Assembly (NCBI RefSeq): GCF_003605755.1
Contig: NZ_RAHJ01000019.1
Location: forward strand, 320,331-384,330
Direction: 5' to 3'
Source of the DNA: Tsuneonella suprasediminis
GTDB taxonomy: Bacteria; Pseudomonadota; Alphaproteobacteria; Sphingomonadales; Sphingomonadaceae
Length of the DNA: 64,000 nt
Position numbers and translations under genes: made by a program. The first letter of the stretch is position 1. Each line of letters opens with the position of its first letter. This document shows, in pieces, positions 1-64,000 of the stretch. A model generated the notes under the pieces. That model saw only the letters and a list, made by a program, of their open reading frames with translations. It was not told the DNA's origin and did no database searches.

Positions 1-85
1 AGCTAATGCACAGAAATACTTGTATAAATTCGCTGCAAAACAGAGGTGAAAGTGTCTGACCGCAGCTTCAGGGGTTGAATTTGAG

Positions 86-1720
86 TCAGACCAAACGAGC
101 CTGCCGAAGTGCCGCCTCAATAAAACCGGCGAACAGCGGATGGGGGTCGAAAGGTTTGGACTTCAGCTCTGGGTGGAACTGTACGCCAATAAACCACGGA
201 TGATCGGGTCGCTCGACGATTTCCGGCAGGAGTCCGTCGGGAGACATGCCAGAGAACACCAGCCCATCCCCTTCCAGCGCATCACGATACGCGGAATTGA
301 CCTCGTAACGATGGCGATGACGCTCACTGATCGACTCGGCACCACCATAGATCGAGCTGACACGGCTGTTGCGTGAAAGTCTCGCTTCGTATGCACCCAG
401 TCGCATCGTGCCGCCAAGGTCGCCCTCAGAGCTACGCTGCTGGAGGCCTTCCTTGCTCATCCATTCGGTAATGATGCCGACAACCGGTTCATCAGTGTCA
501 CCGAATTCGGTCGAGCTGGCATGTTCATGCCCCGCGGCCCGCGCACTTTCGATGCACGCCATCTGCATACCGAGACAGATGCCCAGGAACGGAACATTGC
601 GTTCACGCGCGAACCGAACCGATGCGATCTTGCCTTCGCTGCCGCGTTCCCCGAACCCGCCCGGCACCAGAATGCCGTGCATCGGTTCAAGACGGGCTGC
701 GATATCGTCTTCGTCGCCTTCGAATATCTCGGCATCGATCCAGCGGATATTGACCTTCACACGGTTGGCCATGCCGCCATGGATCAGTGCTTCGTTCAGC
801 GACTTGTAGGCATCTGGCAAGCCGACATATTTGCCGACAACGCCAATGGTCACTTCGCCTTCCGGATGCTCGTAGCGATCGATAATGTCATTCCACCGCG
901 CCAGATCGGGTGCCGGCGCGTCGGTGATGAGGAAGTGGCGCAGCACTTCGGAATCGAGCCCTTCATGATGATACTGCAAAGGAACCGCATAGATGCTGCT
1001 GGCATCGAGTGCGGGGATGACCGCTTCCTTGCGGACATTGCAAAACAGCGCGATCTTCGCGCGTTCGCTATCCGGCAACGGATGTTCGCAACGGCACAGC
1101 AGAACATCCGGCTGAATGCCCAGCCCGGTCAATTCGCGCACAGAATGCTGCGTCGGTTTCGTCTTCAGTTCACCCGCCGCCGCGATATAGGGCACGAGGG
1201 TTACATGGACAAAGCAGGTATTGTCCCGGCCCAGTTCGTTACGCATCTGGCGCAACGCCTCGATGAAGGGCAGCCCTTCGATATCGCCGACTGTGCCGCC
1301 GATTTCGCACAATACGAAATCGAGATCGTCGGTATCAGCCTGTGCAAATTGTTTGATCGCATCGGTCACGTGCGGGATAACCTGCACCGTTGCACCGAGG
1401 TAGTCGCCCCGCCGTTCCTTCGCGATGATATCGCGATAGATTCGACCCGAGGTGATGTTATCGCCCTGATGCGCCGAAACGCCAGTGAAGCGTTCGTAGT
1501 GCCCAAGGTCGAGATCGGTTTCAGCACCATCGTCGGTGACGTAGACTTCGCCGTGCTGATAGGGGCTCATCGTGCCGGGATCGACGTTCAGGTACGGATC
1601 AAACTTGCGAATCCGAACGCGATATCCACGCGCCTGCAACAGAGCCGCGAGACTCGCTGCCATGAGACCTTTGCCGAGCGAGGAAACCACGCCGCCGGTG
1701 ATAAAAATGTACCGCGCCAT
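86..1720 (-). CDS. pyrG: CTP synthase
   Basis: CTP synthase (544 aa, the usual family length) aminates UTP to CTP using ATP and glutamine, the last step of de novo pyrimidine nucleotide synthesis in the cytoplasm. The N-terminal amidoligase domain opens with the conserved [11 protein letters not shown]-loop and the [13 protein letters not shown] segment. The C-terminal class I glutamine amidotransferase domain has the PGGFGERG oxyanion strand, the nucleophile elbow GICLGMQ with the catalytic Cys, and the HPE of the His-Glu dyad in [10 protein letters not shown]. The ATG at 1720 starts directly with the family N-terminus. It lies 92 nt downstream of secG on the same strand and is probably co-transcribed with tpiA-secG. 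Identification is firm. Confidence 0.98.
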
Positions 1721-1812
1721 GGGGGTCGGGCCTTAAGCCGCATTCAGGAGTCGGCGCAAGCGGAATACGCACCGCTCGCGCCGCAATCCACAGCGGCGAT
1801 TGAACAAAAAAG

Positions 1813-2163
1813 TTAGCCGGCAGCGCCGGACAGCGGATCGTCCTGAGCAGGAGCCTGTTGCGCGGGCGCCGCAGGAGCCGAGGCCGGTGCCGAGCGGTCA
1901 AGGGTCGATTCGATGCTTGACCCGCCGGTGCTGGTTTCAGCGGCCATCGCCGCCAGCACAATCGACAGTAGCACGAAAACAATCGCCAGCCACTTGGTTG
2001 CACGCGACAGGAAATCCGCCGCGCCGCGCGCACTCATCAGTCCCGTGGGATTGCCGCCGACACCCAGCCCGCCCCCTTCCGAGCGCTGCATCAGGATAAC
2101 CCCGACGAGGGCTGCGGCGATGATCGCCTGAACGACAATGAGGAACAGAAAAAGTGAGGACAT
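1813..2163 (-). CDS. secG: Preprotein translocase subunit SecG
   Basis: SecG (116 aa) is the small non-essential subunit of the SecYEG inner-membrane channel. The sequence shows an N-terminal membrane segment (about residues 4-24), the conserved cytoplasmic loop LMQRSEGGGLG with the following GG and FLSRATKW, and a second membrane segment (about 57-77). A Ser/Ala/Pro-rich acidic tail of about 35 residues follows; such tails are variable in alphaproteobacterial SecG. It lies between tpiA and pyrG on the same strand, an arrangement common in the class. The start is an ATG at 2163. Confidence 0.95.
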   Translation of the reverse strand: MSSLFLFLIVVQAIIAAALVGVILMQRSEGGGLGVGGNPTGLMSARGAADFLSRATKWLAIVFVLLSIVLAAMAAETSTGGSSIESTLDRSAPASAPAAPAQQAPAQDDPLSGAAG

Positions 2164-2254
2164 CGAACGGATACTCTAACAACAGGTTGTCGCGCATCTA
2201 AGCGCGCATGTGCGCCGGGGCAAGGGTACGGGCTGTTATGTTCTGCCCGTGCCG

Positions 2255-3019
2255 CTAGCTTTCCTGAACGTCGGCGCCCGCGGCAACGATGCCGAGGAAG
2301 CTTTCCGCAGTCAGGCTGGCACCACCCACCAGCGCACCACCGACATCGGCGGTTTCGAGGATTTCGCGGGCGTTTTCCGGTTTGACCGAACCGCCATAAA
2401 GGATGCGGACCGCCCCGCCCTGCTCCTCGCCAAAACGCTCAACCAGCAATGCCCGAATGGCACCATGCATTGCCGCAATATCGTCGGTGGTCGCAGTGCG
2501 GCCGGTGCCGATAGCCCAGATCGGTTCGTAAGCGACAGCGAGTCGCTCTGCTGCATCATCCAGCGTTTCAGGCAGCGAGGTGCGTAGCTGGGCAATCACG
2601 AAAGGCTCTGCATTTCCTGCGTTGCGGGTTTCCTCCGCTTCGCCGCAGCAAACTATCAGCTTCAGCCCGGCAGAAATGGCGGCATGACATTTCGCATTTA
2701 CCAATTCATCGGTTTCGCCGTGGTTCTGGCGCCGTTCGCTATGTCCCAGAATAACGAATTTCGCACCGGCATCGGCCAGCATCGTCGCGGAGATATCGCC
2801 AGTATGCGCCCCCTCCACTTCGTGATGGCAATCCTGCGCGCCAACGCCGATCTGCTCCGCCTCGCGGTGAACCGGATGAATCAGCGTGTATGGCGGCGCA
2901 AGCGCGACCTCCACTTTCATGAGTCGTTGCGCCGAACGATCGATCGATCGAGCTTCGGAAAGCATCGAGCGTGTGCCGTTCATTTTCCAGTTACCGACGA
3001 TGTACGGCCGGAGGGCCAT
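2255..3019 (-). CDS. tpiA: Triosephosphate isomerase
   Basis: Triosephosphate isomerase (254 aa) interconverts dihydroxyacetone phosphate and glyceraldehyde 3-phosphate. The TIM-barrel active site is complete: Lys in GNWKMNG (near residue 12), the electrophilic His in ILGHSERR, the catalytic base Glu in AYEPIWAIGTG, and the phosphate-binding ILYGGSV near the C-terminus. It is first in a minus-strand run tpiA-secG-pyrG and diverges from the PpiD-like gene. A perfect 11-bp inverted repeat sits 35 nt in front of its start and may be a leader hairpin or an operator. Confidence 0.98.
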   Translation of the reverse strand: MALRPYIVGNWKMNGTRSMLSEARSIDRSAQRLMKVEVALAPPYTLIHPVHREAEQIGVGAQDCHHEVEGAHTGDISATMLADAGAKFVILGHSERRQNHGETDELVNAKCHAAISAGLKLIVCCGEAEETRNAGNAEPFVIAQLRTSLPETLDDAAERLAVAYEPIWAIGTGRTATTDDIAAMHGAIRALLVERFGEEQGGAVRILYGGSVKPENAREILETADVGGALVGGASLTAESFLGIVAAGADVQES

Positions 3020-3053
3020 GACGAAATCCTCACGTCTGTTGAATGCGATAGGA

Positions 3054-3080
3054 GGGATGCTCCCTGAATGGGAGCATCCC
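3054..3080. repeat. 11-bp perfect inverted repeat between tpiA and ppiD
   Basis: The arms at 3054-3064 (GGGATGCTCCC) and 3070-3080 (GGGAGCATCCC) are exact reverse complements around a 5-nt TGAAT loop, and one more A-T pair extends the stem. Neither side has a T-run, so it does not look like an intrinsic terminator. It lies 35 nt upstream of the tpiA start, where it would form a strong hairpin in the tpiA leader or act as a palindromic protein-binding site. The structure is seen directly; the function is inference. Confidence 0.7.
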
Positions 3081-3146
3081 TATAGGATGCAGAATACCGA
3101 TCCGGCTAGTCCGAGTTTGTAAATCGGTCAAAACGGATTGGACCTG

Positions 3147-3175
3147 TTGCGACAAATACGCAGGCCCTCTAAAGC
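3147..3175 (+). promoter_or_regulatory. Candidate sigma70-type promoter for ppiD
   Basis: TTGCGA at 3147-3152 and TAAAGC at 3170-3175 are separated by 17 nt, the standard spacing for a housekeeping promoter. The -35 keeps TTG and the -10 keeps TA-A. A start near 3182 would give a leader of about 55 nt before the ATG at 3238. Both hexamers are only partial matches, so this is tentative. Confidence 0.3.
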
Positions 3176-3237
3176 GCGTGTCTGTATGCGCCAATGGCGC
3201 GCTGACCTGTTATCAGTGGAAGAAGTTAACCGCCACT

Positions 3238-5184
3238 ATGCTCCAATCTTTTCGCAATGTCTTCAAAACGAAGTTCGGTGTCGCTTTTACGCTGGCATTC
3301 CTTGCACTTATCGCAGTCGCATTTGCCAGCGGCGATGTCGCCAGCAACGCCGCTTTCGGTGGAATAGCCGGGGGCGATAACGTCGCGTCAGTCGGCGGCG
3401 AAAAGGTCGGCAGCGCGGAATTCAGCCAGGCGATGACAGGCGCGCTCGATAATGTTCGCCAGCAGAACCCCACTGAATCGATGGCTTCCCTGATTGAACA
3501 GGGGGCGATGGACGATGTGCTGAACCAGTTGATCGACCGCAAAGCCTTGTCTCAGTTTGCCAACTCGATCGGGCTGCGCGCGGGCGATAATCTGGTGAAC
3601 AGTGAAATACGCCGTATCCCGGCCTTTGCCGGGCCCAATGGCGAATTCGACGATTCTCTCTATCGCCAGATGCTGGCACAGCGCAAACTGACCGACCAGC
3701 AGGTCCGCACCGATCTGGCGCAAGGGTTGCTGGCGGAACAAGTGCTGGTGCCGGCTGCATTCGGCGCCAAAATGCCTTCGAAGATCGCGGCTCGCTATGC
3801 CGCGCTTATCAAGGAACGGCGCAAGGGCAGCGTCGCCATTTTGCCAAGCGACCTTTTCGCACCGAAGGGTAAACCGACGGAAAAGCAGCTCACCGCCTAT
3901 TACGAAGCGAACAAAAAGAATTTCATCCGCCCCGAGCGCCGGATTCTGCGATACGCAGTTTTCGGTGACGAAGCGCTGGGCAATGTCGAACCGACGGATG
4001 CCGAGATCAAGGCGCGGTATGAAAAGAATAAGGCGTCGATGTATGCCGGGGGCGAGCAGCGCAAGCTGACTCAGCTGATCGTTCCCACCCAACAGGCTGC
4101 AGAAGATATTCGCAAGAAGGTCGATGCGGGTGGTTCGCTCGAACAATCGGCCCGTCAGGCTGGATTCGAAGTCAGTCACGTCGATGCCATTGATAGCAAG
4201 GATCTCGCTTCGCAGGCATCCGATGCAGTGGCCAAGGCTGTTTTTTCCGCGCCTCGCGGCAAGGTTGCGACGCCGGCGCGCGGCAGCTTGGGATGGTATG
4301 TTGTGCGGGTGGACGAAGTGAAAACCATCCCTTCGCGCACGCTCGATCAGGTGCGCGGGGAAATCGCAACTGCGCTCCGCGATGAAAAGCGGGCACAGGC
4401 GCTGTCCGAAATGTCGAGCGATATCGAGGACAGGTTCGACAACGGTGAATCTCTGTCTGACGTTGCCAAGACTCTGAAAGCAGACGTGAAATCGACCCAG
4501 CCACTTGTCGCAGATGGCCGTGTATATGGCGAAACACCGGGCGATATGGCTCCCGAAGTAATCCGTCCAGTTTTGCAAACCGCGTTCGAAATGGACGAAG
4601 GTCAGCCGCAAATTGCCGCGACTGCGGATCACAGTGGCTATATCATTTTCGAAACGTCGCAGATTACCGAATCCGCGGCCGCTCCAATGAAAGAGATCAC
4701 CGACGATCTCACTCTTGCATGGCGCGCCAGCGAAGGAAGCAAGGCGGCCAAAGCTGCGGCAACGCGCGTTCTGGATCGGGTGAAAAAGGGGCAGAGCCTG
4801 CAAGCGGCAATCTCTGCCGAGAAGGTTAAACTTCCTGCCGTCGACGATCTCAACCTGACCCGCGAAGAACTCGCGAGAGCAGGACAGCGTGTCCCGCCTC
4901 CGCTGGCATTGATGTTCTCGATGGCGAAAGGCACGAGCAAGAAACTGGAAGGGCCCAACAATGCCGGTTGGTTCGTCGTTTCCCTGAAAGACATTGAACC
5001 GGGCAAGATCGATGCGAAGGATCCGCAGATCGCAGCGGCTCAGCAGACACTCGGCCAGATGCTCGGTCGTGAATATGCCGATTCTCTGCGGGCCGCCATC
5101 CGGGCCGATATGAAAGTCGAACGCAACCAGAAGGCGATCGACGCGGTACGTAAGCAACTCACCGGCGCCAACAACGCAAATTGA
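3238..5184 (+). CDS. ppiD: PpiD-type membrane-anchored SurA/parvulin foldase
   Basis: This 648-aa protein is a periplasmic peptidyl-prolyl isomerase/chaperone anchored in the inner membrane, where PpiD proteins meet substrates leaving the Sec channel. A short basic N-terminus is followed by one membrane helix (about residues 13-30). Next come a SurA-type helical chaperone region (about 35-230), a parvulin-like domain (about 255-375, ending GWYVVRVDEV) and a second helical C-terminal region. The ATG at 3238 is preferred over an in-frame ATG 60 nt upstream because it has a GGAAGAAG ribosome site and places the membrane helix at the usual position. trpE begins about 20 nt downstream on the same strand. 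Whether the parvulin domain is catalytically active cannot be judged here. Confidence 0.85.
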   Translation: MLQSFRNVFKTKFGVAFTLAFLALIAVAFASGDVASNAAFGGIAGGDNVASVGGEKVGSAEFSQAMTGALDNVRQQNPTESMASLIEQGAMDDVLNQLIDRKALSQFANSIGLRAGDNLVNSEIRRIPAFAGPNGEFDDSLYRQMLAQRKLTDQQVRTDLAQGLLAEQVLVPAAFGAKMPSKIAARYAALIKERRKGSVAILPSDLFAPKGKPTEKQLTAYYEANKKNFIRPERRILRYAVFGDEALGNVEPTDAEIKARYEKNKASMYAGGEQRKLTQLIVPTQQAAEDIRKKVDAGGSLEQSARQAGFEVSHVDAIDSKDLASQASDAVAKAVFSAPRGKVATPARGSLGWYVVRVDEVKTIPSRTLDQVRGEIATALRDEKRAQALSEMSSDIEDRFDNGESLSDVAKTLKADVKSTQPLVADGRVYGETPGDMAPEVIRPVLQTAFEMDEGQPQIAATADHSGYIIFETSQITESAAAPMKEITDDLTLAWRASEGSKAAKAAATRVLDRVKKGQSLQAAISAEKVKLPAVDDLNLTREELARAGQRVPPPLALMFSMAKGTSKKLEGPNNAGWFVVSLKDIEPGKIDAKDPQIAAAQQTLGQMLGREYADSLRAAIRADMKVERNQKAIDAVRKQLTGANNAN

Positions 5185-5205
5185 CAGGAGGGCGAGCTGA
5201 GCGAA

Positions 5206-6711
5206 TTGGCTCCCGATAACGCCCGCGCGGCGCGTGACGCTCTTGCAGCGGGCAAGCCTGCGCTCGTTTGGCGCAAGGTCCTCGCTGACACGGAAACCCC
5301 CATTGGCGCAGCGTTGAAGCTTATCGAGCCGGGCCGGGGCGACTTCCTGCTCGAATCGGTCGAAGGTGGCGAGGTACGCGGGCGTTACAGCATGGTCGGG
5401 CTCGACCCCGATCTCGTGTTCCGGGCACAAGGCAACCGGGCAGCGATCAATGCTGACTGGCGAACAGACCGCGAGGCTTTCCACGATTGCGATGGTGGGG
5501 CGCTGGAGGAATTGCGCGCGCTGGTCGCGTCGTGTCGGATCGACGTACCAGAGGGTTTACCCCCTGCCCTCACCTGTCTGGTCGGCTATTTCGGGTACGA
5601 AACAATTGGCCTGGTGGAAAAGCTGCCGCGCGCCCCCGATTCCGCGCTGCAATTGCCCGATATGCTGTTCGTGCGCCCTACAGTCCTGCTGGTGTTCGAC
5701 CGACTGGGGGAAGAGCTGACTTGCGTCGCCCCCGTGTGGCCGAGTGCCGCCGTGCCTGATCGGGCCGTTGACGACGCGCAGGAACGGATCGACGAAACGC
5801 TGCGGAAACTGGAAAGCACCGTCCCGTCTTCTCCGGTGGCACACGATCTGCCGGATATGGCGCTCACACCGACAATGGCGGCGGGCGCATACGAAGCGAT
5901 GGTCGATCGCGCCAAAGCCTATATCGAGGCGGGCGATGTGTTTCAGGTCGTGCTGGCGCAGCGTTTCACCTGCCCGTTCCCTCTGCCGCCGATTGCGCTC
6001 TACCGCGCGTTACGGCGCGTGAATCCCTCTCCGTTCCTCTATTTCCTTGACCTGCCTGGGTTTGCGGTCGTCGGATCGAGCCCTGAAATCCTTGTCCGGG
6101 TGCGCGACGGTGAAGTGACCATTCGCCCGATTGCTGGCACCCGTCCGCGCGGTAAAACGGCGGAGGCCGATCGGGAGGCCGAAGCAAGCCTGCTGGCCGA
6201 TGCCAAGGAACGGGCGGAGCATCTGATGCTGCTCGATCTGGGCCGCAATGATGTTGGCCGGGTGGCCTCGCGCGGCAGTGTACAGGTCACCGACAGCTTC
6301 ACGATAGAGCGTTACAGCCATGTGATGCACATCGTCAGCAATGTGATCGGCGCACTGGATCCGTCAAAAGATGCTCTCGACGCGCTGTTTGCGGGCTTCC
6401 CGGCAGGCACAGTCAGCGGGGCGCCGAAAGTACGTGCCTGTCAGATCATTGCTGAGCTGGAGCCGGAAACCCGTGGTGCCTATGCTGGCGGCGTCGGCTA
6501 TTTCGCGCCCGACGGATCGGTCGACAGCTGCATCGTGCTGCGTACTGCAGTCGTCAAAGACGGGATCATGAACGTACAGGCCGGCGCCGGTATCGTGGCC
6601 GATAGCGACCCGGCATATGAACAGCGGGAATGCGAGGCGAAGGCAGGCGCTCTGTTCGCTGCCGCGCGTGAAGCTGCACGGATCGCCAGCGAGCCGGGTT
6701 TCGGCCAGTGA
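5206..6711 (+). CDS. trpE: Anthranilate synthase component I
   Basis: TrpE (about 501 aa) makes anthranilate from chorismate with ammonia supplied by TrpG, the first committed step of tryptophan synthesis. The LLES tryptophan-feedback segment is at about residues 47-50. The chorismate-utilising core is clear: ARPRG-type motif in IAGTRPRGKT, LVDLGRND-type motif in LLDLGRND, the HIVS segment, and GAPKVRA followed by GGVGYF. There is no in-frame ATG near the start. AGGAGGG at 5186-5192 precedes a CTG at 5197 (4 nt) and a TTG at 5206 (13 nt); TTG is chosen but CTG is possible. The stop overlaps the next gene in GTGA. Confidence 0.96.
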   Translation: MAPDNARAARDALAAGKPALVWRKVLADTETPIGAALKLIEPGRGDFLLESVEGGEVRGRYSMVGLDPDLVFRAQGNRAAINADWRTDREAFHDCDGGALEELRALVASCRIDVPEGLPPALTCLVGYFGYETIGLVEKLPRAPDSALQLPDMLFVRPTVLLVFDRLGEELTCVAPVWPSAAVPDRAVDDAQERIDETLRKLESTVPSSPVAHDLPDMALTPTMAAGAYEAMVDRAKAYIEAGDVFQVVLAQRFTCPFPLPPIALYRALRRVNPSPFLYFLDLPGFAVVGSSPEILVRVRDGEVTIRPIAGTRPRGKTAEADREAEASLLADAKERAEHLMLLDLGRNDVGRVASRGSVQVTDSFTIERYSHVMHIVSNVIGALDPSKDALDALFAGFPAGTVSGAPKVRACQIIAELEPETRGAYAGGVGYFAPDGSVDSCIVLRTAVVKDGIMNVQAGAGIVADSDPAYEQRECEAKAGALFAAAREAARIASEPGFGQ

Positions 6712-7565
6712 AGCGCGGATTGCCACTGGCGTTGCTGTTCGCACTGGCTGCATGTGGATCGCAGCAGGAGGGCGAGCCCGTCGAACGGATGGCCATAGGG
6801 CCGAACGGTGGAGGCAAGGCCCTCCCCACGGGCAAGGACAAGGCCAAGGCCAGCGATGCGCCCAGTCCGACGCCGACTGGGAGTGTCGCTTCCGTGTGCA
6901 AACAGGTCACATTCGATGGCGCCAAGCTGACGGACTGCATTGCCGATCCGGCAAAGCATCGCATCGCGCTGGTGCTCGGCCCCAGAGATGGGGCGCCTTA
7001 TCGTGGCTTCGCTCAACTGGCAGCGAAGCGTTCGGATGATGCACCACCTGTTCTGTTCGCGATGAACGCAGGCATGTTCGATGGTGAAGGCAAGCCCATC
7101 GGATATTATGTGCAGGGCGGCAACCGGTTGAAGGAACTCAACCGCAACGACGGCCCCGGTAACTTCCATATGCAGCCCAACGGCGTTTTCTACGGCGGCA
7201 AAGGCGACTGGCATATCCGCACGAGCAACGATTTCTATCACAGCGTTGCGGACCGCCCTGACTTTGGCACGCAGAGTGGCCCGATGCTGTTGATCCGCGG
7301 CAAACTCCATCCCGAAATCACCGAAGACGGGCCAAGCCGCACAGTGCGAAACGGGGTCGGTATCGATCCGCAGGGCCGGGCCCATTTCGTGATTTCCGAC
7401 GAAGCCATCAGCTTCGGCAAACTGGCGCGCTACTATCGCGATGTGGTGAAAGCGCAGGAGGCCCTCTATCTCGATGGCGGAGTCTCGGCCTTGTGGGATC
7501 CCGCGAGCGAGCGCATGGATAGCAGAGGCCCGCTTGGCCCCCTCGTGGTGGTAAGCGAGAAATAA
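6708..7565 (+). CDS. YigE-like (DUF2233) phosphodiester glycosidase family lipoprotein
   Basis: This 285-aa predicted lipoprotein has a hydrophobic signal ending in the lipobox L-A-A-C (Cys16). After a low-complexity linker rich in Gly, Lys and Pro comes a domain resembling the DUF2233/YigE family, which is related to phosphodiester glycosidases (NAGPA fold). Family-like segments are FAMNAGMF, QPNGVFYG, TQSGPMLL, RNGVGID and ALYLDGGVSA. The GTG start overlaps the trpE stop in GTGA, so it is probably translationally coupled to trpE, although no link to tryptophan is known. The enzyme's substrate is unknown; a cell-envelope glycan is an inference from the lipoprotein signal and fold. Confidence 0.8.
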   Translation: MKRGLPLALLFALAACGSQQEGEPVERMAIGPNGGGKALPTGKDKAKASDAPSPTPTGSVASVCKQVTFDGAKLTDCIADPAKHRIALVLGPRDGAPYRGFAQLAAKRSDDAPPVLFAMNAGMFDGEGKPIGYYVQGGNRLKELNRNDGPGNFHMQPNGVFYGGKGDWHIRTSNDFYHSVADRPDFGTQSGPMLLIRGKLHPEITEDGPSRTVRNGVGIDPQGRAHFVISDEAISFGKLARYYRDVVKAQEALYLDGGVSALWDPASERMDSRGPLGPLVVVSEK

Positions 7566-7586
7566 TCCACCGATCAGGAAGTTGCC

Positions 7587-8543
7587 ATGACCGAACGCCG
7601 CACGCTCTATCCGCCGATCGAACCTTATGACAGTGGGATGATTGATGTTGGCCACGGTCATTCGCTCTATTGGGAACGTTGCGGCACACCGGGCGGAAAG
7701 CCGGTAGTATTCCTCCATGGCGGCCCCGGTGGCGGATGCAGCCCCGATCATCGCCGGCAGTTCGATCCTGCGTTGTATGATATTCTGTTGTTCGACCAAC
7801 GCGGCTGCGGGCGTTCGACCCCGTTCGCCAGCCTCGATCACAACACCACGTGGGATCTGGTCAGCGATATAGAGCGGCTGCGCGAAATGTGCGGCCACGA
7901 CAAATGGATGGTGTTCGGCGGCAGCTGGGGCTCAACACTCTCGCTCGCCTATGCCCAAACATATCCTGAGCGGACCAGCGAACTGGTTCTGCGTGGAATT
8001 TTTCTTGGCGGCCAGAGCGAATACGACTGGCTGTACCGCTACGGTGCCAGCGAACTCTACCCGGAAGAGTGGGACGCTTTTCGCAGCCATATCGCGGAAG
8101 ACCGCCGGGGCGATTTGCTGGCCGCTTATGGTGAATTGCTGACAAGCGAAGACCGTGAAACCCGCGTTGCCGCCGCCAAGGCGTGGAGCCGGTGGGAAGG
8201 CGTCACCGTTACCCTGCTGCCCGATCCCGAAATGCTGGCCGATTTCACCGACGAAGCCCATGCGATCGCCTGCGCGCGGATCGAGAACCACTATTTCCGC
8301 CACATGTGCTGGCTCGAACCGGACCAGTTGCTGAAAGGGGCGGCGAAGTTGCGCGGTATCCCCGGCGTGATCGTTCAGGGGCGGCACGATTGCTGCACAC
8401 CCCCCGCCGCGGCATGGGCACTGAAACAGGCGTGGCCGGAGGTCGAGCTGCAAATCGTGCCCGATGCCAGTCACCTTTTCTCGGAACCCGGCATAACCGA
8501 TGGTTTGGTACGCGCCACCGATCGGTTTGCCGGAAAGAGCTGA
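7587..8543 (+). CDS. pip: Proline iminopeptidase (alpha/beta hydrolase)
   Basis: This 318-aa cytoplasmic serine peptidase belongs to the S33 family and removes N-terminal proline from peptides. It shows the oxyanion segment FLHGGPGGGC, the RGCGRS segment, the nucleophile elbow GGSWGST with the catalytic Ser, the acid in QGRHDCCTPP and the catalytic His in DASHLFSEPG. Length and motifs match the family. It sits between the trpE-linked lipoprotein and trpG with short gaps, so it is likely co-transcribed. No signal peptide is seen. Confidence 0.93.
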   Translation: MTERRTLYPPIEPYDSGMIDVGHGHSLYWERCGTPGGKPVVFLHGGPGGGCSPDHRRQFDPALYDILLFDQRGCGRSTPFASLDHNTTWDLVSDIERLREMCGHDKWMVFGGSWGSTLSLAYAQTYPERTSELVLRGIFLGGQSEYDWLYRYGASELYPEEWDAFRSHIAEDRRGDLLAAYGELLTSEDRETRVAAAKAWSRWEGVTVTLLPDPEMLADFTDEAHAIACARIENHYFRHMCWLEPDQLLKGAAKLRGIPGVIVQGRHDCCTPPAAAWALKQAWPEVELQIVPDASHLFSEPGITDGLVRATDRFAGKS

Positions 8544-8597
8544 CCAGCCCGGCGGGGCTTGCCCCGCGCCGCACAACGCGCCAAGGGATCGCCCGAT

Positions 8598-9182
8598 ATG
8601 ATCCTCGTCATCGATAACTACGATAGCTTCACCTGGAATCTGGTCCATTATCTGATGGAACTGGGCGCTCCGGTGCGGGTGGAGCGCAACGATGCGCTGA
8701 CTGCGACACAGGCGATTGCGACCGGCGCCAGCGGTTTCCTGATCTCTCCCGGCCCCTGTACCCCGAACGAAGCAGGCATCAGCCTCGATCTGGTGGCGGC
8801 CTGTGCCGACGCGGAAAGGCCGTTGCTGGGCGTCTGCCTTGGCCATCAGTCTATCGGCCAGTATTTCGGCGGGCGCGTTGTGCGCGGGGGATTGATGCAC
8901 GGCAAGACATCGTCTGTCAGCCATGACGGAACCGGTCTGTTCGCCGGGATACCCTCCCCCTTCACCGCTACCCGCTATCACTCGTTGGTGGTGGAAAACG
9001 TTCCCGCGGTGCTGAAGGTCAACGCGACGAGCGAGGATACCCACGTCATGGGGTTCCGCCACGAAACCCTGCCGATCCACGGGGTGCAGTTTCACCCGGA
9101 AAGCATCGCGACCGAACATGGCCACGCCGTGCTGGCCAATTTCGTAAACCTGTGCGGCCTCCAGAGGGAGGACGTGGCATGA
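8598..9182 (+). CDS. trpG: Anthranilate synthase component II (glutamine amidotransferase)
   Basis: TrpG (194 aa) hydrolyses glutamine and channels ammonia to TrpE. The class I amidotransferase triad is visible: nucleophile Cys in GVCLGHQS and the His and Glu in QFHPESI. The N-terminal DNYDSFTWNLVHYL is typical of TrpG/PabA. A TTG 39 nt upstream is open in frame, but the ATG at 8598 gives the normal N-terminus. The stop overlaps the trpD start as ATGA. TrpG could also serve as PabA, since no separate pabA is present in this window. Confidence 0.97.
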   Translation: MILVIDNYDSFTWNLVHYLMELGAPVRVERNDALTATQAIATGASGFLISPGPCTPNEAGISLDLVAACADAERPLLGVCLGHQSIGQYFGGRVVRGGLMHGKTSSVSHDGTGLFAGIPSPFTATRYHSLVVENVPAVLKVNATSEDTHVMGFRHETLPIHGVQFHPESIATEHGHAVLANFVNLCGLQREDVA

Positions 9183-10171
9183 GAACGCTGCCACAGGCCG
9201 AACCGCACCTGAGCGAGAGCGAAGCCGAAGAGGTCTTCGGATGGGTGCTCGACGGTGAAACGAGCGAAGACGAGATCGCCCGTTTCCTGTGCGCGCTGTC
9301 TGACCGGGGCGAAACCGCTGCCGAAATCGCCGGGGCCGCGCGGGCATTGCGTTCGCGGCTGATCCCGATCAACGCGCCTGCCGATGCCATCGACTGCTGC
9401 GGCACGGGCGGCGACGGGCACCACACGCTCAATGTATCGACCGCAGTTAGTCTGGTGGTGGCCGCGTCTGGCGTTCCGGTGGCCAAGCACGGTAATCGCG
9501 CCGCCAGCAGCAAAGCCGGGGCCGCCGATACGCTGGAACAGCTCGGGCTCGATATGGACGCAGCGGGAAGAACCGCTGAGAAGACATTGAACGAACTGGG
9601 CATTTGCTTCCTGTTCGCGAAGAACCATCATCCGGCGATGGCGCGCATCCAACCGATCCGCCAACGGCTTGCCCGGCGCACCATTTTCAACCTGATGGGG
9701 CCGCTCTCCAATCCTGCGGGGGTGCAGGGGCAGCTTATCGGGATTGCCCGCCCCGCATATGTTCCAATTTATGCGGAGGCACTTGCCCGCCTCGGCACAA
9801 AATGCGCGATGATTGTATCGGGCGACGAAGGGCTGGACGAGCTGAGCCTGGCAGGCGGCAACGAAGTGGCCGTGGTACAAGGCAACGATTTCGAGATGCG
9901 GCGCGTCGATGCCGCGCAGGCAAACCTGCCCCACGCCCCCATCGAAGCGATCCGGGGCGGCGATGCGGCTCACAATGCCAAGGCGCTGCGGGCGCTGCTG
10001 ATGGGAACGCCCGGCCCTTATCGCGATGCTGTGTTGCTGAACGCGGCCGCCTGCTTCGTGGTGGCGGGTAAAACGTCGGATTATGCCGAAGGGGCGGCGA
10101 TGGCGGTGGAATCGCTCGACTCTGGCAGAGCGGGCGTTTTGCTCGAACGCTGGATCGAGATGGCACGATAA
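9179..10171 (+). CDS. trpD: Anthranilate phosphoribosyltransferase
   Basis: TrpD (330 aa) transfers phosphoribose from PRPP to anthranilate. The PRPP/anthranilate-binding signatures are present: [16 protein letters not shown], the [15 protein letters not shown] block, and the metal-binding pair in [10 protein letters not shown]. The ATG at 9179 is chosen over an in-frame upstream start because it overlaps the trpG stop (ATGA) and has AGAGGGAGGA as a ribosome site at 9163-9172. trpC follows after a 28-nt gap, so trpG-trpD-trpC form one operon. Confidence 0.97.
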
Positions 10172-10199
10172 TGCGACCCAGCCAGCGGATCAGACAGTC

Positions 10200-10988
10200 A
10201 TGAGCGATAAACTCGCTGAAATCTGCACGACCAAGCGTGAAGAGGTTGCCGCGCGCAAGGCGCTGGCCACTATCGACGACCTCGAACGCACCGCCCGCGA
10301 TCAGACCGCGCCACGCGGTTTTCGCAATGCGCTCGAACGCAAGGCGGCAAACGGTTACGCGCTGATTGCGGAAATCAAGAAAGCATCACCCTCCAAGGGG
10401 CTGATCCGCCCTGATTTTCGCCCTGCCGAACATGCGGCTGCCTATCAGGCCGGGGGCGCTGCGTGCCTCTCGGTTTTGACCGATGCCCCCTATTTTCAGG
10501 GACATGAGGATTACCTTGCCGATGCGCGCCGCGCTTGCTCGCTGCCGGTGTTACGCAAGGACTTCATGGTCGATCCCTGGCAAGTGGCCGAAGCGCGTTC
10601 GATCGGGGCCGATGCCATCCTGATTATCGTCGCCGCGCTCGACGATAGTTTGATGGCGGAAATCGAAGCTGCGGCGATTGAGCGCGGAATGGACGTGCTG
10701 GTCGAAGTCCACGATCAGGGGGAAATGGAGCGGGCCGCGCGCCTGCAATCCCGCCTGATCGGTGTGAACAACCGAAATCTCAAGACGTTCCGCACCGATC
10801 TTGCCACGACCGAACAACTCGCGCCGCTTGCGCCAGAGGGAGCATTGCTGGTCGGGGAAAGCGGGATCAACACCCACGCGGATATCGAACGGCTCGCCCG
10901 GTGCAACGTCCGCACATTTCTGGTGGGCGAAAGTCTGATGCGACAAGCCGACGTCGAAGCGGCAACCCGCACTTTGCTGGAAGGATAA
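10200..10988 (+). CDS. trpC: Indole-3-glycerol phosphate synthase
   Basis: TrpC (262 aa) closes CdRP to indole-3-glycerol phosphate on a TIM barrel. Seen motifs are [10 protein letters not shown] with the catalytic Lys and Glu, [26 protein letters not shown] and the phosphate-binding GESGI. The ATG at 10200 matches the family N-terminus; the upstream open frame overlaps trpD and is not coding. No TrpF domain is fused. trpF, trpA and trpB are not in this window. Confidence 0.97.
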
Positions 10989-11176
10989 CCTCCACCGACC
11001 GATCCTCTGTCCTACCTGCCCTCGCTGTGGCAGAAGGCGGTTATGGCTCACCTCGCCCCCTTGATTTCGGCACCCGTTTTCAGCGGCGAAATGGGCAGGT
11101 GGATTTTTCTTCTTCTGGACAGTGTAACATGCGGTCCATGTCTCCTGCTGGATCGAGCGATATCAAGGAGTTGGCA

Positions 11177-11650
11177 ATGGCGCGTCTGACTCACCTGAAT
11201 GCCGACGGCGCGGCCCGAATCGTGGACGTTGGCGGCAAGCCCGAAACCGCGCGCAAGGCCGTTGCCTCAGGCCGCATCACGATGTCAGAAACCGCGCTGG
11301 CAGCGATCAGCGATGGTGACGCGCCAAAGGGCGATGTTCTGGCCGCCGCGCGGATTGCCGGGATCATGGCGGCAAAGAAGACAGCGGACCTGATCCCGCT
11401 GTGTCATCCGCTGCCGCTGGAAACGGTCACAATCGACTTCGCGTTCGAACAGGGCGCGCTTTCGGTGACCGCATCGGCGGCGCTCACCGGCAAGACCGGG
11501 GTTGAAATGGAGGCAATGACAGCAGCTTGCGTGGCATTGCTGACAATATACGATATGGCCAAGGCGCTCGATAAGGGCATGGTGATCGATCAGGTTCGCC
11601 TGATCGCCAAAGATGGCGGCAAGTCTGGCCCGTGGCGCGCGGAGCCATGA
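11177..11650 (+). CDS. moaC: Cyclic pyranopterin monophosphate synthase
   Basis: MoaC (157 aa) converts the GTP-derived cyclic intermediate made by MoaA to cPMP, the first stable molybdopterin precursor. The conserved LIPLCHPLPL block and the KTGVEMEAMTA block, which form the active site, are intact. The ATG at 11177 has AAGGAG six nt upstream and is preferred over an upstream open frame covering the 188-nt gap after trpC. That gap probably carries its promoter, but no convincing -35/-10 pair was found. The stop overlaps the moeA start (ATGA). Confidence 0.97.
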   Translation: MARLTHLNADGAARIVDVGGKPETARKAVASGRITMSETALAAISDGDAPKGDVLAAARIAGIMAAKKTADLIPLCHPLPLETVTIDFAFEQGALSVTASAALTGKTGVEMEAMTAACVALLTIYDMAKALDKGMVIDQVRLIAKDGGKSGPWRAEP

Positions 11651-12852
11651 CGCCACCGATCCCTTTGAACGAGGCGCAGGCGCGCTTGTTGCAGGATGTC
11701 GTGCCGCTGGGAAGCGAGACGATCGAGACGGCGGCGGCATGCGGGCGATATCTGGCTGAACCGCTTGTTGCCCGCCGCACCCAACCGGTGGCCGACCTGT
11801 CATCGATGGATGGTTATGCGATGCGGGCCGACGACACAGGCGGGCCGTGGCAACTGGTGGGAGAGAGCGCCGCCGGTCATCCGTTTGCCGGTACGCTGGG
11901 CCGTGGAGAGGCAGTTCGCATCTCCACCGGCGCGCATATGCCGACGGACGCGGGTGCGATTCTGTTGCAGGAAAACGCCTGCACAGACGCTGGCACGGTG
12001 CGCGTCGCAGACCCCGAAGGGGACCGCCCGACAGATCGCTATATCCGGCGCAAGGGTTTCGACTTCACTGCGGGCGACACGCTCCTGAACGGTGGAACCC
12101 GGATCGATGCCGCAAGTCTGGCGCTCGCAATGGCCGCCGGCGTGTGGCAGCTCAAAGTCGGCGGCAGGCCCGTTGTCGCTATAATCGATTCGGGCGATGA
12201 ATTGACTGCCCATGCCGATCCCGCCCGGCCCGATGCTCTGCCAGCGAGTAATGGGCCGATGCTCGCCGCGATGTGCAGCGAGCTGGCCGCGAGAGCCCTC
12301 GTGCAACCCCCTGTTGCCGATAGCCGCCGCGCTCTCCGCGAATCACTGGAGGCTGCCGCGGGCGCAGACGTGATTGTCACGACTGGCGGGGCGTCGGTCG
12401 GGGATCACGATCACATGCGAACCGCACTGGCAGACTGGGGCGCGACAATCGATTTCTGGCGAGTGGCCATTCGCCCTGGCAAGCCGCTGCTTGTCGCGCG
12501 CAAGGGCGGGATTATCGTGCTGGGTTTGCCCGGAAACCCCGTGTCGGCATTCGTCACCGCGCACCTCTTCCTGCTCCCTCTTCTGCGCCGGATGGGCGGG
12601 GCTGGCGATCCCCTGCCCCGCTTCATCGATGCCCGCTTGTCTGGCTCGCTGCCGGTCGGCGGTGCGCGGCAGGAATTCATGCGCGGCGTGTGGGCTGAAG
12701 GCGGGGTGGCGGCGATTGCAGAGCGCGACAGCAGCGCATTGCACGCACTGGCGAACGCTGACGTGCTGATCGAGCGGCCAATTGGCGCACCTGCGGCGCT
12801 GCATGGCGACAGCGTCCGGGTACTGGTGCTGAAAAATGGCGGAAATGCTTGA
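11647..12852 (+). CDS. moeA: Molybdopterin molybdenumtransferase
   Basis: MoeA (401 aa) inserts molybdate into adenylylated molybdopterin. The family signatures are present in order: SSMDGYAMRA near residue 50, STGAHMPTDA, the TTGGASVGDHDHM block of the MogA-like fold, and GLPGNPVSAFV. The start overlaps the moaC stop by ATGA, so the two are translationally coupled. Presence of the pair implies that this organism makes at least one molybdoenzyme, none of which lies in this window. Confidence 0.97.
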   Translation: MTPPIPLNEAQARLLQDVVPLGSETIETAAACGRYLAEPLVARRTQPVADLSSMDGYAMRADDTGGPWQLVGESAAGHPFAGTLGRGEAVRISTGAHMPTDAGAILLQENACTDAGTVRVADPEGDRPTDRYIRRKGFDFTAGDTLLNGGTRIDAASLALAMAAGVWQLKVGGRPVVAIIDSGDELTAHADPARPDALPASNGPMLAAMCSELAARALVQPPVADSRRALRESLEAAAGADVIVTTGGASVGDHDHMRTALADWGATIDFWRVAIRPGKPLLVARKGGIIVLGLPGNPVSAFVTAHLFLLPLLRRMGGAGDPLPRFIDARLSGSLPVGGARQEFMRGVWAEGGVAAIAERDSSALHALANADVLIERPIGAPAALHGDSVRVLVLKNGGNA

Positions 12853-12876
12853 CCCCGCCAAAAAGGTTGCCTACTT

Positions 12877-12891
12877 GTTCCGCGTTCGTTC
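12877..12891 (+). promoter_or_regulatory. LexA operator (alphaproteobacterial SOS box) of lexA
   Basis: GTTC at 12877-12880 and GTTC at 12888-12891 are separated by exactly 7 nt, the direct-repeat GTTC-N7-GTTC operator known for LexA in Alphaproteobacteria. It lies 30 nt upstream of the lexA ATG at 12922, where bound LexA would block the promoter. The match is seen directly; autoregulation follows from known SOS circuitry. Confidence 0.85.
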
Positions 12892-12921
12892 CGTTTTATG
12901 GAACGCTATGGGAAGAACGCG

Positions 12922-13602
12922 ATGCTCACCGCCAAGCAACATGAATTGCTTCAGTTCATCCAGCGCCGCCTTGAAGAAAGTGGCATTTCGCCTTCATTCG
13001 AGGAAATGAAGGAAGCGCTCGACCTGAAGAGCAAGTCCGGTGTTCATCGCCTCATCTCGGCGCTGGAAGAACGTGGTTTCATTCGCCGGTTGCCCAATCG
13101 CGCGCGCGCGCTCGAAGTGATAAAACAGCCCGAAGATTCGGTTTCGGTTCCGCGCAAGGCGAAGAACGATAATGTCGTGCCGCTGAACAAGGCACCTGCC
13201 CGCCCCGAACCGGCAAACGATGTAATCGAAATTCCGCTACACGGCCGGATCGCAGCGGGCGCACCGATAGAGGCTCTGGAAAGCCACAGCACTCTGCCTG
13301 TGCCTGCCGCGCTGCTGGGGCCGGGTGATCATTACGCGCTGGAAGTTTCCGGCGATTCGATGATTGAGGCGGGCATTTTCGATGGCGATTTCGCGCTCAT
13401 AAAGCGCACGGATACTGCTCGCGACGGGGAAATCGTCGTCGCGCTGGTCCGTAATGAGGAAGCGACTCTCAAGTATCTGCGGCGCGAAAACGGTATGGTT
13501 CGGCTCGACCCGGCCAATGGTGCATACGAACCGCAGATCTATCGCCCCGATGAAGTCGTGGTGCAGGGGCGTCTGTCCGGTCTGCTGCGTCGTTATCACT
13601 GA
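12922..13602 (+). CDS. lexA: SOS repressor LexA
   Basis: LexA (226 aa) represses DNA-damage genes and cleaves itself when RecA is activated. It begins with the winged-helix DNA-binding domain [13 protein letters not shown]...[16 protein letters not shown] linker follows, then the S24 latent-protease domain. The Ala-Gly cleavage site is in GRIAAGAP, the catalytic Ser in [10 protein letters not shown], and the Lys in ATLKYLR. The ATG at 12922 is preferred over one at 12898 because it has a GGGAAG site 6 nt upstream and leaves room for the operator. comEC converges 15 nt downstream. Confidence 0.96.
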
Positions 13603-13622
13603 TAGCGGGCTGGCGCGCTATC
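13601..13622. terminator. Small hairpin across the converging lexA and comEC stops
   Basis: GATAGCG at 13601-13607 and CGCTATC at 13616-13622 form a perfect 7-bp stem with an 8-nt loop. It overlaps the stop codons of both converging genes, as expected for a shared bidirectional terminator. No T-run follows on either strand, so termination strength is uncertain. Confidence 0.4.
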
Positions 13623-15801
13623 GTCTGCTCTGAGGCCACCAGCCATGCGCGCCCTGAGATTGGGCAACAGTTGTCACTGTGCCGGTCTTCAGATCGATCG
13701 TCAGGCCGCCTGTCCGGCTTAGCAATCGCCTGTCGGCTTTGATCCATCGCGGCTTGCATGATCTTGGCAGCCAGCGGTCGGCAATCACGATATCCGAACG
13801 CGCACAGGCCGCAGCCAGCGCACGTTCCGCCACCAGCGTCCGGCCGCGCGCCAGCAACAGGTGCCAGTCGCGCTCTCCACGACGGAGTGTAACGGTGCAG
13901 AACTCACGGCTGCATCGCGCACCAGGCCAGCGATCCAGCGGCAAGGGTTCGCCTTCCGTGCCAGCCATTTCGAGGAGGTTGTCTCGCAAAAACGCGCTCT
14001 TGCTGTCGCGCAGAAGCAATAGCCGATCCCCCTCCCCCACGATACCGACCTGCCGCCCATCAGAGGTTATCAACAAGTCCGGGGTTGGGGTCGCGAGCAA
14101 AGCAATGGTTCCTGCCGCTGCCGGAACAAGGCCGTACAGCCGAACCCGCCCTTGCCACAGCGCCAGCCATAATCCGCCGACAAGGAACAACGCGAAAGTC
14201 ATCGCCCCCATCTGCGGCATCAGCCTGACCGCCCCCGGCTGCTCCGCCGTGAAATGGGCGATGGCCAATAGCAAATCGAGCGAACGGCCTGCCAGCCACC
14301 AGAAGGGAGCGCCCAGCCCGAATATATCGAACAGCAGAGCCGCAGCGATCAGCGGCATGGAAACGAAGGTCACCAATGGAATGGCGAACACATTGGCGAT
14401 CGCACCATATATTCCGGCACGGTGGAAATGGAGCAACACGATTGGCATCAAGGCAATTTCGATCACCAGCCCGGTAATCAGCAGCATCGTGATCCTGCGC
14501 CCACTACGCCTTATCACGCCCTCCTCCCGCGGGGCCATGAAGCGTTGCACCGGAACGCTTCGATGCAGCGCTACGATGGCGACCACTGCAGCAAAGCTCA
14601 TCTGGAAACTGGGACCGACAACCGTCTCAGGCCACAAAAGCATGACACATACCGCCGCAACGGCCACGATCCTCAGCGATAATGGCTCTCGCCCCAATGC
14701 CATCGCGCCCAGCACCAGCAGAGCTGCCGCACAGCTACGCACGGTGGGCACTTGCGCGCCTGTGAGCAAGGTATATCCCACGCCCGCCCCGGCGGCGATG
14801 CCGGTGGCAACCAGCGGCAAGCGCACCCGTAACGCCAGCCATGGCCACAGGGAGAGCAAACGGATCAGTAGCAGATAAGCGGCCGCCATCACTGCACTGA
14901 CATGCAATCCGCTGATCGAAAGCAAATGGGTGAGCCCGGCATCCCGCATCGCGACCTCGTCGCCGGCGCCAATCGCACTGCGATCCCCGCTGGCGAAAGT
15001 CGCCGCGATTGCGCCCGGCGCACCGTCGAGCTGGTGGCGCACATGCTGCGACAATGCGCGCTGGAGTTGGCTGAGGTTCCATCGATCGGGCGGTGACGCC
15101 TCCACCAGTTCGATCTCTCCGATCAGGGACCCGGTCGCCGCCAGTCCGCTGAACCACGCGGTACGCGCGAAGTTGTAGCTTCCCGGCAGAAGCGGCGGCG
15201 ACGGCGGTATCAGGCGTGCGCGCAGTGAGATTCGCGCGCCATCCTCGATATCGTCCAACATGGCCGACGTCGGCACATTGACCCGCACTTTTCGCGGTGC
15301 ACCACCGTCCGCATCGCGATAGGCGAGTGTCAGCCGGGTGCGGTCGAGCGCTGGCTGATCTTCACGTCCCAGCACTCGCCCATCGATGGTGACTACTGCC
15401 GGGCGGGATAGGGGATCTGCCCCGACCAGTTCGGATCGGGCCCAGATGAGGGCCACGCCCATCGCGATCGCGATACCTATGCCCGTGATCGCCACAGACA
15501 GGTATTCGCGCCCCTGCTTTTCCCGCCAGCAATAGTGGGCCGATGCGGCGCAAAGCATCGCGAGAGCAATCGTTGCGCCCCATTGCCAGGGTTGTCCCAG
15601 AAAGAACCACAACGAAATCCCGGACCCCAGCGCGATGGCCAGCCACGGCACACGCTCAAAGCCTCTGGTGGCGAGGAATTCGTTGGCTGATGCCAGCACA
15701 CTGGACAATTCCACCGCCTTCCGCCAAGGACGCTGCAGTGCAGCATCCCCCGGTTCCCGCCCCTTCTCCTGGGGCACATCGGACACCATATGGGCGATCA
15801 T
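13618..15801 (-). CDS. comEC: ComEC/Rec2-family DNA uptake channel protein
   Basis: This about 727-aa polytopic inner-membrane protein belongs to the ComEC/Rec2 family, which moves single-stranded DNA across the inner membrane during natural transformation. The N-terminal soluble (OB-like, DUF4131) region follows two or three membrane helices. The competence domain contains the HLLSISGLHVSAV segment and many transmembrane helices. A C-terminal region of about 150 residues replaces the full beta-lactamase-like domain of some ComECs; no HxHxDH metal motif is seen. The start is uncertain (15801, 15789, or 15837, which would overlap gltX). No other competence genes are in the window. Confidence 0.88.
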   Translation of the reverse strand: MIAHMVSDVPQEKGREPGDAALQRPWRKAVELSSVLASANEFLATRGFERVPWLAIALGSGISLWFFLGQPWQWGATIALAMLCAASAHYCWREKQGREYLSVAITGIGIAIAMGVALIWARSELVGADPLSRPAVVTIDGRVLGREDQPALDRTRLTLAYRDADGGAPRKVRVNVPTSAMLDDIEDGARISLRARLIPPSPPLLPGSYNFARTAWFSGLAATGSLIGEIELVEASPPDRWNLSQLQRALSQHVRHQLDGAPGAIAATFASGDRSAIGAGDEVAMRDAGLTHLLSISGLHVSAVMAAAYLLLIRLLSLWPWLALRVRLPLVATGIAAGAGVGYTLLTGAQVPTVRSCAAALLVLGAMALGREPLSLRIVAVAAVCVMLLWPETVVGPSFQMSFAAVVAIVALHRSVPVQRFMAPREEGVIRRSGRRITMLLITGLVIEIALMPIVLLHFHRAGIYGAIANVFAIPLVTFVSMPLIAAALLFDIFGLGAPFWWLAGRSLDLLLAIAHFTAEQPGAVRLMPQMGAMTFALFLVGGLWLALWQGRVRLYGLVPAAAGTIALLATPTPDLLITSDGRQVGIVGEGDRLLLLRDSKSAFLRDNLLEMAGTEGEPLPLDRWPGARCSREFCTVTLRRGERDWHLLLARGRTLVAERALAAACARSDIVIADRWLPRSCKPRWIKADRRLLSRTGGLTIDLKTGTVTTVAQSQGAHGWWPQSRR

Positions 15802-15830
15802 GAATTGTTTGGATAAGGAAACGCCGTCGC

Positions 15831-17261
15831 ATGACAAGCAGTAGCGGAGCAGTTGTCACGCGCTTCGCTCCCTCGCCGACCGGATTCCTCCATATCGGTG
15901 GCGCGCGGACCGCGTTGTTCAATTGGCTTTTCGCCCGTCATCACGGCGGCAAAGTATTGTTGCGGATTGAAGATACCGATCGCAAGCGCAGCACGACCGA
16001 GGCGATCGACGCAATCCTCGACGGGCTGGACTGGCTTGGTCTCGATTTCGACGGCGAACCCACTTATCAGTTTCAACGCGCGGCCCGGCACGCCGAAGTT
16101 GCCAATCAACTGCTCGAATCGGGGCACGCATACAAATGCTTTGCCACACCGGAAGAGCTGGAAGCGATGCGGGCCGAACAGCGCGCAAACAAGCAACCGA
16201 TGCGCTATGACGGGCGCTGGCGCGATCGCGATCCTTCAGAGGCGCCCGATGGCGCACCGTTCGTTATCCGCCTGAAGACGCCACAAGATGGCGAAACGGT
16301 TATCGATGACGCGGTGCAAGGGCGCGTAACTGTTCAGAATGCGGAGATCGACGACTACGTCCTCCTTCGGGCAGACGGCACACCGACCTATATGCTCGCC
16401 GTGGTGGTTGACGATCATGATATGGGTGTAACCCATGTGATCCGAGGAGACGACCACCTGAACAATGCTTTCCGCCAGTTGCCGATCTATCGCGCAATGG
16501 GCTGGGAAGAACCGGTATACGCCCACATTCCCCTGATCCACGGTAACGATGGCGCCAAAATGTCGAAGCGCCACGGGGCCCTTGGCGCGGATACCTATCG
16601 CGATGAATACGGCATTCTTCCCGAGGCACTGTTCAACTATCTGCTGCGCCTCGGTTGGGGGCACGGCGACAGGGAAGAGTTCACCAAAGAAGAAGCGATT
16701 GCTGCGTTTGATCTAGACGGCGTTGGCAAGAGCCCGTCTCGCTTCGATCTGAAGAAACTGGAAAACCTCAACGGGCATTATATTCGCGCGGCGGACGACG
16801 CCCGCCTCGCCATGCTCGTCGCACCGCGAATGCAAGGCAAGGTCGATATCGCACTTCTTGAAAAGGCGATGCCCCAGTTGAAGCTTCGCGCAAAGAATCT
16901 CGATGAACTCGCGGATGGCGCCGCGTTTCTGTTCAAGTCCCGCCCTCTGTCGATCGATGAGAAAGCAGCCAAGCTGCTTGACGACAATGGGCGCGCATAT
17001 CTCACCCGTGTATCGCAGGCGCTGCACGGGGAAAACGACTGGACAATCGAAGCTCTTGAAGCCACTAGTAAATCACTCGCCGAGCAGCTTGATGTTGGCT
17101 TCGGCAAGCTCGCGCAGCCGATGCGCGCAGCACTAACGGGGACGACCACGTCGCCCGGAATTTTCGACGTACTGGTCCTTCTCGGAAGAGACGAGGCGCT
17201 GGCGCGGATAGACGATCAGATCGATCCCGCTGTCGCGACTTCCGGGGCGGATAACACATAA
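15831..17261 (+). CDS. gltX: Glutamate--tRNA ligase
   Basis: This 476-aa class I aminoacyl-tRNA synthetase charges tRNA-Glu. The HIGH-equivalent is in [16 protein letters not shown] near residue 18, and KMSKR in [13 protein letters not shown] is the KMSKS loop. The C-terminal anticodon-binding helical domain is full length. Many alphaproteobacteria carry two GltX paralogues, one acting on tRNA-Gln, so discriminating versus non-discriminating specificity is not decided here. AAGGAA lies 10 nt upstream of the ATG. gltA follows after 14 nt. Confidence 0.96.
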
Positions 17262-17275
17262 CAAGGAGACCGATC

Positions 17276-18562
17276 ATGGCGGACAAGCAAGCTAAACTGG
17301 AACTCGGTGGTACCGGGTACGATTTTCCGGTTCTGGAGGGCAGCCTTGGGCCGGACGTGATCGATATCCGAAAGCTTTACGGATCTACCGGGGCGTTCAC
17401 TTACGATCCCGGCTACAAATCCACCGCCAGCTGCGAAAGCGCGCTGACCTTTATCGACGGTGAAGAAGGCGTCCTGCTCCATCGCGGTTATCCTATTGGC
17501 CAACTTGCAGAACAATCCAGCTTTATGGAAGTCAGCTATCTGTTGTTGAACGGTGAACTGCCGTCACAGGCTGAGCTTGACGAATTTGACTACACAATCA
17601 CTCGCCACACGATGCTGCACGATCAGCTGCGGCAGTTCTATCAGGGCTTCCGTCGTGACGCTCACCCGATGGCGGTGATGTGCGGCGTGGTCGGTGCTCT
17701 GTCCGCCTTCTATCATGACAGCACCGATATTTCCGACCCGGAACAGCGCAAGATTGCCAGCCACCGGCTGATCGCGAAAATGCCGACGATCGCGGCGATG
17801 GCTTACAAATATTCGATCGGGCAGCCGTTCATGCAGCCCGACAACTCCCTCAGCTATACCGGCAATTTTCTGCGGATGACGTTCGGCGTCCCGGCAGAGG
17901 AATATGAGGTCCACCCGGCGGTTGAAAAGGCGATGGATCGCATCTTCATCCTTCATGCCGATCACGAACAGAACGCTTCGACATCGACCGTGCGCCTCGC
18001 CGGCTCATCTGGCGCAAACCCGTTTGCCTGTGTCGCAGCAGGCATCGCCTGCCTGTGGGGCCCCGCTCATGGTGGCGCAAACGAAGCGGCTCTCAACATG
18101 TTGCGTGAGATTGGCACACCGGACAAGATCCCGCACTATATCGAACGTGCAAAGGACAAGAACGACCCGTTCCGCCTGATGGGCTTTGGCCACCGCGTTT
18201 ACAAGAATTACGATCCGCGCGCGACTGTGATGCAAAAGACCGTGCGCGAGGTTTTCGATGCGCTCAAGGTCAACGATCCGGTCTTCGAAACCGCACTGCG
18301 TCTTGAAGAAATGGCTCTCAACGATGACTATTTCATCGAGAAAAAACTGTTTCCCAATGTCGATTTCTATTCCGGCGTGATCCTGTCGGCCATCGGCTTC
18401 CCTACCACTATGTTCACCGCCCTGTTCGCTCTCGCCCGCACCGTGGGTTGGGTCGCGCAGTGGAACGAAATGATTTCCGATCCCGGTCAGGTGATCGGCC
18501 GTCCGCGTCAGCTCTACACCGGCCCGACGCAGCGCGATTATGTGCCAGTCGACAAGCGCTAA
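17276..18562 (+). CDS. gltA: Citrate synthase
   Basis: Citrate synthase (428 aa) condenses acetyl-CoA with oxaloacetate at the entry to the TCA cycle. It has the type II (hexameric, NADH-sensitive) length with an N-terminal beta extension. The catalytic residues are visible: His in [10 protein letters not shown], His in [13 protein letters not shown] and Asp in NVDFYSG. The ATG at 17276 has AAGGAG at ideal spacing. It follows gltX closely, probably as one transcript. Confidence 0.98.
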
Positions 18563-18571
18563 CCTGCTATC

Positions 18572-18790
18572 GTGGCCGCCCTTCGGACTTTGTTGATCTC
18601 GATGGGCGGCCTCCTGGCCGTGTTCGGTGGCTTCTTCGCGCTTCAAGGCGCAGGAATAGTTATGTGGCCGCCAGAAAGCTTCATGCTCGCCAATCGCAAT
18701 TGGATTGCCAACGGCGCGATTATTGGCGCAACGGGTGTCCTTGTGCTTGGGGCGGGGCTGACAATCCCCCGACGGCATGATGCCGGTTAA
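18572..18790 (+). CDS. Small two-TM membrane protein of unknown function
   Basis: This 72-residue frame starts at a GTG 9 nt after the gltA stop; an internal ATG at 18602 is an alternative start. It encodes two hydrophobic helices (about residues 6-27 and 45-65) separated by a short loop WPPESFMLANRNW. No family was recognised. Its TAA stop shares the palindrome TTAA with the stop of the converging histidine-kinase-like gene. Codon use matches its neighbours, and tight spacing behind gltA supports a real gene. Confidence 0.6.
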   Translation: MAALRTLLISMGGLLAVFGGFFALQGAGIVMWPPESFMLANRNWIANGAIIGATGVLVLGAGLTIPRRHDAG

Positions 18791-20172
18791 GGCGCATCCC
18801 TCGCAGGGATCGAGAGAATAAACCGGGCCCCCTGCCCCGGCGCGCTTACAGCAATCAGGTCCCCCCCCATTGCCCGTGCCAGACGCCGCGAAATATAGAG
18901 TCCGAGACCGGAACCCCCATCCCCGCTGCGGCCAAGGCGCTCGAACTTGCCAAACACAGATGCGATCTGCTCTTCGGTTAAACCCGGGCCCTCATCCATC
19001 ACAGCAACTTGTGCCATTCCATCAGCCCTCGAAAGGCTGAGCGTCACACGGGATCCCTCGGGCGAATATCTGATCGCATTGCCGAGCAAATTCAGGAGTA
19101 TTTGTAATACCCTGCGGAATTCACCTGTTGCAGGCAAATGCGCGTCTGAGTCCAGGGGAACGATAGTGATCCGTCGTTCCTGCGCCCGCACACCGAGTAT
19201 CCCGCTGGCCCGCCTCACGACATCCGCCAGATCGATATGATCGGGAGCGGTCGAAAACTGATCGGATTCGACTACTTCGAGATCTGAGAGATCCTCGATC
19301 AGCGAAAGAAGGTGCTGCCCGGCTGACGCAATATCCGCGGCATAGGCACTGTATTCCTCTGCCAGCGGCCCCGCCAGCTTGGCCCGGATCGTTTCCGCAT
19401 TGGCGATGATCCGCGTGATCGGTTGTCGCAACGCGGGCGTCAGCTCCCGACCGAAGATGGCGGGAATTGGCGTTTCGAGTGTCGGGCTTTGTGGTTGCTG
19501 GGTTTGTGTCGCCAATGGCGTTTGGGCCACCAGCATCAGTTCAAAACCCGCTCTTCCCGGCGTTGGCTCACCCAGCGGAACAATGGTCACCATCCATTCC
19601 CGATCGGACCCGTCGATCCGGCACATTGCGCCATCGAGCAAGCGCCAGTGCAAAGGCAAACGATGCTCCAATCCGGGGAACACGACCAGTTCAGTCCACT
19701 GAGCAGCGGGGCGTTCTCTCATCGTTTCTGCGAGTTGCTGTAAATCAGCCGCACGCGCATCGACGGCGACAACACGCTGTTCGCTATCAAGCCGCGCTGT
19801 CAGTTCTGCAAGTTCGCGGTCGATCGCGATGCGTCGGGCCGCTGACTGCGTATCACTTTCGCTGGGCGGATTGGCCGTATGCCAGGTGCCAACAGAAATC
19901 GTGCAGCCGCCTTGTTGCGGATCTGGATCAGGCGCGATCTCGACCCATGCCCGAACGATCTCGTTACCATCGAGCGCATGAATCGTACGCGCAAGCCGTA
20001 AACCCAAGGAGCGCGCTTTACGGACGTGTTCGAGCAATTCGGGAATTGCGATTTTTCCGGGCAATTCGCCACCGCAGCGAATTTGCAGCCCCGCAAGAGG
20101 TTCATCTGCTTCGATCAACCGGTCATCCCGGTCACTCCGTGCATTAGCGATTATTCCATTGGACGCAGGCAT
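18787..20172 (-). CDS. Histidine-kinase-like protein lacking the phospho-acceptor His
   Basis: This 461-aa soluble protein has a PAS-like N-terminal region (about residues 1-220), a HisKA-like helical hairpin (about 240-300) and a complete HATPase_c domain. The ATP site is intact: N box NLLGNAIRYSP (361-371), G1 DEGPGL (393-398), F box FGKFER (407-412) and G2 GGSGLGL (419-425). In the H box the aligned sequence is TPALRQP where kinases have SHELRTP, so Pro246 stands in place of His. It may bind ATP without autophosphorylating on His, or act as a sensor partner. It is the last gene of a minus-strand run and lies 3 nt behind the unknown 320-aa gene. No membrane segment is seen. Confidence 0.85.
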   Translation of the reverse strand: MPASNGIIANARSDRDDRLIEADEPLAGLQIRCGGELPGKIAIPELLEHVRKARSLGLRLARTIHALDGNEIVRAWVEIAPDPDPQQGGCTISVGTWHTANPPSESDTQSAARRIAIDRELAELTARLDSEQRVVAVDARAADLQQLAETMRERPAAQWTELVVFPGLEHRLPLHWRLLDGAMCRIDGSDREWMVTIVPLGEPTPGRAGFELMLVAQTPLATQTQQPQSPTLETPIPAIFGRELTPALRQPITRIIANAETIRAKLAGPLAEEYSAYAADIASAGQHLLSLIEDLSDLEVVESDQFSTAPDHIDLADVVRRASGILGVRAQERRITIVPLDSDAHLPATGEFRRVLQILLNLLGNAIRYSPEGSRVTLSLSRADGMAQVAVMDEGPGLTEEQIASVFGKFERLGRSGDGGSGLGLYISRRLARAMGGDLIAVSAPGQGARFILSIPARDAP

Positions 20173-20175
20173 CGC

Positions 20176-21138
20176 TCAGCCTCTCACTGCACGATCAGAT
20201 TCGGCAAGCAAAGACGCGGCCTGATCCGCCCTCACCATCGAAAAATCCGCTGGGAGCGCGAATTCGGGATTAAAGTATATCAGTTGCTGCTCAACTTCGG
20301 CATGTTTCAGACCCGCCGCCAACAGCGCCAGTGCGAGGCGCGCAGATTGCTGTTCATTGGTCGAGAGGATCACTGTGTCCCGTGGCTGCTTTGCCATCGA
20401 TGCCAGTGCCGACAGGAAAATCGCAACACCTGCATGGCTCACGAATAAAGCGGCACGTGAGCCATTTCCCATCTCATTTACGAGACGTTCGAGAAGGGCA
20501 GGACGGCAGGCGCGTTCGTCATAGCTTTGCCGCAATTTCCCCGCCGCCACGGCTGCATGCTCCGCCGAAACACCCTCAGCAAACTGACTGAACTTTTCAA
20601 CGGCGCGATGGAACAGATTCGCAGGCAGATCGGATAGCACCAGTTCCATGCGCCGTTGGCGTTGAATGAAGCGCGCCTGAGTAGTCAGAACCGACATTGC
20701 CAGCGAAGCCACCTGATCATTATCCGAGGCGACAAGTGCCTGAAGCAACGGGCTCAACACTGGATCAATCCCGTGGCGCCTTTCAAGTCGGCCGGTAAGC
20801 TGCGTTTCGACCGCCAGAGCATGGCAATGACATGCAATGTCACGATCTCCGGTCAGAGCTTCCGACAAAGCACCAACTGCCTCCTCGGAGAAGGCGTGGG
20901 TTTCAGAAGAATCCATCGCTTCAGCCAGAACCGACAACATCTGTTGCGCCAGATCGGCAGACATACCCCGTACGCGACTGACGATCTCATCGCTGAATAA
21001 TGCATGATCGTGGTCTGTCAGAAGATAGCCCAGAATGGGTTCAATGGAACTAAGCAACGCATCACCCGTCGCAAGCTCTTGGCGGAGCATCGATACAACA
21101 GGGATCGCCTGCAATTGTGACGTGCCAGATTCGGTCAT
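20176..21138 (-). CDS. Helical protein of unknown function linked to the kinase-like gene
   Basis: This 320-aa protein appears soluble and almost entirely alpha-helical, with no signal peptide or membrane segment. A vague resemblance to alphaproteobacterial DUF2336 helical-repeat proteins was considered, but I cannot support it firmly. Its stop lies 3 nt before the histidine-kinase-like start, so the two are very likely co-translated and may work together. It contains the basic stretch RFIQRQRRMELVLSDLP near residues 170-190 and an acidic N-terminal half. Function is unknown. Confidence 0.7.
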   Translation of the reverse strand: MTESGTSQLQAIPVVSMLRQELATGDALLSSIEPILGYLLTDHDHALFSDEIVSRVRGMSADLAQQMLSVLAEAMDSSETHAFSEEAVGALSEALTGDRDIACHCHALAVETQLTGRLERRHGIDPVLSPLLQALVASDNDQVASLAMSVLTTQARFIQRQRRMELVLSDLPANLFHRAVEKFSQFAEGVSAEHAAVAAGKLRQSYDERACRPALLERLVNEMGNGSRAALFVSHAGVAIFLSALASMAKQPRDTVILSTNEQQSARLALALLAAGLKHAEVEQQLIYFNPEFALPADFSMVRADQAASLLAESDRAVRG

Positions 21139-21172
21139 CGCTCGGCCCTAGCCGATGTTGGTTAAACCGACG

Positions 21173-22345
21173 TTAGCTTCGAATGAAGGGTTTGACGAGA
21201 CGCAAGAAAAGCAAAAGCAATGCGATAATTGCCATTCCCACAACAGGAAAACCGAGAAGGGTGGCAATCAAGGCCAGAAGGAGCACCAGCGCCCGGTCGG
21301 ATAACGGGCGCACCCAAACCGGCGCTGCCGCCTCTTCGGACAGGCGCATGGCAGCCACTAGCACCAGCGCCACATACACCCCGTGCCATTCTTCGCCTTC
21401 TCTCGTTCCAAGCGACAGTGCGACGAGCGCAATATCGAGAATGGAGTTCCGAATGGCGGGGAATGCGCGGGTCAGCCCACCTGCTTGGCCCGCACGAAGG
21501 AAACGATGAAAGTGATATGCGATGCTCCCGACAGCAGCGGACGCAACCAGAGCAAGCAACCCACCCGCGATTCGGCCGGACCAGCCTGCAACTCCGCCGC
21601 CAACGGCCAGCAGAATTGCTATCATGCCGAGAGCAACTGACCATATTTGCGAACGCGATTTGCCCGACAGGAACCGGGCAGCCGCATAACCACCCACCTC
21701 GCCGGGCGCGCTGAACCCTGGCGACGGAACATGGCGCCCAAGCCATAGTGCCTCCAATCGTCGCGCATGGTTCGCACTTCGCACCAGCGACCATCGACCG
21801 TCATCCAGCGAAGATTCGGGAACCGGAATGGCACGCACCCCGCGTTGAAGAGCAATCCGCAACAGGCCTGCCACTGCGTCCCCATCCGGCGGCAGCGCAG
21901 TCAGTGCTTCTACTGCATCCCCGCGCACGAGCAGAGCGCCGCCCCATGCCCGATCGCGATCTATTCGTTCAAAACCATGCTCAAGACCGATCTCGATCGG
22001 CAATACCGCCAGCCCCGGCCTTTGAGAGAAACGGTCTACCAGCCAGTTGCCATCGACCAGCAATCCTGGCGCCAGAACAAGTACCTCGTCATTGGCGCTG
22101 ACCATGCCTGAAAGACTGCGATGAGCTGTGATTGCATTAAAGCGCGCCCCCGCATTTTCGGCCTGCCTCTGAAGCTCGGCAATTTCCGGGCTCGCGCTCT
22201 CAGCAAGGCAAACGATCCGCTCACAACCCAGCGCCAGCGCGGCGTCGATTTGCAATGCCAGCACTCTGCGCCCGGCGAAAGGCTGAAGCCCTATTCCCGG
22301 CTCACCAAATCTTTCGCCCAAGGCAGACAGCAATGCAACGCGCAC
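21173..22345 (-). CDS. Nucleotidyltransferase-like / polytopic membrane fusion protein
   Basis: This 390-aa protein starts at a GTG. The N-terminal half (about residues 1-205) resembles a GT-A/NTP-transferase fold, with a start like MRVALLSALGERFG, a GRRVLALQIDAAL segment and WGGALLVRGDAVEAL. The C-terminal half (about 233-385) has five or six membrane helices. This layout matches inositol-phosphate cytidylyltransferase / CDP-alcohol phosphotransferase (IPCT-DIPPS) fusions, but the CDP-alcohol motif DGxxAR...GxxxDxxxD is not visible and the transferase half also looks divergent. It lies 34 nt upstream of the 320-aa gene. Activity is unproven. Confidence 0.65.
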   Translation of the reverse strand: MRVALLSALGERFGEPGIGLQPFAGRRVLALQIDAALALGCERIVCLAESASPEIAELQRQAENAGARFNAITAHRSLSGMVSANDEVLVLAPGLLVDGNWLVDRFSQRPGLAVLPIEIGLEHGFERIDRDRAWGGALLVRGDAVEALTALPPDGDAVAGLLRIALQRGVRAIPVPESSLDDGRWSLVRSANHARRLEALWLGRHVPSPGFSAPGEVGGYAAARFLSGKSRSQIWSVALGMIAILLAVGGGVAGWSGRIAGGLLALVASAAVGSIAYHFHRFLRAGQAGGLTRAFPAIRNSILDIALVALSLGTREGEEWHGVYVALVLVAAMRLSEEAAAPVWVRPLSDRALVLLLALIATLLGFPVVGMAIIALLLLFLRLVKPFIRS

Positions 22346-22415
22346 GCCTTAATCTCCTCCATGCAGGAGAAAACGATCTAGGGATTACAAACTGAAGTGC
22401 CAAGCGACACGACGC

Positions 22416-22715
22416 TTAACATGCGAATTCGTCGCGGTAACGTTCGATCTTTCGCACAACTGTCGGTTCGCCGGGGGCGCTGGCCAGAGCGTTTTCCGCA
22501 AGCTCGATAAGTTCAGACGAATGGAAACTCGCAGCAAGGCCTTTCAAACGCAATGCAGCGATTGTCCAGTTTCCATCACAACGCGCGCGCTTGAGCAGAT
22601 CGAGATGCCCGCTCAGGCTCTCAACAAACGCCAAACGGAGCTCGGCAAAAAGCGCCGGATCCTCCCCTGCAGCGGCGGCAAGGGTCGCGTCAAAGTCACC
22701 GTGTTCGTGGGCCAT
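22416..22715 (-). CDS. Hpt-like domain protein lacking the phosphotransfer His
   Basis: This 99-aa single-domain protein matches the length and helical pattern of histidine phosphotransfer (Hpt) domains. The signature around the phosphorylated residue is AALRLKG (53-59), where active Hpt domains have AHxLKG, so Leu55 replaces His. The rest of the four-helix pattern, including LIELAENALASAPGE, is kept. It is the first gene of the minus-strand run and is divergent from the TipN-like gene, 72 nt away. A phosphotransfer role is unlikely; a binding or anti-kinase role is inference. Confidence 0.75.
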   Translation of the reverse strand: MAHEHGDFDATLAAAAGEDPALFAELRLAFVESLSGHLDLLKRARCDGNWTIAALRLKGLAASFHSSELIELAENALASAPGEPTVVRKIERYRDEFAC

Positions 22716-22787
22716 AGTACATGGAAGCTAGCCGATACGTAGTTAAAGGAGGGTTTATTGCGACCCATTTCGTGGTAGGTTTGATGG

Positions 22788-25433
22788 ATGACCGGGGGAA
22801 AGCACATTCGGGCCGTTGGCCACGATGGCGGCGCTGATGCGCCCGTTGAAACACATGCAAACACCGAAGGGGAAAGCCCCCTTTCGTTACAGGATGACTT
22901 GGCGGAAGAGGATCTCGTTGCTGACGATGCCGACTGGGTTGAGGATGACGCACAACGCCAAAAATCCGGATGGCTGGCTCCAGCGCTGGCAATTTGTGTA
23001 ATCCTCGTATGGACAGGGTTCTTTATCTGGGCCCATCGCGGAAGGCTAAATCTATCCATCGATCCAGCTTTTGCCTCTCAAATGATCGTGCAGTGGAGCG
23101 TGCCGGTGCTGCTGGTTATTGCTCTGTGGTTGTTGGTCATGCGGACGAGCCGCCGCGAAATGTCGCGCTTTGTCGATGTCGGGCGAGATCTGGCTGCGCA
23201 GTCAATTACGCTCGAAACCCGATTGAGCACGATCAATCGAGAACTGAGCCTTGCCCGAGAATTTCTTGCTGCCGAAACGCGCGAACTGGAAACTCTCGGA
23301 CGCGTGGCAACTGCACGGCTCAGCGAAAACGCCGACTATCTTCAATCACTGATCCGCGATAATGGGGCGCAACTCGACGCGATAGAAACGGTCAGCCGCA
23401 AGGCGACTGAGAATATGGATCGGCTGCGAGACGACTTGCCAGTCGTGGCCAATTCCACCCGCGACATGACCAACCAGATAGGAGCGGTCGGTCGATCGGC
23501 CCAAGATCAGCTCGGAGAACTTATTGCCGGGTTTGAACGGCTGAACGAATTTGGCAGCGCCAGCAGCCAGCAAGTGGAAGCGCTCCGCACTAAAGTCGAT
23601 GAGACGCTGGCTGTGCTGCGAACCCAATCTCAACAAATCGAAGAAGCAACCTCCACCCGCTTCATCGCTTTGCGCGATAGGATCGAAGATTTCCGCACCG
23701 ATCTGGACACCCGTGAGGTTCAGGTGCTGGCCGCGATGAGGATGCGGGCCGATCGTTTGCGCGAAGAGATTGCCCAAGCGAGCGACGGGCTGGAAGAACG
23801 GGAAGCTGAACTACTCCAGTCGCTGCAAGCGCGGATCACAGCCATTCGAGACGGCGCAACGTCAGTCGGCCGCAGCTTGACCGATGCCGAAGAAACGGCG
23901 CTTAACCGCTGGGAAAACCGGATCGCGGCTTTGCAAGGTCAGATGGCCGAAACAGTCGCCGAAATTGAACAAATCGATCGCGTTGCAATCGATGGTGCCA
24001 ATGAGCGTGTTGATGAGGTGCGTCGCAACACGACCGCAATTATGGAACAACTCGGTGCAGCCCATTCCGAGTTAATGCAGGAACTGAATGCTCTTAGCGC
24101 CGCTGCAGATCGGGACAACCAATCTCGGGTCGAGGAAGTCGGCGCGCAATTGGCATCATTTGATGCCAGCATTGCTGAACGGGTTGAGAAACACCGCGAG
24201 CGTGTGAGCTTGATTGCTGAACAGAGTGCCGATGTAGCCCGCCATATCGATAATCTCGTCGGTGAAATGGAACGCGCGGCAATGCAGGGCCGCGAAGCAG
24301 AAACGACGCTGTCATCGGTGCTCGCCACATTCGAAGAACGCCTGTCGGGTAGTCGAGTTGCACTGACAGAAACCGACCAAACCGTTAGCGAGCTGACCGA
24401 AGCGAGCGTACGCCTGCTCGAATTGCTGCAGGCCAGCATCGAACGCAGCCGTAGCGAATTGCCCGAAGCAATCGAAGCGGCCAGCGAGAGTGTCAATCAA
24501 GTCGCTTTACACGGAGAAACACTTGGCCTGATGCTCGCGGCGGCAAATGACAAAGGGCGTGAACTGTACGAATACGTGTTGGCGGCACAGTCTGAAAGCG
24601 CGGGCGCGATGACGGATATCACGGAATTCCATTCTCGTATTCGGGAAACCCATCAGGCGCACCTGTCGCAGCTAGACACATTGCGTGATCGTCTGTCTGC
24701 TCTTTCGGAAGATAGCTCCGCGGTCTCTGCCGATGCACAAGGCCGGTTGCGCGATGCGATTGCCGTACTTGAACATTCGGTCCGCAAGGCCGTCGATTCG
24801 ATCGATACCGGAAGCACCGACCGTATTCAGGAAATCGCGGAAAAGGTGGGTGCTGATGCTGCCGAGCACATCGAGCGCGCAGTGCGGCAACGGACCGCTG
24901 ATGCGCTAGGCTCTGTTGAAACGGCCACCGACCGGGTCAATAACGCCAGCCGCGAAACAGCTATCCAATTGCGCGATCAACTGGCGCGGATCAACGAACT
25001 GGCAGGCAATCTGGAAAATCGCGTCGCCCTCGCCCGGCAGCGCGCAGAGGAGCAGGTCGATAATGATTTTTCGCGCCGCGTTGCTCTGATCACCGAAAGC
25101 CTCAATTCCCATTCGATCGATATTGCCAAAGCGTTGTCGGCTGACGTCACGGATAGCGCCTGGGCAAGCTATCTCAAAGGGGATCGCGGCATATTCACCC
25201 GTCGGGCAGTCCGCTTGCTCGATAATTCCGAGACTCGCGAACTGATGGGTATTTACGAAGCCGACGAAGATTTCCGCGAGCACGTCAATCGTTACATCCA
25301 CGACTTTGAGGCAATGCTGCGGTCGATGCTCTCGACACGCGATGGTCACGCGATCGGCGTCACCTTACTCAGTTCCGATATGGGCAAGCTCTATGTGGCG
25401 CTGGCACAGGCGATCGAACGCCTCCGCACCTAA
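22788..25433 (+). CDS. TipN-like inner-membrane coiled-coil polarity protein
   Basis: This 881-aa protein has an acidic cytoplasmic N-terminus, two membrane helices (about residues 61-82 and 98-118) and a roughly 700-residue region of long coiled coils rich in Glu, Arg, Ala and Gln. It ends with a compact conserved tail, for example SAWASYLKGDRGIFTRRAVRLL and VTLLSSDMGKLYVALAQAIE. Length and topology match Caulobacter TipN, the birth-scar polarity factor; related Rhizobiales proteins are often called kinesin-like. Orthology is inference from architecture. It is monocistronic and divergent from the Hpt-like gene, with DUF1467 converging 9 nt downstream. Confidence 0.75.
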   Translation: MTGGKHIRAVGHDGGADAPVETHANTEGESPLSLQDDLAEEDLVADDADWVEDDAQRQKSGWLAPALAICVILVWTGFFIWAHRGRLNLSIDPAFASQMIVQWSVPVLLVIALWLLVMRTSRREMSRFVDVGRDLAAQSITLETRLSTINRELSLAREFLAAETRELETLGRVATARLSENADYLQSLIRDNGAQLDAIETVSRKATENMDRLRDDLPVVANSTRDMTNQIGAVGRSAQDQLGELIAGFERLNEFGSASSQQVEALRTKVDETLAVLRTQSQQIEEATSTRFIALRDRIEDFRTDLDTREVQVLAAMRMRADRLREEIAQASDGLEEREAELLQSLQARITAIRDGATSVGRSLTDAEETALNRWENRIAALQGQMAETVAEIEQIDRVAIDGANERVDEVRRNTTAIMEQLGAAHSELMQELNALSAAADRDNQSRVEEVGAQLASFDASIAERVEKHRERVSLIAEQSADVARHIDNLVGEMERAAMQGREAETTLSSVLATFEERLSGSRVALTETDQTVSELTEASVRLLELLQASIERSRSELPEAIEAASESVNQVALHGETLGLMLAAANDKGRELYEYVLAAQSESAGAMTDITEFHSRIRETHQAHLSQLDTLRDRLSALSEDSSAVSADAQGRLRDAIAVLEHSVRKAVDSIDTGSTDRIQEIAEKVGADAAEHIERAVRQRTADALGSVETATDRVNNASRETAIQLRDQLARINELAGNLENRVALARQRAEEQVDNDFSRRVALITESLNSHSIDIAKALSADVTDSAWASYLKGDRGIFTRRAVRLLDNSETRELMGIYEADEDFREHVNRYIHDFEAMLRSMLSTRDGHAIGVTLLSSDMGKLYVALAQAIERLRT

Positions 25434-25442
25434 AAGACCATA

Positions 25443-25727
25443 TCACGGGTGTTCGTTGACCTCCGGGGTGGGGATGAAGCTCAAACTATCGAGCGTGACC
25501 CAGCCATTGACGTAGTTTGCAACATAGAGCGCAGTGAGCACGGCCGCCAAAACGGTCGCTCGCACCACCAGACGTCTCGGGCGAAAGTTTGCTGGCGCGC
25601 TATCGGCCTGGCCCGGAACTTTCTGAACACCCATTTCATCGTGCGTGCGAACTCCGAAAGGGAGCAGGAGAAAAGCAGCCATCACCCAGAACAGCAGGTA
25701 GATCGCAAGAACAGACGTCCATGCCAT
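25443..25727 (-). CDS. DUF1467 family membrane protein
   Basis: This 94-aa protein has two membrane helices (about residues 6-25 and 55-74) flanking a soluble segment with LPFGVRTHDEMG, which is typical of DUF1467. The family is widespread in Alphaproteobacteria with unknown function. It lies 3 nt behind the RNase J gene, so it is the last gene of the long nuo-birA-coaX-rnj transcription unit. The ATG is at 25727. Confidence 0.85.
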   Translation of the reverse strand: MAWTSVLAIYLLFWVMAAFLLLPFGVRTHDEMGVQKVPGQADSAPANFRPRRLVVRATVLAAVLTALYVANYVNGWVTLDSLSFIPTPEVNEHP

Positions 25728-25730
25728 ATC

Positions 25731-27377
25731 TCAATTCTCCGGTAACAAGACCCGGACTTGCGGGCGTTTGCCGCTCCAACGGGTCGCTGCACGACGGGTA
25801 GCCAAACGAACTGCCTCATAAACTTCGCTGCGATCTCGTCGTGCCGCACCTTTCAGCTTACCCAGTGCGGTCGCGATATCCTCTTTCGTTTCAGACACAA
25901 AGGCGTCGTAATCTTCATCGAGAGGAAGTCCGACCCCTTCGATGGTAGCCCTCCCCTGTGCATCCAGCGCCACGACAACAACTCCTTCACGCGCAAGACG
26001 GCGACGCATGGTGATTGCTTCGCCATCTGCCGGAACAATGATGTCACCATCGAGCACGAGACGACCGCTTTCAACTTCGGCCAGCTTGCCTGGTTTGCCT
26101 GGCGCAATACGGACGATGTCGCCATTCATTTGGAAAATTGTATGCGGGATACCTCTGCTGGAACCCAAGCGGGCTTGCTCTGCCATATGGCGTGCCTCGC
26201 CATGAACCGGGACAAGAATCTCGGGTCGCAACCATGTGTAGAGCGCTTCCAGCTCCGGTCGACCGGGGTGGCCAGATACGTGGATGGCGCTCTGCCGATC
26301 GGTCACCATGACAATTCCACGCTGCGCGAGTTGGTTTTGCACGCGTCCAATAGCTATTTCATTGCCTGGAATCTGGCGACTTGAGAACAGCACTACATCG
26401 CCCTTCACCAACTCGATAGGATGGTTTTCATCTGCCATGCGGGCAAGTGCCGCACGCGGTTCCCCCTGCCCCCCGGTTGCCACCACCAGCACTTCTCCAC
26501 GAGGCAAACCCATTGCCGTGTCGAAATCGACCAACGGTGGCAAATCTTCCAGATAACCGTTATCTTGCGCAACTTCGATAATCCGGTCGAGCGAGCGACC
26601 CGCCACGCATAGCTGGCGCCCGGTTGCCCGCGCGACTTCCCCCAAAGTGTGAAGACGGGCCACGTTGCTGGCAAATGTGGTAACGACTACTCGCCTGCCA
26701 TGCCAACGCGCGACCTCCTCATGCAAACCCTTGTAAACCGCGCCTTCAGACCCGCTTTCAGCCGGATTGAAAACATTAGTTGAATCGCAAACGAGGGCGA
26801 GCACTCCCGCATCGCCAATTTCGCAAAGTTCTTCTTCGGTAGTCGGTTCGCCGATAATCGGCTCTTCATCGAGCTTCCAGTCGCCAGTATGGAACACGCG
26901 TCCGAAAGGCGTATCGATCAGAAGCCCATTACCTTCGGCAATCGAATGAGCGAGCGGAACATAGGATATCGCGAACGGGCCTACGTCAAATTTATCAGTG
27001 CCTTCGACGATAATCAGCTCGACATCGTCTTCCAGACCAGCTTCCTGAAGCTTCCTCCGTACCAGTTCGCCAGTGAAAGGCGTCGCATAGAGCGGAACCC
27101 CCAGATCGGCCGCAAAGTATGGCACCGCCCCGATATGATCTTCGTGCGCATGGGTGAGGACAATACCATCAAGGCGTTCGGCACGATCTTCGATAAAGGA
27201 GAGGTCAGCGAACACGAGATCGACACCAGGATATTCGTTCCCACTGAAAGTCATCCCAAGATCAACCATCAACCACCGGCCCTGACAGCCATAGAGGTTG
27301 ACGTTCATCCCTATCTCACCCGATCCCCCAAGGGCGAGAAACAGCAATTCGTCTTCAGGGGTTAAATCTTTTTTCAC
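25731..27377 (-). CDS. rnj: Ribonuclease J
   Basis: RNase J (548 aa) is a beta-CASP metallo-beta-lactamase with 5'-3' exonuclease and endonuclease activity in mRNA decay and rRNA maturation. The catalytic zinc motif HAHEDH is in [14 protein letters not shown], followed by later motifs [14 protein letters not shown]-like CDSTNVF and HVSGHPGR. The start is GTG at 27377, overlapping the coaX stop as GTGA. The same window also encodes RNase E, so both decay pathways coexist here. Its place behind nuoN-birA-coaX is common in the class. Confidence 0.96.
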
Positions 27378-28150
27378 GCGTTTGCTCGTTCTGCCAGAAT
27401 GGCAAGGCCTTCGAGTGTCAGGTCAGGGTCGACGGCATCGAAAATTTCAGTATGCTGATCGAAAAGGATGGCGAGCCCTCCCGTCGCGACCACTTTGGCT
27501 GGACGGCCGATCTCCGCTTTCATTCGCGCGATCAGCCCCTCCATCATTGCAACGTACCCCCAGAAAACACCGATCAGCATCTGATCTTCGGTATTGGTGC
27601 CGATTACGCTGTCATTCGTCGGCGCCTCGATCGCAATGCGTGGAAGTTTTGCCGTATTTCCAACGAGTGCATCCAGCGACAGATTGATGCCGGGTGCGAT
27701 AATGCCCCCTTTATATGCGCCGTTGAAATCGACAGCATCAAATGTCGTGGCCGTTCCGAAGTCGACGACGATTAAATCGCCATCATATTTGGCGTGGGCG
27801 GCGATTGTATTCAGTGCTCGATCCGCTCCGAGAGAGCGCGGTTCATCGACATCAATCGCTACCCCCCACTCTGCGCCTCCCTCACCTGCAATCAGCGGAG
27901 TCTTTCCAAAATACTTTTCAGCAAAAACAGTGAGATTGTGAATCGCTCTGGGCACAACCGAACCGATTATAAACTGATCGATCGATTTTCGTGCCACTCC
28001 CTCAATCTTCAGAAGTTGAAGAAGCCAAACTGCATACTCATCACCTGTTCGACGGGGATCGGTGGCAATCCTCCAACGTGCCCTGATCTCACGACCCTCA
28101 ATCAGAGCAAATACGACATTGGTGTTACCGACATCAGCAGCAAGCAGCAT
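27374..28150 (-). CDS. coaX: Type III pantothenate kinase
   Basis: CoaX (258 aa) phosphorylates pantothenate, the first step of CoA synthesis. It shows the ASKHA-fold phosphate-1 motif [11 protein letters not shown] at the N-terminus, the phosphate-2 segment [13 protein letters not shown] and the GADR motif of the substrate site. Type III kinases are insensitive to CoA feedback and need a monovalent cation (family knowledge). It lies 12 nt behind birA and overlaps rnj by 4 nt. Confidence 0.96.
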
Positions 28151-28162
28151 GATACGATCCTA

Positions 28163-28870
28163 TCAGATTGCAACATCGCCTGCATGGATGACACGGATTT
28201 CCCCGCTATCCAACGCCAGACACAAAGATCCATCGGGCTTCAACCCTTGGTAGCGACCGGAAACGACATCGCCTCCCGGCTCATGCACGGTTAGAACAGT
28301 TCCGATCTGGTGCGCGACAGCCTTCCAGCGGCGAAACATCGGTTCCGTGCCGAAACTACGCCATCGTTCCAATTCCCGAGCAAAAGACGATGCCAATGCA
28401 GTCGCGAAGCTATCGCGATTAGGTGCAGGGCCGATCTGCGACAAAGCGATGGTTTCGCGCCCAGTGACTTCCGGAGCCTTAACAAGGTTGACGCCTATCC
28501 CAATGACGACCGCGTGGGAGGTGCCTTCCAGCAGTATACCCGCCAGCTTGGCGCCCCTGAGAAGCAGGTCATTGGGCCACTTGAGCGAAAGCGCTGCAGG
28601 TTCAGCGAGAAATGGCGTAACCGCCTCGTACAAGGCCAGCCCCGCCAGAGGCGCGAGGGTCGGAGAGGGCGGATCCGACGGGCATACCCGCACTATGGTA
28701 GAGCCCATGAAGTTCCCCGTCCCATCAAACCACGCACGCCCCTGGCGTCCGTGGCCAGCGACTTGTCGATCCGCCACCAGCCAATCGCCCTCCGCAACGT
28801 ACTCGCCTGCATTCAGCTGTGAGACGAGGTCGGCATTGGTCGATCCGGTTTCTGCTACCGTACGGATCAA
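28163..28870 (-). CDS. birA: Biotin--[acetyl-CoA-carboxylase] ligase
   Basis: BirA (235 aa) activates biotin as biotinyl-AMP and attaches it to acetyl-CoA carboxylase and other biotin enzymes. The class I form is seen, with no N-terminal DNA-binding domain, so it is not a biotin repressor. Motifs are STNADL, the GRQGRAW biotin loop, LKWPNDLLL and KLAGILLE. The start is an unusual TTG at 28870 that overlaps the nuoN stop as TTGA with no clear ribosome site, so translation probably depends on coupling to nuoN. Confidence 0.93.
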   Translation of the reverse strand: MIRTVAETGSTNADLVSQLNAGEYVAEGDWLVADRQVAGHGRQGRAWFDGTGNFMGSTIVRVCPSDPPSPTLAPLAGLALYEAVTPFLAEPAALSLKWPNDLLLRGAKLAGILLEGTSHAVVIGIGVNLVKAPEVTGRETIALSQIGPAPNRDSFATALASSFARELERWRSFGTEPMFRRWKAVAHQIGTVLTVHEPGGDVVSGRYQGLKPDGSLCLALDSGEIRVIHAGDVAI

Positions 28871-30330
28871 GTGACGAGGAACAATGCTGTAGCGGCCTTG
28901 TCGGCCAATTCACCAAGCCATCCGGTGAGTAGATAGCCGAGCGGAGAAATAAATGCCGTCGACAAGATCAGCAGGGCCCAATGTGCCCAATCGTTGCCTC
29001 CTGCCACCTTATCTGCGGGTTCATCAAAAAACATAACTTTACCGACTTTAAGGTAGTAGAACGCCCCTATGACCGATGCGGCGATAGCGACTGCGGCAAT
29101 CGCGATCATTCCGGCGTCCACTGCCGCCTGAAACACTACCAATTTACCCCAGAAACCGAACAGAGGCGGTATGCCGGCAAGGCTCAGCATGATGAGCAAA
29201 AGGCACCACGCGATCAACGGCTTAGTACGAGAAAGCCCCGCAAGGTCGGAGATCGATTCTACGTAATCGCCGTTCGCATCACGCAACATCAGAACTGCCA
29301 CAAAACTGCCGACTGACATGGCAACATAAATCGCGAGATAAACCAACATCGCGCTGGCACCTTCTGGTGTCGCCGCCGCCAAACCTACGAGAATGAAGCC
29401 GACATTGTTGATTGAGGAGAATGCAAGCAACCGCTTGATATTATCCTGTCCGATTGCCCCCAGAGCACCGATTACGATCGAAGCTAGCGATACAAACACA
29501 ACAATTTGCTGCCATGCGGCCGCCTGCGCGCCGAACGCATCGAGCGCCACACGCATTGTCAACGCCATTGCAGCCACTTTGGGAGCCGTTGCAAAGAACA
29601 TCGTCACCGGAGTGGGAGAACCTTCGTAGACATCAGGAGTCCACATATGGAACGGCACCGCCGAAATCTTGAAAGCAAGGCCGGCCAGAACGAATATCAG
29701 GCCAATCAGCGCCCCGGTTGAAATATCTCCTGCGAGTGCCGCACGGATAACGTCGAAGCTGGTCGATCCCGTAAACCCGTAAGTCAGGCTCATCCCATAG
29801 AGCAGGATGCCGCTCGCCAACGCGCCAAGCACGAAATACTTAAGCCCGGCTTCAGCCGAACGACCGTCAACCCGAAGAAACGCTGCGAGCACATATGCGG
29901 CGAGGCTGTTCATTTCCAAACCGATGTAAAGCGTCAGCAGATCGCCTGCAGACACCATTATGCCCATGCCGAGTACGGCAAAAAGCACCAGCACCGGATA
30001 TTCCGCACGCATCGCCCCCCAACGGTCGAAGAAGCGCGGCGCGACCATCAGGCAGGTCGCCCCCGAAACGTAAATGAGCAACTTTGCAAAAGCCGCGAAT
30101 GCATCGACGCGCATTTGGCCACCAAATGCAAACGTACCCGCACCCATTGCTCCGCCACATAAGACAGGAATGGTCAGCGCCGCAGCAGCACCAATGACGA
30201 TCACTGCGGCAATCGAGATTGCACGGCTAGCTTTGTCACCCATCCACGCGGCGCACAGCAAGAGCAACAGGCCGCCGAGCGACAATACGATTTCAGGCGC
30301 GACAAGCGACAGGGATGCCGAAAAGTCCAT
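28867..30330 (-). CDS. nuoN: NADH-quinone oxidoreductase subunit N
   Basis: NuoN (487 aa) is an antiporter-like proton-pumping subunit of the complex I membrane arm. It is highly hydrophobic with about 13-14 helices. Conserved charged residues of the pumping channel are visible in helices near GLEMNSLAAYVLAAF (Glu), LAFKISAVPFHMWTPDVYEG (Lys, His) and IGQDNIKRLLAFSSINNVGF (Lys). Its ATG shares one nucleotide with the nuoM stop (TGATG), and its own stop overlaps birA. Confidence 0.97.
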   Translation of the reverse strand: MDFSASLSLVAPEIVLSLGGLLLLLCAAWMGDKASRAISIAAVIVIGAAAALTIPVLCGGAMGAGTFAFGGQMRVDAFAAFAKLLIYVSGATCLMVAPRFFDRWGAMRAEYPVLVLFAVLGMGIMVSAGDLLTLYIGLEMNSLAAYVLAAFLRVDGRSAEAGLKYFVLGALASGILLYGMSLTYGFTGSTSFDVIRAALAGDISTGALIGLIFVLAGLAFKISAVPFHMWTPDVYEGSPTPVTMFFATAPKVAAMALTMRVALDAFGAQAAAWQQIVVFVSLASIVIGALGAIGQDNIKRLLAFSSINNVGFILVGLAAATPEGASAMLVYLAIYVAMSVGSFVAVLMLRDANGDYVESISDLAGLSRTKPLIAWCLLLIMLSLAGIPPLFGFWGKLVVFQAAVDAGMIAIAAVAIAASVIGAFYYLKVGKVMFFDEPADKVAGGNDWAHWALLILSTAFISPLGYLLTGWLGELADKAATALFLVT

Positions 30331-31913
30331 CAGTGGCCTCCCTCACTTGCTTCATTTGCCGGGCCTTCTCCCGCTTCACCGTGATGCTCCATCGCATTTG
30401 CTGCATGGGTCCGACGAGTGGCCTCGGTCGGTGCAGTCGGTCGCGAATCCCCCTTGGGGGCCGCGCTTGCAAGTCGCGCGTCCAAAGCTGCAATGTCGGC
30501 ACGCATCGGAGCCAGAAAACTCTCAGGATAAACGCCCATCCACAACACAGCTGCCGCAATGGGGCCAAGCATAAACCATTCGCGCACGTTGAGATCAGGC
30601 ATCGCAGCGGCGTCGGCATTTTTTTGCTCGCCGAACACAACCCGGCGATAGAGATACAACATGTAAGCAGCGCCAAGAATAATGCCGGTGGTGCAGACCA
30701 GAGTCACCGTGGTCGAAACCTGATACGTTCCGGCAAGGCTGAGAAATTCGCCGACAAACCCACTTGTTCCGGGCAAGCCAATACTGCCCATTGTGAACAA
30801 CATGAAGAACAATGCGTATTTCGGCATATTAATTGCGAGGCCGCCGTAACGATCAATCTCACGCGTGTGTAAACGATCGTAAATGACACCGACACAAAGA
30901 AACAGCGCGCCGGACACGAGCCCATGGCTCAACATCACCATCATCGAACCTTCAAGCCCCTGCACGTTAAATGCAAACAGCCCAATGGTGACGATCGCCA
31001 TGTGGGCAACCGAAGAATAAGCAATTAGCTTCTTCATGTCAGACTGCACGAGCGCAACCAGCGAGGTATATACGACCGCCACCATGCTCAATCCGAGAAC
31101 GAGCCACGCCAACTGTGCACTCGCGTCCGGGAACATCGGCAAACTGAAGCGAATAAAGCCGTAGCCACCCATCTTCAACAAAACGCCAGCCAGAATTACG
31201 GAACCTGCAGTCGGCGCCTGAACGTGTGCGTCCGGCAGCCAGGTGTGAACCGGCCACATCGGCATCTTAACCGCGAAACTGGCGAAGAACGCCAACCACA
31301 GCCACGTTTGCGCCTGCGCCGGGAAATCATACTGCATCAAAGTCGGGATATAAGTCGTTCCCGCGTCGTGGATCATCCACAACATCGCAATCAACATCAG
31401 GACCGAGCCGAGCAGCGTATAAAGGAAGAACTTATAGCTGGCGTATATCCGGTTATCGCCGCCCCATATACCGATGATCAGATACATCGGAATCAGGCCC
31501 GCTTCGAAGAAGATATAGAACAGCAAGAGATCCTGCGCCGCAAACACGCCGATCATCAGGGTTTCCATGAACAGGAACGCCGCCATGTATTCGCCAACGC
31601 GCTTCTGCACCGAATCCCAGCTTGCCAGAATGCAGATCGGCATCAGAAATACCGTCAACGCAATCAGCATCAACGCAATTCCATCAATGCCGAGTGCATA
31701 GGAAAAACCGGCAAAAACAGCATGACTTTCCTGAAACTGCCACCGGGCACCACCCGTCTCAAAGCCTGTCCAAAGGACTACCCCGAGAGCAAGGTCCACG
31801 AGAGTGGCAAGCAGCGCGACCGATCGCGCTGCTTTGGCCTCAAGCATAAAGCACGCCACCGCGCCCAGAAGGGGCACAAGAAGCATTAACGAAAGGATCG
31901 GAAAGCCGTTCAT
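30330..31913 (-). CDS. nuoM: NADH-quinone oxidoreductase subunit M
   Basis: NuoM (527 aa) is the second antiporter-like subunit of the complex I membrane arm. Seen are the [20 protein letters not shown] helix with its channel Glu, the [21 protein letters not shown] segment with Lys and His, and the [17 protein letters not shown] segment. The ATG at 31913 is preferred over an in-frame start 15 nt upstream because it overlaps the nuoL stop as ATGA. The C-terminus carries a hydrophilic tail of about 45 residues rich in Ala, Pro, Glu and His. Confidence 0.97.
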
Positions 31914-33901
31914 CGCACCATCACCCAAGAGATCGCGACCACGACGCCGATAAGCATGACGAGCGCATAACTATAGAGATATCCGGATTGTACCTTCTTG
32001 GCGGCGGCTGTCCCCTGAGTGACCAGCCACGCCGCACCATTAGGCCCGAAGCGATCAATTATACCGATGTCCCCCCACTTCCAGAATTTGTTCCCCAGCC
32101 AGAATGCCGGTTTCACAAACAGGAAATGATACAGTTCATCGAAGTACCACTTGTTATATACGAAGCGATAGACAGGGCCGAGCTGCCCGGCAATGCGAGC
32201 AGGCAGCTCCTTATCGCGAATATAGCCCTGGAACGCGATCGCCAACCCGATCAGCATCGCGACAGTAGCAGACCATTTGGCCCATGCCGGAATACCATGC
32301 ATGGCGTGCATCAGATCTTCATTGAAGAACACCGAGCCTTGCCAGAATTCGGCGCTTTCAACAAACGCGGGGGCGAACACGAAACCAGCGAACACTGCGC
32401 CTACACTCAGTGCGAGGAGAGGGACGAGCATTGGCAGAGGGCTTTCATGAGGATGATATCCGCCGGTGGTATCCTCTCCGGCTTGTTCTGCCGTTTTGTG
32501 GACCGAATGCTGGATGTGTTCGCTCTCGATCCAACGCGGCTTTCCATAAAACGTCAGGAAAACCAGACGCCACGAATAGAAGCTCGTCAGCAATGCCGCG
32601 ATCGTTCCCATCCAGAATGCCAAATTGCCAAGGTTGGTGCCACGCGCAAACGCAGCCTCAAGAATGGCGTCCTTCGAATAGAAACCAGCGAAACCGAACA
32701 CGCCCGCCAAGCCGACCCCGGTGATCGCCAGAGTGCCGGCAAGCATTGCCCAAAACGTGATTGGGATATGTTTCCGCAGACCGCCGTAATAACGCATATC
32801 CTGTTCGTGATGCATCGCATGGATCACGCTGCCTGCACAAAGGAACAGGAGCGCCTTAAAGAAGGCATGCGTGAACAGGTGGAACATCGCAACGTTGTAA
32901 GCGCCAACACCTGCAGCAAAGAACATGTATCCAAGCTGCGAACACGTCGAATAGGCAATCACGCGCTTGATATCCCACTGCGTGGTGCCGATCGTTGCAG
33001 CAAAGAAACATGTCGCCGCGCCGACGAATGTCATGAACATCAGTGCAGCGGGTGCCGCTTCGAACATGGGCGAAAGGCGGCACACCATGAATACACCTGC
33101 CGTGACCATCGTCGCCGCGTGAATGAGCGCGGACACGGGGGTCGGCCCTTCCATCGCGTCAGGCAACCAGGTGTGCAATCCAAGCTGCGCGGATTTACCC
33201 ATCGCTCCGATGAACAGCAGGATACACAATAGATCCATGGTATCGACACGATGCCCAAGGAAGCCAATGGTACTGCCAGCCATGCCCGGAGCGGCCGCCA
33301 GAATCTCGGGAATCGAAACCGTCTGAAACACCAGATAGGTGCCGAAAATGCCGAGCATGAAGCCGAAGTCACCGACGCGGTTGACTACAAACGCTTTGAT
33401 TGCCGCCGCGCTCGCGCTTGGTTTGCGAAACCAAAACCCAATCAAAAGGTAACTGGCAAGGCCCACCCCTTCCCATCCGAAGAACATCTGGACAAGGTTG
33501 TCTGCGGTCACGAGCATAAGCATCGCGAAGGTGAACAGGCTAAGATAAGCGAAGAACCGTGGTTGATCCGGCTCGTCTGCCATGTACCCCCATGAATAGA
33601 GGTGCACGAGCGCCGACACAGTGGTGACGACGACCAACATGACCGCAGTCAGTGTGTCAACGCGCAATGCCCAATCGAACGTCATGCTGCCAGAGTGAAC
33701 CCACTGCAGCACCGGAATGACCGAGGCAGTTTCCGCACCTGTCAAAAAGCCAATAAAGATCGGCCAACTCAAACCACACGACACAAACAGAAAAGCGGTG
33801 GTCAGCGACTTGACCGCGAGATTGCCAAGCGCCTTGTTACCAAGCCCGCCGATAACTGCCGCCAATAACGGCAGGAATACGATAAGAAGGATCGGGTGCA
33901 A
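31910..33901 (-). CDS. nuoL: NADH-quinone oxidoreductase subunit L
   Basis: NuoL (663 aa) is the distal antiporter-like subunit with the long lateral helix that spans the membrane arm. It shows [38 protein letters not shown] and [21 protein letters not shown], which hold the conserved Glu, Lys and His of the proton path. The start is TTG at 33901, 4 nt after the nuoK stop, with AAGGGA from the end of nuoK as ribosome site. Length matches the family. Confidence 0.97.
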
Positions 33902-33905
33902 GGTG

Positions 33906-34211
33906 CTATCCCTTCATCCGGTTGACATCGTCGACAGCGATCGTGCCGCGGCCACGGAAATAGATGACGAGAATTGCCAAACCGATCGCCGCTTCACCAG
34001 CCGCAACGGTCAGCACGAACATAGCAAAAATCTGCCCGGTCAAGTCGTTCAGAAATGCACTGAATGCAACGAGGTTGATATTCACCGCGAGCAGGATCAG
34101 CTCAATCGCCATCAGAATAACGATCACGTTTTTCCGATTGAGAAATATCCCCAGAACGCCCAGCACGAACAGGATCGTGCCCACGATGACATAATGCGTG
34201 ACGCCGATCAC
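33906..34211 (-). CDS. nuoK: NADH-quinone oxidoreductase subunit K
   Basis: NuoK (101 aa) is a three-helix membrane subunit of complex I. Conserved Glu residues sit in [15 protein letters not shown] and [13 protein letters not shown], which take part in the central proton path. The GTG start at 34211 overlaps the nuoJ stop as GTGA. Confidence 0.97.
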
Positions 34212-34828
34212 AGCTGAACCCCCTTGCCCACCTCGGGGCGAACATTGACGGTCGCATCTTGCGGACGACGCCGAATTTGTCTGCCGATGTTTTGGCCCCG
34301 CGTATCCTTACGCTCACGATGGGTCAGCACAATTGCGCCAACCATCGCTACGAGAAGAATGATTCCTGCACTTTCGAACAGAAAAAGATACTTACCGTAA
34401 AGTACCGCGCCGATACTCTCGATGTTACTGGCACCATCAATCTGCGGTGAGGCGGCGGCTGCCGCATGCCCCATCTCAAGCGCACCCGCACTGTAAGCAC
34501 CAATGCCAAGCACAAGTTCGGCTAAAAGAACCAGCGCGATAGCCAAGCCTAGAGGGAAGTTTTTGACAAATCCTGCCCGCAATTCCGCAAAATCGATATC
34601 GAGCATCATGACTACAAACAGAAACAGTACTGCGACTGCACCGACATAGACGATGACCAGAAGCATCGCGATGAATTCAGCGCCCACCAGTACCATCAGA
34701 CCAGCAGCATTGAAGAACGCCATTATCAACCACAAAACCGAATGCACGGGATTGCGGGACATAATGACAAACACCGCCGACAGGATCGTCAGTGCCGCGA
34801 ACAGATAAAAGGAGAAAACCTGAATCAT
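34208..34828 (-). CDS. nuoJ: NADH-quinone oxidoreductase subunit J
   Basis: NuoJ (206 aa) is a five-helix membrane subunit of complex I. The third-helix region [27 protein letters not shown] is the most conserved part and carries the pi-bulge helix that moves during the active cycle (family knowledge). A basic C-terminal tail of about 40 residues follows the last helix. The ATG at 34828 is 15 nt behind nuoI with GGAGAAAA-type ribosome sequence nearby. Confidence 0.96.
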
Positions 34829-34843
34829 GGATTGCCGCGCCCT

Positions 34844-35329
34844 CTATCGATACGGCGCATCGGCTTCAAGGTTCGCGGAGATCGCCCGCTCCCACTTGTC
34901 CCCGTTAGCCAGTAGTTTCGCCTTGTCGTACAGCAGTTCTTCACGCGTTTCCGTGGCGTATTCGAAGTTCGGCCCTTCGACGATCGCATCAACCGGACAG
35001 GCTTCCTGACAGAAACCACAGTAAATGCATTTGGTCATATCGATATCGTAACGCGTGGTGCGACGACTGCCGTCTTCCCGCGGTTCGCTCTCAATCGTGA
35101 TGGCCAGAGCTGGACAAGTGGCTTCACACAGTTTGCAGGCAATGCACCGCTCCTCCCCATTGGGATAACGGCGCAGCGCGTGTTCCCCACGGAAACGCGG
35201 CGACAAAGGGTTCTTCTCAAAGGGATAGTTGATCGTCACCTTGGGTTTGAAGAAGTACTTCAAAGTCAACCAATGCGCCTTCACGAACTCCCAAAGAGTG
35301 AAAGACTTTATGAGGTGAGCGACGCTCAT
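34844..35329 (-). CDS. nuoI: NADH-quinone oxidoreductase subunit I
   Basis: NuoI (161 aa) carries the N6a and N6b [4Fe-4S] clusters in the peripheral arm. The two ferredoxin motifs are [12 protein letters not shown] and [12 protein letters not shown], both complete. An N-terminal amphipathic helix starting [15 protein letters not shown] docks it to the membrane arm. The ATG at 35329 overlaps the nuoH stop (ATGA) and is preferred over an upstream in-frame start. Confidence 0.97.
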
Positions 35330-36378
35330 ACAGCGCCTCCATAACGAGTAAGCATCAACCAGCCAGATACGAGCACGACCCACAACAAGCTCATCGGCAG
35401 AAATACCTTCCAGCCAAGGCGCATGAGTTGATCATACCGGTAGCGCGGCACAGTTGCCTTCACCCAACTGAATATAAAAAAGAAAAACAGGATTTTGACG
35501 AGCAGCCAGACAAATCCCGGCACGACGTAAAGCGGGCCCCAGTCAAACGGGGGCAGATACCCCCCCCAGAAAAGCACCGCATTCAACGTGCACATCAGCA
35601 AAACGTTGGCATATTCGCCCAGCCAATAGAGCGCGAACGCCATCGAGCTGTATTCCGTCTGATAACCGGCAACGAGCTCGCTTTCAGCTTCGGTCAAGTC
35701 AAAAGGAGCGCGGGCAGTCTCCGCCATTCCTGAAATCAGGAATAGCACCCACATCGGGAAAAGGAGCGGGTTGGCGACAAATCCATTAATAAACCCAAGC
35801 ACGGTCCCTTTTTGCGCCTGCACGATCTCGTTCATGTTGAACGACCCTGCCCAGAGCACCACACAGATCAGGATAAATCCGATTGAGACTTCATACGAAA
35901 TCATTTGTGCGGCAGCCCGCATGGCGGAGAAGAAGGGGTATTTTGAGTTTGAGGCCCAGCCCGCGATGACGACCCCGTATACGCCCAGCGAACTGATTGC
36001 CAGAACATACAACAGCCCTACATTGATATCAGCGAGTATTGCGCCGGAATTGAACGGGATAACCGCCCACGCCAACAATGCGACCGTAAACGTTATGATC
36101 GGGGCAATCAGGAACAAGCCCTTGTTGGCGGCACTGGGAATAATTGTTTCCTGCAGAAACACCTTCAACCCATCGGCAAATGATTGCAACAGACCGAACG
36201 GCCCAACCACGTTTGGGCCCCTGCGTAATGCCATCGCCGCCCATATCTTGCGGTCGGCATAGATAATCATCGCCACGCCCAGCATCAGAGGCAGCGCAAT
36301 CAACAAGATCCCGCAAATCGTGGCTACGAACCACGCCCATTCGTAGTTCATGCCGAGGTTCATAAAGAATTCGGTCAT
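35326..36378 (-). CDS. nuoH: NADH-quinone oxidoreductase subunit H
   Basis: NuoH (350 aa) forms much of the quinone-binding channel where the peripheral and membrane arms meet. It is polytopic with about eight helices. Conserved segments include [26 protein letters not shown] (acidic and Arg quinone-site region) and [22 protein letters not shown], the E-channel loop. The ATG overlaps the nuoG stop (ATGA). Confidence 0.97.
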
Positions 36379-38381
36379 TCCGCAGCCTCCGCCAGTTCAC
36401 CGCCATGAAGCAGCTCAGCACTGCATTGCTGCATCACCGTGCTTGCTCGGGCGATTGGGTTGGTGAGGTAGAAATCTTTGATCGGATAGGCATCGATCGT
36501 TCCCGAAACCTTGGCCGCCTTAACTTTTGGCAACGCGCCATAACCAGCCAACCCCTCCTGGCCCAGCGCAGGCATTTCCGCGATCATGGCCGATTGCAGC
36601 TGTGCGAAGTTGTCGAATCCGACCGAGACACCAAACGCATCGGCCAACGCACGCAGGATTGTCCAGTCTTCCCGCGCATCTCCTGGAGCGAATACCGCCT
36701 TTTCCGCAAATTGCACGCGGCCTTCGGTGTTGACGTACGTACCGTCTTTTTCAGCATACGAGGCGGCGGGGAGGATCACATCTGCCGCATGAGCCCCCTT
36801 GTCGCCATGATGGCCGATGTACACTTTAAGTGAATCCGCGAATGGTGTGTAGTCGACCTCGTCTGCACCAAGTGCGAGAACCACTTTAGGCTGGGCGTCA
36901 ACGATATCCGCCATCCCACCTTTCTGCGCATATCCGAGCATGAGCCCGCCCATGCGCGAGGCCGAAAAGTGAAGCACGTTGAAGCCGTTCCAGTCGCCTT
37001 TGACCAGCCCAAGCGGTTCGACGAGCGAAAGGCCCGCGGAAAGCGCTCCTTTCGCGAGGGCTGCGCCGCCAAGAATGAGCGCCGGGCGTTGGGCTTGGGC
37101 AAACGCGTCCAGCACGTCCGTCGGCAACTTGGAAAGCACGGATAGATTATTGCCAAGAAATGTTGCGGGGAAGGTTGTTTCCCATTCAGGTCCGACTACG
37201 AATACCTTTGCGCCGCGCTTAACAGCCTTCCTAAGCCGTACATTGACCAGTGGGGCTTCCCAGCGGACATGACTGCCGACAATCAGGATTGCATCAGCAG
37301 TTTCGATCCCTGCAAGAGTTGAATTGAAACTGACTGCTGCAAGGCTGGACACATCGTAGTCCATCCCCGTCTGTCGTCCTTCAAGAAGATCGGAACCCAT
37401 CGCCTTCAGTAACGCCTTGGCAGCATACATCGTTTCGCAGTCGAGCAAATCACCCGCAATGGCGGCAATGCTATTGCCAGGCTTGACCGCAGCGATCTTC
37501 TTAAATGCTTCTTCCCAACTTGCTGCTTGCAGTTTGCCGTTTTTGCGGATCCACACCTTATCAAGCCGTCGCCGCGTGAGGCCGTCGACCTGATAGCGAG
37601 CCTTATCGGAAATCCACTCTTCGTTCACATCGTCGTTGATGCGGGGTAATGCGCGCAGGACTTCGCGACCGCGACTATCGAGCCGTATATTTGCGCCGAT
37701 CGCATCGCTCACATCGATGCTCAGCGTCTTTTTCAACTCCCAAGGGCGTGCCTCGAAAGCATAAGGACGTGAAGTCAGCGCGCCGACGGGGCAAAGATCG
37801 ATGACGTTCGCGCTCATCTCATGCTTCGCTGCATGCTCAAGATACGTCGTGATTTGCATACTTTCGCCGCGATAAAGCGCACCGATTTCATCAACCCCGG
37901 CGATTTCCTCGCTGAAACGAACGCACCGTGTGCAGTGGATGCACCGGGTCATGACCGTCTTGATGAGCGGTCCCATGTACTTCTCGGTCACGGCCCGCTT
38001 GTTTTCATGATAGCGAGAACCGCCGCGACCGTAAGCCACCGACTGATCCTGCAGATCGCATTCCCCGCCCTGATCGCAAATCGGGCAATCGAGCGGGTGG
38101 TTGATAAGGAGGAACTCCATCACACCTTCGCGCGCCTTTTTGACCATCTCGCTATCGGTGCGAATTTCCTGACCTTCTGTTGCAGGCAACGCGCAAGATG
38201 CCTGCGGCTTGGGAGGGCCAGGCTTCACTTCGACCAGACACATGCGGCAATTGCCCGCAATGCTAAGCCGCTCGTGATAGCAGAAACGCGGAATCTCCTT
38301 ACCGGCAAGCTCACATGCCTGCAGCACGGTGGCCCCATCGGGAACCTCGATTTCCTGTCCGTCTACGGTGACCTTAGGCAT
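36375..38381 (-). CDS. nuoG: NADH-quinone oxidoreductase subunit G
   Basis: NuoG (668 aa) is the large iron-sulfur subunit of the peripheral arm. The N-terminal [2Fe-2S] domain has [15 protein letters not shown]. It is followed by [19 protein letters not shown] (N4/N5 region, His ligand included) and CIHCTRC with a later Cys. The C-terminal molybdopterin-oxidoreductase-like region has lost its cofactor role in complex I. The gene lies 34 nt behind the secreted repeat protein, the largest internal gap of the nuo operon apart from those flanking it. Confidence 0.97.
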
Positions 38382-38415
38382 TAGTTACGCACCACTGAAT
38401 TGAAGAACCAACCTG

Positions 38416-39108
38416 TCATGAAAGCTTCCCGCGAGCTGCATGTGCGGCGAGTGCATAGGCAAGGGCTGAACGTAAGCTGGCTTCGTCGAACGACAATTTC
38501 TGCCCTTCAAACGCACAAGGCCCGAAGTTCGGAGCCAGACGGTTTATCGCAACTCGCTCATCTTTTGTTGCAACCGGAGTTCGAAGAACTCTATCAGTCT
38601 CGACCGGAGCGATCGCAGCGAAACAACGAGCGAACTCTTCAACAATCACGTCCGCCCGATCCTCTACATCTGCTTCTATAATTCGTTTGGCCACTTCTTC
38701 TTGAGAAGGGGCAGCAGCAGGATCGTCAGCAAACCACGCCGGTGGCGAGTCCGGGAAGGTTCTAAGATACCACGCCTCAGAAAGCGAACCGCGTATTTCG
38801 CGATAACCTGACTTCAAGGCGGCGTAACCATTCACACAATGCGTCTCGCTGTTTGGGAACGTGATGAGATCTTGTATCTTGGCCGGAACTGGATTGAGCA
38901 AATAATCTTTAATTCGATCAGATCGATATGTCGCTACACAACGCCCAAAGAAACTGAGCGTTGATCGCGCGTCACGTACGTTGTTGAATTTCTCTTTGGA
39001 AAACCGTGAGCCAGTTACCGAACTCCGTTCGGATGTCGACTGGGCCTGTGCGCCAGTCGCACAAACCAGTCCTAGGATTCCCAACACAGATAGCACGGTA
39101 CGAATCAC
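38416..39108 (-). CDS. Secreted four-cysteine repeat protein inside the nuo operon
   Basis: This 230-aa protein of unknown function has a signal peptide (about residues 1-22, ending AQA) and is expected in the periplasm. Two halves look duplicated: [21 protein letters not shown]...C and [21 protein letters not shown]...C, each followed by a helix with R-[GS]-[SA]-L. The Cys pairs are 57/91 and 162/198, suggesting one disulfide per half. Its GTG start overlaps the nuoF stop as GTGA, and nuoG follows after 34 nt, so it is co-expressed with complex I. It is not a canonical complex I subunit. Confidence 0.85.
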
Positions 39109-40394
39109 TCGGCTGCCTCTGCCATGTTGCCAGCAGCCGCGATACGGCGCTCAATTTCCGGGCGAAAGTGGCGTATCAAACCTTGAATGGGCCACGCTGC
39201 TGCGTCGCCAAGTGCGCAAATTGTATGCCCTTCCACCTGTTTGGTGACCTGCTGTAGCATGTCGATTTCCTCGACAGCCGCATCTCCTGTTTCGAGGCGT
39301 TTCATCATGCGCCACATCCAGCCTGTACCCTCGCGGCAAGGCGTACACTGGCCGCAACTCTCGTGTTTGTAGAAGTGGCTTAAACGGCTGATTGCCCGAA
39401 CGATATCGGTGGACTTGTCCATCACAATAACCGCTGCGGTCCCTAGGCCGGAGCCGACCTCTTTCAAGCCATCGAAATCCATCGGCGCATCCCAGATTAG
39501 ATCCGCAGGGACCAACGGAACGGACGAACCGCCAGGAATCACCGCAAGCAGATTATCCTTGCCCCCACGAATCCCGCCACAATGTTTTTCGATCAATTCG
39601 CTGAAGGGGATGCTCATCGCTTCTTCAACGACGCACGGATTTTCCACGTGCCCGCTGATCTGGAAAAGCTTGGTACCCTTATTGTTTTCCCGACCGAAAC
39701 TGGAGAACCACGAAGCACCACGACGCATAATAGTCGGAGCAACCGCGATCGATTCAACATTGTTCACAGTCGTCGGACAACCATACAGCCCTGCCCCCGC
39801 CGGGAATGGAGGCTTCAGTCGAGGTTGCCCTTTCTTGCCTTCAAGGCTTTCAATCATCGCGGTTTCTTCGCCGCAGATATACGCGCCCGCTCCACGATGC
39901 ACGAATACGTCGAAATCGTAACCGGAACCCGCAGCGTTCGTGCCCAGAAGACCGGCATCATATGCCTCTTGAACGGCAGCAAACAGCACTTCTGCTTCGC
40001 GAATGTACTCACCGCGAATATAAATATATGCTGCGCGTGCACGCATCGCGTAACCAGCAACAAGAGCGCCTTCGATCAACTTGTGCGGATCGTGGCGAAT
40101 GATTTCGCGATCCTTGCACGAGCCCGGCTCCGACTCATCAGCGTTGATGACGAGAAAGCTAGGACGTCCGTCCTTGCTTTCTTTCGGCATGAACGACCAC
40201 TTCATTCCGGTTGGAAATCCGGCGCCGCCCCGACCACGCAGCCCGGATGCCTTAATCTCATCGATAATGGCATCCTGCCCCTTGGCGAGAATATCTTTGG
40301 TGTTGTCCCAATCACCACGTGCCCGCGCAGCGTCGAGGTGCCACGACTGGAAACCGTAAAGGTTGGTAAAAATGCGATCCTTATCGGCGAGCAT
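39105..40394 (-). CDS. nuoF: NADH-quinone oxidoreductase subunit F
   Basis: NuoF (429 aa) binds NADH and FMN and carries the N3 [4Fe-4S] cluster. The FMN/NADH loop [16 protein letters not shown] and the cluster motif [15 protein letters not shown] with a later Cys are complete. The ATG at 40394 matches the family N-terminus [14 protein letters not shown]; the long open frame upstream of it overlaps small genes and is not part of the protein. It shares one nucleotide with the stop of the 46-aa gene (TGATG). Confidence 0.97.
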
Positions 40395-40534
40395 CAGCCG
40401 AGCCCTCCATTGGCAAGGAAATAGACGGCAACCAATAGGATTACCGCAATGGCGCCAAACTTGACTACCCCCATCAGCACCTTCCAGGCGATGACGATAA
40501 GTATAAGAGCGATAACGATTGTGGCGATGCTCAT
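40394..40534 (-). CDS. 46-aa two-TM protein between nuoE and nuoF
   Basis: A 46-codon frame starts at ATG 40534 and reads [19 protein letters not shown] followed by a second helix ending FLANGGLG. Almost the whole protein is two short hydrophobic helices (about residues 3-17 and 22-42). Its start overlaps the 56-aa gene stop as ATGA and its stop overlaps nuoF as TGATG, which argues strongly for translation. GGAAAGG lies upstream. No family recognised. Confidence 0.7.
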
Positions 40535-40701
40535 GGCTCTTGCCTTTCCGAAGCCTTCGCCCCGAAAATTCCGAATCCCCCAAGCAAGAAACCAAGGATC
40601 GCCCAGACAACCCATGCCTCGCCCTGCAAAAATTTCACGACAGCTAGCGTCAGAAATATAATGCCGATGATCGGCAAGCCTTTGGCTACCGGCTTTGGCA
40701 T
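40531..40701 (-). CDS. 56-aa two-TM protein between nuoE and nuoF
   Basis: Translating 40701 to 40531 on the minus strand gives a 56-aa protein starting [17 protein letters not shown], with a second helix around [16 protein letters not shown] and a charged end KASERQEP. Two membrane helices are predicted by eye (about residues 9-23 and 30-47). Its ATG overlaps the nuoE stop (TGATG) and its TGA overlaps the next start (ATGA). It is below common gene-finder length limits and easily missed. Function is unknown. Confidence 0.7.
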
Positions 40702-41369
40702 CACCACTCCCCCCGGTAGTCGTGGTTTTCACCAACCATAGCGGTCAAAGTCGTCGGACCGCCGCTTGGCTCGCTGGTATGCCGCCCCGGCTCCTGCGTA
40801 CCTTCCTTGGGTAGTTCACCCGCCGAAAGTTTATCGAGTACAGCTTCAAACCGTTCCGGGGTGAGATCTTCGTAGTTGCCATCGTTGATCTGAACCATCG
40901 GCGCGGTGGCACAATTGCCCATGCACTCGACCTCGGTGAGCGTCCACATACCGTCATCGGTAGTGTGCCCGCGCTTCATTCCACGCTTAGCGCAGACAGC
41001 GAATATATCGTCGGATCCACGCAGCATACAAGGCGTGGTACCGCACACCTGCACATGGAAACGCCCCACCGGCGCGAGGTTGTACATGGTGTAGAACGTC
41101 GCAACTTCGAGCACCCGGATCACCGGCATGTCGAGATAGGTCGCCACATATTCGATCACCGGGATTGGCAACCAACCTTGCGTGTTGGTTGCTTCCCCCA
41201 CCTGCCGCTGGGCATAATCGAGCAGCGCCATAACAGCACTCTTCTGCCGCCCTGCAGGATAACGGGCGATAGCGGCCTTGGCCTTCTCTTCCCATGCAGG
41301 TGCAAATGCGAAATCACCCCATGCGGCGCGCAGTTCGGGGGTGTCGGGTGCGAGTGCGCGGTCAGCCAT
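40701..41369 (-). CDS. nuoE: NADH-quinone oxidoreductase subunit E
   Basis: NuoE (222 aa) carries the N1a [2Fe-2S] cluster next to the FMN. The thioredoxin-like fold ligands are CGTTPC and CMGNC, and the N-terminal helical part MALLDYAQRQ...VIEYVATYL is typical. The C-terminus has an extra Gly/Pro/Thr-rich tail of about 40 residues. The ATG at 41369 overlaps the upstream 60-aa gene by 8 nt. Confidence 0.97.
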   Translation of the reverse strand: MADRALAPDTPELRAAWGDFAFAPAWEEKAKAAIARYPAGRQKSAVMALLDYAQRQVGEATNTQGWLPIPVIEYVATYLDMPVIRVLEVATFYTMYNLAPVGRFHVQVCGTTPCMLRGSDDIFAVCAKRGMKRGHTTDDGMWTLTEVECMGNCATAPMVQINDGNYEDLTPERFEAVLDKLSAGELPKEGTQEPGRHTSEPSGGPTTLTAMVGENHDYRGEW

Positions 41370-41544
41370 TTTTGGCCTTCCTGTTTTTCAAAGTGGAGGA
41401 AAATGTCAGGATAGCAAACACAGCAACCATCAACGCCAGACCAATGACGAAGCTGCCCAGATCAAGGACGCCAGTGGAATCCATGATTAAGAGGACAACG
41501 CAAAGACACAGTCCTGAGACATATGCGCTCACTTCCTTGCTCAC
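41362..41544 (-). CDS. 60-aa two-TM protein between nuoD and nuoE
   Basis: A 60-aa frame starts at GTG 41544, overlapping the nuoD stop as GTGA, and ends 8 nt inside nuoE. It has two hydrophobic helices (about residues 7-22 and 28-49) and a basic end [12 protein letters not shown], so both termini probably face the cytoplasm. No family was recognised. The start-stop overlap on both sides and its membrane character match the other small genes of this operon. Confidence 0.7.
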
Positions 41545-42755
41545 CGATCACACTCCCCGAACACCACATCGATCGCGCCAAGAATAGCGGTCGCGTCCGG
41601 CAGCATATGGCCCTTGCTCATGAAATCCATCGCCTGAAGATGGCTGAAAGCAGTCGGCCGAATCTTGCAACGATAAGGTTTGTTGCTGCCATCGCTGACC
41701 AGATAGACGCCAAATTCGCCCTTGGGGCTTTCAGTAGCGACATAGACTTCACCCGCGGGAACGTGGAAGCCTTCGGTATATAGCTTGAAGTGATGGATCA
41801 GACTTTCCATTGAAGCCTTCATCTCACCGCGCTTCGGCGGCACGACTTTGCGATCGGTGCTGCTCACCGGGCCTTCCGGCATTTCAGCGAGACACTGGCG
41901 CATGATGCGTGCCGACTGACGCACTTCTTCAACACGGACCATAAACCGGTCGTAGCAGTCAGAATTGGTACCGACGGGGATTTCGAAATCCATTCGGTCG
42001 TAAACATCGTAAGGCTGGCTCTTGCGAATATCCCAGGGGATGCCCGCCGCACGGATCATAGGGCCGGAGAAGCCCCATGCCAGAGCGTCTTCCTTGCTCA
42101 CCACTGCGATATCGACATTCCGCTGTTTGAATATGCGGTTGTCCATCACCAGGCTCATCGCGTCTTCAAACAAACGCGGAAGCCGGTTGTCGAGCCAGTC
42201 ACCGATATCGGTCAGCAGTTTGAGCGGAACATCCTGATGGACGCCACCCGGACGAAACCACGCACTGTGCATGCGTGCACCGCTGGCGCGCTCGAAGAAA
42301 TTGAGGCAATCCTCGCGAATTTCGAACACCCAGAGGTTCGGCGTCATCGCGCCGACATCCATCACGTGGCTGCCGATGTTGAGCATGTGGTTGCAGATGC
42401 GGGTCAGTTCCGCAAACAGCACCCGCAGATATTGTCCGCGCAGGGGAACTTCCAGATTGAGCAGTTTCTCAATCGCCAGCACATAACTGTGCTCCATCCC
42501 CAATGGCGAGCAGTAATCAAGCCGGTCAAAATATGGCAAAGCCTGCAAATAGGTCTTGTGCTCAATAAGCTTTTCGGTGCCACGATGCAGCAGGCCAACG
42601 TGCGGGTCGATCCGCTCAATAATCTCGCCATCAAGCTCCATAACCATCCGGAGCACTCCGTGCGCCGCAGGGTGCTGCGGGCCAAAGTTGATCGTATAGT
42701 TACTGATGACCTCGTCACCTGTTGTGGGTGATTGTTCGAGTTGAAGGCCGCTCAT
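41541..42755 (-). CDS. nuoD: NADH-quinone oxidoreductase subunit D
   Basis: NuoD (404 aa) is the 49-kDa subunit that helps form the quinone site at the end of the iron-sulfur chain. It shows [14 protein letters not shown] with the conserved His pair, [10 protein letters not shown], and the C-terminal [12 protein letters not shown]. The ATG at 42755 is preferred to an in-frame ATG 15 nt upstream because it overlaps the lipoprotein stop as ATGA. nuoC and nuoD are separate genes here. Confidence 0.97.
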
Positions 42756-43318
42756 GCTGTGCAGCTCCATTTTCCTTGCGAGAATGTTGTCTCGCCCGTT
42801 GGGCCCTTCACCCGAAGGTCAGCGCCCCATTCGCTCTTTCCATTCGCACGGGAAGGCTCGTCTTCGCCGCGCAGGACGGAAACCGTAAACCCATCACCAG
42901 CCAGTATCGGGCCGGATTCTATCACTTGCAGACCGCCAGCTTCGACACCGGGCAACATGAGCTGACGTCCATCGATCACCAGCACACCTTTGCCTTTGTC
43001 GTCGGCATCGTTTTCGCTGCCCGCCACCAGCAAGGAACGCCCTTGATAGATAAAGCTGCACCCGCCAGCGACCTTGCCCAAAGCCATTGGGGCATCGCTG
43101 GCAAGTGGCATGAGTCTGGTGCTGCCCTCGCTCGCCAGAACAGGCTGCGCGTTGACTTCTGCGACGGATGACGCGCCTGCATCGTTCGCACCGAGCGAGG
43201 ATACACCTGCACGGGCCGCATAATCGTCGGCGCCCTCACCCGTAGAGGCGTCGTTGCTCTTAGAGCAACCTCCAGCTGCGAGGGCCGTCAGACAAAGACA
43301 GATAGCGGTTCGCTTCAT
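42752..43318 (-). CDS. Putative lipoprotein between nuoC and nuoD
   Basis: This 188-aa protein has an N-terminal signal with a lipobox-like end A-G-G-C (Cys18; Ala at -3 is weaker than Leu), so outer- or inner-membrane lipoprotein export is likely but not certain. The mature part is acidic and has no recognised domain; a segment [16 protein letters not shown] may form beta strands. Start and stop both overlap their neighbours as ATGA, locking it between nuoC and nuoD. Function is unknown. Confidence 0.8.
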
Positions 43319-44238
43319 TTGTCGCCCGCCGGTTTAGGTGCAGCAGACTTGCCTGCACCAGACTTCTTTGCGGTGGGCTTTTTTTCTGCCGCCTTCTTCG
43401 GCTGGGTTGCTGGCTTCGTATCTTGCGCCGATGCCGCCCTTGGCTTGCGTGCCGGGCGATCTTCGGTGGGCTTCGGCGCGCCAGCCTCTTCTGCGCCTTT
43501 ATCCTTAGCCGGCGCCGGAGCAGACTCGCTTTCTGCTGCCTTTTTGTTCGCTGCCTTCCCAGCCCCTGTTTCAGATAGCTTTTCCGTCGACTTCGGCGTG
43601 GGTGCCGCCGGAGTGTCAGCACCAGCTTTCTCATCACCCGGAAGCACGTAATTCGCGCCTTCCCACGGGCTCATAAAATCGAACTGGCGCAAATCCTGTG
43701 CGAGTTCGACAGGCTCATACACAACGCGCTTCTCGTCTTCCGAATAGCGAAGTTCGACGTAGCCGGTGAGCGGGAAATCCTTTCGGAAAGGATGCCCCTC
43801 GAAACCATAATCGGTCAAAATACGGCGCAAGTCCGGATTACCCGCAAACACAACGCCATACATGTCGAACACTTCACGTTCGAGCCACCCGGCGTTTGGC
43901 CAGAGCGTGGTGACGGTGGGGACGGGCGTCGCTTCGCTGGCCGAAACTTTGACCATCACGCGATGATTCTTCGTCACCGAGAGCAGCATGTAAACGACTT
44001 CAAACCGCTCGACACGGTCAGGAAAGTCGACCCCGGCCATTTCCATCAGTTGCTGGTATTCGTGTTCGTCACGAAGCAGGCGCAACGCGTCTTCCACGCG
44101 ATCTCGCACGACAGTGAGAACAACCTCGCCATGCTGCTCTTTCGCAGTGATGAGCATGTCGCCCAACGCAGCGGCCAATGCGTCTTTGACACCTTGGTTC
44201 GAAGCAAACCGGGGAGCGGGATGAAGGACCTGAGTCAT
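43315..44238 (-). CDS. nuoC: NADH-quinone oxidoreductase subunit C with long basic tail
   Basis: NuoC (307 aa) is the 30-kDa peripheral-arm subunit. The core (residues 1-200) has the signature REVFDMYGVVFAGNPDLRRIL and GHPFRKDFPLTGYVE. The last about 105 residues form a low-complexity Ala/Lys/Pro/Glu-rich tail, ending in [21 protein letters not shown]-like sequence that recalls histone H1. Typical NuoC proteins stop near residue 200, so the tail is an extension, not a fusion to a known domain. The TGA overlaps the lipoprotein start (ATGA). Confidence 0.95.
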   Translation of the reverse strand: MTQVLHPAPRFASNQGVKDALAAALGDMLITAKEQHGEVVLTVVRDRVEDALRLLRDEHEYQQLMEMAGVDFPDRVERFEVVYMLLSVTKNHRVMVKVSASEATPVPTVTTLWPNAGWLEREVFDMYGVVFAGNPDLRRILTDYGFEGHPFRKDFPLTGYVELRYSEDEKRVVYEPVELAQDLRQFDFMSPWEGANYVLPGDEKAGADTPAAPTPKSTEKLSETGAGKAANKKAAESESAPAPAKDKGAEEAGAPKPTEDRPARKPRAASAQDTKPATQPKKAAEKKPTAKKSGAGKSAAPKPAGDK

Positions 44239-44252
44239 AATCAGCGCAAGCC

Positions 44253-44804
44253 TTACCGTTCGATCGTACCGGAGCGGCGAATTTTCCGCTGCAACTGCAT
44301 TACACCATAGAGCAGCGCTTCAGCAGTCGGCGGACACCCGGGCACGTAGATATCAACCGGCACGATCCGGTCGCATCCACGCACGACCGAATAGCTGTAA
44401 TGATAATATCCACCGCCGTTGGCGCAGCTCCCCATGCTGATGACGTACTTCGGTTCCGACATCTGATCGTAAACCTTGCGAAGCGCAGGGGCCATTTTGT
44501 TGCACAGCGTTCCGGCAACAATCATCACATCGCTCTGGCGCGGGCTGGCGCGGGGGGCAACGCCGAACCGCTCCATATCGTAACGCGGCATATTCACGTG
44601 AATCATTTCGACCGCACAGCAAGCGAGGCCGAACGTCATCCACCATAAGCTGCCGGTGCGCGCCCATTGAAACAGCTCTTCAGTGCTGGTGACGAGGAAG
44701 CCCTTGTCATTCACTTCAGTCTGCAACGCGTGGAAGTAATCCTGATCCGGGGTACGGAATTCACCCGGCTGCGCGGCGGCAGGAAGGCTCTGATCTACTC
44801 CCAT
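44253..44804 (-). CDS. nuoB: NADH-quinone oxidoreductase subunit B
   Basis: NuoB (183 aa) holds the terminal N2 [4Fe-4S] cluster that reduces quinone. The cluster ligands are in [18 protein letters not shown] and YVPGCPP. The ATG at 44804 (MGVDQSL) overlaps the end of nuoA by 10 nt and is preferred over an in-frame ATG 21 nt upstream. nuoC follows after 14 nt. Confidence 0.97.
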
Positions 44805-45169
44805 TCCAGGGCTCCCTTCTTCCACGCATAAGCAAGGCCAATTGCCAGTTCACCCAAGAACACCATCATCGTGATCCAGCCCGGCCATCCCGTCATGTCG
44901 AGACTGACAGCCCACGGAAAAAGGAATGCTGCTTCCAGATCAAAAATGATGAACAGGATCGCGACGAGATAAAAGCGCACGTCGAACTGGCTGCGCGGAT
45001 CTTCGAACGCGGGAAAACCGCATTCATATTCGCTCAACTTGTCGGAAGTCGGGTTATGTGCACCCGTCAGCCGGGCAACGCCCATCGGCAGAAACACGAA
45101 CAGAGCCGAGAGTCCGAGGGCAATGGCGAGAAAAATCAGGATTGGGAGATACTGGCTGAGATCGACCAC
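44795..45169 (-). CDS. nuoA: NADH-quinone oxidoreductase subunit A
   Basis: NuoA (124 aa) is a three-helix membrane subunit at the junction of the two arms. The conserved loop [19 protein letters not shown] with the mobile Cys and the helix [15 protein letters not shown] are present. The GTG start at 45169 has AAGGGAA six nt upstream and no alternative start nearby. It is the first gene of the nuo operon. Confidence 0.97.
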
Positions 45170-45204
45170 GAATGATTCCCTTTGGGGGCCTGTGAATGTG
45201 CCCG

Positions 45205-45233
45205 CCTCTAGGCCCCGCTCCCGATTGGTGCAA
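45205..45233 (-). promoter_or_regulatory. Candidate nuo operon promoter
   Basis: On the minus strand TTGCAC (45233-45228) and TAGAGG (45210-45205) are separated by 17 nt. Transcription would begin about 30 nt before nuoA. The region is the only gap of useful size in front of the operon. The -10 is a weak match, so support is positional more than sequence-based. Confidence 0.35.
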
Positions 45234-45236
45234 GGG

Positions 45237-45260
45237 TGCGGGGATGCAAAAATCCCCGCA
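45237..45260 (-). terminator. Hairpin behind the aldehyde dehydrogenase gene
   Basis: TGCGGGGAT (45237-45245) and ATCCCCGCA (45252-45260) form a perfect 9-bp stem with a 6-nt loop, 8 nt after the aldehyde dehydrogenase stop. No T-run follows on the minus strand, so it may be a weak terminator or an mRNA 3' end stabiliser that isolates the nuo promoter. Confidence 0.5.
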
Positions 45261-45268
45261 TTCGCGCC

Positions 45269-46699
45269 TTATTTCATCATTCCCTTGACCGCTTTCTCGG
45301 TCGCAGCCCCATATGGAGGCTTGAATCCACCCAACTTTGCGATGTCGATCTTAGGCTGGGTGTAAATGCTGCGGGCGTGACTGAACTCGCGGAAGCCTTC
45401 GACTCCATGATATGAACCTATACCCGATGGCCCCACCCCGCCAAACGGCAGATCATCCATCGAGACATGGAAAATCACATCGTTTACCGTGACCCCGCCG
45501 GAAATCGTGCGGGTGAGCACCTTTTCACGCTCAGCTTCATCGTCACCGAAATAATACAGCCCCAGCGGACGATCATGTGCATTGACGTAATCGATTGCCT
45601 CATCGATGTGTTTGTAGGTTTTCACAGGAAGAACCGGGCCGAAGATTTCCTCCTGCATCGCTTTCATGTCATCCGTTACATTCCGCAGAATGGTCAGCGG
45701 CATTTTGCGCGTGTTCGTCGCGGAAAAGTCCTCGCCAGCGGGATTGACTTCGATTACCTCAGCACCCTTGGCCTTCGCATCTGCTACCAATCCCTGCAGG
45801 CGTTCGAAATGACGGTCGCTGACAACGGAAGCGTAGTCTTCGTTGTCGCGCAACGTCGGGTACATGGTGTGCACACCGAGCTGTACCGCAGCCACCGCGC
45901 CGTCCTCCGTTTCTTCCGGAACATACATATAATCCGGCGCAAGACAGATCTGCCCCGCATTCATCATCTTCCCTAGCGCGATCCGTTCCCCTGCCTTTGC
46001 AATATCCGCGTTACGGCCCAGGAATACGGGCGATTTGCCACCCAATTCCAACGTCACCGGGACAAGGTTCCGCGCTGCGGCCTCCATCACCTTGCGCCCT
46101 GTCGCAGTCGATCCGGTGAAAACAAGGTGATCGAACGGGAGCGAAGAGAATGCATGGGCCACTTCGGGGCCACCGGTCACCACAACGCATTCCGCCGGGT
46201 CAAAATATCTGGCGACCAGTTCCTCCATCAGAGCGGAGGTTCGCTCAGTGAACTCGCTCGGCTTGATCATGGCCCGATTGCCAGCAGCGAACGCCTGCAT
46301 GAGTGGATTGAAAGACAAGTTTACCGGAAAATTCCAAGGCGCAAGGATACCGATCACGCCCTTTGGTTCATAGCGAACCTCCGCCTTCGCTCCCAGCAGC
46401 CCGAGCGGGAATTGCACTTTGCGCTTTTCAGGCTGAGACCATTTAGACAGATTTTTCAGACAATATTTGCCGAAACCGATGGTTCCGGCGATATCGGTAA
46501 TCATCGATTGCATCGGGCTGCGATTGCCAAAATCGACATTCATTGCCCGGCACAGCGCGTCACCATTTTCCTTGAGCAAGGCGATCGCACGCTGGATCCG
46601 GTCTTTACGGGCGGACAACGGCTCGGGCCGCGCAGACGTAAATGCCGTTCGCTGCTGCAACAGCATCGCTTCGAGTTCTGTTTTGCGATCATCAGCCAT
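45269..46699 (-). CDS. Coniferyl-aldehyde-dehydrogenase-type NAD(P) aldehyde dehydrogenase
   Basis: This 476-aa cytoplasmic aldehyde dehydrogenase oxidises an aldehyde to the acid. Motifs are ILAPWNFPVNL, the catalytic Glu in TLELGGKSP, the catalytic Cys in NAGQICLAPDY and EEIFGPVLPV. Similarity in style is to the CalB/coniferyl group, which also contains long-chain aldehyde enzymes with a hydrophobic C-terminus; substrate is uncertain. The ATG at 46699 with AGGAGAG six nt upstream is chosen over a far upstream frame start. It is divergent from the thiolase gene. Confidence 0.88.
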   Translation of the reverse strand: MADDRKTELEAMLLQQRTAFTSARPEPLSARKDRIQRAIALLKENGDALCRAMNVDFGNRSPMQSMITDIAGTIGFGKYCLKNLSKWSQPEKRKVQFPLGLLGAKAEVRYEPKGVIGILAPWNFPVNLSFNPLMQAFAAGNRAMIKPSEFTERTSALMEELVARYFDPAECVVVTGGPEVAHAFSSLPFDHLVFTGSTATGRKVMEAAARNLVPVTLELGGKSPVFLGRNADIAKAGERIALGKMMNAGQICLAPDYMYVPEETEDGAVAAVQLGVHTMYPTLRDNEDYASVVSDRHFERLQGLVADAKAKGAEVIEVNPAGEDFSATNTRKMPLTILRNVTDDMKAMQEEIFGPVLPVKTYKHIDEAIDYVNAHDRPLGLYYFGDDEAEREKVLTRTISGGVTVNDVIFHVSMDDLPFGGVGPSGIGSYHGVEGFREFSHARSIYTQPKIDIAKLGGFKPPYGAATEKAVKGMMK

Positions 46700-46860
46700 C
46701 GTCACTCTCCTAGAGCAGTTATGCGTTTTGCTTTGCCACTGATGTCGGCCATAAAGCGTCGCTTGGCAAGCATAGCTGTTCGTTTGATTGCGTTTGCCGA
46801 AGTGCAGCACTAGATCGCAGTCGAACGCAAATCATTTCAGAAAATTGAAAGGTTCGTCAG

Positions 46861-48057
46861 ATGGCCACTTTCTCCGCAAACGACCCCGTTGTCGTCGTTT
46901 CTTATGCGCGCACCCCGATGGGCGGAATGCAGGGCGCTCTGGCAGATGTTGCTGCCACAGACCTTGGTGCGACGGCCGTGAAAGCGGCAGTGGAGCGTGC
47001 GGGCGTTGCGGGCGACGATATCGAGCGAATCTATATGGGCTGCGTTCTCCCGGCAGGTCTGGGGCAGGCGCCAGCACGTCAGGCCGCTTTGAAGGCCGGG
47101 TTGCCAAAGTCGGTTCAGGCAACCACCGTCAACAAAGTATGCGGCAGTGGGATGCAGACCGTGATTATGGCAAGTGAAGCCCTTGCTTCCGGGACCATGG
47201 ATATTGCAGTTGCCGGAGGTATGGAGAGCATGACAAATGCACCATACCTTCTGAAGAAACACCGTTCAGGCGCTCGCATCGGCCATGACGTTGCGTATGA
47301 CCATATGTTCCTTGATGGCCTGGAAGACGCATACGATGTTGGCCGTGCAATGGGCACCTTCGCTCAGGATACTGCGGACGAATATCAGCTAACCCGCGAT
47401 ACTCAGGATGATTACGCAGTGGAGTCGCTTCGTCGCGCGAACGAAGCAATCACTTCGGGCGCTTTCGCTGACGAAATCGCCCCGGTCACATTCACCACTC
47501 GCAAGGGTGAAGTCACTGTCGATACCGACGAACAGCCGCCGAAGGGCAATCCCGACAAAATTCGTCAGCTTCGTCCCGCATTTGCCAAAGATGGCACGAT
47601 CACCGCAGCCACATCCAGCTCGATCAGCGATGGCGCGGCTGCTGTCGTGCTCACCCGCGACAGCGTTGCAAAATCCAAAGGCCTGTCTCCGGTCGCAACA
47701 GTAGTCGCCATGGCGGCACATGCTCAGGAACCAAAGGATTTCACAGTCGCTCCTGTCGGTGCAATCAACAAAGTGCTGAAAAAAGCAGGCTGGTCAATCG
47801 ACGAAGTCGACCTGTTCGAAGTGAACGAAGCATTTGCCTGTGTCGCGATGTTCGCGATGCACGATCTTGGCATCCCGCATGACAAAATCAACGTTCATGG
47901 TGGCGCTACCGCACTCGGCCACCCGATCGGCGCAAGCGGAACCCGCATTCTCGTAACATTGTTGAATGCACTCAAACAGAAAGGACTCAAGCGCGGTGTG
48001 GCCAGCCTCTGCATCGGCGGCGGCGAAGCAACCGCGATTGCAGTTGAGCTCGTTTAG
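46861..48057 (+). CDS. Acetyl-CoA C-acyltransferase (thiolase)
   Basis: This 398-aa thiolase joins or cleaves acyl-CoA units. The acyl-binding Cys is in NKVCGSGMQ (near residue 92). The NEAFA segment, HGGATALGHPIGASG with its His, and CIGGGEATA with the second Cys are all present. Biosynthetic acetoacetyl-CoA thiolase (phaA/atoB type) is most likely, but a beta-oxidation role is not excluded. It is monocistronic, with AAAGG upstream and a candidate hairpin terminator at 48075-48108. Confidence 0.93.
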   Translation: MATFSANDPVVVVSYARTPMGGMQGALADVAATDLGATAVKAAVERAGVAGDDIERIYMGCVLPAGLGQAPARQAALKAGLPKSVQATTVNKVCGSGMQTVIMASEALASGTMDIAVAGGMESMTNAPYLLKKHRSGARIGHDVAYDHMFLDGLEDAYDVGRAMGTFAQDTADEYQLTRDTQDDYAVESLRRANEAITSGAFADEIAPVTFTTRKGEVTVDTDEQPPKGNPDKIRQLRPAFAKDGTITAATSSSISDGAAAVVLTRDSVAKSKGLSPVATVVAMAAHAQEPKDFTVAPVGAINKVLKKAGWSIDEVDLFEVNEAFACVAMFAMHDLGIPHDKINVHGGATALGHPIGASGTRILVTLLNALKQKGLKRGVASLCIGGGEATAIAVELV

Positions 48058-48074
48058 GTAACTGAATTTGGAGT

Positions 48075-48108
48075 CGGTGCAGTTACGCCGTCTGGCAAAG
48101 CTGCACCG
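48075..48108 (+). terminator. Hairpin terminator candidate after the thiolase gene
   Basis: CGGTGCAG at 48075-48082 and CTGCACCG at 48101-48108 form a perfect 8-bp stem 17 nt after the thiolase stop. The loop is 18 nt and only a short CTTTC follows, so strength is moderate. The next gene converges from the other strand. Confidence 0.45.
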
Positions 48109-48133
48109 GCCTTTCACGATGCGATGCGGGCTG

Positions 48134-48616
48134 TCACTCTGCACCCCACAGTCGATTTTTCTCTATCCAGGCTTTTCGCCCCGAGACATCGAACTGGCAC
48201 CAGCCATCGTCGCACTTCCCCAATTTGCCGCTGACCCCTGGCTCTGCCCGCCACATAAGCCGTGATCGTCCATCGTTCGATTCACGCATATCAGCCAGCC
48301 CTTTCCCGACAACTATGGCAGCGCGGTCAGGGGAGAGGAGGCTTGCGATAACCCAGCCTTCGTCACCATCAGGATCGCGAACGTATCGCCAGCCCTCGTG
48401 CACCCGCACCACCTTTAAAGGCAAGCCAGCACGTTTGTAAGTCCATCTGACCGGATACGCACGTCCGGGCCCTGCACGCATATTCAAAACCTCGGCTCTG
48501 ATCGAAGCCCAGTACGGAACCTCCCTCTCCTGAGCCTGTGTATGGACGGGCAGGAGCATGGTTAAACATGCGAGCGCGGTAATCGCCCGGAATACAATCG
48601 AAGTCAGACGCATCAT
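48134..48616 (-). CDS. Secreted bacterial SH3-domain protein
   Basis: This 160-aa exported protein has a signal peptide (about residues 1-28, ending THTQAQ) followed by two SH3-like modules: LNMRAGPGRAYPVRWTYKRAG...GWVIASLL and a second ending KCDDGWCQFDVSGRKAWIEKNRLWG. Such SH3b modules bind peptidoglycan or cell-wall ligands (family knowledge). Two in-frame ATG codons lie at 48616 and 48613. The next gene diverges 93 nt away. Confidence 0.85.
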   Translation of the reverse strand: MMRLTSIVFRAITALACLTMLLPVHTQAQEREVPYWASIRAEVLNMRAGPGRAYPVRWTYKRAGLPLKVVRVHEGWRYVRDPDGDEGWVIASLLSPDRAAIVVGKGLADMRESNDGRSRLMWRAEPGVSGKLGKCDDGWCQFDVSGRKAWIEKNRLWGAE

Positions 48617-48709
48617 CGCCTATTACTGCCATCCGGTCGTAACTATCAAGCTCAGGCAGTTCACCTTCGCTTGACCATCCCGCCCTCCACAACGTAGCGC
48701 TGCAAGGCA

Positions 48710-49717
48710 ATGAGCGAGTCAACACCAACACCGCGTACCGGCAAGCCGAAGATCGTCGTAACCCGACAACTGATGCCGATGATCGAAGCCCGCATGTCCG
48801 AGCTATTCGATGCACAATTCAATCATGACGACCGGCCATTGTCTCGCGAAGAACTGACGATTGCGATGCAGAAATCGGACGTTATCGTTCCCACCGTTAC
48901 CGACCGGATCGACGCCGACCTGATTCGACAAGCAGGACCGAACCTGGGCCTGATTGCCAGCTTCGGCGCAGGGGTCGATCATATCGACCTTGCCGCTGCG
49001 CGAGCGGCGCGGATCATTGTTACCAATACGCCTGGTGTCTTTACCGACGACACGGCCGATCTCGCCGTAATGCTGATCATTGGCGTCCCAAGGCGCGTCC
49101 GCGAAGGCATTGCCTTGGTGCGCCGTTCCGAATGGACAGGTTGGGCACCATCGGCTTTGCTGGGATGGCAGCTCGGCGGCAAATCGCTGGGCATCGTGGG
49201 TATGGGGCGCATCGGACAGGCTGTGGCGCATCGCGCTCGTGCCTTCGGGCTCAACATCCTGTACCATAATCGCCATCGTCTTCCGCAAGCCGTAGAGAAC
49301 ATGCACGGCGCGACTTATGTCGAAGACCTCGACGACCTGATCGTGCGTAGCGACATTCTGACGTTGCACTGCCCATCCACCAAAGATTCACGCCATCTTA
49401 TCGATGCGAGACGCATTTCTCTGATGAAGTCGACAGCGTGCCTGATCAACACGGCGCGAGGCGATCTCGTAGATCAGGATGCATTGATCGCAGCGCTCGA
49501 CGCCGGCTCGTTGGTTGGCGCGGGTCTCGACGTCTATCCCGACGAGCCGCAAGTGGATCGCCGGCTAATTGATCACCCTAACGTGATGACCCTGCCCCAT
49601 ATCGGCAGCGCAACCCGCGAAGGCCGAGAGGCATCCGGCGAGAAGGTTATCGCAAATATCCAGTTCTGGGCCGATGGCCACCGCCCTCCCGATCAGGTAC
49701 TCGAAGGGTTAGTGTAG
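48710..49717 (+). CDS. D-2-hydroxyacid dehydrogenase (glyoxylate/hydroxypyruvate reductase type)
   Basis: This 335-aa NAD(P)-dependent enzyme reduces 2-oxoacids such as glyoxylate or hydroxypyruvate. The Rossmann motif is GIVGMGRIGQ near residue 165. The catalytic trio is Arg in INTARGDLVD, Glu in DVYPDEPQ and His in LPHIGSAT. Together with length this places it with the GhrB/GyaR group; exact substrate is not fixed by sequence. It stands alone and converges with the flavoprotein gene across 181 nt in which nothing was recognised. Confidence 0.9.
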   Translation: MSESTPTPRTGKPKIVVTRQLMPMIEARMSELFDAQFNHDDRPLSREELTIAMQKSDVIVPTVTDRIDADLIRQAGPNLGLIASFGAGVDHIDLAAARAARIIVTNTPGVFTDDTADLAVMLIIGVPRRVREGIALVRRSEWTGWAPSALLGWQLGGKSLGIVGMGRIGQAVAHRARAFGLNILYHNRHRLPQAVENMHGATYVEDLDDLIVRSDILTLHCPSTKDSRHLIDARRISLMKSTACLINTARGDLVDQDALIAALDAGSLVGAGLDVYPDEPQVDRRLIDHPNVMTLPHIGSATREGREASGEKVIANIQFWADGHRPPDQVLEGLV

Positions 49718-49898
49718 CTCACCTTACTGCCGTAGGCCAAGTCGAGTTTCCGCCAGGTCAGAGCGATATCCGACGTCTTATTTCAGACAGCATGACTGCC
49801 GGGCGTATGGCGCGACACATGGCAAAGCAGGCTAACCCGCCTCTCTTCCCACATCAATCGTCAGAAACTCATTCTGAATGTGGCACGGGCCGCCCAGA

Positions 49899-51305
49899 TC
49901 AGTCCCCTGTCAGAATACGATCCACCAATTGCTTCACCGTAGGAGTGAAGTTGTTGGAATAGAACGGATCCTGCTTAAAGCGATACGCCGCATGGCCGGC
50001 GAACATCAGGTTTTCATCTACTGGTCCACCGTGTGCGATATCCTGCAACGTTTTCTGGATGCAGAAGCTGCGGGGATCGGCAAGCCGTCCGGTGGTATAG
50101 TCATCATGGTCCTTCCATGACGAAAACCCACAGTGAGAGAGGCATCCCATGCAGGCCGCCTGATCTTCGCGGATCTGCGCGCGGCTTTCCGGCGTCACGA
50201 AAACAACGGTGTCGTCCGGGGTCTTCAGCGCTTCGGTATATCCTTCGGCAACCCAGCCTCGTGCACGTTCGCGGTCTTTCGGAACGACCCAGAAGTTTTT
50301 GCCCTTAACCCCCACGTCGAGCTGAACCGTATGTTCGCCAGCCTCTACCCTTGAATAAGGGATCTGGCGCTCCGAACGATGTATCAGGTCATACAGGAAC
50401 GGGTTCTTGACGGCCGATGAGTAGAACCCCGTCGGACTGAACTTATGTAACAACACGTCGCCCGGCTCGATCTCGCGCAGGCGGTCTTTCCACCCTTGAG
50501 GGATCGGGCTCTCTTCGGTCAGCAGCGGTCGCGTGCCGAACTGGAACGCGATCGGACCGAGTTCCGGGTTATCGATCCAGTCGTTCCATTCTCTCAGAAA
50601 CCAGACCCCACCTGCCATGACGATAGGCACAGTGTCGCTAACGCCTTCCTTTCGCATCGTCTCGCGCAATGCAGCGACACGCGGATAAGGATCTTCGGGC
50701 TTGGTTGGATCTTCGGCATTCGACAGTCCATTGTGACCGCCGGCAAGCCACGGATCTTCGTAAACCACAGCAGCCATCAGGTCGGCCACTTTGTGATAAC
50801 TACGCTTCCACAAAGCGCGAAATGCCCGCGCGGAGGAGATAATCGGCAGATAGTGCACATTAAAGCGCTCTGCGATTTCAGCCAGCTTATAGGGCATACC
50901 TGCACCGCAAGTTACGCCAGTGACCATGCCCCGGGTCTGTTCCAACACACCTTCGAGAACTTCCTGCGCGCCACCCATTTCCCACAGGACGTTGATATTG
51001 ATCGCGCCTTTGCCCCCGGCGATCTCGTGCGCGCGCTTCACCTGCTCGACCGCACCATCGATCGCGTACTGGATCAGTTGCTGGTGCCGTTCCTTACGCG
51101 TCAGCGCATCGTACACTTGTGGTACGATCTTACCTTCGGCGTCGTAACTATCGGCGTTCACCGCACTAATGGTGCCAATCCCGCCCGCAGCGGCCCACGC
51201 GCCGGAACTGGCATGGTTCGTCGCTGCAACCCCCTTGCCCCCTTCGATCAACGGCCACACTTCGCGACCGCCGTAAAGGATAGACTTCAACCCCTTGAAT
51301 GACAT
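49899..51305 (-). CDS. Nitronate-monooxygenase-like flavoprotein with C-terminal cysteine cluster
   Basis: This 468-aa FMN-dependent TIM-barrel protein resembles the 2-nitropropane dioxygenase / nitronate monooxygenase superfamily. The barrel (about residues 20-265) contains VTCGAGMP, AGGHNGLS and VMAGGVWF-type nucleotide-binding segments. Beyond it, a C-terminal region of about 200 residues holds Cys385, Cys388, Cys392 and Cys415 in a C-x2-C-x3-C-x22-C pattern, which may bind iron-sulfur or zinc. The substrate is unknown; nitronate oxidation should not be assumed. It lies 17 nt behind the methyltransferase gene. Confidence 0.85.
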   Translation of the reverse strand: MSFKGLKSILYGGREVWPLIEGGKGVAATNHASSGAWAAAGGIGTISAVNADSYDAEGKIVPQVYDALTRKERHQQLIQYAIDGAVEQVKRAHEIAGGKGAININVLWEMGGAQEVLEGVLEQTRGMVTGVTCGAGMPYKLAEIAERFNVHYLPIISSARAFRALWKRSYHKVADLMAAVVYEDPWLAGGHNGLSNAEDPTKPEDPYPRVAALRETMRKEGVSDTVPIVMAGGVWFLREWNDWIDNPELGPIAFQFGTRPLLTEESPIPQGWKDRLREIEPGDVLLHKFSPTGFYSSAVKNPFLYDLIHRSERQIPYSRVEAGEHTVQLDVGVKGKNFWVVPKDRERARGWVAEGYTEALKTPDDTVVFVTPESRAQIREDQAACMGCLSHCGFSSWKDHDDYTTGRLADPRSFCIQKTLQDIAHGGPVDENLMFAGHAAYRFKQDPFYSNNFTPTVKQLVDRILTGD

Positions 51306-51322
51306 TACGAGACTTCTTTCAT

Positions 51323-52081
51323 TTAACGTTTTTTTTCAGCTTGCGAGCCCGCACCGCGGTCCATGTTGCAAGCCTTTATTTCATGTGGTTGCGGCCTGTT
51401 AGCCGTTCGCTTGAACTGTGCATAGTACCCCGCAAGCTCTGGTGCATCTTTGAACGAATCTAGCTTGAACCCAACGCGTTCAAATTCGCAACTCAGCAAC
51501 AGGGGATCAATGCCGTGTTGCCCGCTTGGGCGGTCGATATCGACCACGATGACCAACCCGTCAGGCTTTAACGCAGGCCACAGTCTCCAGAGAAACGCAT
51601 ATGGCTCCTCCACTTCGTGAAACATATGGACCATGAAAATGCGGTCGAAACTACGATCCGGCAAGCGGGGATCATCGGGAGTTCCCAGTTTGACCGAAAC
51701 ATTGTCCAGCCTGTCCCGCTCGATGCGCTGCCCCAATCTCTCCAACGCGGCCCTATCGATATCTTCCGCGAGAACGCGGCCTTTTAGGCCGACTTTCTCT
51801 GCCAGTCGAACGGTATAATACCCTTCACCGGCACCGATATCAGCCACCGTCATCCCCGGTTTTATTTCTGCCAGATCCATGACCCGCTGTGCCTCACCGA
51901 CGCTATCGCGTTGATTTTCAGTGGTGAACGGGCTGCCCGCCATTCCCGAAACCGGGCGATTTGCTCGCGGGAAATCGCGCGCGGTTACAGCACGGTCGGC
52001 ATCGGGATCAGCGCGCTCACAACCGGTCACCAAGCTGGCAACCGCCAATAAGCAAACAGCGATTCCGCGCGCGGAGATCAT
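51323..52081 (-). CDS. Class I SAM methyltransferase-like protein with lipoprotein signal
   Basis: This 252-aa protein has the class I methyltransferase motif I VADIGAGEGYYTVRLAE (residues near 79-95), an acidic residue after strand 2 (AEDIDRAAL) and a motif IV-like FMVHMFHEV. It also has a clear lipoprotein signal, L-V-T-G-C with Cys21. Export is odd because SAM is thought to be cytoplasmic, although such proteins recur in proteobacteria. Its ATG overlaps the prfB stop (ATGA). The substrate is unknown and could be an envelope molecule, or the protein may be a non-catalytic binder. Confidence 0.85.
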   Translation of the reverse strand: MISARGIAVCLLAVASLVTGCERADPDADRAVTARDFPRANRPVSGMAGSPFTTENQRDSVGEAQRVMDLAEIKPGMTVADIGAGEGYYTVRLAEKVGLKGRVLAEDIDRAALERLGQRIERDRLDNVSVKLGTPDDPRLPDRSFDRIFMVHMFHEVEEPYAFLWRLWPALKPDGLVIVVDIDRPSGQHGIDPLLLSCEFERVGFKLDSFKDAPELAGYYAQFKRTANRPQPHEIKACNMDRGAGSQAEKKR

Positions 52082-53205
52082 TCGTCGTCTGCCACCTCTA
52101 CCACTTCACCGGTAACCCGTTGAGCCAGTGCAGCCGATATAAAAGGATCGATGGCCCCGTCCAGCACGTCGTCGGGCGATGTCGAAACGACGCCGGTCCG
52201 CAAATCTTTTACCTGTTGATATGGTTGCAGAACATAGCTGCGGATCTGATGCCCCCAACCGATATCGCTTTTGCTCTGGTGCTCTGCGCTGGCAGCTTCT
52301 TCACGCTTCCGCATTTCTTCTTCGAACAAACGCGCCTTGAGCATGTTCATCGCAATATCGCGGTTCTTGTGCTGACTACGGTCCACCTGACTGGCCACGA
52401 CAATGCCGCTGGGCTGGTGGGTGATGCGGACGGCGGAATCGGTGGTGTTAACATGCTGCCCACCGGCACCACTTGCGCGATATGTATCGATCTTGAGGTC
52501 GGCGGGGTTGATATCGATATCGATATCGTCGTCGATCACCGGATAGACCCATACCGAACTGAAAGACGTGTGCCGCCGCGCCGAACTGTCGTAAGGGCTA
52601 ATCCGAACGAGGCGGTGGACCCCGCTCTCCGTTTTGGCATAGCCATAGGCGTTTTCGCCTTTCAGCAGCAGCGTGGCAGACTTGATACCCGCAGTTTCGC
52701 CGGCCTGATATTCGACCGTTTCGACCTTGAAGCCTTTGCGTTCTGCCCAGCGCGCATACATACGCAGCAACATCTCGGCCCAATCCTGGCTTTCCGTGCC
52801 GCCCGCTCCCGCGTGGATTTCCAGATAGGTATCGTTGCCATCGGCCTCCCCTGACAGGAGTGCCTGAACCTTGTCGGCATCGGCGCGATTGGCGAGCCGT
52901 TCAAGACTGGCAAGCCCATCTGCCACGACATCGTCTTCGCCTTCCAATTCGCCCATCTCGACGAATTCGATCGCATCGGCCATTTCCCGTGAAATTTCGT
53001 TCACCGTGCCAATGGCGGTTTCAAGCTGCTTCTGCTCACGACCAATTGCCTGAGCCTCTTTGGGATTGTCCCACAGCGTCGGGTCTTGCACGCGCGCATT
53101 CAACTCATCGAGACGGCGCAGAGCGCGCTCCCAATCGAGTGATTGGCGCACCAGCGCCAGCGCAGCTTCTATACGATCGATATAGGCCTGCCCCTCGGCA
53201 CGCAT
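52078..53205 (-). CDS. prfB: Peptide chain release factor 2
   Basis: RF2 (375 aa) reads UGA and UAA stops and triggers peptide release. The catalytic GGQ is in SGAGGQHVNTTDS, and the stop-recognition tripeptide region reads SPYDSSARRHTSF, with Tyr where E. coli has SPF. The frame is continuous from the start, so the programmed +1 frameshift known in E. coli prfB is absent. The ATG at 53205 with GGAGA upstream is preferred over a TTG 15 nt earlier. The stop overlaps the methyltransferase start (ATGA). Confidence 0.96.
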   Translation of the reverse strand: MRAEGQAYIDRIEAALALVRQSLDWERALRRLDELNARVQDPTLWDNPKEAQAIGREQKQLETAIGTVNEISREMADAIEFVEMGELEGEDDVVADGLASLERLANRADADKVQALLSGEADGNDTYLEIHAGAGGTESQDWAEMLLRMYARWAERKGFKVETVEYQAGETAGIKSATLLLKGENAYGYAKTESGVHRLVRISPYDSSARRHTSFSSVWVYPVIDDDIDIDINPADLKIDTYRASGAGGQHVNTTDSAVRITHQPSGIVVASQVDRSQHKNRDIAMNMLKARLFEEEMRKREEAASAEHQSKSDIGWGHQIRSYVLQPYQQVKDLRTGVVSTSPDDVLDGAIDPFISAALAQRVTGEVVEVADDE

Positions 53206-53228
53206 ATTGCAGTTCTCCAAACACGAAT

Positions 53229-53257
53229 TGCCGCCCGACTAAACCTTCCGGGCGGCA
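53229..53257 (-). terminator. GC-rich hairpin between the peroxiredoxin gene and prfB
   Basis: TGCCGCCCG (53229-53237) and CGGGCGGCA (53249-53257) form a perfect 9-bp stem with an 11-nt loop. A smaller 6-bp hairpin lies at 53272-53286. On the minus strand they sit after the peroxiredoxin gene and 24 nt before prfB. They may terminate the upstream transcript or structure the prfB leader; no T-run follows. Confidence 0.45.
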
Positions 53258-53301
53258 GAGGAAAGAGCGGTGTGCGAGTCTCGCACGCCTGTCGGCAGTG
53301 G

Positions 53302-53847
53302 TCAGTGACGCTTGTGAGCAAGCTTTTTAACAGCGGCCAGCGTCAAGGAAACATGTTCCTTATAACTCAGATCGGAATGGACCATCACGATCTTGCCCGA
53401 CCGATCGATAACATAACTCGTACGGTCGGTTAACCCGGTGTCTTTGCCATCACGCACAAGCCGCACGTCATATGCATCGACAATCGCGGGCGTAGCTGAC
53501 GCAACGGCGAACTTGTCGCGACATGCTTCGGTGGAAAATCGTTTGAGCGTCGCAATATCGTCGTTCGAGATACCAACGACCGTTGCCCCCAGTTTCGCAA
53601 ATTCAGGTGTCGCCTCGGCAAAAGCGTGTGCCTCAAGCGTGCATCCCTGTGTGAAGGCTTTCGGATAGAAATAGAGCACCACCGGCCCTTTGGCGAGTGC
53701 AGCGCGCAGGTTGAACCCGAACTCCTTTCCGGCCAGCGCCCCCTTTGTGGCAAACATAGGCGCTTTAGCGCCGACCGGCAGTTCAGCCGCTGCCGGGGCA
53801 GTGCCAAATACAATCGCCGCGATCGCGGTGCAGACATACCTTTTCAT
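53302..53847 (-). CDS. Exported Bcp-type peroxiredoxin
   Basis: This 181-aa thioredoxin-fold peroxidase has a signal peptide (about residues 1-21, ending APAAA) and is expected in the periplasm. The peroxidatic Cys is in KAFTQGCTLEA, matching the BCP/PrxQ pattern. A second Cys in EACRDKF may resolve it. The ATG at 53847 is chosen because it starts the signal peptide; the frame upstream overlaps mrcA. It would detoxify peroxides in the envelope, next to cell-wall genes. Confidence 0.88.
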   Translation of the reverse strand: MKRYVCTAIAAIVFGTAPAAAELPVGAKAPMFATKGALAGKEFGFNLRAALAKGPVVLYFYPKAFTQGCTLEAHAFAEATPEFAKLGATVVGISNDDIATLKRFSTEACRDKFAVASATPAIVDAYDVRLVRDGKDTGLTDRTSYVIDRSGKIVMVHSDLSYKEHVSLTLAAVKKLAHKRH

Positions 53848-53905
53848 TCTCAGCGATCCTTTCTCAGAACGCTCAGCGTTTCGCGACAGGAAACTAGCGG
53901 CCGCG

Positions 53906-56428
53906 TCAATAAAGACCGCCCTGCTCCTCCACGAAACTGCCTTGATTTTTATTCTCGTCTTTCCGCGCATTGGAGGCTGCGTCACTCTGCGCCTGACGCC
54001 CCTTGCGGATCAGTTCAAGGATCTGGTTACGCTTGGCCGCAATTTCATCCTGTCGTGTAGCGCGGGGCGGCTCGGTATTGGGTTTAAACGCCTCCCAGAT
54101 GATCGAGGCCTTCGGATCGTCCGTCGGCCAGCCATCGAACACGCGCTTGCCACTCTGACGGTCGATGCGGACCATGCGGATACCGGCCGGAGCGATAAAG
54201 GGTTCGTCCGTCCATCGTTCACGTGTCGCCTTCACGAAATCGATCATCATTGGCGCAGCAGTGTTACCGCCCTGAACCCAGCCCCCCATGTTACGCGGCT
54301 TATCGAAACCGAGATACATACCCGCGATGATATCCGGGCTACCGCCCACGAACCATGCGTTGGTGGGGCCTGAGGTCGTCCCCGTCTTGCCGAACAGCGG
54401 AAGATCGAGAGCGCGCAAACGGACAGCAGTGCCGCGTTGTACAACTCCTTCCAGCATATGGATAACCTGATAAGCCGTGCGGGGATCAAGCACTTGTTTA
54501 CCGCCATCTGCGATGCGCGGCATCGGCTTCCCATCCCATTGCGGCATATTGCATCCGGTGCAGTCGCGCCGGTCAGCGCGCCAGATCACCTTACCCCGCC
54601 GATCCTGCACAAAATCGATGACCGTGGGATTATGCTGTCGACCGAAATTGGCCAGCGCCGTGTAAGCGTTGACCATTTTCAGCACCGTCGTATCCCCTGC
54701 CCCCAGCGCAAAGGCGGGATAGGGTTTATAATCCCCGATACCCATGCGTTTGATAGTGCCGACTACATTGGGCATCCCTGCATCCATCGCGATATGCACA
54801 GTCATCAGGTTACGGCTTTGCTCCAGCCCCCAGCGCATCGTATGAATACCGCCGCCGCCTCCGCCAAAGTTGCGGAAGCATTTTTCACCTAGGGCAGCCC
54901 CCTGATAGAAGCAGAACGTCTGGTCCGGCACCTGTGTGGCCGGTGTCATCCCGTTATCGAGGCCGGTGGCATAGACAAATGGCTTGATGGTCGAACCCGG
55001 CTGGCGAAGCGCCTGTGTCGCACGATTGAAATTGGACAACCGGGAATCGAACCCGCCCTGCATGGCAAGCACACGCCCAGTGTGGGGCTGAGCAGCGACG
55101 AACCCGCCCGACACTTCAGGCACGGTACGCACCGCATAGCCATTACCAGAGGGAGCCACCGCTATAACATCGCCTGCCTTCAGCCCATTGGGCATGCCAG
55201 AAAGAGGACCGGTACTGCCGTCCGAAAAGCCGATCGTGCCACGCGATCCGGCACGTTCTGTAACGACACCGATCCGCCAATCTTTGTAAGAAATACCAAG
55301 CGGCGAAGATGCCAGCTGCGATTGCCAGTCGCCCTTCGACAAATCGATCGTGGCAAATGGCTCTTTCCATCCACGACCTGAGTTATAACGGAAGATCCCG
55401 TTCCGAAGCGCATCGCGAGCCGCCTTTTGTAATTCAGGATCGAGCGAGGTGCGCACCCACAGGCCGCCAGCATAGACGCTGTTCTTACCGTCTTCCGCAG
55501 TTTCCCCGAACTTCCCAATCAACTGCCGCCGCACTTCTTCCAGAAAATAACCTGCGTCGACTGAGTTGAGGCTGGTGCGAGAGGCCTGGAGCCCCAGCGG
55601 CTTGGCTTCGGCTGCACTCGCTTGCTGCTGTGTAATGAAGCCGTTTGTCACCATCTGCTTGAGCACGAAATTACGGCGGGCAACTGCCATATCCTCGTAC
55701 TTCTTTCGCCCGTAGCGCTCGGGAGCCTTTGGCAGAATGGCGAGAAATGCCATTTCGTTGAGATCGAGCTGACCAACGTCCTTATTAAAGTATGCACGCG
55801 CCGCCGCCTGAACGCCGAAGCTGCGGCGGCCCAAAGGAATTTCGTTGAGATACAGCGACAGGATTTGCTGCTTAGTCAAAGCACTTTCGATTCGGCGAGC
55901 GAGGATCATCTCCTTCAGCTTGCGCGTGACCGAATACTCGTCTCCCAACAGAATGTTTTTGGCGACCTGCTGGGTAATCGTCGAACCACCCACCGCACGC
56001 TCGCCCGATCCATATTTCGCGGCATAGTCAATCACCGCACCCAACGTGCCAGTGATATCCACCCCGCCGTGCGTGAAGAACGTCTTGTCCTCCGCAGCCA
56101 GAAATGCCTCAATCAGTTTGGGCGGAAAATCCTGATACTGAAGCTGGACACGATGCTCGCGCGCATAAGAATGAACTATCTGGCCATCGATCCCGCGCAC
56201 GACGGTCGGCAGTGGAGGTTCGTATTCGAGCAGAGTTTCCGCGCCAGGCAGATCCCGTGTTAACACAATCCACAAAGCGACGAATGAAAGCGCACCCACG
56301 CCGATTGCGATCATCAGCCAACGAAAAAACCACCGCGCGCGCCAGTTTCGCATAAACCATGCAGCGACGCCACGCGCGTCGCGCCGGATTCGATAACGAA
56401 TGTGTTCGAGGGGCGATGTGTCGACCAT
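53906..56428 (-). CDS. mrcA: Penicillin-binding protein 1A (bifunctional)
   Basis: PBP1A (840 aa) polymerises glycan strands and cross-links peptides. After one N-terminal membrane helix (about residues 35-57), the glycosyltransferase 51 domain shows EDKTFFTHGGVD with the catalytic Glu and GGSTITQQVAKN. The transpeptidase domain has the nucleophile in GSTIKPF (SxxK), the SRN motif in QSRNLMT, and KTGTTSGPTNAW (KTG). The C-terminal tail is short and basic. It lies 47 nt behind the amidase gene. Confidence 0.97.
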   Translation of the reverse strand: MVDTSPLEHIRYRIRRDARGVAAWFMRNWRARWFFRWLMIAIGVGALSFVALWIVLTRDLPGAETLLEYEPPLPTVVRGIDGQIVHSYAREHRVQLQYQDFPPKLIEAFLAAEDKTFFTHGGVDITGTLGAVIDYAAKYGSGERAVGGSTITQQVAKNILLGDEYSVTRKLKEMILARRIESALTKQQILSLYLNEIPLGRRSFGVQAAARAYFNKDVGQLDLNEMAFLAILPKAPERYGRKKYEDMAVARRNFVLKQMVTNGFITQQQASAAEAKPLGLQASRTSLNSVDAGYFLEEVRRQLIGKFGETAEDGKNSVYAGGLWVRTSLDPELQKAARDALRNGIFRYNSGRGWKEPFATIDLSKGDWQSQLASSPLGISYKDWRIGVVTERAGSRGTIGFSDGSTGPLSGMPNGLKAGDVIAVAPSGNGYAVRTVPEVSGGFVAAQPHTGRVLAMQGGFDSRLSNFNRATQALRQPGSTIKPFVYATGLDNGMTPATQVPDQTFCFYQGAALGEKCFRNFGGGGGGIHTMRWGLEQSRNLMTVHIAMDAGMPNVVGTIKRMGIGDYKPYPAFALGAGDTTVLKMVNAYTALANFGRQHNPTVIDFVQDRRGKVIWRADRRDCTGCNMPQWDGKPMPRIADGGKQVLDPRTAYQVIHMLEGVVQRGTAVRLRALDLPLFGKTGTTSGPTNAWFVGGSPDIIAGMYLGFDKPRNMGGWVQGGNTAAPMMIDFVKATRERWTDEPFIAPAGIRMVRIDRQSGKRVFDGWPTDDPKASIIWEAFKPNTEPPRATRQDEIAAKRNQILELIRKGRQAQSDAASNARKDENKNQGSFVEEQGGLY

Positions 56429-56475
56429 GAGCGGGGCTTATTAGCACGCGTTTCCGGCTGCGCCAGAACCAATGG

Positions 56476-57348
56476 CTATCCATCCCCCGACTGACGCGCA
56501 AAATAGATGCGGATCGCCCTCGCCATAACCTTGGCAAAGGCAGCCCTACCCTGCGGCGATGTCAATGCTTCTGCTTCCTGGGGATTTGTCACGAACCCGG
56601 CTTCATACAGCACCGATGGTAAATCGGGCGCTCTCAGAACAGCGAGTTCCGCCGAACGAAGCGGTTGCGAATGAAATTTCAGCCTATCCTTTCCTTCCCT
56701 GAGAATGAGGCCGGCAAATACATTGCTGTCTTCCTGCGTTTTGCGCTGCGACAGTTGCACCAGAATGGCGTTGATCATGTCGCTTCGGCCATCCAGCGCT
56801 ACGCCGTTAATGACGTCTGCGCTATTTTCACGGTCTGCGAAGCGTGATGCCGCTTCGCTCGACGCCGTGTTTGACAAAGTGTAAATACTCGCGCCTGAAA
56901 CGCCATCGGCATCGCCTGCGCTATCGGCATGAATCGAGAGAAACAGATCGGCGCCTAGCGCCCGCGCGATGCCAAACCGCTCGGCAAGCACGAGGTATCG
57001 ATCGTCGCTTCTGGTCAAAGCGACACGAATGCCCCCTTCCTTTACGATCTCGTCCCGCAAGGCTTTTGCAAGTCCGAGAGTTAGATTTTTTTCCTCAATC
57101 CCGTTGCCACTTGCCCCCGGATCATGCCCGCCATGCCCCGCGTCGATTACGATAAGGGGGCGGGATTTATCTTTTGGGCCAAGAACCTGCGGCAGATCAG
57201 CTGGCTCCCCAGCGGGAGGCAATGTGATCCTGATGACATAGCCGCGCCCCAGCGCAGGCATGGGCAATGTCAAACCAAGAGCAAACAAAGCGCCCATCAA
57301 AACGACGGGTGCAAGAAAGATCAACCATAGCTGCGCGCGCAAGGACAT
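56476..57348 (-). CDS. amiC: N-acetylmuramoyl-L-alanine amidase (AmiC family)
   Basis: This 290-aa zinc amidase cleaves the bond between muramic acid and the stem peptide. An N-terminal hydrophobic segment (about residues 7-27) acts as anchor or signal. Zinc ligands and catalysis are in IDAGHGGHDPGA (His), IEEKNLTLGLAKAL (Glu), LSIHADS (His) and VLYEAGFVTN (catalytic Glu). No separate AMIN domain is evident ahead of it. It is the first gene of the run amiC-mrcA-peroxiredoxin and diverges from rne. Confidence 0.93.
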   Translation of the reverse strand: MSLRAQLWLIFLAPVVLMGALFALGLTLPMPALGRGYVIRITLPPAGEPADLPQVLGPKDKSRPLIVIDAGHGGHDPGASGNGIEEKNLTLGLAKALRDEIVKEGGIRVALTRSDDRYLVLAERFGIARALGADLFLSIHADSAGDADGVSGASIYTLSNTASSEAASRFADRENSADVINGVALDGRSDMINAILVQLSQRKTQEDSNVFAGLILREGKDRLKFHSQPLRSAELAVLRAPDLPSVLYEAGFVTNPQEAEALTSPQGRAAFAKVMARAIRIYFARQSGDG

Positions 57349-57801
57349 TGCGCGCTAGGTAGGGCCAACGATTGATGAAGCGCAATATGGTTGCTCCGTT
57401 AATCTCTCAATGCTAGCAATATTCGCGATCGGGTTCCTGACCATGGCGAAGCGGCATCGTATGTTTCGATGCAAGCACTTGCGACAGGCGATCCGGGCCT
57501 TTCAATCGGGCACCGCCCGGTTTCATAAACAGGTTGACGCAACTCATGGCCACCCCCTCCCTGCAATCGCCGATGACGCCCCACGGCGCCATCGCCGCGC
57601 TTGTCGGCCGGGCCGCGCACGATGTGTGCAAGTCATGTGTTGCAGACACGTCATTCCGATCCGGCTTTCTTCAAAGCTCGGTTCGGTTCGTATCCGCCGC
57701 CGGGCGCACGGTCCCCGGCGGCAATCTAGCAATAGCGCGCACCTTTGGCCGCGCCCGGCTCAAATGCCTGGCCCCGCCCGGTCGCGCACGGAGAATTCAT
57801 A
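57349..57801 (+). promoter_or_regulatory. Long leader/promoter region of rne
   Basis: This 453-nt gap between divergent amiC and rne contains no convincing gene; open frames on both strands here lack ribosome sites and family likeness. It is unusually long for the window and holds GC-rich structure, including a 5-bp hairpin at 57507-57519 and a strong 9-bp hairpin at 57696-57722. RNase E genes in other bacteria have long leaders that mediate autoregulation, so a similar role is inferred. No firm -35/-10 pair was identified. Confidence 0.5.
57696..57722 (+). repeat. Strong hairpin in the rne leader
   Basis: GCCGCCGGG (57696-57704) and CCCGGCGGC (57714-57722) form a perfect 9-bp GC stem with a 9-nt loop, ending 79 nt before the rne ATG. 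It is not followed by T residues. It is a candidate RNase E autoregulatory stem by analogy with the enterobacterial rne leader; that role is inference. Confidence 0.6.
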
Positions 57802-60627
57802 ATGGCAACGCGCATGCTTATCGATGCGCGCCACTCGGAAGAAACCCGGGTGGCGGTGCTCAAAGGCAACCGGATTGAGGAGTTCGATTTCGAGTCCTCA
57901 GATCACAAGCAGATCAAGGGCAATATCTATCTCGCCAAAGTTACCCGTGTAGAGCCTTCTCTGCAGGCCGCCTTCGTCGATTTCGGCGGCAATCGGCACG
58001 GTTTCCTCGCGTTCAGCGAAATCCACCCTGATTATTATCAGATCCCGAAGGAAGACCGCGAGGCGTTGCTGGCTGAAGAAGCTGCCGCGGCGGAGGAAGA
58101 GGCCGCCCTGCGCGCGCAGGAAGAGGAAGATGGCCACACCCCCGGTGATGAATATGACGCCGACGATGAAACAGGTGAAGCATTAGTCGAAGAAATCGCT
58201 GAAGATGGTGTCGAGGAAATCGACACGTCCGAGAAGGATGATGTCGCCACCATCGAAGAAGGTCAGCTTCAGGGCGATGACGAATCGGACGACGATTCTG
58301 ACGAAGACGACGACGATAGCGAAGATCAGTCGCGCGGCCGCCGTGGGCGAGGCCGTGGCCGCCGGCAGTCGCGCGGTGGCAACCGCAGCCGGGCGAAGGA
58401 AGTCGACGAAGTTCGTGCCAAGCGCCTTGCACTGCGTCGTCGCTACAAAATTCAGGACGTCATTCAGCGCCGCCAGGTTCTGCTCGTTCAGGTCGTGAAA
58501 GAGGAGCGTGGCAACAAAGGTGCGGCCCTTACGACCTACCTCAGCCTCGCAGGCCGCTATTGCGTATTGATGCCGAATTCCAGCCACGGCGGCGGCATCA
58601 GCCGGAAAATCAGTTCGGCTGCCGATCGCAAGCGATTGAAGACGATCGTTTCCGATCTCTCTTTGCCGCGTTCGATGGGTTTGATCGTGCGTACTGCGGG
58701 GCTCAGCCGCACGAAAACCGAAATCAAGCGCGATTTCGATTATCTCGCCCGCCTGTGGGATGAAATTCGCGAACGCACCCTCGGATCTTCGGCTCCGGCG
58801 ATGATCCATTCGGATTCCGACCTGATAAAACGTGCCATCCGTGACATCTACAACCGCGAGATCGAAGAGGTCGTGGTCGAAGGTGAAGAGGGCTATCGTT
58901 CGGCCAAGGAATTCATGAAGCTGCTCATGCCCAGCCACGCACGGCGGGTGAAGGCTTATTCCGACCCGGTGCCGCTGTTTCAGCGTTATGGCGCGGAAGA
59001 CCAGCTTCGGGCGATGTACGACCCCGAAGTGCAATTGAAGAGCGGTGGCTATCTCGTCATCAATCCGACCGAGGCACTGGTATCGATTGACATCAACTCC
59101 GGTCGTTCGACCAAAGAACATGGAATCGAAGCGACCGCGCTATCGACCAACCTCGAAGCGGCCAAGGAAATCGCCCGCCAGTTGCGCCTGCGTGACATGG
59201 CCGGCCTTGTCGTGATCGACTTCATCGACATGGAGCGCAGCGGAAATATCCGCAAGGTCGAACGCGCGATGAAGGATGCACTCAAAAATGATCGTGCTCG
59301 CATTCAGGTGGGGCGCATTTCAGGCTTTGGCCTGATGGAAATGAGCCGCCAGCGTCTGCGTACCGGTGTGCTGGAAGCCACAACGCGCGAATGCCCTCAT
59401 TGCGATGGCACAGGTTTGGTACGTACGGCATCGAGCGCCGGCCTTTCCGCACTGCGCCTGATCGAAGATGAGGCCGCACGCGGCAAAGGCACGATTATCA
59501 GCCTTTACGCATCGACCGAAGCTGCGGTGTATCTGCTCAACGCAAAGCGCGCCGATCTCGCTGAAATCGAAGCGCGTTATGGTGTGTCGGTTGAGGTGCT
59601 GCCCGAAGGTGAGGACGAAGGCGCAAAAATGCGCGTCACCAGCTCTGGCCCACGTCCGACTTCCGCACCCCGCTTCGATCCCATCGTCGACGATAGCGAC
59701 GACGAAGACGATCTCGACGATAGCGAGATGGAAGGCGATGACGACGAGCGCGACGGCGATGACGATCGTCCGCGCAAGAAGCGTCGGCGGCGTCGTGGAG
59801 GTCGGGGCCGCAAGCGTGACGCTGGCGATGCGAACACGCGCGACGATGAAGAAGCCTCCGAAGGCGAAAGCGATACTTCGGACGACGAAGATCGCTCTGA
59901 TGAGGCGACCTCGGACGACGATGAAAAGCCTAAGAAGCGCCGCCGCCGTGGTGGTCGTCGCCGTCGCGGGCGCAACCGGGACGAAGCTGGCGAAGAGGGT
60001 GGCAACGACAGCGAAGATACCGCTGAAGAGGTCATCTCCGAAGCCAGTGCGGACGAGGTGGCCGAGCAGATTGGCGAACAACTCACAGACGACATCGCAG
60101 TCGTTGGTGAAGCCGAGACCGATCCTACGCCCAAGCCAAAGCGCCGCACCCGCCGGAAAAAGGCAGAGCCAGAAGCCGAGAAGACCGAGGCTGCGAAAGC
60201 AGAAGCAGCAGCGACCGCGAGTGAAGACGCTCCCGACGAGAAGCCTAAGCGCCGCACTCGACGCAAGAAGGCGGATATCGAAGCAGAGGCCGCTGCGGAA
60301 ACAGTGGCACCGCCTGCTGAAGAGAAGCCCAAGCGCACCCGCCGTAAGAAGGCGGAGCCAAAGGCGGTAACCGAGGTAGACGAAGCGCAATCGGCAGAGG
60401 TAGCGCCCGCGGAAGAAGAAGCGCCCACGGTCAAGAAACCTGCTCGCGCTCCCAGAAGGAAGAAAGCGCCCGCCACTGCGAAGGCCGCTCCTGAGGAAAC
60501 GCAGGAAGAGGAATCTGCGCCAGAGCAACCGGTTGCGTCAGAACCCGCCGAGTCTGCGCCTGCAGAAGCCAACAAACCAGATGCCAAACCGCGTCGGGGA
60601 TGGTGGCAGCGCACCTTCGGAGAATAG
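57802..60627 (+). CDS. rne: Ribonuclease E
   Basis: RNase E (941 aa) makes rate-limiting cuts in mRNA and processes rRNA and tRNA. The S1 domain is split by an acidic then Arg/Gly-rich insertion (about residues 90-205) and resumes at YKIQDVIQRRQVLLVQV. Catalytic Asp residues lie in VSIDINSGRS and VVIDFIDME, and the Zn-link is CPHCDGTG. The C-terminal half (from about 635) is disordered, alternating acidic stretches with Arg-rich blocks and four KPKRRTRRKKA-like repeats, and ends GWWQRTFGE. This tail should bind RNA and degradosome partners. The ATG at 57802 is the family start. Confidence 0.96.
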   Translation: MATRMLIDARHSEETRVAVLKGNRIEEFDFESSDHKQIKGNIYLAKVTRVEPSLQAAFVDFGGNRHGFLAFSEIHPDYYQIPKEDREALLAEEAAAAEEEAALRAQEEEDGHTPGDEYDADDETGEALVEEIAEDGVEEIDTSEKDDVATIEEGQLQGDDESDDDSDEDDDDSEDQSRGRRGRGRGRRQSRGGNRSRAKEVDEVRAKRLALRRRYKIQDVIQRRQVLLVQVVKEERGNKGAALTTYLSLAGRYCVLMPNSSHGGGISRKISSAADRKRLKTIVSDLSLPRSMGLIVRTAGLSRTKTEIKRDFDYLARLWDEIRERTLGSSAPAMIHSDSDLIKRAIRDIYNREIEEVVVEGEEGYRSAKEFMKLLMPSHARRVKAYSDPVPLFQRYGAEDQLRAMYDPEVQLKSGGYLVINPTEALVSIDINSGRSTKEHGIEATALSTNLEAAKEIARQLRLRDMAGLVVIDFIDMERSGNIRKVERAMKDALKNDRARIQVGRISGFGLMEMSRQRLRTGVLEATTRECPHCDGTGLVRTASSAGLSALRLIEDEAARGKGTIISLYASTEAAVYLLNAKRADLAEIEARYGVSVEVLPEGEDEGAKMRVTSSGPRPTSAPRFDPIVDDSDDEDDLDDSEMEGDDDERDGDDDRPRKKRRRRRGGRGRKRDAGDANTRDDEEASEGESDTSDDEDRSDEATSDDDEKPKKRRRRGGRRRRGRNRDEAGEEGGNDSEDTAEEVISEASADEVAEQIGEQLTDDIAVVGEAETDPTPKPKRRTRRKKAEPEAEKTEAAKAEAAATASEDAPDEKPKRRTRRKKADIEAEAAAETVAPPAEEKPKRTRRKKAEPKAVTEVDEAQSAEVAPAEEEAPTVKKPARAPRRKKAPATAKAAPEETQEEESAPEQPVASEPAESAPAEANKPDAKPRRGWWQRTFGE
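60133..60468 (+). repeat. Four basic repeats in the RNase E tail
   Basis: The coding repeats are at 60133-60165 and 60241-60273 (both KPKRRTRRKKA), 60325-60354 (KPKRTRRKKA) and 60433-60468 (KKPARAPRRKKA). They are spaced by 25-35 residues of Glu/Ala-rich linker. They resemble RNA-binding arginine-rich motifs. The periodic arrangement suggests internal duplication. Confidence 0.8.
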
Positions 60628-60647
60628 CAGCGCTTGAAATACCAAGA

Positions 60648-60687
60648 AATAAGCCCCGGTTTTCGTTCGTGAAGACCGGGGCTTATT
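60648..60687 (+). terminator. Rho-independent terminator of rne
   Basis: AATAAGCCCCGG (60648-60659) and CCGGGGCTTATT (60676-60687) form a perfect 12-bp stem with a 16-nt loop, 20 nt after the rne stop. CTTTC follows. It is the strongest terminator-like hairpin in the window. Confidence 0.85.
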
Positions 60688-60689
60688 CT

Positions 60690-61074
60690 TTCAATGCCGC
60701 TGCGGGAAAGCCATCGCGCCTTGGACTCGGGCCAATCCCGCCGAAATTGATTGCCGTTTCGGTTGCATCACACCGTTGATTGTCCCCACCCTATCGACAT
60801 TGCGGGGTATCGCCATGCGCCAATGGCTCCGCCAAGCTTAGCGCAGCCATCGTGATTTTCGGCGCCCCGGGCAAGTTATCCTCCGGGGAATAATGCACTT
60901 TTCATGTAGCACCCCCGCTCGCATAGCTCCCTCCTCCATCATTCCGCCAAAACGCATCGCTGCTATTATCGCATCAGAGTGAAGGCATTCGCGCCGCTGA
61001 ATTTGCGCCCACGCTTGCTCTCGACGCTCAACGCGTTAGAGAGGCGACGCAAAGCTCAAACAGGATCGGAAGCG
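60690..61074 (+). promoter_or_regulatory. Intergenic region upstream of sdhB with candidate promoter
   Basis: No gene was recognised in these 385 nt between the rne terminator and sdhB. A good -10 box TATTAT is at 60964-60969, with a partial -35 TTCCGC at 60942-60947 (16-nt spacing), which would give a leader of about 100 nt. An in-frame upstream start for sdhB at 60979 is not favoured, as the extra 32 residues do not resemble the family. Confidence 0.35.
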
Positions 61075-61857
61075 ATGGCGACCTTCACTCTCCCCAAAAA
61101 CTCCAGGATCACCGGCAAGGGGCAGCGCCACACTGCCGATGGTGCGAGCCGGATCAAGAAGTTCAAAATCTATCGCTATGATCCCGACAGCGGGGAAAAT
61201 CCGCGCTACGATACGTTCGAAGTTGATCTCGACAACTGCGGCCCGATGGTCCTCGACGCACTTATCAAGATCAAGAACGAGATCGATCCGACTCTCACAT
61301 TCCGCCGGTCGTGTCGCGAAGGCATTTGCGGATCATGCGCGATGAACCTCAATGGCCGCAACGGCCTCGCGTGCACCACAGCAATGGAAGACCTCAAGGG
61401 TGAAATCCGCATCACGCCATTGCCCAGCATGGAAGTGGTGAAGGATCTCGTTCCCGACTTCACCCATTTCTACGCACAATATGCGTCGATCCGTCCCTGG
61501 CTGCAAGCTGTGACCCCGACGCCGAGCGGAAAGGAACGCCTGCAAAGCCCGGAACAGCGCGACAAACTGGATGGCCTGTACGAGTGCATTCTGTGCGCCT
61601 GTTGTTCGACCTCGTGTCCCAGTTACTGGTGGAATTCCGACAAGTTCCTTGGCCCGGCTATCTTGCTGCAAGCATATCGTTGGCTGGCCGATAGCCGTGA
61701 TGAAATGACCGGCGAACGGCTCGATGCATTGGAAGATCCCTTCCGTCTCTATCGTTGCCACACGATCATGAACTGTTCGAACGTTTGCCCGAAAGGCCTC
61801 AGCCCGGCTCGTGCCATCGCCGAAATCAAGAAGATGCAGGCCGAACGGCAAATCTGA
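61075..61857 (+). CDS. sdhB: Succinate dehydrogenase iron-sulfur subunit
   Basis: SdhB (260 aa) passes electrons from the flavoprotein to ubiquinone in complex II. The [2Fe-2S] ligands are in [16 protein letters not shown] and ACTT. The [4Fe-4S] and [3Fe-4S] ligands are in [12 protein letters not shown] and [14 protein letters not shown]. sdhC, sdhD and sdhA are not next to it; the upstream gene is rne behind a terminator, so sdhB is separated from its partners or they lie outside the window. A thioesterase gene follows 2 nt later. Confidence 0.97.
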
Positions 61858-61859
61858 TC

Positions 61860-62315
61860 GTGGACGGCGCAAGCCCGAACTTCATCTACGAACCACACCC
61901 GGAACACCCCGGGTGGCATAGCTGGCGGTTGCGTGACGACACACTGTTCAACGCGCAAGTGATGGGCGAAATGCTCGTCCGCACGGAAAACGGCAAGTGT
62001 CGGTTACGGATGTTTCCAGCGCGCAAGCATCAGAATTTGCTCGGCATGATTCACGGCGCGGTCACTCTTGGACTGATCGATATTTCCATGTTCGCTGCAC
62101 TTCGCACCCTCAGTTCGGGCGATGCGGGTGGTTCTGTAACGCTGGAATTGTCCACTCAGTTCATTGGCGCAGGCCAGCCAGACCGACCGCTGGATGCCGT
62201 GGTGGAAATTCTCCGTGAAACGCGGCGGCTGTTGTTTGTCCGGGGCGAAGTAGTTCAGGGCGATAATCTTGTGGCCGGATTTACCGGAATTGTTCGCAAA
62301 GCCAGCGAGAAGTGA
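61860..62315 (+). CDS. PaaI-type hotdog-fold thioesterase
   Basis: This 151-aa protein has a hotdog-fold pattern, with the segment NLLGMIHGAVTLGLIDISMFAAL that matches the HGG-type catalytic helix of PaaI thioesterases, and later VTLELSTQFIGAG and VAGFTGIVRK strands. It likely hydrolyses an acyl-CoA, substrate unknown. The GTG at 61860 lies 2 nt after the sdhB stop and is the best start; the frame further upstream runs through sdhB. zapE begins 7 nt downstream. Confidence 0.82.
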   Translation: MDGASPNFIYEPHPEHPGWHSWRLRDDTLFNAQVMGEMLVRTENGKCRLRMFPARKHQNLLGMIHGAVTLGLIDISMFAALRTLSSGDAGGSVTLELSTQFIGAGQPDRPLDAVVEILRETRRLLFVRGEVVQGDNLVAGFTGIVRKASEK

Positions 62316-62322
62316 TCAATCG

Positions 62323-63447
62323 ATGACTGGTATGCTCGCGCGCTACGAAGCGCTTGTGGCCGCCAATGAGCTGCGGCCGGACCCGGATCAACGCGCTGCC
62401 GCTCTGGCGCTGGATGCCCTCCAGCATTCGCTAGAAGCCGCCAGCAACGCAAGAAGCACCGGCTTTTTAAGCAGGTTGTTCGGAAAATCGAAGGCGGTAC
62501 GCCCGCGCGGCCTCTACATCTGGGGCGGTGTCGGGCGCGGAAAATCCATGCTCATGGATCTGTTCGTGAATACCCTCGGCATTTCGGCTAAACGGCGTGT
62601 CCACTTTCATGCCTTTATGCTGGAGGTTGACCGTCTGATCCGCGATGAACGCGCGAAAGAAAGCGGTGATTCGATCGCCCCTGTGGCGGCGCGACTGGCA
62701 CAGGGCATCCGCTGCCTGGCATTCGACGAAATGGTGGTGACCAACACCGCCGATGCAGCGATCATGAGCCGTCTTTTCACTGCTCTGATCCGCGATGAAG
62801 GGGTGATCGTCGTCACCACCAGCAATCGCCCTCCCCGCGATTTATATAAGGACGGGCTAAACCGGTCGCTGTTTCTTCCCTTCATCGACCTCGTCGAAGC
62901 TGAAATGGACGTTACCACCCTTGATGGTCCTGTCGATTATCGGCTGGACCGACTGGGCGGGATTGAAACATGGCACACGCCGCTTGGTGAAAACTCTACC
63001 GCGCAAGTACGCGAGGCGTTCTATCGGTTGACCGATTACAAACCGGAAGATGCCGCACACGTGCCGAGCGCTGAGCTCGACCTTGGCGGCGGGCGGACAA
63101 TGCATGTCCCCAAGAGTCTTAAAGGCGTTGCCGTGTTCAGCTTCAAGCGGCTGTGTGGCGAGAACCGGGGGGCTGCGGACTATTTGGCGATTGCTCAGGC
63201 ATATCATACGGTGATTGTCGTCGGCATCCCCATTCTGGGGCCGGAAAACCGCAATGAAGCGCTCCGTTTTACCAAGCTGGTCGACGCACTTTACGAAAAC
63301 AACGTCATCCTGTTTGCCACCGCCAACGCCGAGCCCGGCGCTTTATATCCCACCGGCGATGGCAGCTTTGAATTCGCCCGTACAGTCAGCCGTTTGGAAG
63401 AGATGCAAAGCGCCGACTATCTGGCGAAAGGGCACGGCGCGCACTGA
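62323..63447 (+). CDS. zapE: AFG1-like ATPase, cell division protein ZapE
   Basis: This 374-aa AAA-type ATPase belongs to the AFG1/ZapE family, which in E. coli affects the Z ring under stress and in mitochondria helps turn over respiratory subunits. Walker A is GGVGRGKS (residues 68-75), Walker B is LAFDEM, and the sensor region VVTTSNRPPRDLYKDGLNR is typical. The ATG at 62323 is chosen over one 54 nt upstream that lies inside the thioesterase gene. Its place behind sdhB may echo the mitochondrial link to respiratory complexes (inference). Confidence 0.93.
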   Translation: MTGMLARYEALVAANELRPDPDQRAAALALDALQHSLEAASNARSTGFLSRLFGKSKAVRPRGLYIWGGVGRGKSMLMDLFVNTLGISAKRRVHFHAFMLEVDRLIRDERAKESGDSIAPVAARLAQGIRCLAFDEMVVTNTADAAIMSRLFTALIRDEGVIVVTTSNRPPRDLYKDGLNRSLFLPFIDLVEAEMDVTTLDGPVDYRLDRLGGIETWHTPLGENSTAQVREAFYRLTDYKPEDAAHVPSAELDLGGGRTMHVPKSLKGVAVFSFKRLCGENRGAADYLAIAQAYHTVIVVGIPILGPENRNEALRFTKLVDALYENNVILFATANAEPGALYPTGDGSFEFARTVSRLEEMQSADYLAKGHGAH

Positions 63448-63451
63448 AACT

Positions 63452-63481
63452 GCCCGATATCGGCGGCAACCGATACCGGGC
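63452..63481 (+). terminator. Terminator between converging zapE and the crotonase gene
   Basis: GCCCGATATCGG (63452-63463) and CCGATACCGGGC (63470-63481) form a 12-bp stem with one A-C mismatch and a 6-nt CGGCAA loop. CATTTCTCTTGTTT follows on the plus strand, giving a U-rich tail. It starts 4 nt after the zapE stop. Confidence 0.75.
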
Positions 63482-63498
63482 CATTTCTCTTGTTTCGA

Positions 63499-64000
63499 TC
63501 AGGCCGCCCGCGCCAGTTTACGCTGTGCATTGGCGAGACGATTCATCACCTTCAAATCCTGATCGCGCAATTGCAGCGCCGCTTCGGCCCACAGCTCCGT
63601 AATCCGGTTTAGCTCATCCAGCGTGAGCGGAGCGGCTGTCCGCATAGCTTTGCGTTCGGCCACAAGGCCGGCATGGCGTCGGGTCGCGCGTTTGATGAAT
63701 TCCCGGCAGACAGCCAGCCCCTCGCCCGGTTCGGCAAGATGGTGGACGATACCCAGATCATACATCTGCTGAGCGGTATATGTATCGTTCGACTGGATGA
63801 TGCGTTCAGCCATCGCAGTGCCCAGCTTGCGCGAAAGCAATGCATGAGCACCCATTCCAGGGAACAGCCCGAACAGCACCTCTGGCAAGCCGAATGTCGC
63901 ATCGCGGTCGGCTATCAGATAATCAAAGCTTAGCAGCGCCTCGAAACCACCGCCCAATGCAGCCCCTTCGACGAGACCAATCGTAAGCGTCGGCTTCTCC
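63499..64000 (-). CDS. RpfF-like crotonase (partial, 5' end outside window)
   Basis: The C-terminal about 167 residues of a crotonase-superfamily protein are present; the frame is open through the right edge, so the true start is outside. The oxyanion and catalytic segments EGAALGGGFEALLSFD and FGLPEVLFGLFPGMGAHALL keep both candidate Glu residues. The C-terminal helices (LTLDELNRITELWAEAALQLRDQDL) look like RpfF-type DSF synthases, which make diffusible fatty-acid signals. A plain enoyl-CoA hydratase remains possible until the N-terminus is seen. Confidence 0.75.
   Translation of the reverse strand, partial: EKPTLTIGLVEGAALGGGFEALLSFDYLIADRDATFGLPEVLFGLFPGMGAHALLSRKLGTAMAERIIQSNDTYTAQQMYDLGIVHHLAEPGEGLAVCREFIKRATRRHAGLVAERKAMRTAAPLTLDELNRITELWAEAALQLRDQDLKVMNRLANAQRKLARAA

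What the first reader, a model, noticed from the sequence alone, without database searches (positions are those of the whole stretch)
38416..43318. Five non-canonical genes woven into the nuo operon
A lipoprotein (nuoC/D), a 60-aa two-TM protein (nuoD/E), 56- and 46-aa two-TM proteins (nuoE/F) and a secreted protein (nuoF/G) all sit at start-stop overlaps or very short gaps. Extra reading frames are known in the nuo operons of Paracoccus and Rhodobacter, but I do not recognise these five. Three are tiny membrane proteins and two are exported, which suggests a lineage-specific complex I accessory or assembly set.
Basis: partly seen in the sequence, partly recalled or inferred. Interest (0 to 1): 0.82.

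Follow-up and report, generated by a model that had tools for sequence, protein, structure and literature searches.

The report
Passenger genes inside respiratory-complex operons
Five small unfamiliar genes sit tightly between the genes for respiratory complex I in a Tsuneonella bacterium; they are real, but relatives gain, lose and swap such genes in the same gaps and carry similar ones in the ATP-synthase operon, so most look like passengers of energy operons and only one tiny membrane protein looks like a plausible complex I partner.

Summary
In detail: five non-core genes lie between nuoC and nuoG, eight of nine junctions overlapping. Four are clearly genes (homologues in the same slots; changes mostly synonymous); none matches Pfam or NCBIfam. 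In 95 family loci 203 of 379 nuoC|D-F|G junctions carry >=120 extra bases, against 3 of 64 in other families of the order. Content turns over: the closest relative (NuoF 99%) has an empty nuoF|nuoG site, one congener lacks all five families, and the secreted FG family is scattered on the tree (30 changes; shuffles 33). Nor is it special to complex I: the ATP-synthase operon has 36 of 160 filled junctions (a lipoprotein at atpG|atpD in 14 of 40), ribosomal genes 0 of 150, nuoI-L 6 of 90. Inserts are mostly membrane-like or exported (217 of 276; background 56 of 177). A ribosome-binding motif precedes nuoG in 32 of 34 empty but 22 of 59 filled sites. Best reading: coupled envelope-protein cargo riding in energy operons; the 46-aa nuoE|nuoF protein (50 of 50 hits beside nuoF) is the one plausible complex I accessory.

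The parts
42752..43318 (-). Lipoprotein-like protein, 188 aa (cysteine 18 after LAAGG), between nuoC and nuoD; predicted small beta-barrel; slot CD
   Evidence: 17 members; C18, C87, C186 invariant; pLDDT 82, pTM 0.71; weak lipocalin/avidin-like Foldseek matches, best E 0.023; 15 genomes in nuo, 16 elsewhere
41362..41544 (-). 60-aa protein with two hydrophobic stretches, GTG start overlapping the nuoD stop; slot DE; family seen only in window, L013 and L042
40531..40701 (-). 56-aa protein with two hydrophobic stretches, first of two in slot EF
   Evidence: 25 members, loose family, mean column identity 28%
40394..40534 (-). 46-aa hydrophobic protein (AWK-x3-G-x2-K pattern) immediately upstream of nuoF; best candidate for a complex I partner
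38416..39108 (-). 230-aa secreted, predicted all-helical protein of two tandem repeats, each with two conserved cysteines (C57/C91, C162/C198); slot FG
   Evidence: 42 of 49 members aligned; pLDDT 83, pTM 0.77; halves align, hhalign 98.5%; best PDB Foldseek E 2.3
39105..40394 (-). nuoF; its EAAE-encoding 3' end carries the GAGG-type motif that precedes nuoG in empty sites
36375..38381 (-). nuoG
40701..41369 (-). nuoE
41541..42755 (-). nuoD (alternative start 42770)
43315..44238 (-). nuoC, with a roughly 100-aa Ala/Lys/Pro-rich C-terminal tail

Best explanation
Most of the inserts are translationally coupled passenger genes. In this family (f1 of the searches: Tsuneonella and relatives) genes for small membrane, lipo- and secreted proteins settle at stop-start junctions of the hydrophilic-module genes of nuo (C|D to F|G) and of the F1 genes of atp. 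At nuoF|nuoG the insert begins on the nuoF stop and uses the ribosome-binding motif that the nuoF 3' end provides for nuoG in empty sites; nuoG is then read by coupling or from a weaker site. The cargo is co-expressed with respiratory complexes and kept by moderate purifying selection for envelope functions of its own, but is often lost, duplicated in tandem or replaced. Of the five, the 46-aa protein behaves differently (tree-coherent, found nowhere else in the genomes searched) and may be a true complex I associated subunit or assembly helper. Shown: presence, slots, turnover, control operons, predicted localisation, loss of the motif before nuoG. Inferred: co-transcription, coupling at nuoG, envelope function, independence from complex I.
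For: Filled junctions (>=120 nt) at nuo C|D-F|G: 203 of 379 in 95 family loci, 195 of the 203 with a non-repeat frame of 40 aa or more; other families of the order 3 of 64, other orders 4 of 40. Control operons in the family: ribosomal rplX-rplR 0 of 150, atp 36 of 160, 31 of them with a called frame, nuo I-L 6 of 90. A lipoprotein-like family at atpG|atpD in 14 of 40 genomes. Membrane-like or exported by a hydropathy rule: nuo inserts 217 of 276, atp 24 of 32, background 56 of 177. Scatter on the nuo tree: FG family 30 changes for 38 loci versus shuffled mean 33 (minimum 28); SnoaL-like DE 10 versus 11.7; loose 56-aa family 20 versus 22. Congeners kept different FG paralogues. SD-like motif before nuoG in 32 of 34 empty versus 22 of 59 filled sites (p 2e-8); 50 of 59 filled sites keep the motif at the end of nuoF. 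Other nuo cargo includes cupin, nitroreductase, pyruvyl-transferase and SnoaL-like proteins.
Against: Tree-coherence of the 46-aa family (18 changes versus 36 shuffled) and lipoprotein (8 versus 16). The FG family is rarely found outside nuo: 23 of 25 hits in 60 relatives are at nuoF|nuoG, and among 289 genomes of the class 2 of 4 hits are in nuo, one clear one (G123) and one weak one (G309) not; a complex I role fits this too. In the 38 genomes read for both, nuo C|D-F|G (96 of 152) is filled more often than atp (36 of 160 in 40 genomes), so nuo is favoured. Inserts of the two operons hardly share families (one weak cross-match). Sequence alone cannot tell passenger from accessory. Coupling at nuoG is not shown; at nuoD and nuoF no motif difference was seen (21 and 60 usable starts).
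Confidence: 0.6

Rival explanations
1. Lineage-specific complex I accessory or assembly set: the five proteins bind or help build complex I, the exported ones from the periplasmic side, the small ones in the membrane arm.
For: Slot-locked families; 46-aa protein 50 of 50 beside nuoF; 46-aa gene and lipoprotein in 10 of 11 congeners; nuo filled more often than atp.
Against: Empty FG site in the nearest relative and a congener lacking all five families; scattered FG and SnoaL-like DE families; lipoprotein relatives elsewhere; similar inserts in atp; enzyme-like cargo in some slots.
Confidence: 0.15
2. Mixed case: the 46-aa protein alone is a complex I subunit or assembly factor, the other four are passengers.
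For: One hit per genome in 50 of 138 genomes, 50 of 50 within 800 bases upstream of nuoF; tree-coherent, 18 changes versus 36 shuffled; A16, K18, G22, K25 and A36 kept in at least 90% of 43 members.
Against: Not found in 88 of 138 genomes, although 134 of 139 genomes of a similarly drawn set have NuoF; a vertically inherited passenger would look the same.
Confidence: 0.4
3. The inserts act in cis: what matters is the extra translated segment, which displaces the ribosome-binding motif of nuoG (and perhaps nuoE) and so sets the subunit ratio; the product is secondary.
For: SD-like motif before nuoG in 32 of 34 empty versus 22 of 59 filled sites, before nuoE in 19 of 22 versus 25 of 58.
Against: dN/dS of 0.16-0.45 in most usable pairs shows that the products matter; empty and filled sites coexist within one genus; no difference at nuoD and nuoF.
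Confidence: 0.12
4. Spurious open frames in spacers.
For: Some junctions elsewhere hold what look like short dispersed repeats (clusters 7, 9, 12, 17, 21, 22, judged by eye).
Against: Protein-level conservation, invariant cysteines, confident folds for two, mostly synonymous changes.
Confidence: 0.03

Closest known systems
Unidentified reading frames in nuo operons of Paracoccus and Rhodobacter (recalled; one paper found in a listing only)
   Same: Extra frames between nuo genes in Alphaproteobacteria. L128, a locus from another order (taxon not named by the tool), has filled D|E, E|F, F|G and G|H junctions.
   Different: L128 inserts joined none of the window's families; one of them is DUF5333, which the window inserts do not match.
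Supernumerary subunits of alphaproteobacterial complex I (three in Paracoccus denitrificans; passages of PMC8115037 seen)
   Same: Lineage additions that co-purify with the core enzyme there.
   Different: That they are encoded outside nuo is recalled. No direct comparison was made; the window proteins match no Pfam family near cut-off.
Insertion of new genes and ORFans into existing operons (The Life-Cycle of Operons; recalled, paper not held)
   Same: Young genes inserted into old operons.
   Different: Here the same junctions of two energy operons are filled repeatedly with membrane-like or exported proteins across one family, while the ribosomal junctions read are untouched.

Membership tests
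Complex I accessory or assembly set | Present with an otherwise intact nuo operon in close relatives | tested here: not met
   empty FG site in L013; L021 lacks all five families. Nearly met within the genus for the 46-aa gene and lipoprotein (10 of 11)
Complex I accessory or assembly set | Found only at nuo | tested here: inconclusive
   met for the 46-aa family (50 of 50); not met for the lipoprotein (16 of 31 outside); nearly met for the FG family (23 of 25)
Complex I accessory or assembly set | Co-purifies with complex I or is needed for its assembly | not testable with these tools
   needs bench work
Known Pfam or NCBIfam families | Profile match above cut-off | tested here: not met
   Pfam; NCBIfam (five window proteins; FG family)
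Operon passenger genes | Presence varies between close relatives with the core operon intact | tested here: met
Operon passenger genes | Inserts of the same kind in an unrelated operon | tested here: met
   atp 36 of 160; ribosomal 0 of 150
Operon passenger genes | Co-transcribed and translated with the operon | not testable with these tools
   only overlaps and SD-like motifs were read

The most novel reading that the evidence does not exclude
Energy operons of this family serve as a standing expression platform for envelope proteins: cargo is exchanged at fixed stop-start junctions of the hydrophilic-module genes, captures the downstream gene's ribosome-binding site, and thereby both co-expresses the cargo with respiration and retunes subunit stoichiometry. 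The FG protein would be a new periplasmic fold of tandem disulfide-bearing helical repeats.
Probability: 0.2. Interest if true: 0.78.

Novelty: new variant of a known kind. Interest (0 to 1): 0.55.

Why it matters
Gene neighbourhood is widely used to guess function, and the nuo operon is among the most trusted neighbourhoods. Here it is crowded with genes that come and go, so guilt by association would label many unrelated envelope proteins as complex I factors. The family also offers natural pairs of filled and empty junctions in close relatives, with which the cost and use of inserting a gene into a central energy operon, and the role of the displaced ribosome-binding site, can be measured directly. 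Two of the protein families have confident predicted structures and no named family.

Tried and rejected
A merged 'lipoprotein' cluster (29 rows) proved on alignment to join two unrelated sets; 12 SnoaL-like DE rows were taken out and treated apart. An antisense hit of that merged profile in L058 was taken as chance. Seven of the 49 FG members (L032 four, L057 two, L083 one: long, short or odd) were left out of the alignment used for the fold. Of 43 genomes with a lipoprotein hit, 12 were left out of the nuo/elsewhere count (weak or partial hits, or nuo not on the same contig; one of them, G530, does lie in nuo). That nuo and non-nuo copies never met in one genome was not claimed as exclusion: only about two overlaps are expected. 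A possible recombination tract between window and T. flava was not tested.

Limits. The nuo tree has weak nodes and is made of nuo proteins, so change counts are rough. My frame caller favours abutting frames, so overlap counts outside the window are biased (47 of 58 FG inserts start on the nuoF stop); window junctions were read directly. Five of the 36 filled atp junctions hold no called frame. The control sets differ: 40 atp genomes were chosen by hand, mostly from the insert-rich part (38 of them also read for nuo); the ribosomal and nuoK sets are the 30 best-matching of 59 and of 57 genomes. The export rule is crude; frames under 40 aa, repeat-like clusters and loci outside the family were dropped before its count; its background is frames of at least 70 aa from L138-L157, which include the lipoprotein relatives themselves and one nuo locus (for 70-250 aa: 29 of 99). 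The first SD rule was shaped on the nuoF tail; the second is general. Class-wide searching scored at most 10 candidates per genome.

Not searched: Foldseek viral library, plasmid and phage collections, PADLOC, PHROGs. Fold search gave nothing usable for the FG protein. Rfam: nothing over the gathering score in 35300-45800. PDB sequences: none for the FG family, only weak matches for the 46-aa family (photosystem I subunit XII, E 0.018) and lipoprotein (E 0.4).

Literature: searches were seen as listings; I noticed none on inserts in nuo or atp operons of this family. Passages of PMC8115037 and PMC8762328 were seen; no paper was read whole. 'Not found' means with those terms in that open library.

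Full report
Observation. The window holds a complete nuo operon on the minus strand, nuoA from 45169 to nuoN ending at 28867 (membrane-arm genes named by reading). NCBI places the genus in Erythrobacteraceae, Sphingomonadales; the search tool's own 'family' (f1) is wider and unnamed.

They are genes. I fetched 120 nuo regions: 10 congeners, 84 others of the family (about one per genus), 16 of other families of the order and 10 of other orders, and called frames in the junctions. Clustering gave an FG family of 49 members in 38 loci (48 at nuoF|nuoG, one at nuoG|nuoH, in tandem up to four), a 46-aa family of 43 (all nuoE|nuoF), a lipoprotein family of 17 (all nuoC|nuoD), a loose 55-70-aa family of 25 (24 at nuoE|nuoF, one at nuoD|nuoE) and a 60-aa family of three. 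Between window and T. flava the lipoprotein has dN 0.039 and dS 0.155, the 56-aa gene dN 0 and dS 0.105; the 46-aa gene is identical and the 60-aa gene has too few changes. In other congeneric pairs dN/dS of the inserts is 0.16-0.45 apart from two pairs that are probably not orthologous (0.47 and 0.84), against 0.07-0.18 for nuoD and nuoF and 0.18-0.28 for nuoC. So they are selected, with less constraint than nuoD and nuoF.

What they are. None has a Pfam or NCBIfam match near cut-off (Pfam; NCBIfam). The 230-aa FG protein has a signal sequence and is predicted with fair confidence (pLDDT 83, pTM 0.77) as all-helical; its halves align to each other (hhalign 98.5%, E 2.8e-15), each with two cysteines invariant in the 42 aligned members. 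No solved structure resembles it (best Foldseek E 2.3) and no PDB sequence matches. One distant member, with no nuo gene in the 7.4 kb read around it, is fused to a TonB C-terminal domain (L137), which fits a periplasmic place. The lipoprotein is predicted as a small beta-barrel with weak lipocalin- or avidin-like matches. Its relatives outside nuo (L138-L155, 18 loci) have a MutL-like neighbour in 7 and a DnaB-like neighbour in 6 (gene names are my reading of the sequences). The 46-aa protein is two short hydrophobic stretches around conserved Lys and Gly.

Turnover. Mapped on a tree of Nuo proteins, presence needs 30 changes for the FG family (shuffled mean 33, minimum 28), 10 for the SnoaL-like DE family (11.7), 20 for the loose 56-aa family (22.1), 8 for another 60-aa DE family (8.8), but 18 for the 46-aa family (36) and 8 for the lipoprotein (16). 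So two families are inherited coherently and the rest look scattered. The nearest relative, with NuoF 99% identical, has nuoF and nuoG touching (TAATG) where the window has the 230-aa gene. Of 11 congeners, 10 have the 46-aa gene and 10 the lipoprotein, 7 the FG family; L021 has none of the five. In the FG gene tree the window's copy pairs with the second of two tandem copies of L027 (support 1.0); L015, L017, L018 and L019 fall in a clade with L027's first copy (0.974), L016 lies weakly near it and L022 elsewhere with L025: congeners kept different paralogues. Only 8 of 121 loci hold the FG, 46-aa, 56-aa and lipoprotein families together.

Not only nuo. Junctions with 120 or more extra bases, nuo C|D, D|E, E|F, F|G: 21, 62, 65 and 55 of 95, 95, 95 and 94; A|B 0 of 95, B|C 5 of 95, G|H 21 of 89. 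Of the 203 filled C|D-F|G junctions 195 hold a non-repeat frame of 40 aa or more. Other families of the order have 3 of 64 and other orders 4 of 40 at these four junctions (3 of 112 and 6 of 70 over all seven). In the family the F1 operon has 36 of 160 (H|A 0, A|G 9, G|D 16, D|C 11), 31 of them with a called frame, and a lipoprotein-like family at atpG|atpD in 14 of 40 genomes. Ribosomal genes rplX-rplR have 0 of 150 and nuoI-nuoL 6 of 90, none over 196 bases. In the 38 genomes read for both, nuo C|D-F|G has 96 of 152, more than atp. Nuo inserts are membrane-like or exported in 217 of 276, atp inserts in 24 of 32, background frames in 56 of 177 (rule and background are rough, see limits). Some other nuo inserts look like enzymes with no evident link to complex I: a cupin (D|E), a pyruvyl transferase and a nitroreductase (F|G) in L016, a cupin-like protein in L101, SnoaL-like proteins in 12 loci.

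How it may work. In empty sites the last codons of nuoF (EAAE) contain a GAGG-type motif just ahead of the overlapping nuoG start (32 of 35 by a rule shaped on this tail; 32 of 34 by a general rule). In filled sites the nuoF tail is kept (58 of 59 end in AE; 50 of 59 keep the motif), the insert starts on the nuoF stop in 47 of 58 cases (caller biased towards this), and a motif before nuoG is found in 11 of 59 or 22 of 59 (p 2e-8). A similar shift is seen before nuoE (19 of 22 empty, 25 of 58 filled, p 0.0008), not before nuoD or nuoF. I infer that the insert captures the ribosome-binding site and that nuoG is then translated by coupling or from a weaker site. Co-transcription is inferred from the packing.

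Judgement. The 46-aa gene is the exception: single hit, 50 of 50 beside nuoF in 50 of 138 genomes, inherited coherently. Whether any product touches complex I needs purification or deletion, which sequence cannot replace.

Noticed in passing
window 43315-43650: NuoC carries a roughly 100-aa Ala/Lys/Pro-rich C-terminal tail; NuoC length spreads from about 200 to over 400 aa in the 95 family loci but is 200-239 aa in 23 of 26 loci outside it.
   Followed up: partly
L137:814-1773: A distant FG-family member with no nuo gene nearby is fused to a TonB C-terminal domain.
   Followed up: partly
window 40170-41669 against L013: High identity (0.96-0.99) between window and T. flava here against 0.81-0.98 elsewhere, with no change at all in the 46-aa gene: possible recombination tract.
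   Followed up: no
atpG|atpD junction, e.g. L164, L165, L168, L170 and ten others: A roughly 110-130-aa lipoprotein-like family sits between the gamma and beta subunit genes of ATP synthase in 14 of 40 genomes.
   Followed up: partly
L043 and L032, junction nuoF|nuoG: Four tandem copies of the FG-family gene.
   Followed up: no
L046, L055, L062, L063, L065, L091, L099: Some nuo junctions hold what look like short dispersed repeats rather than genes (clusters 7, 9, 12, 17, 21, 22, judged by eye).
   Followed up: no
L128:3121-3519: In a locus from another order the nuoF|nuoG junction holds a DUF5333 protein, next to other extra frames.
   Followed up: no
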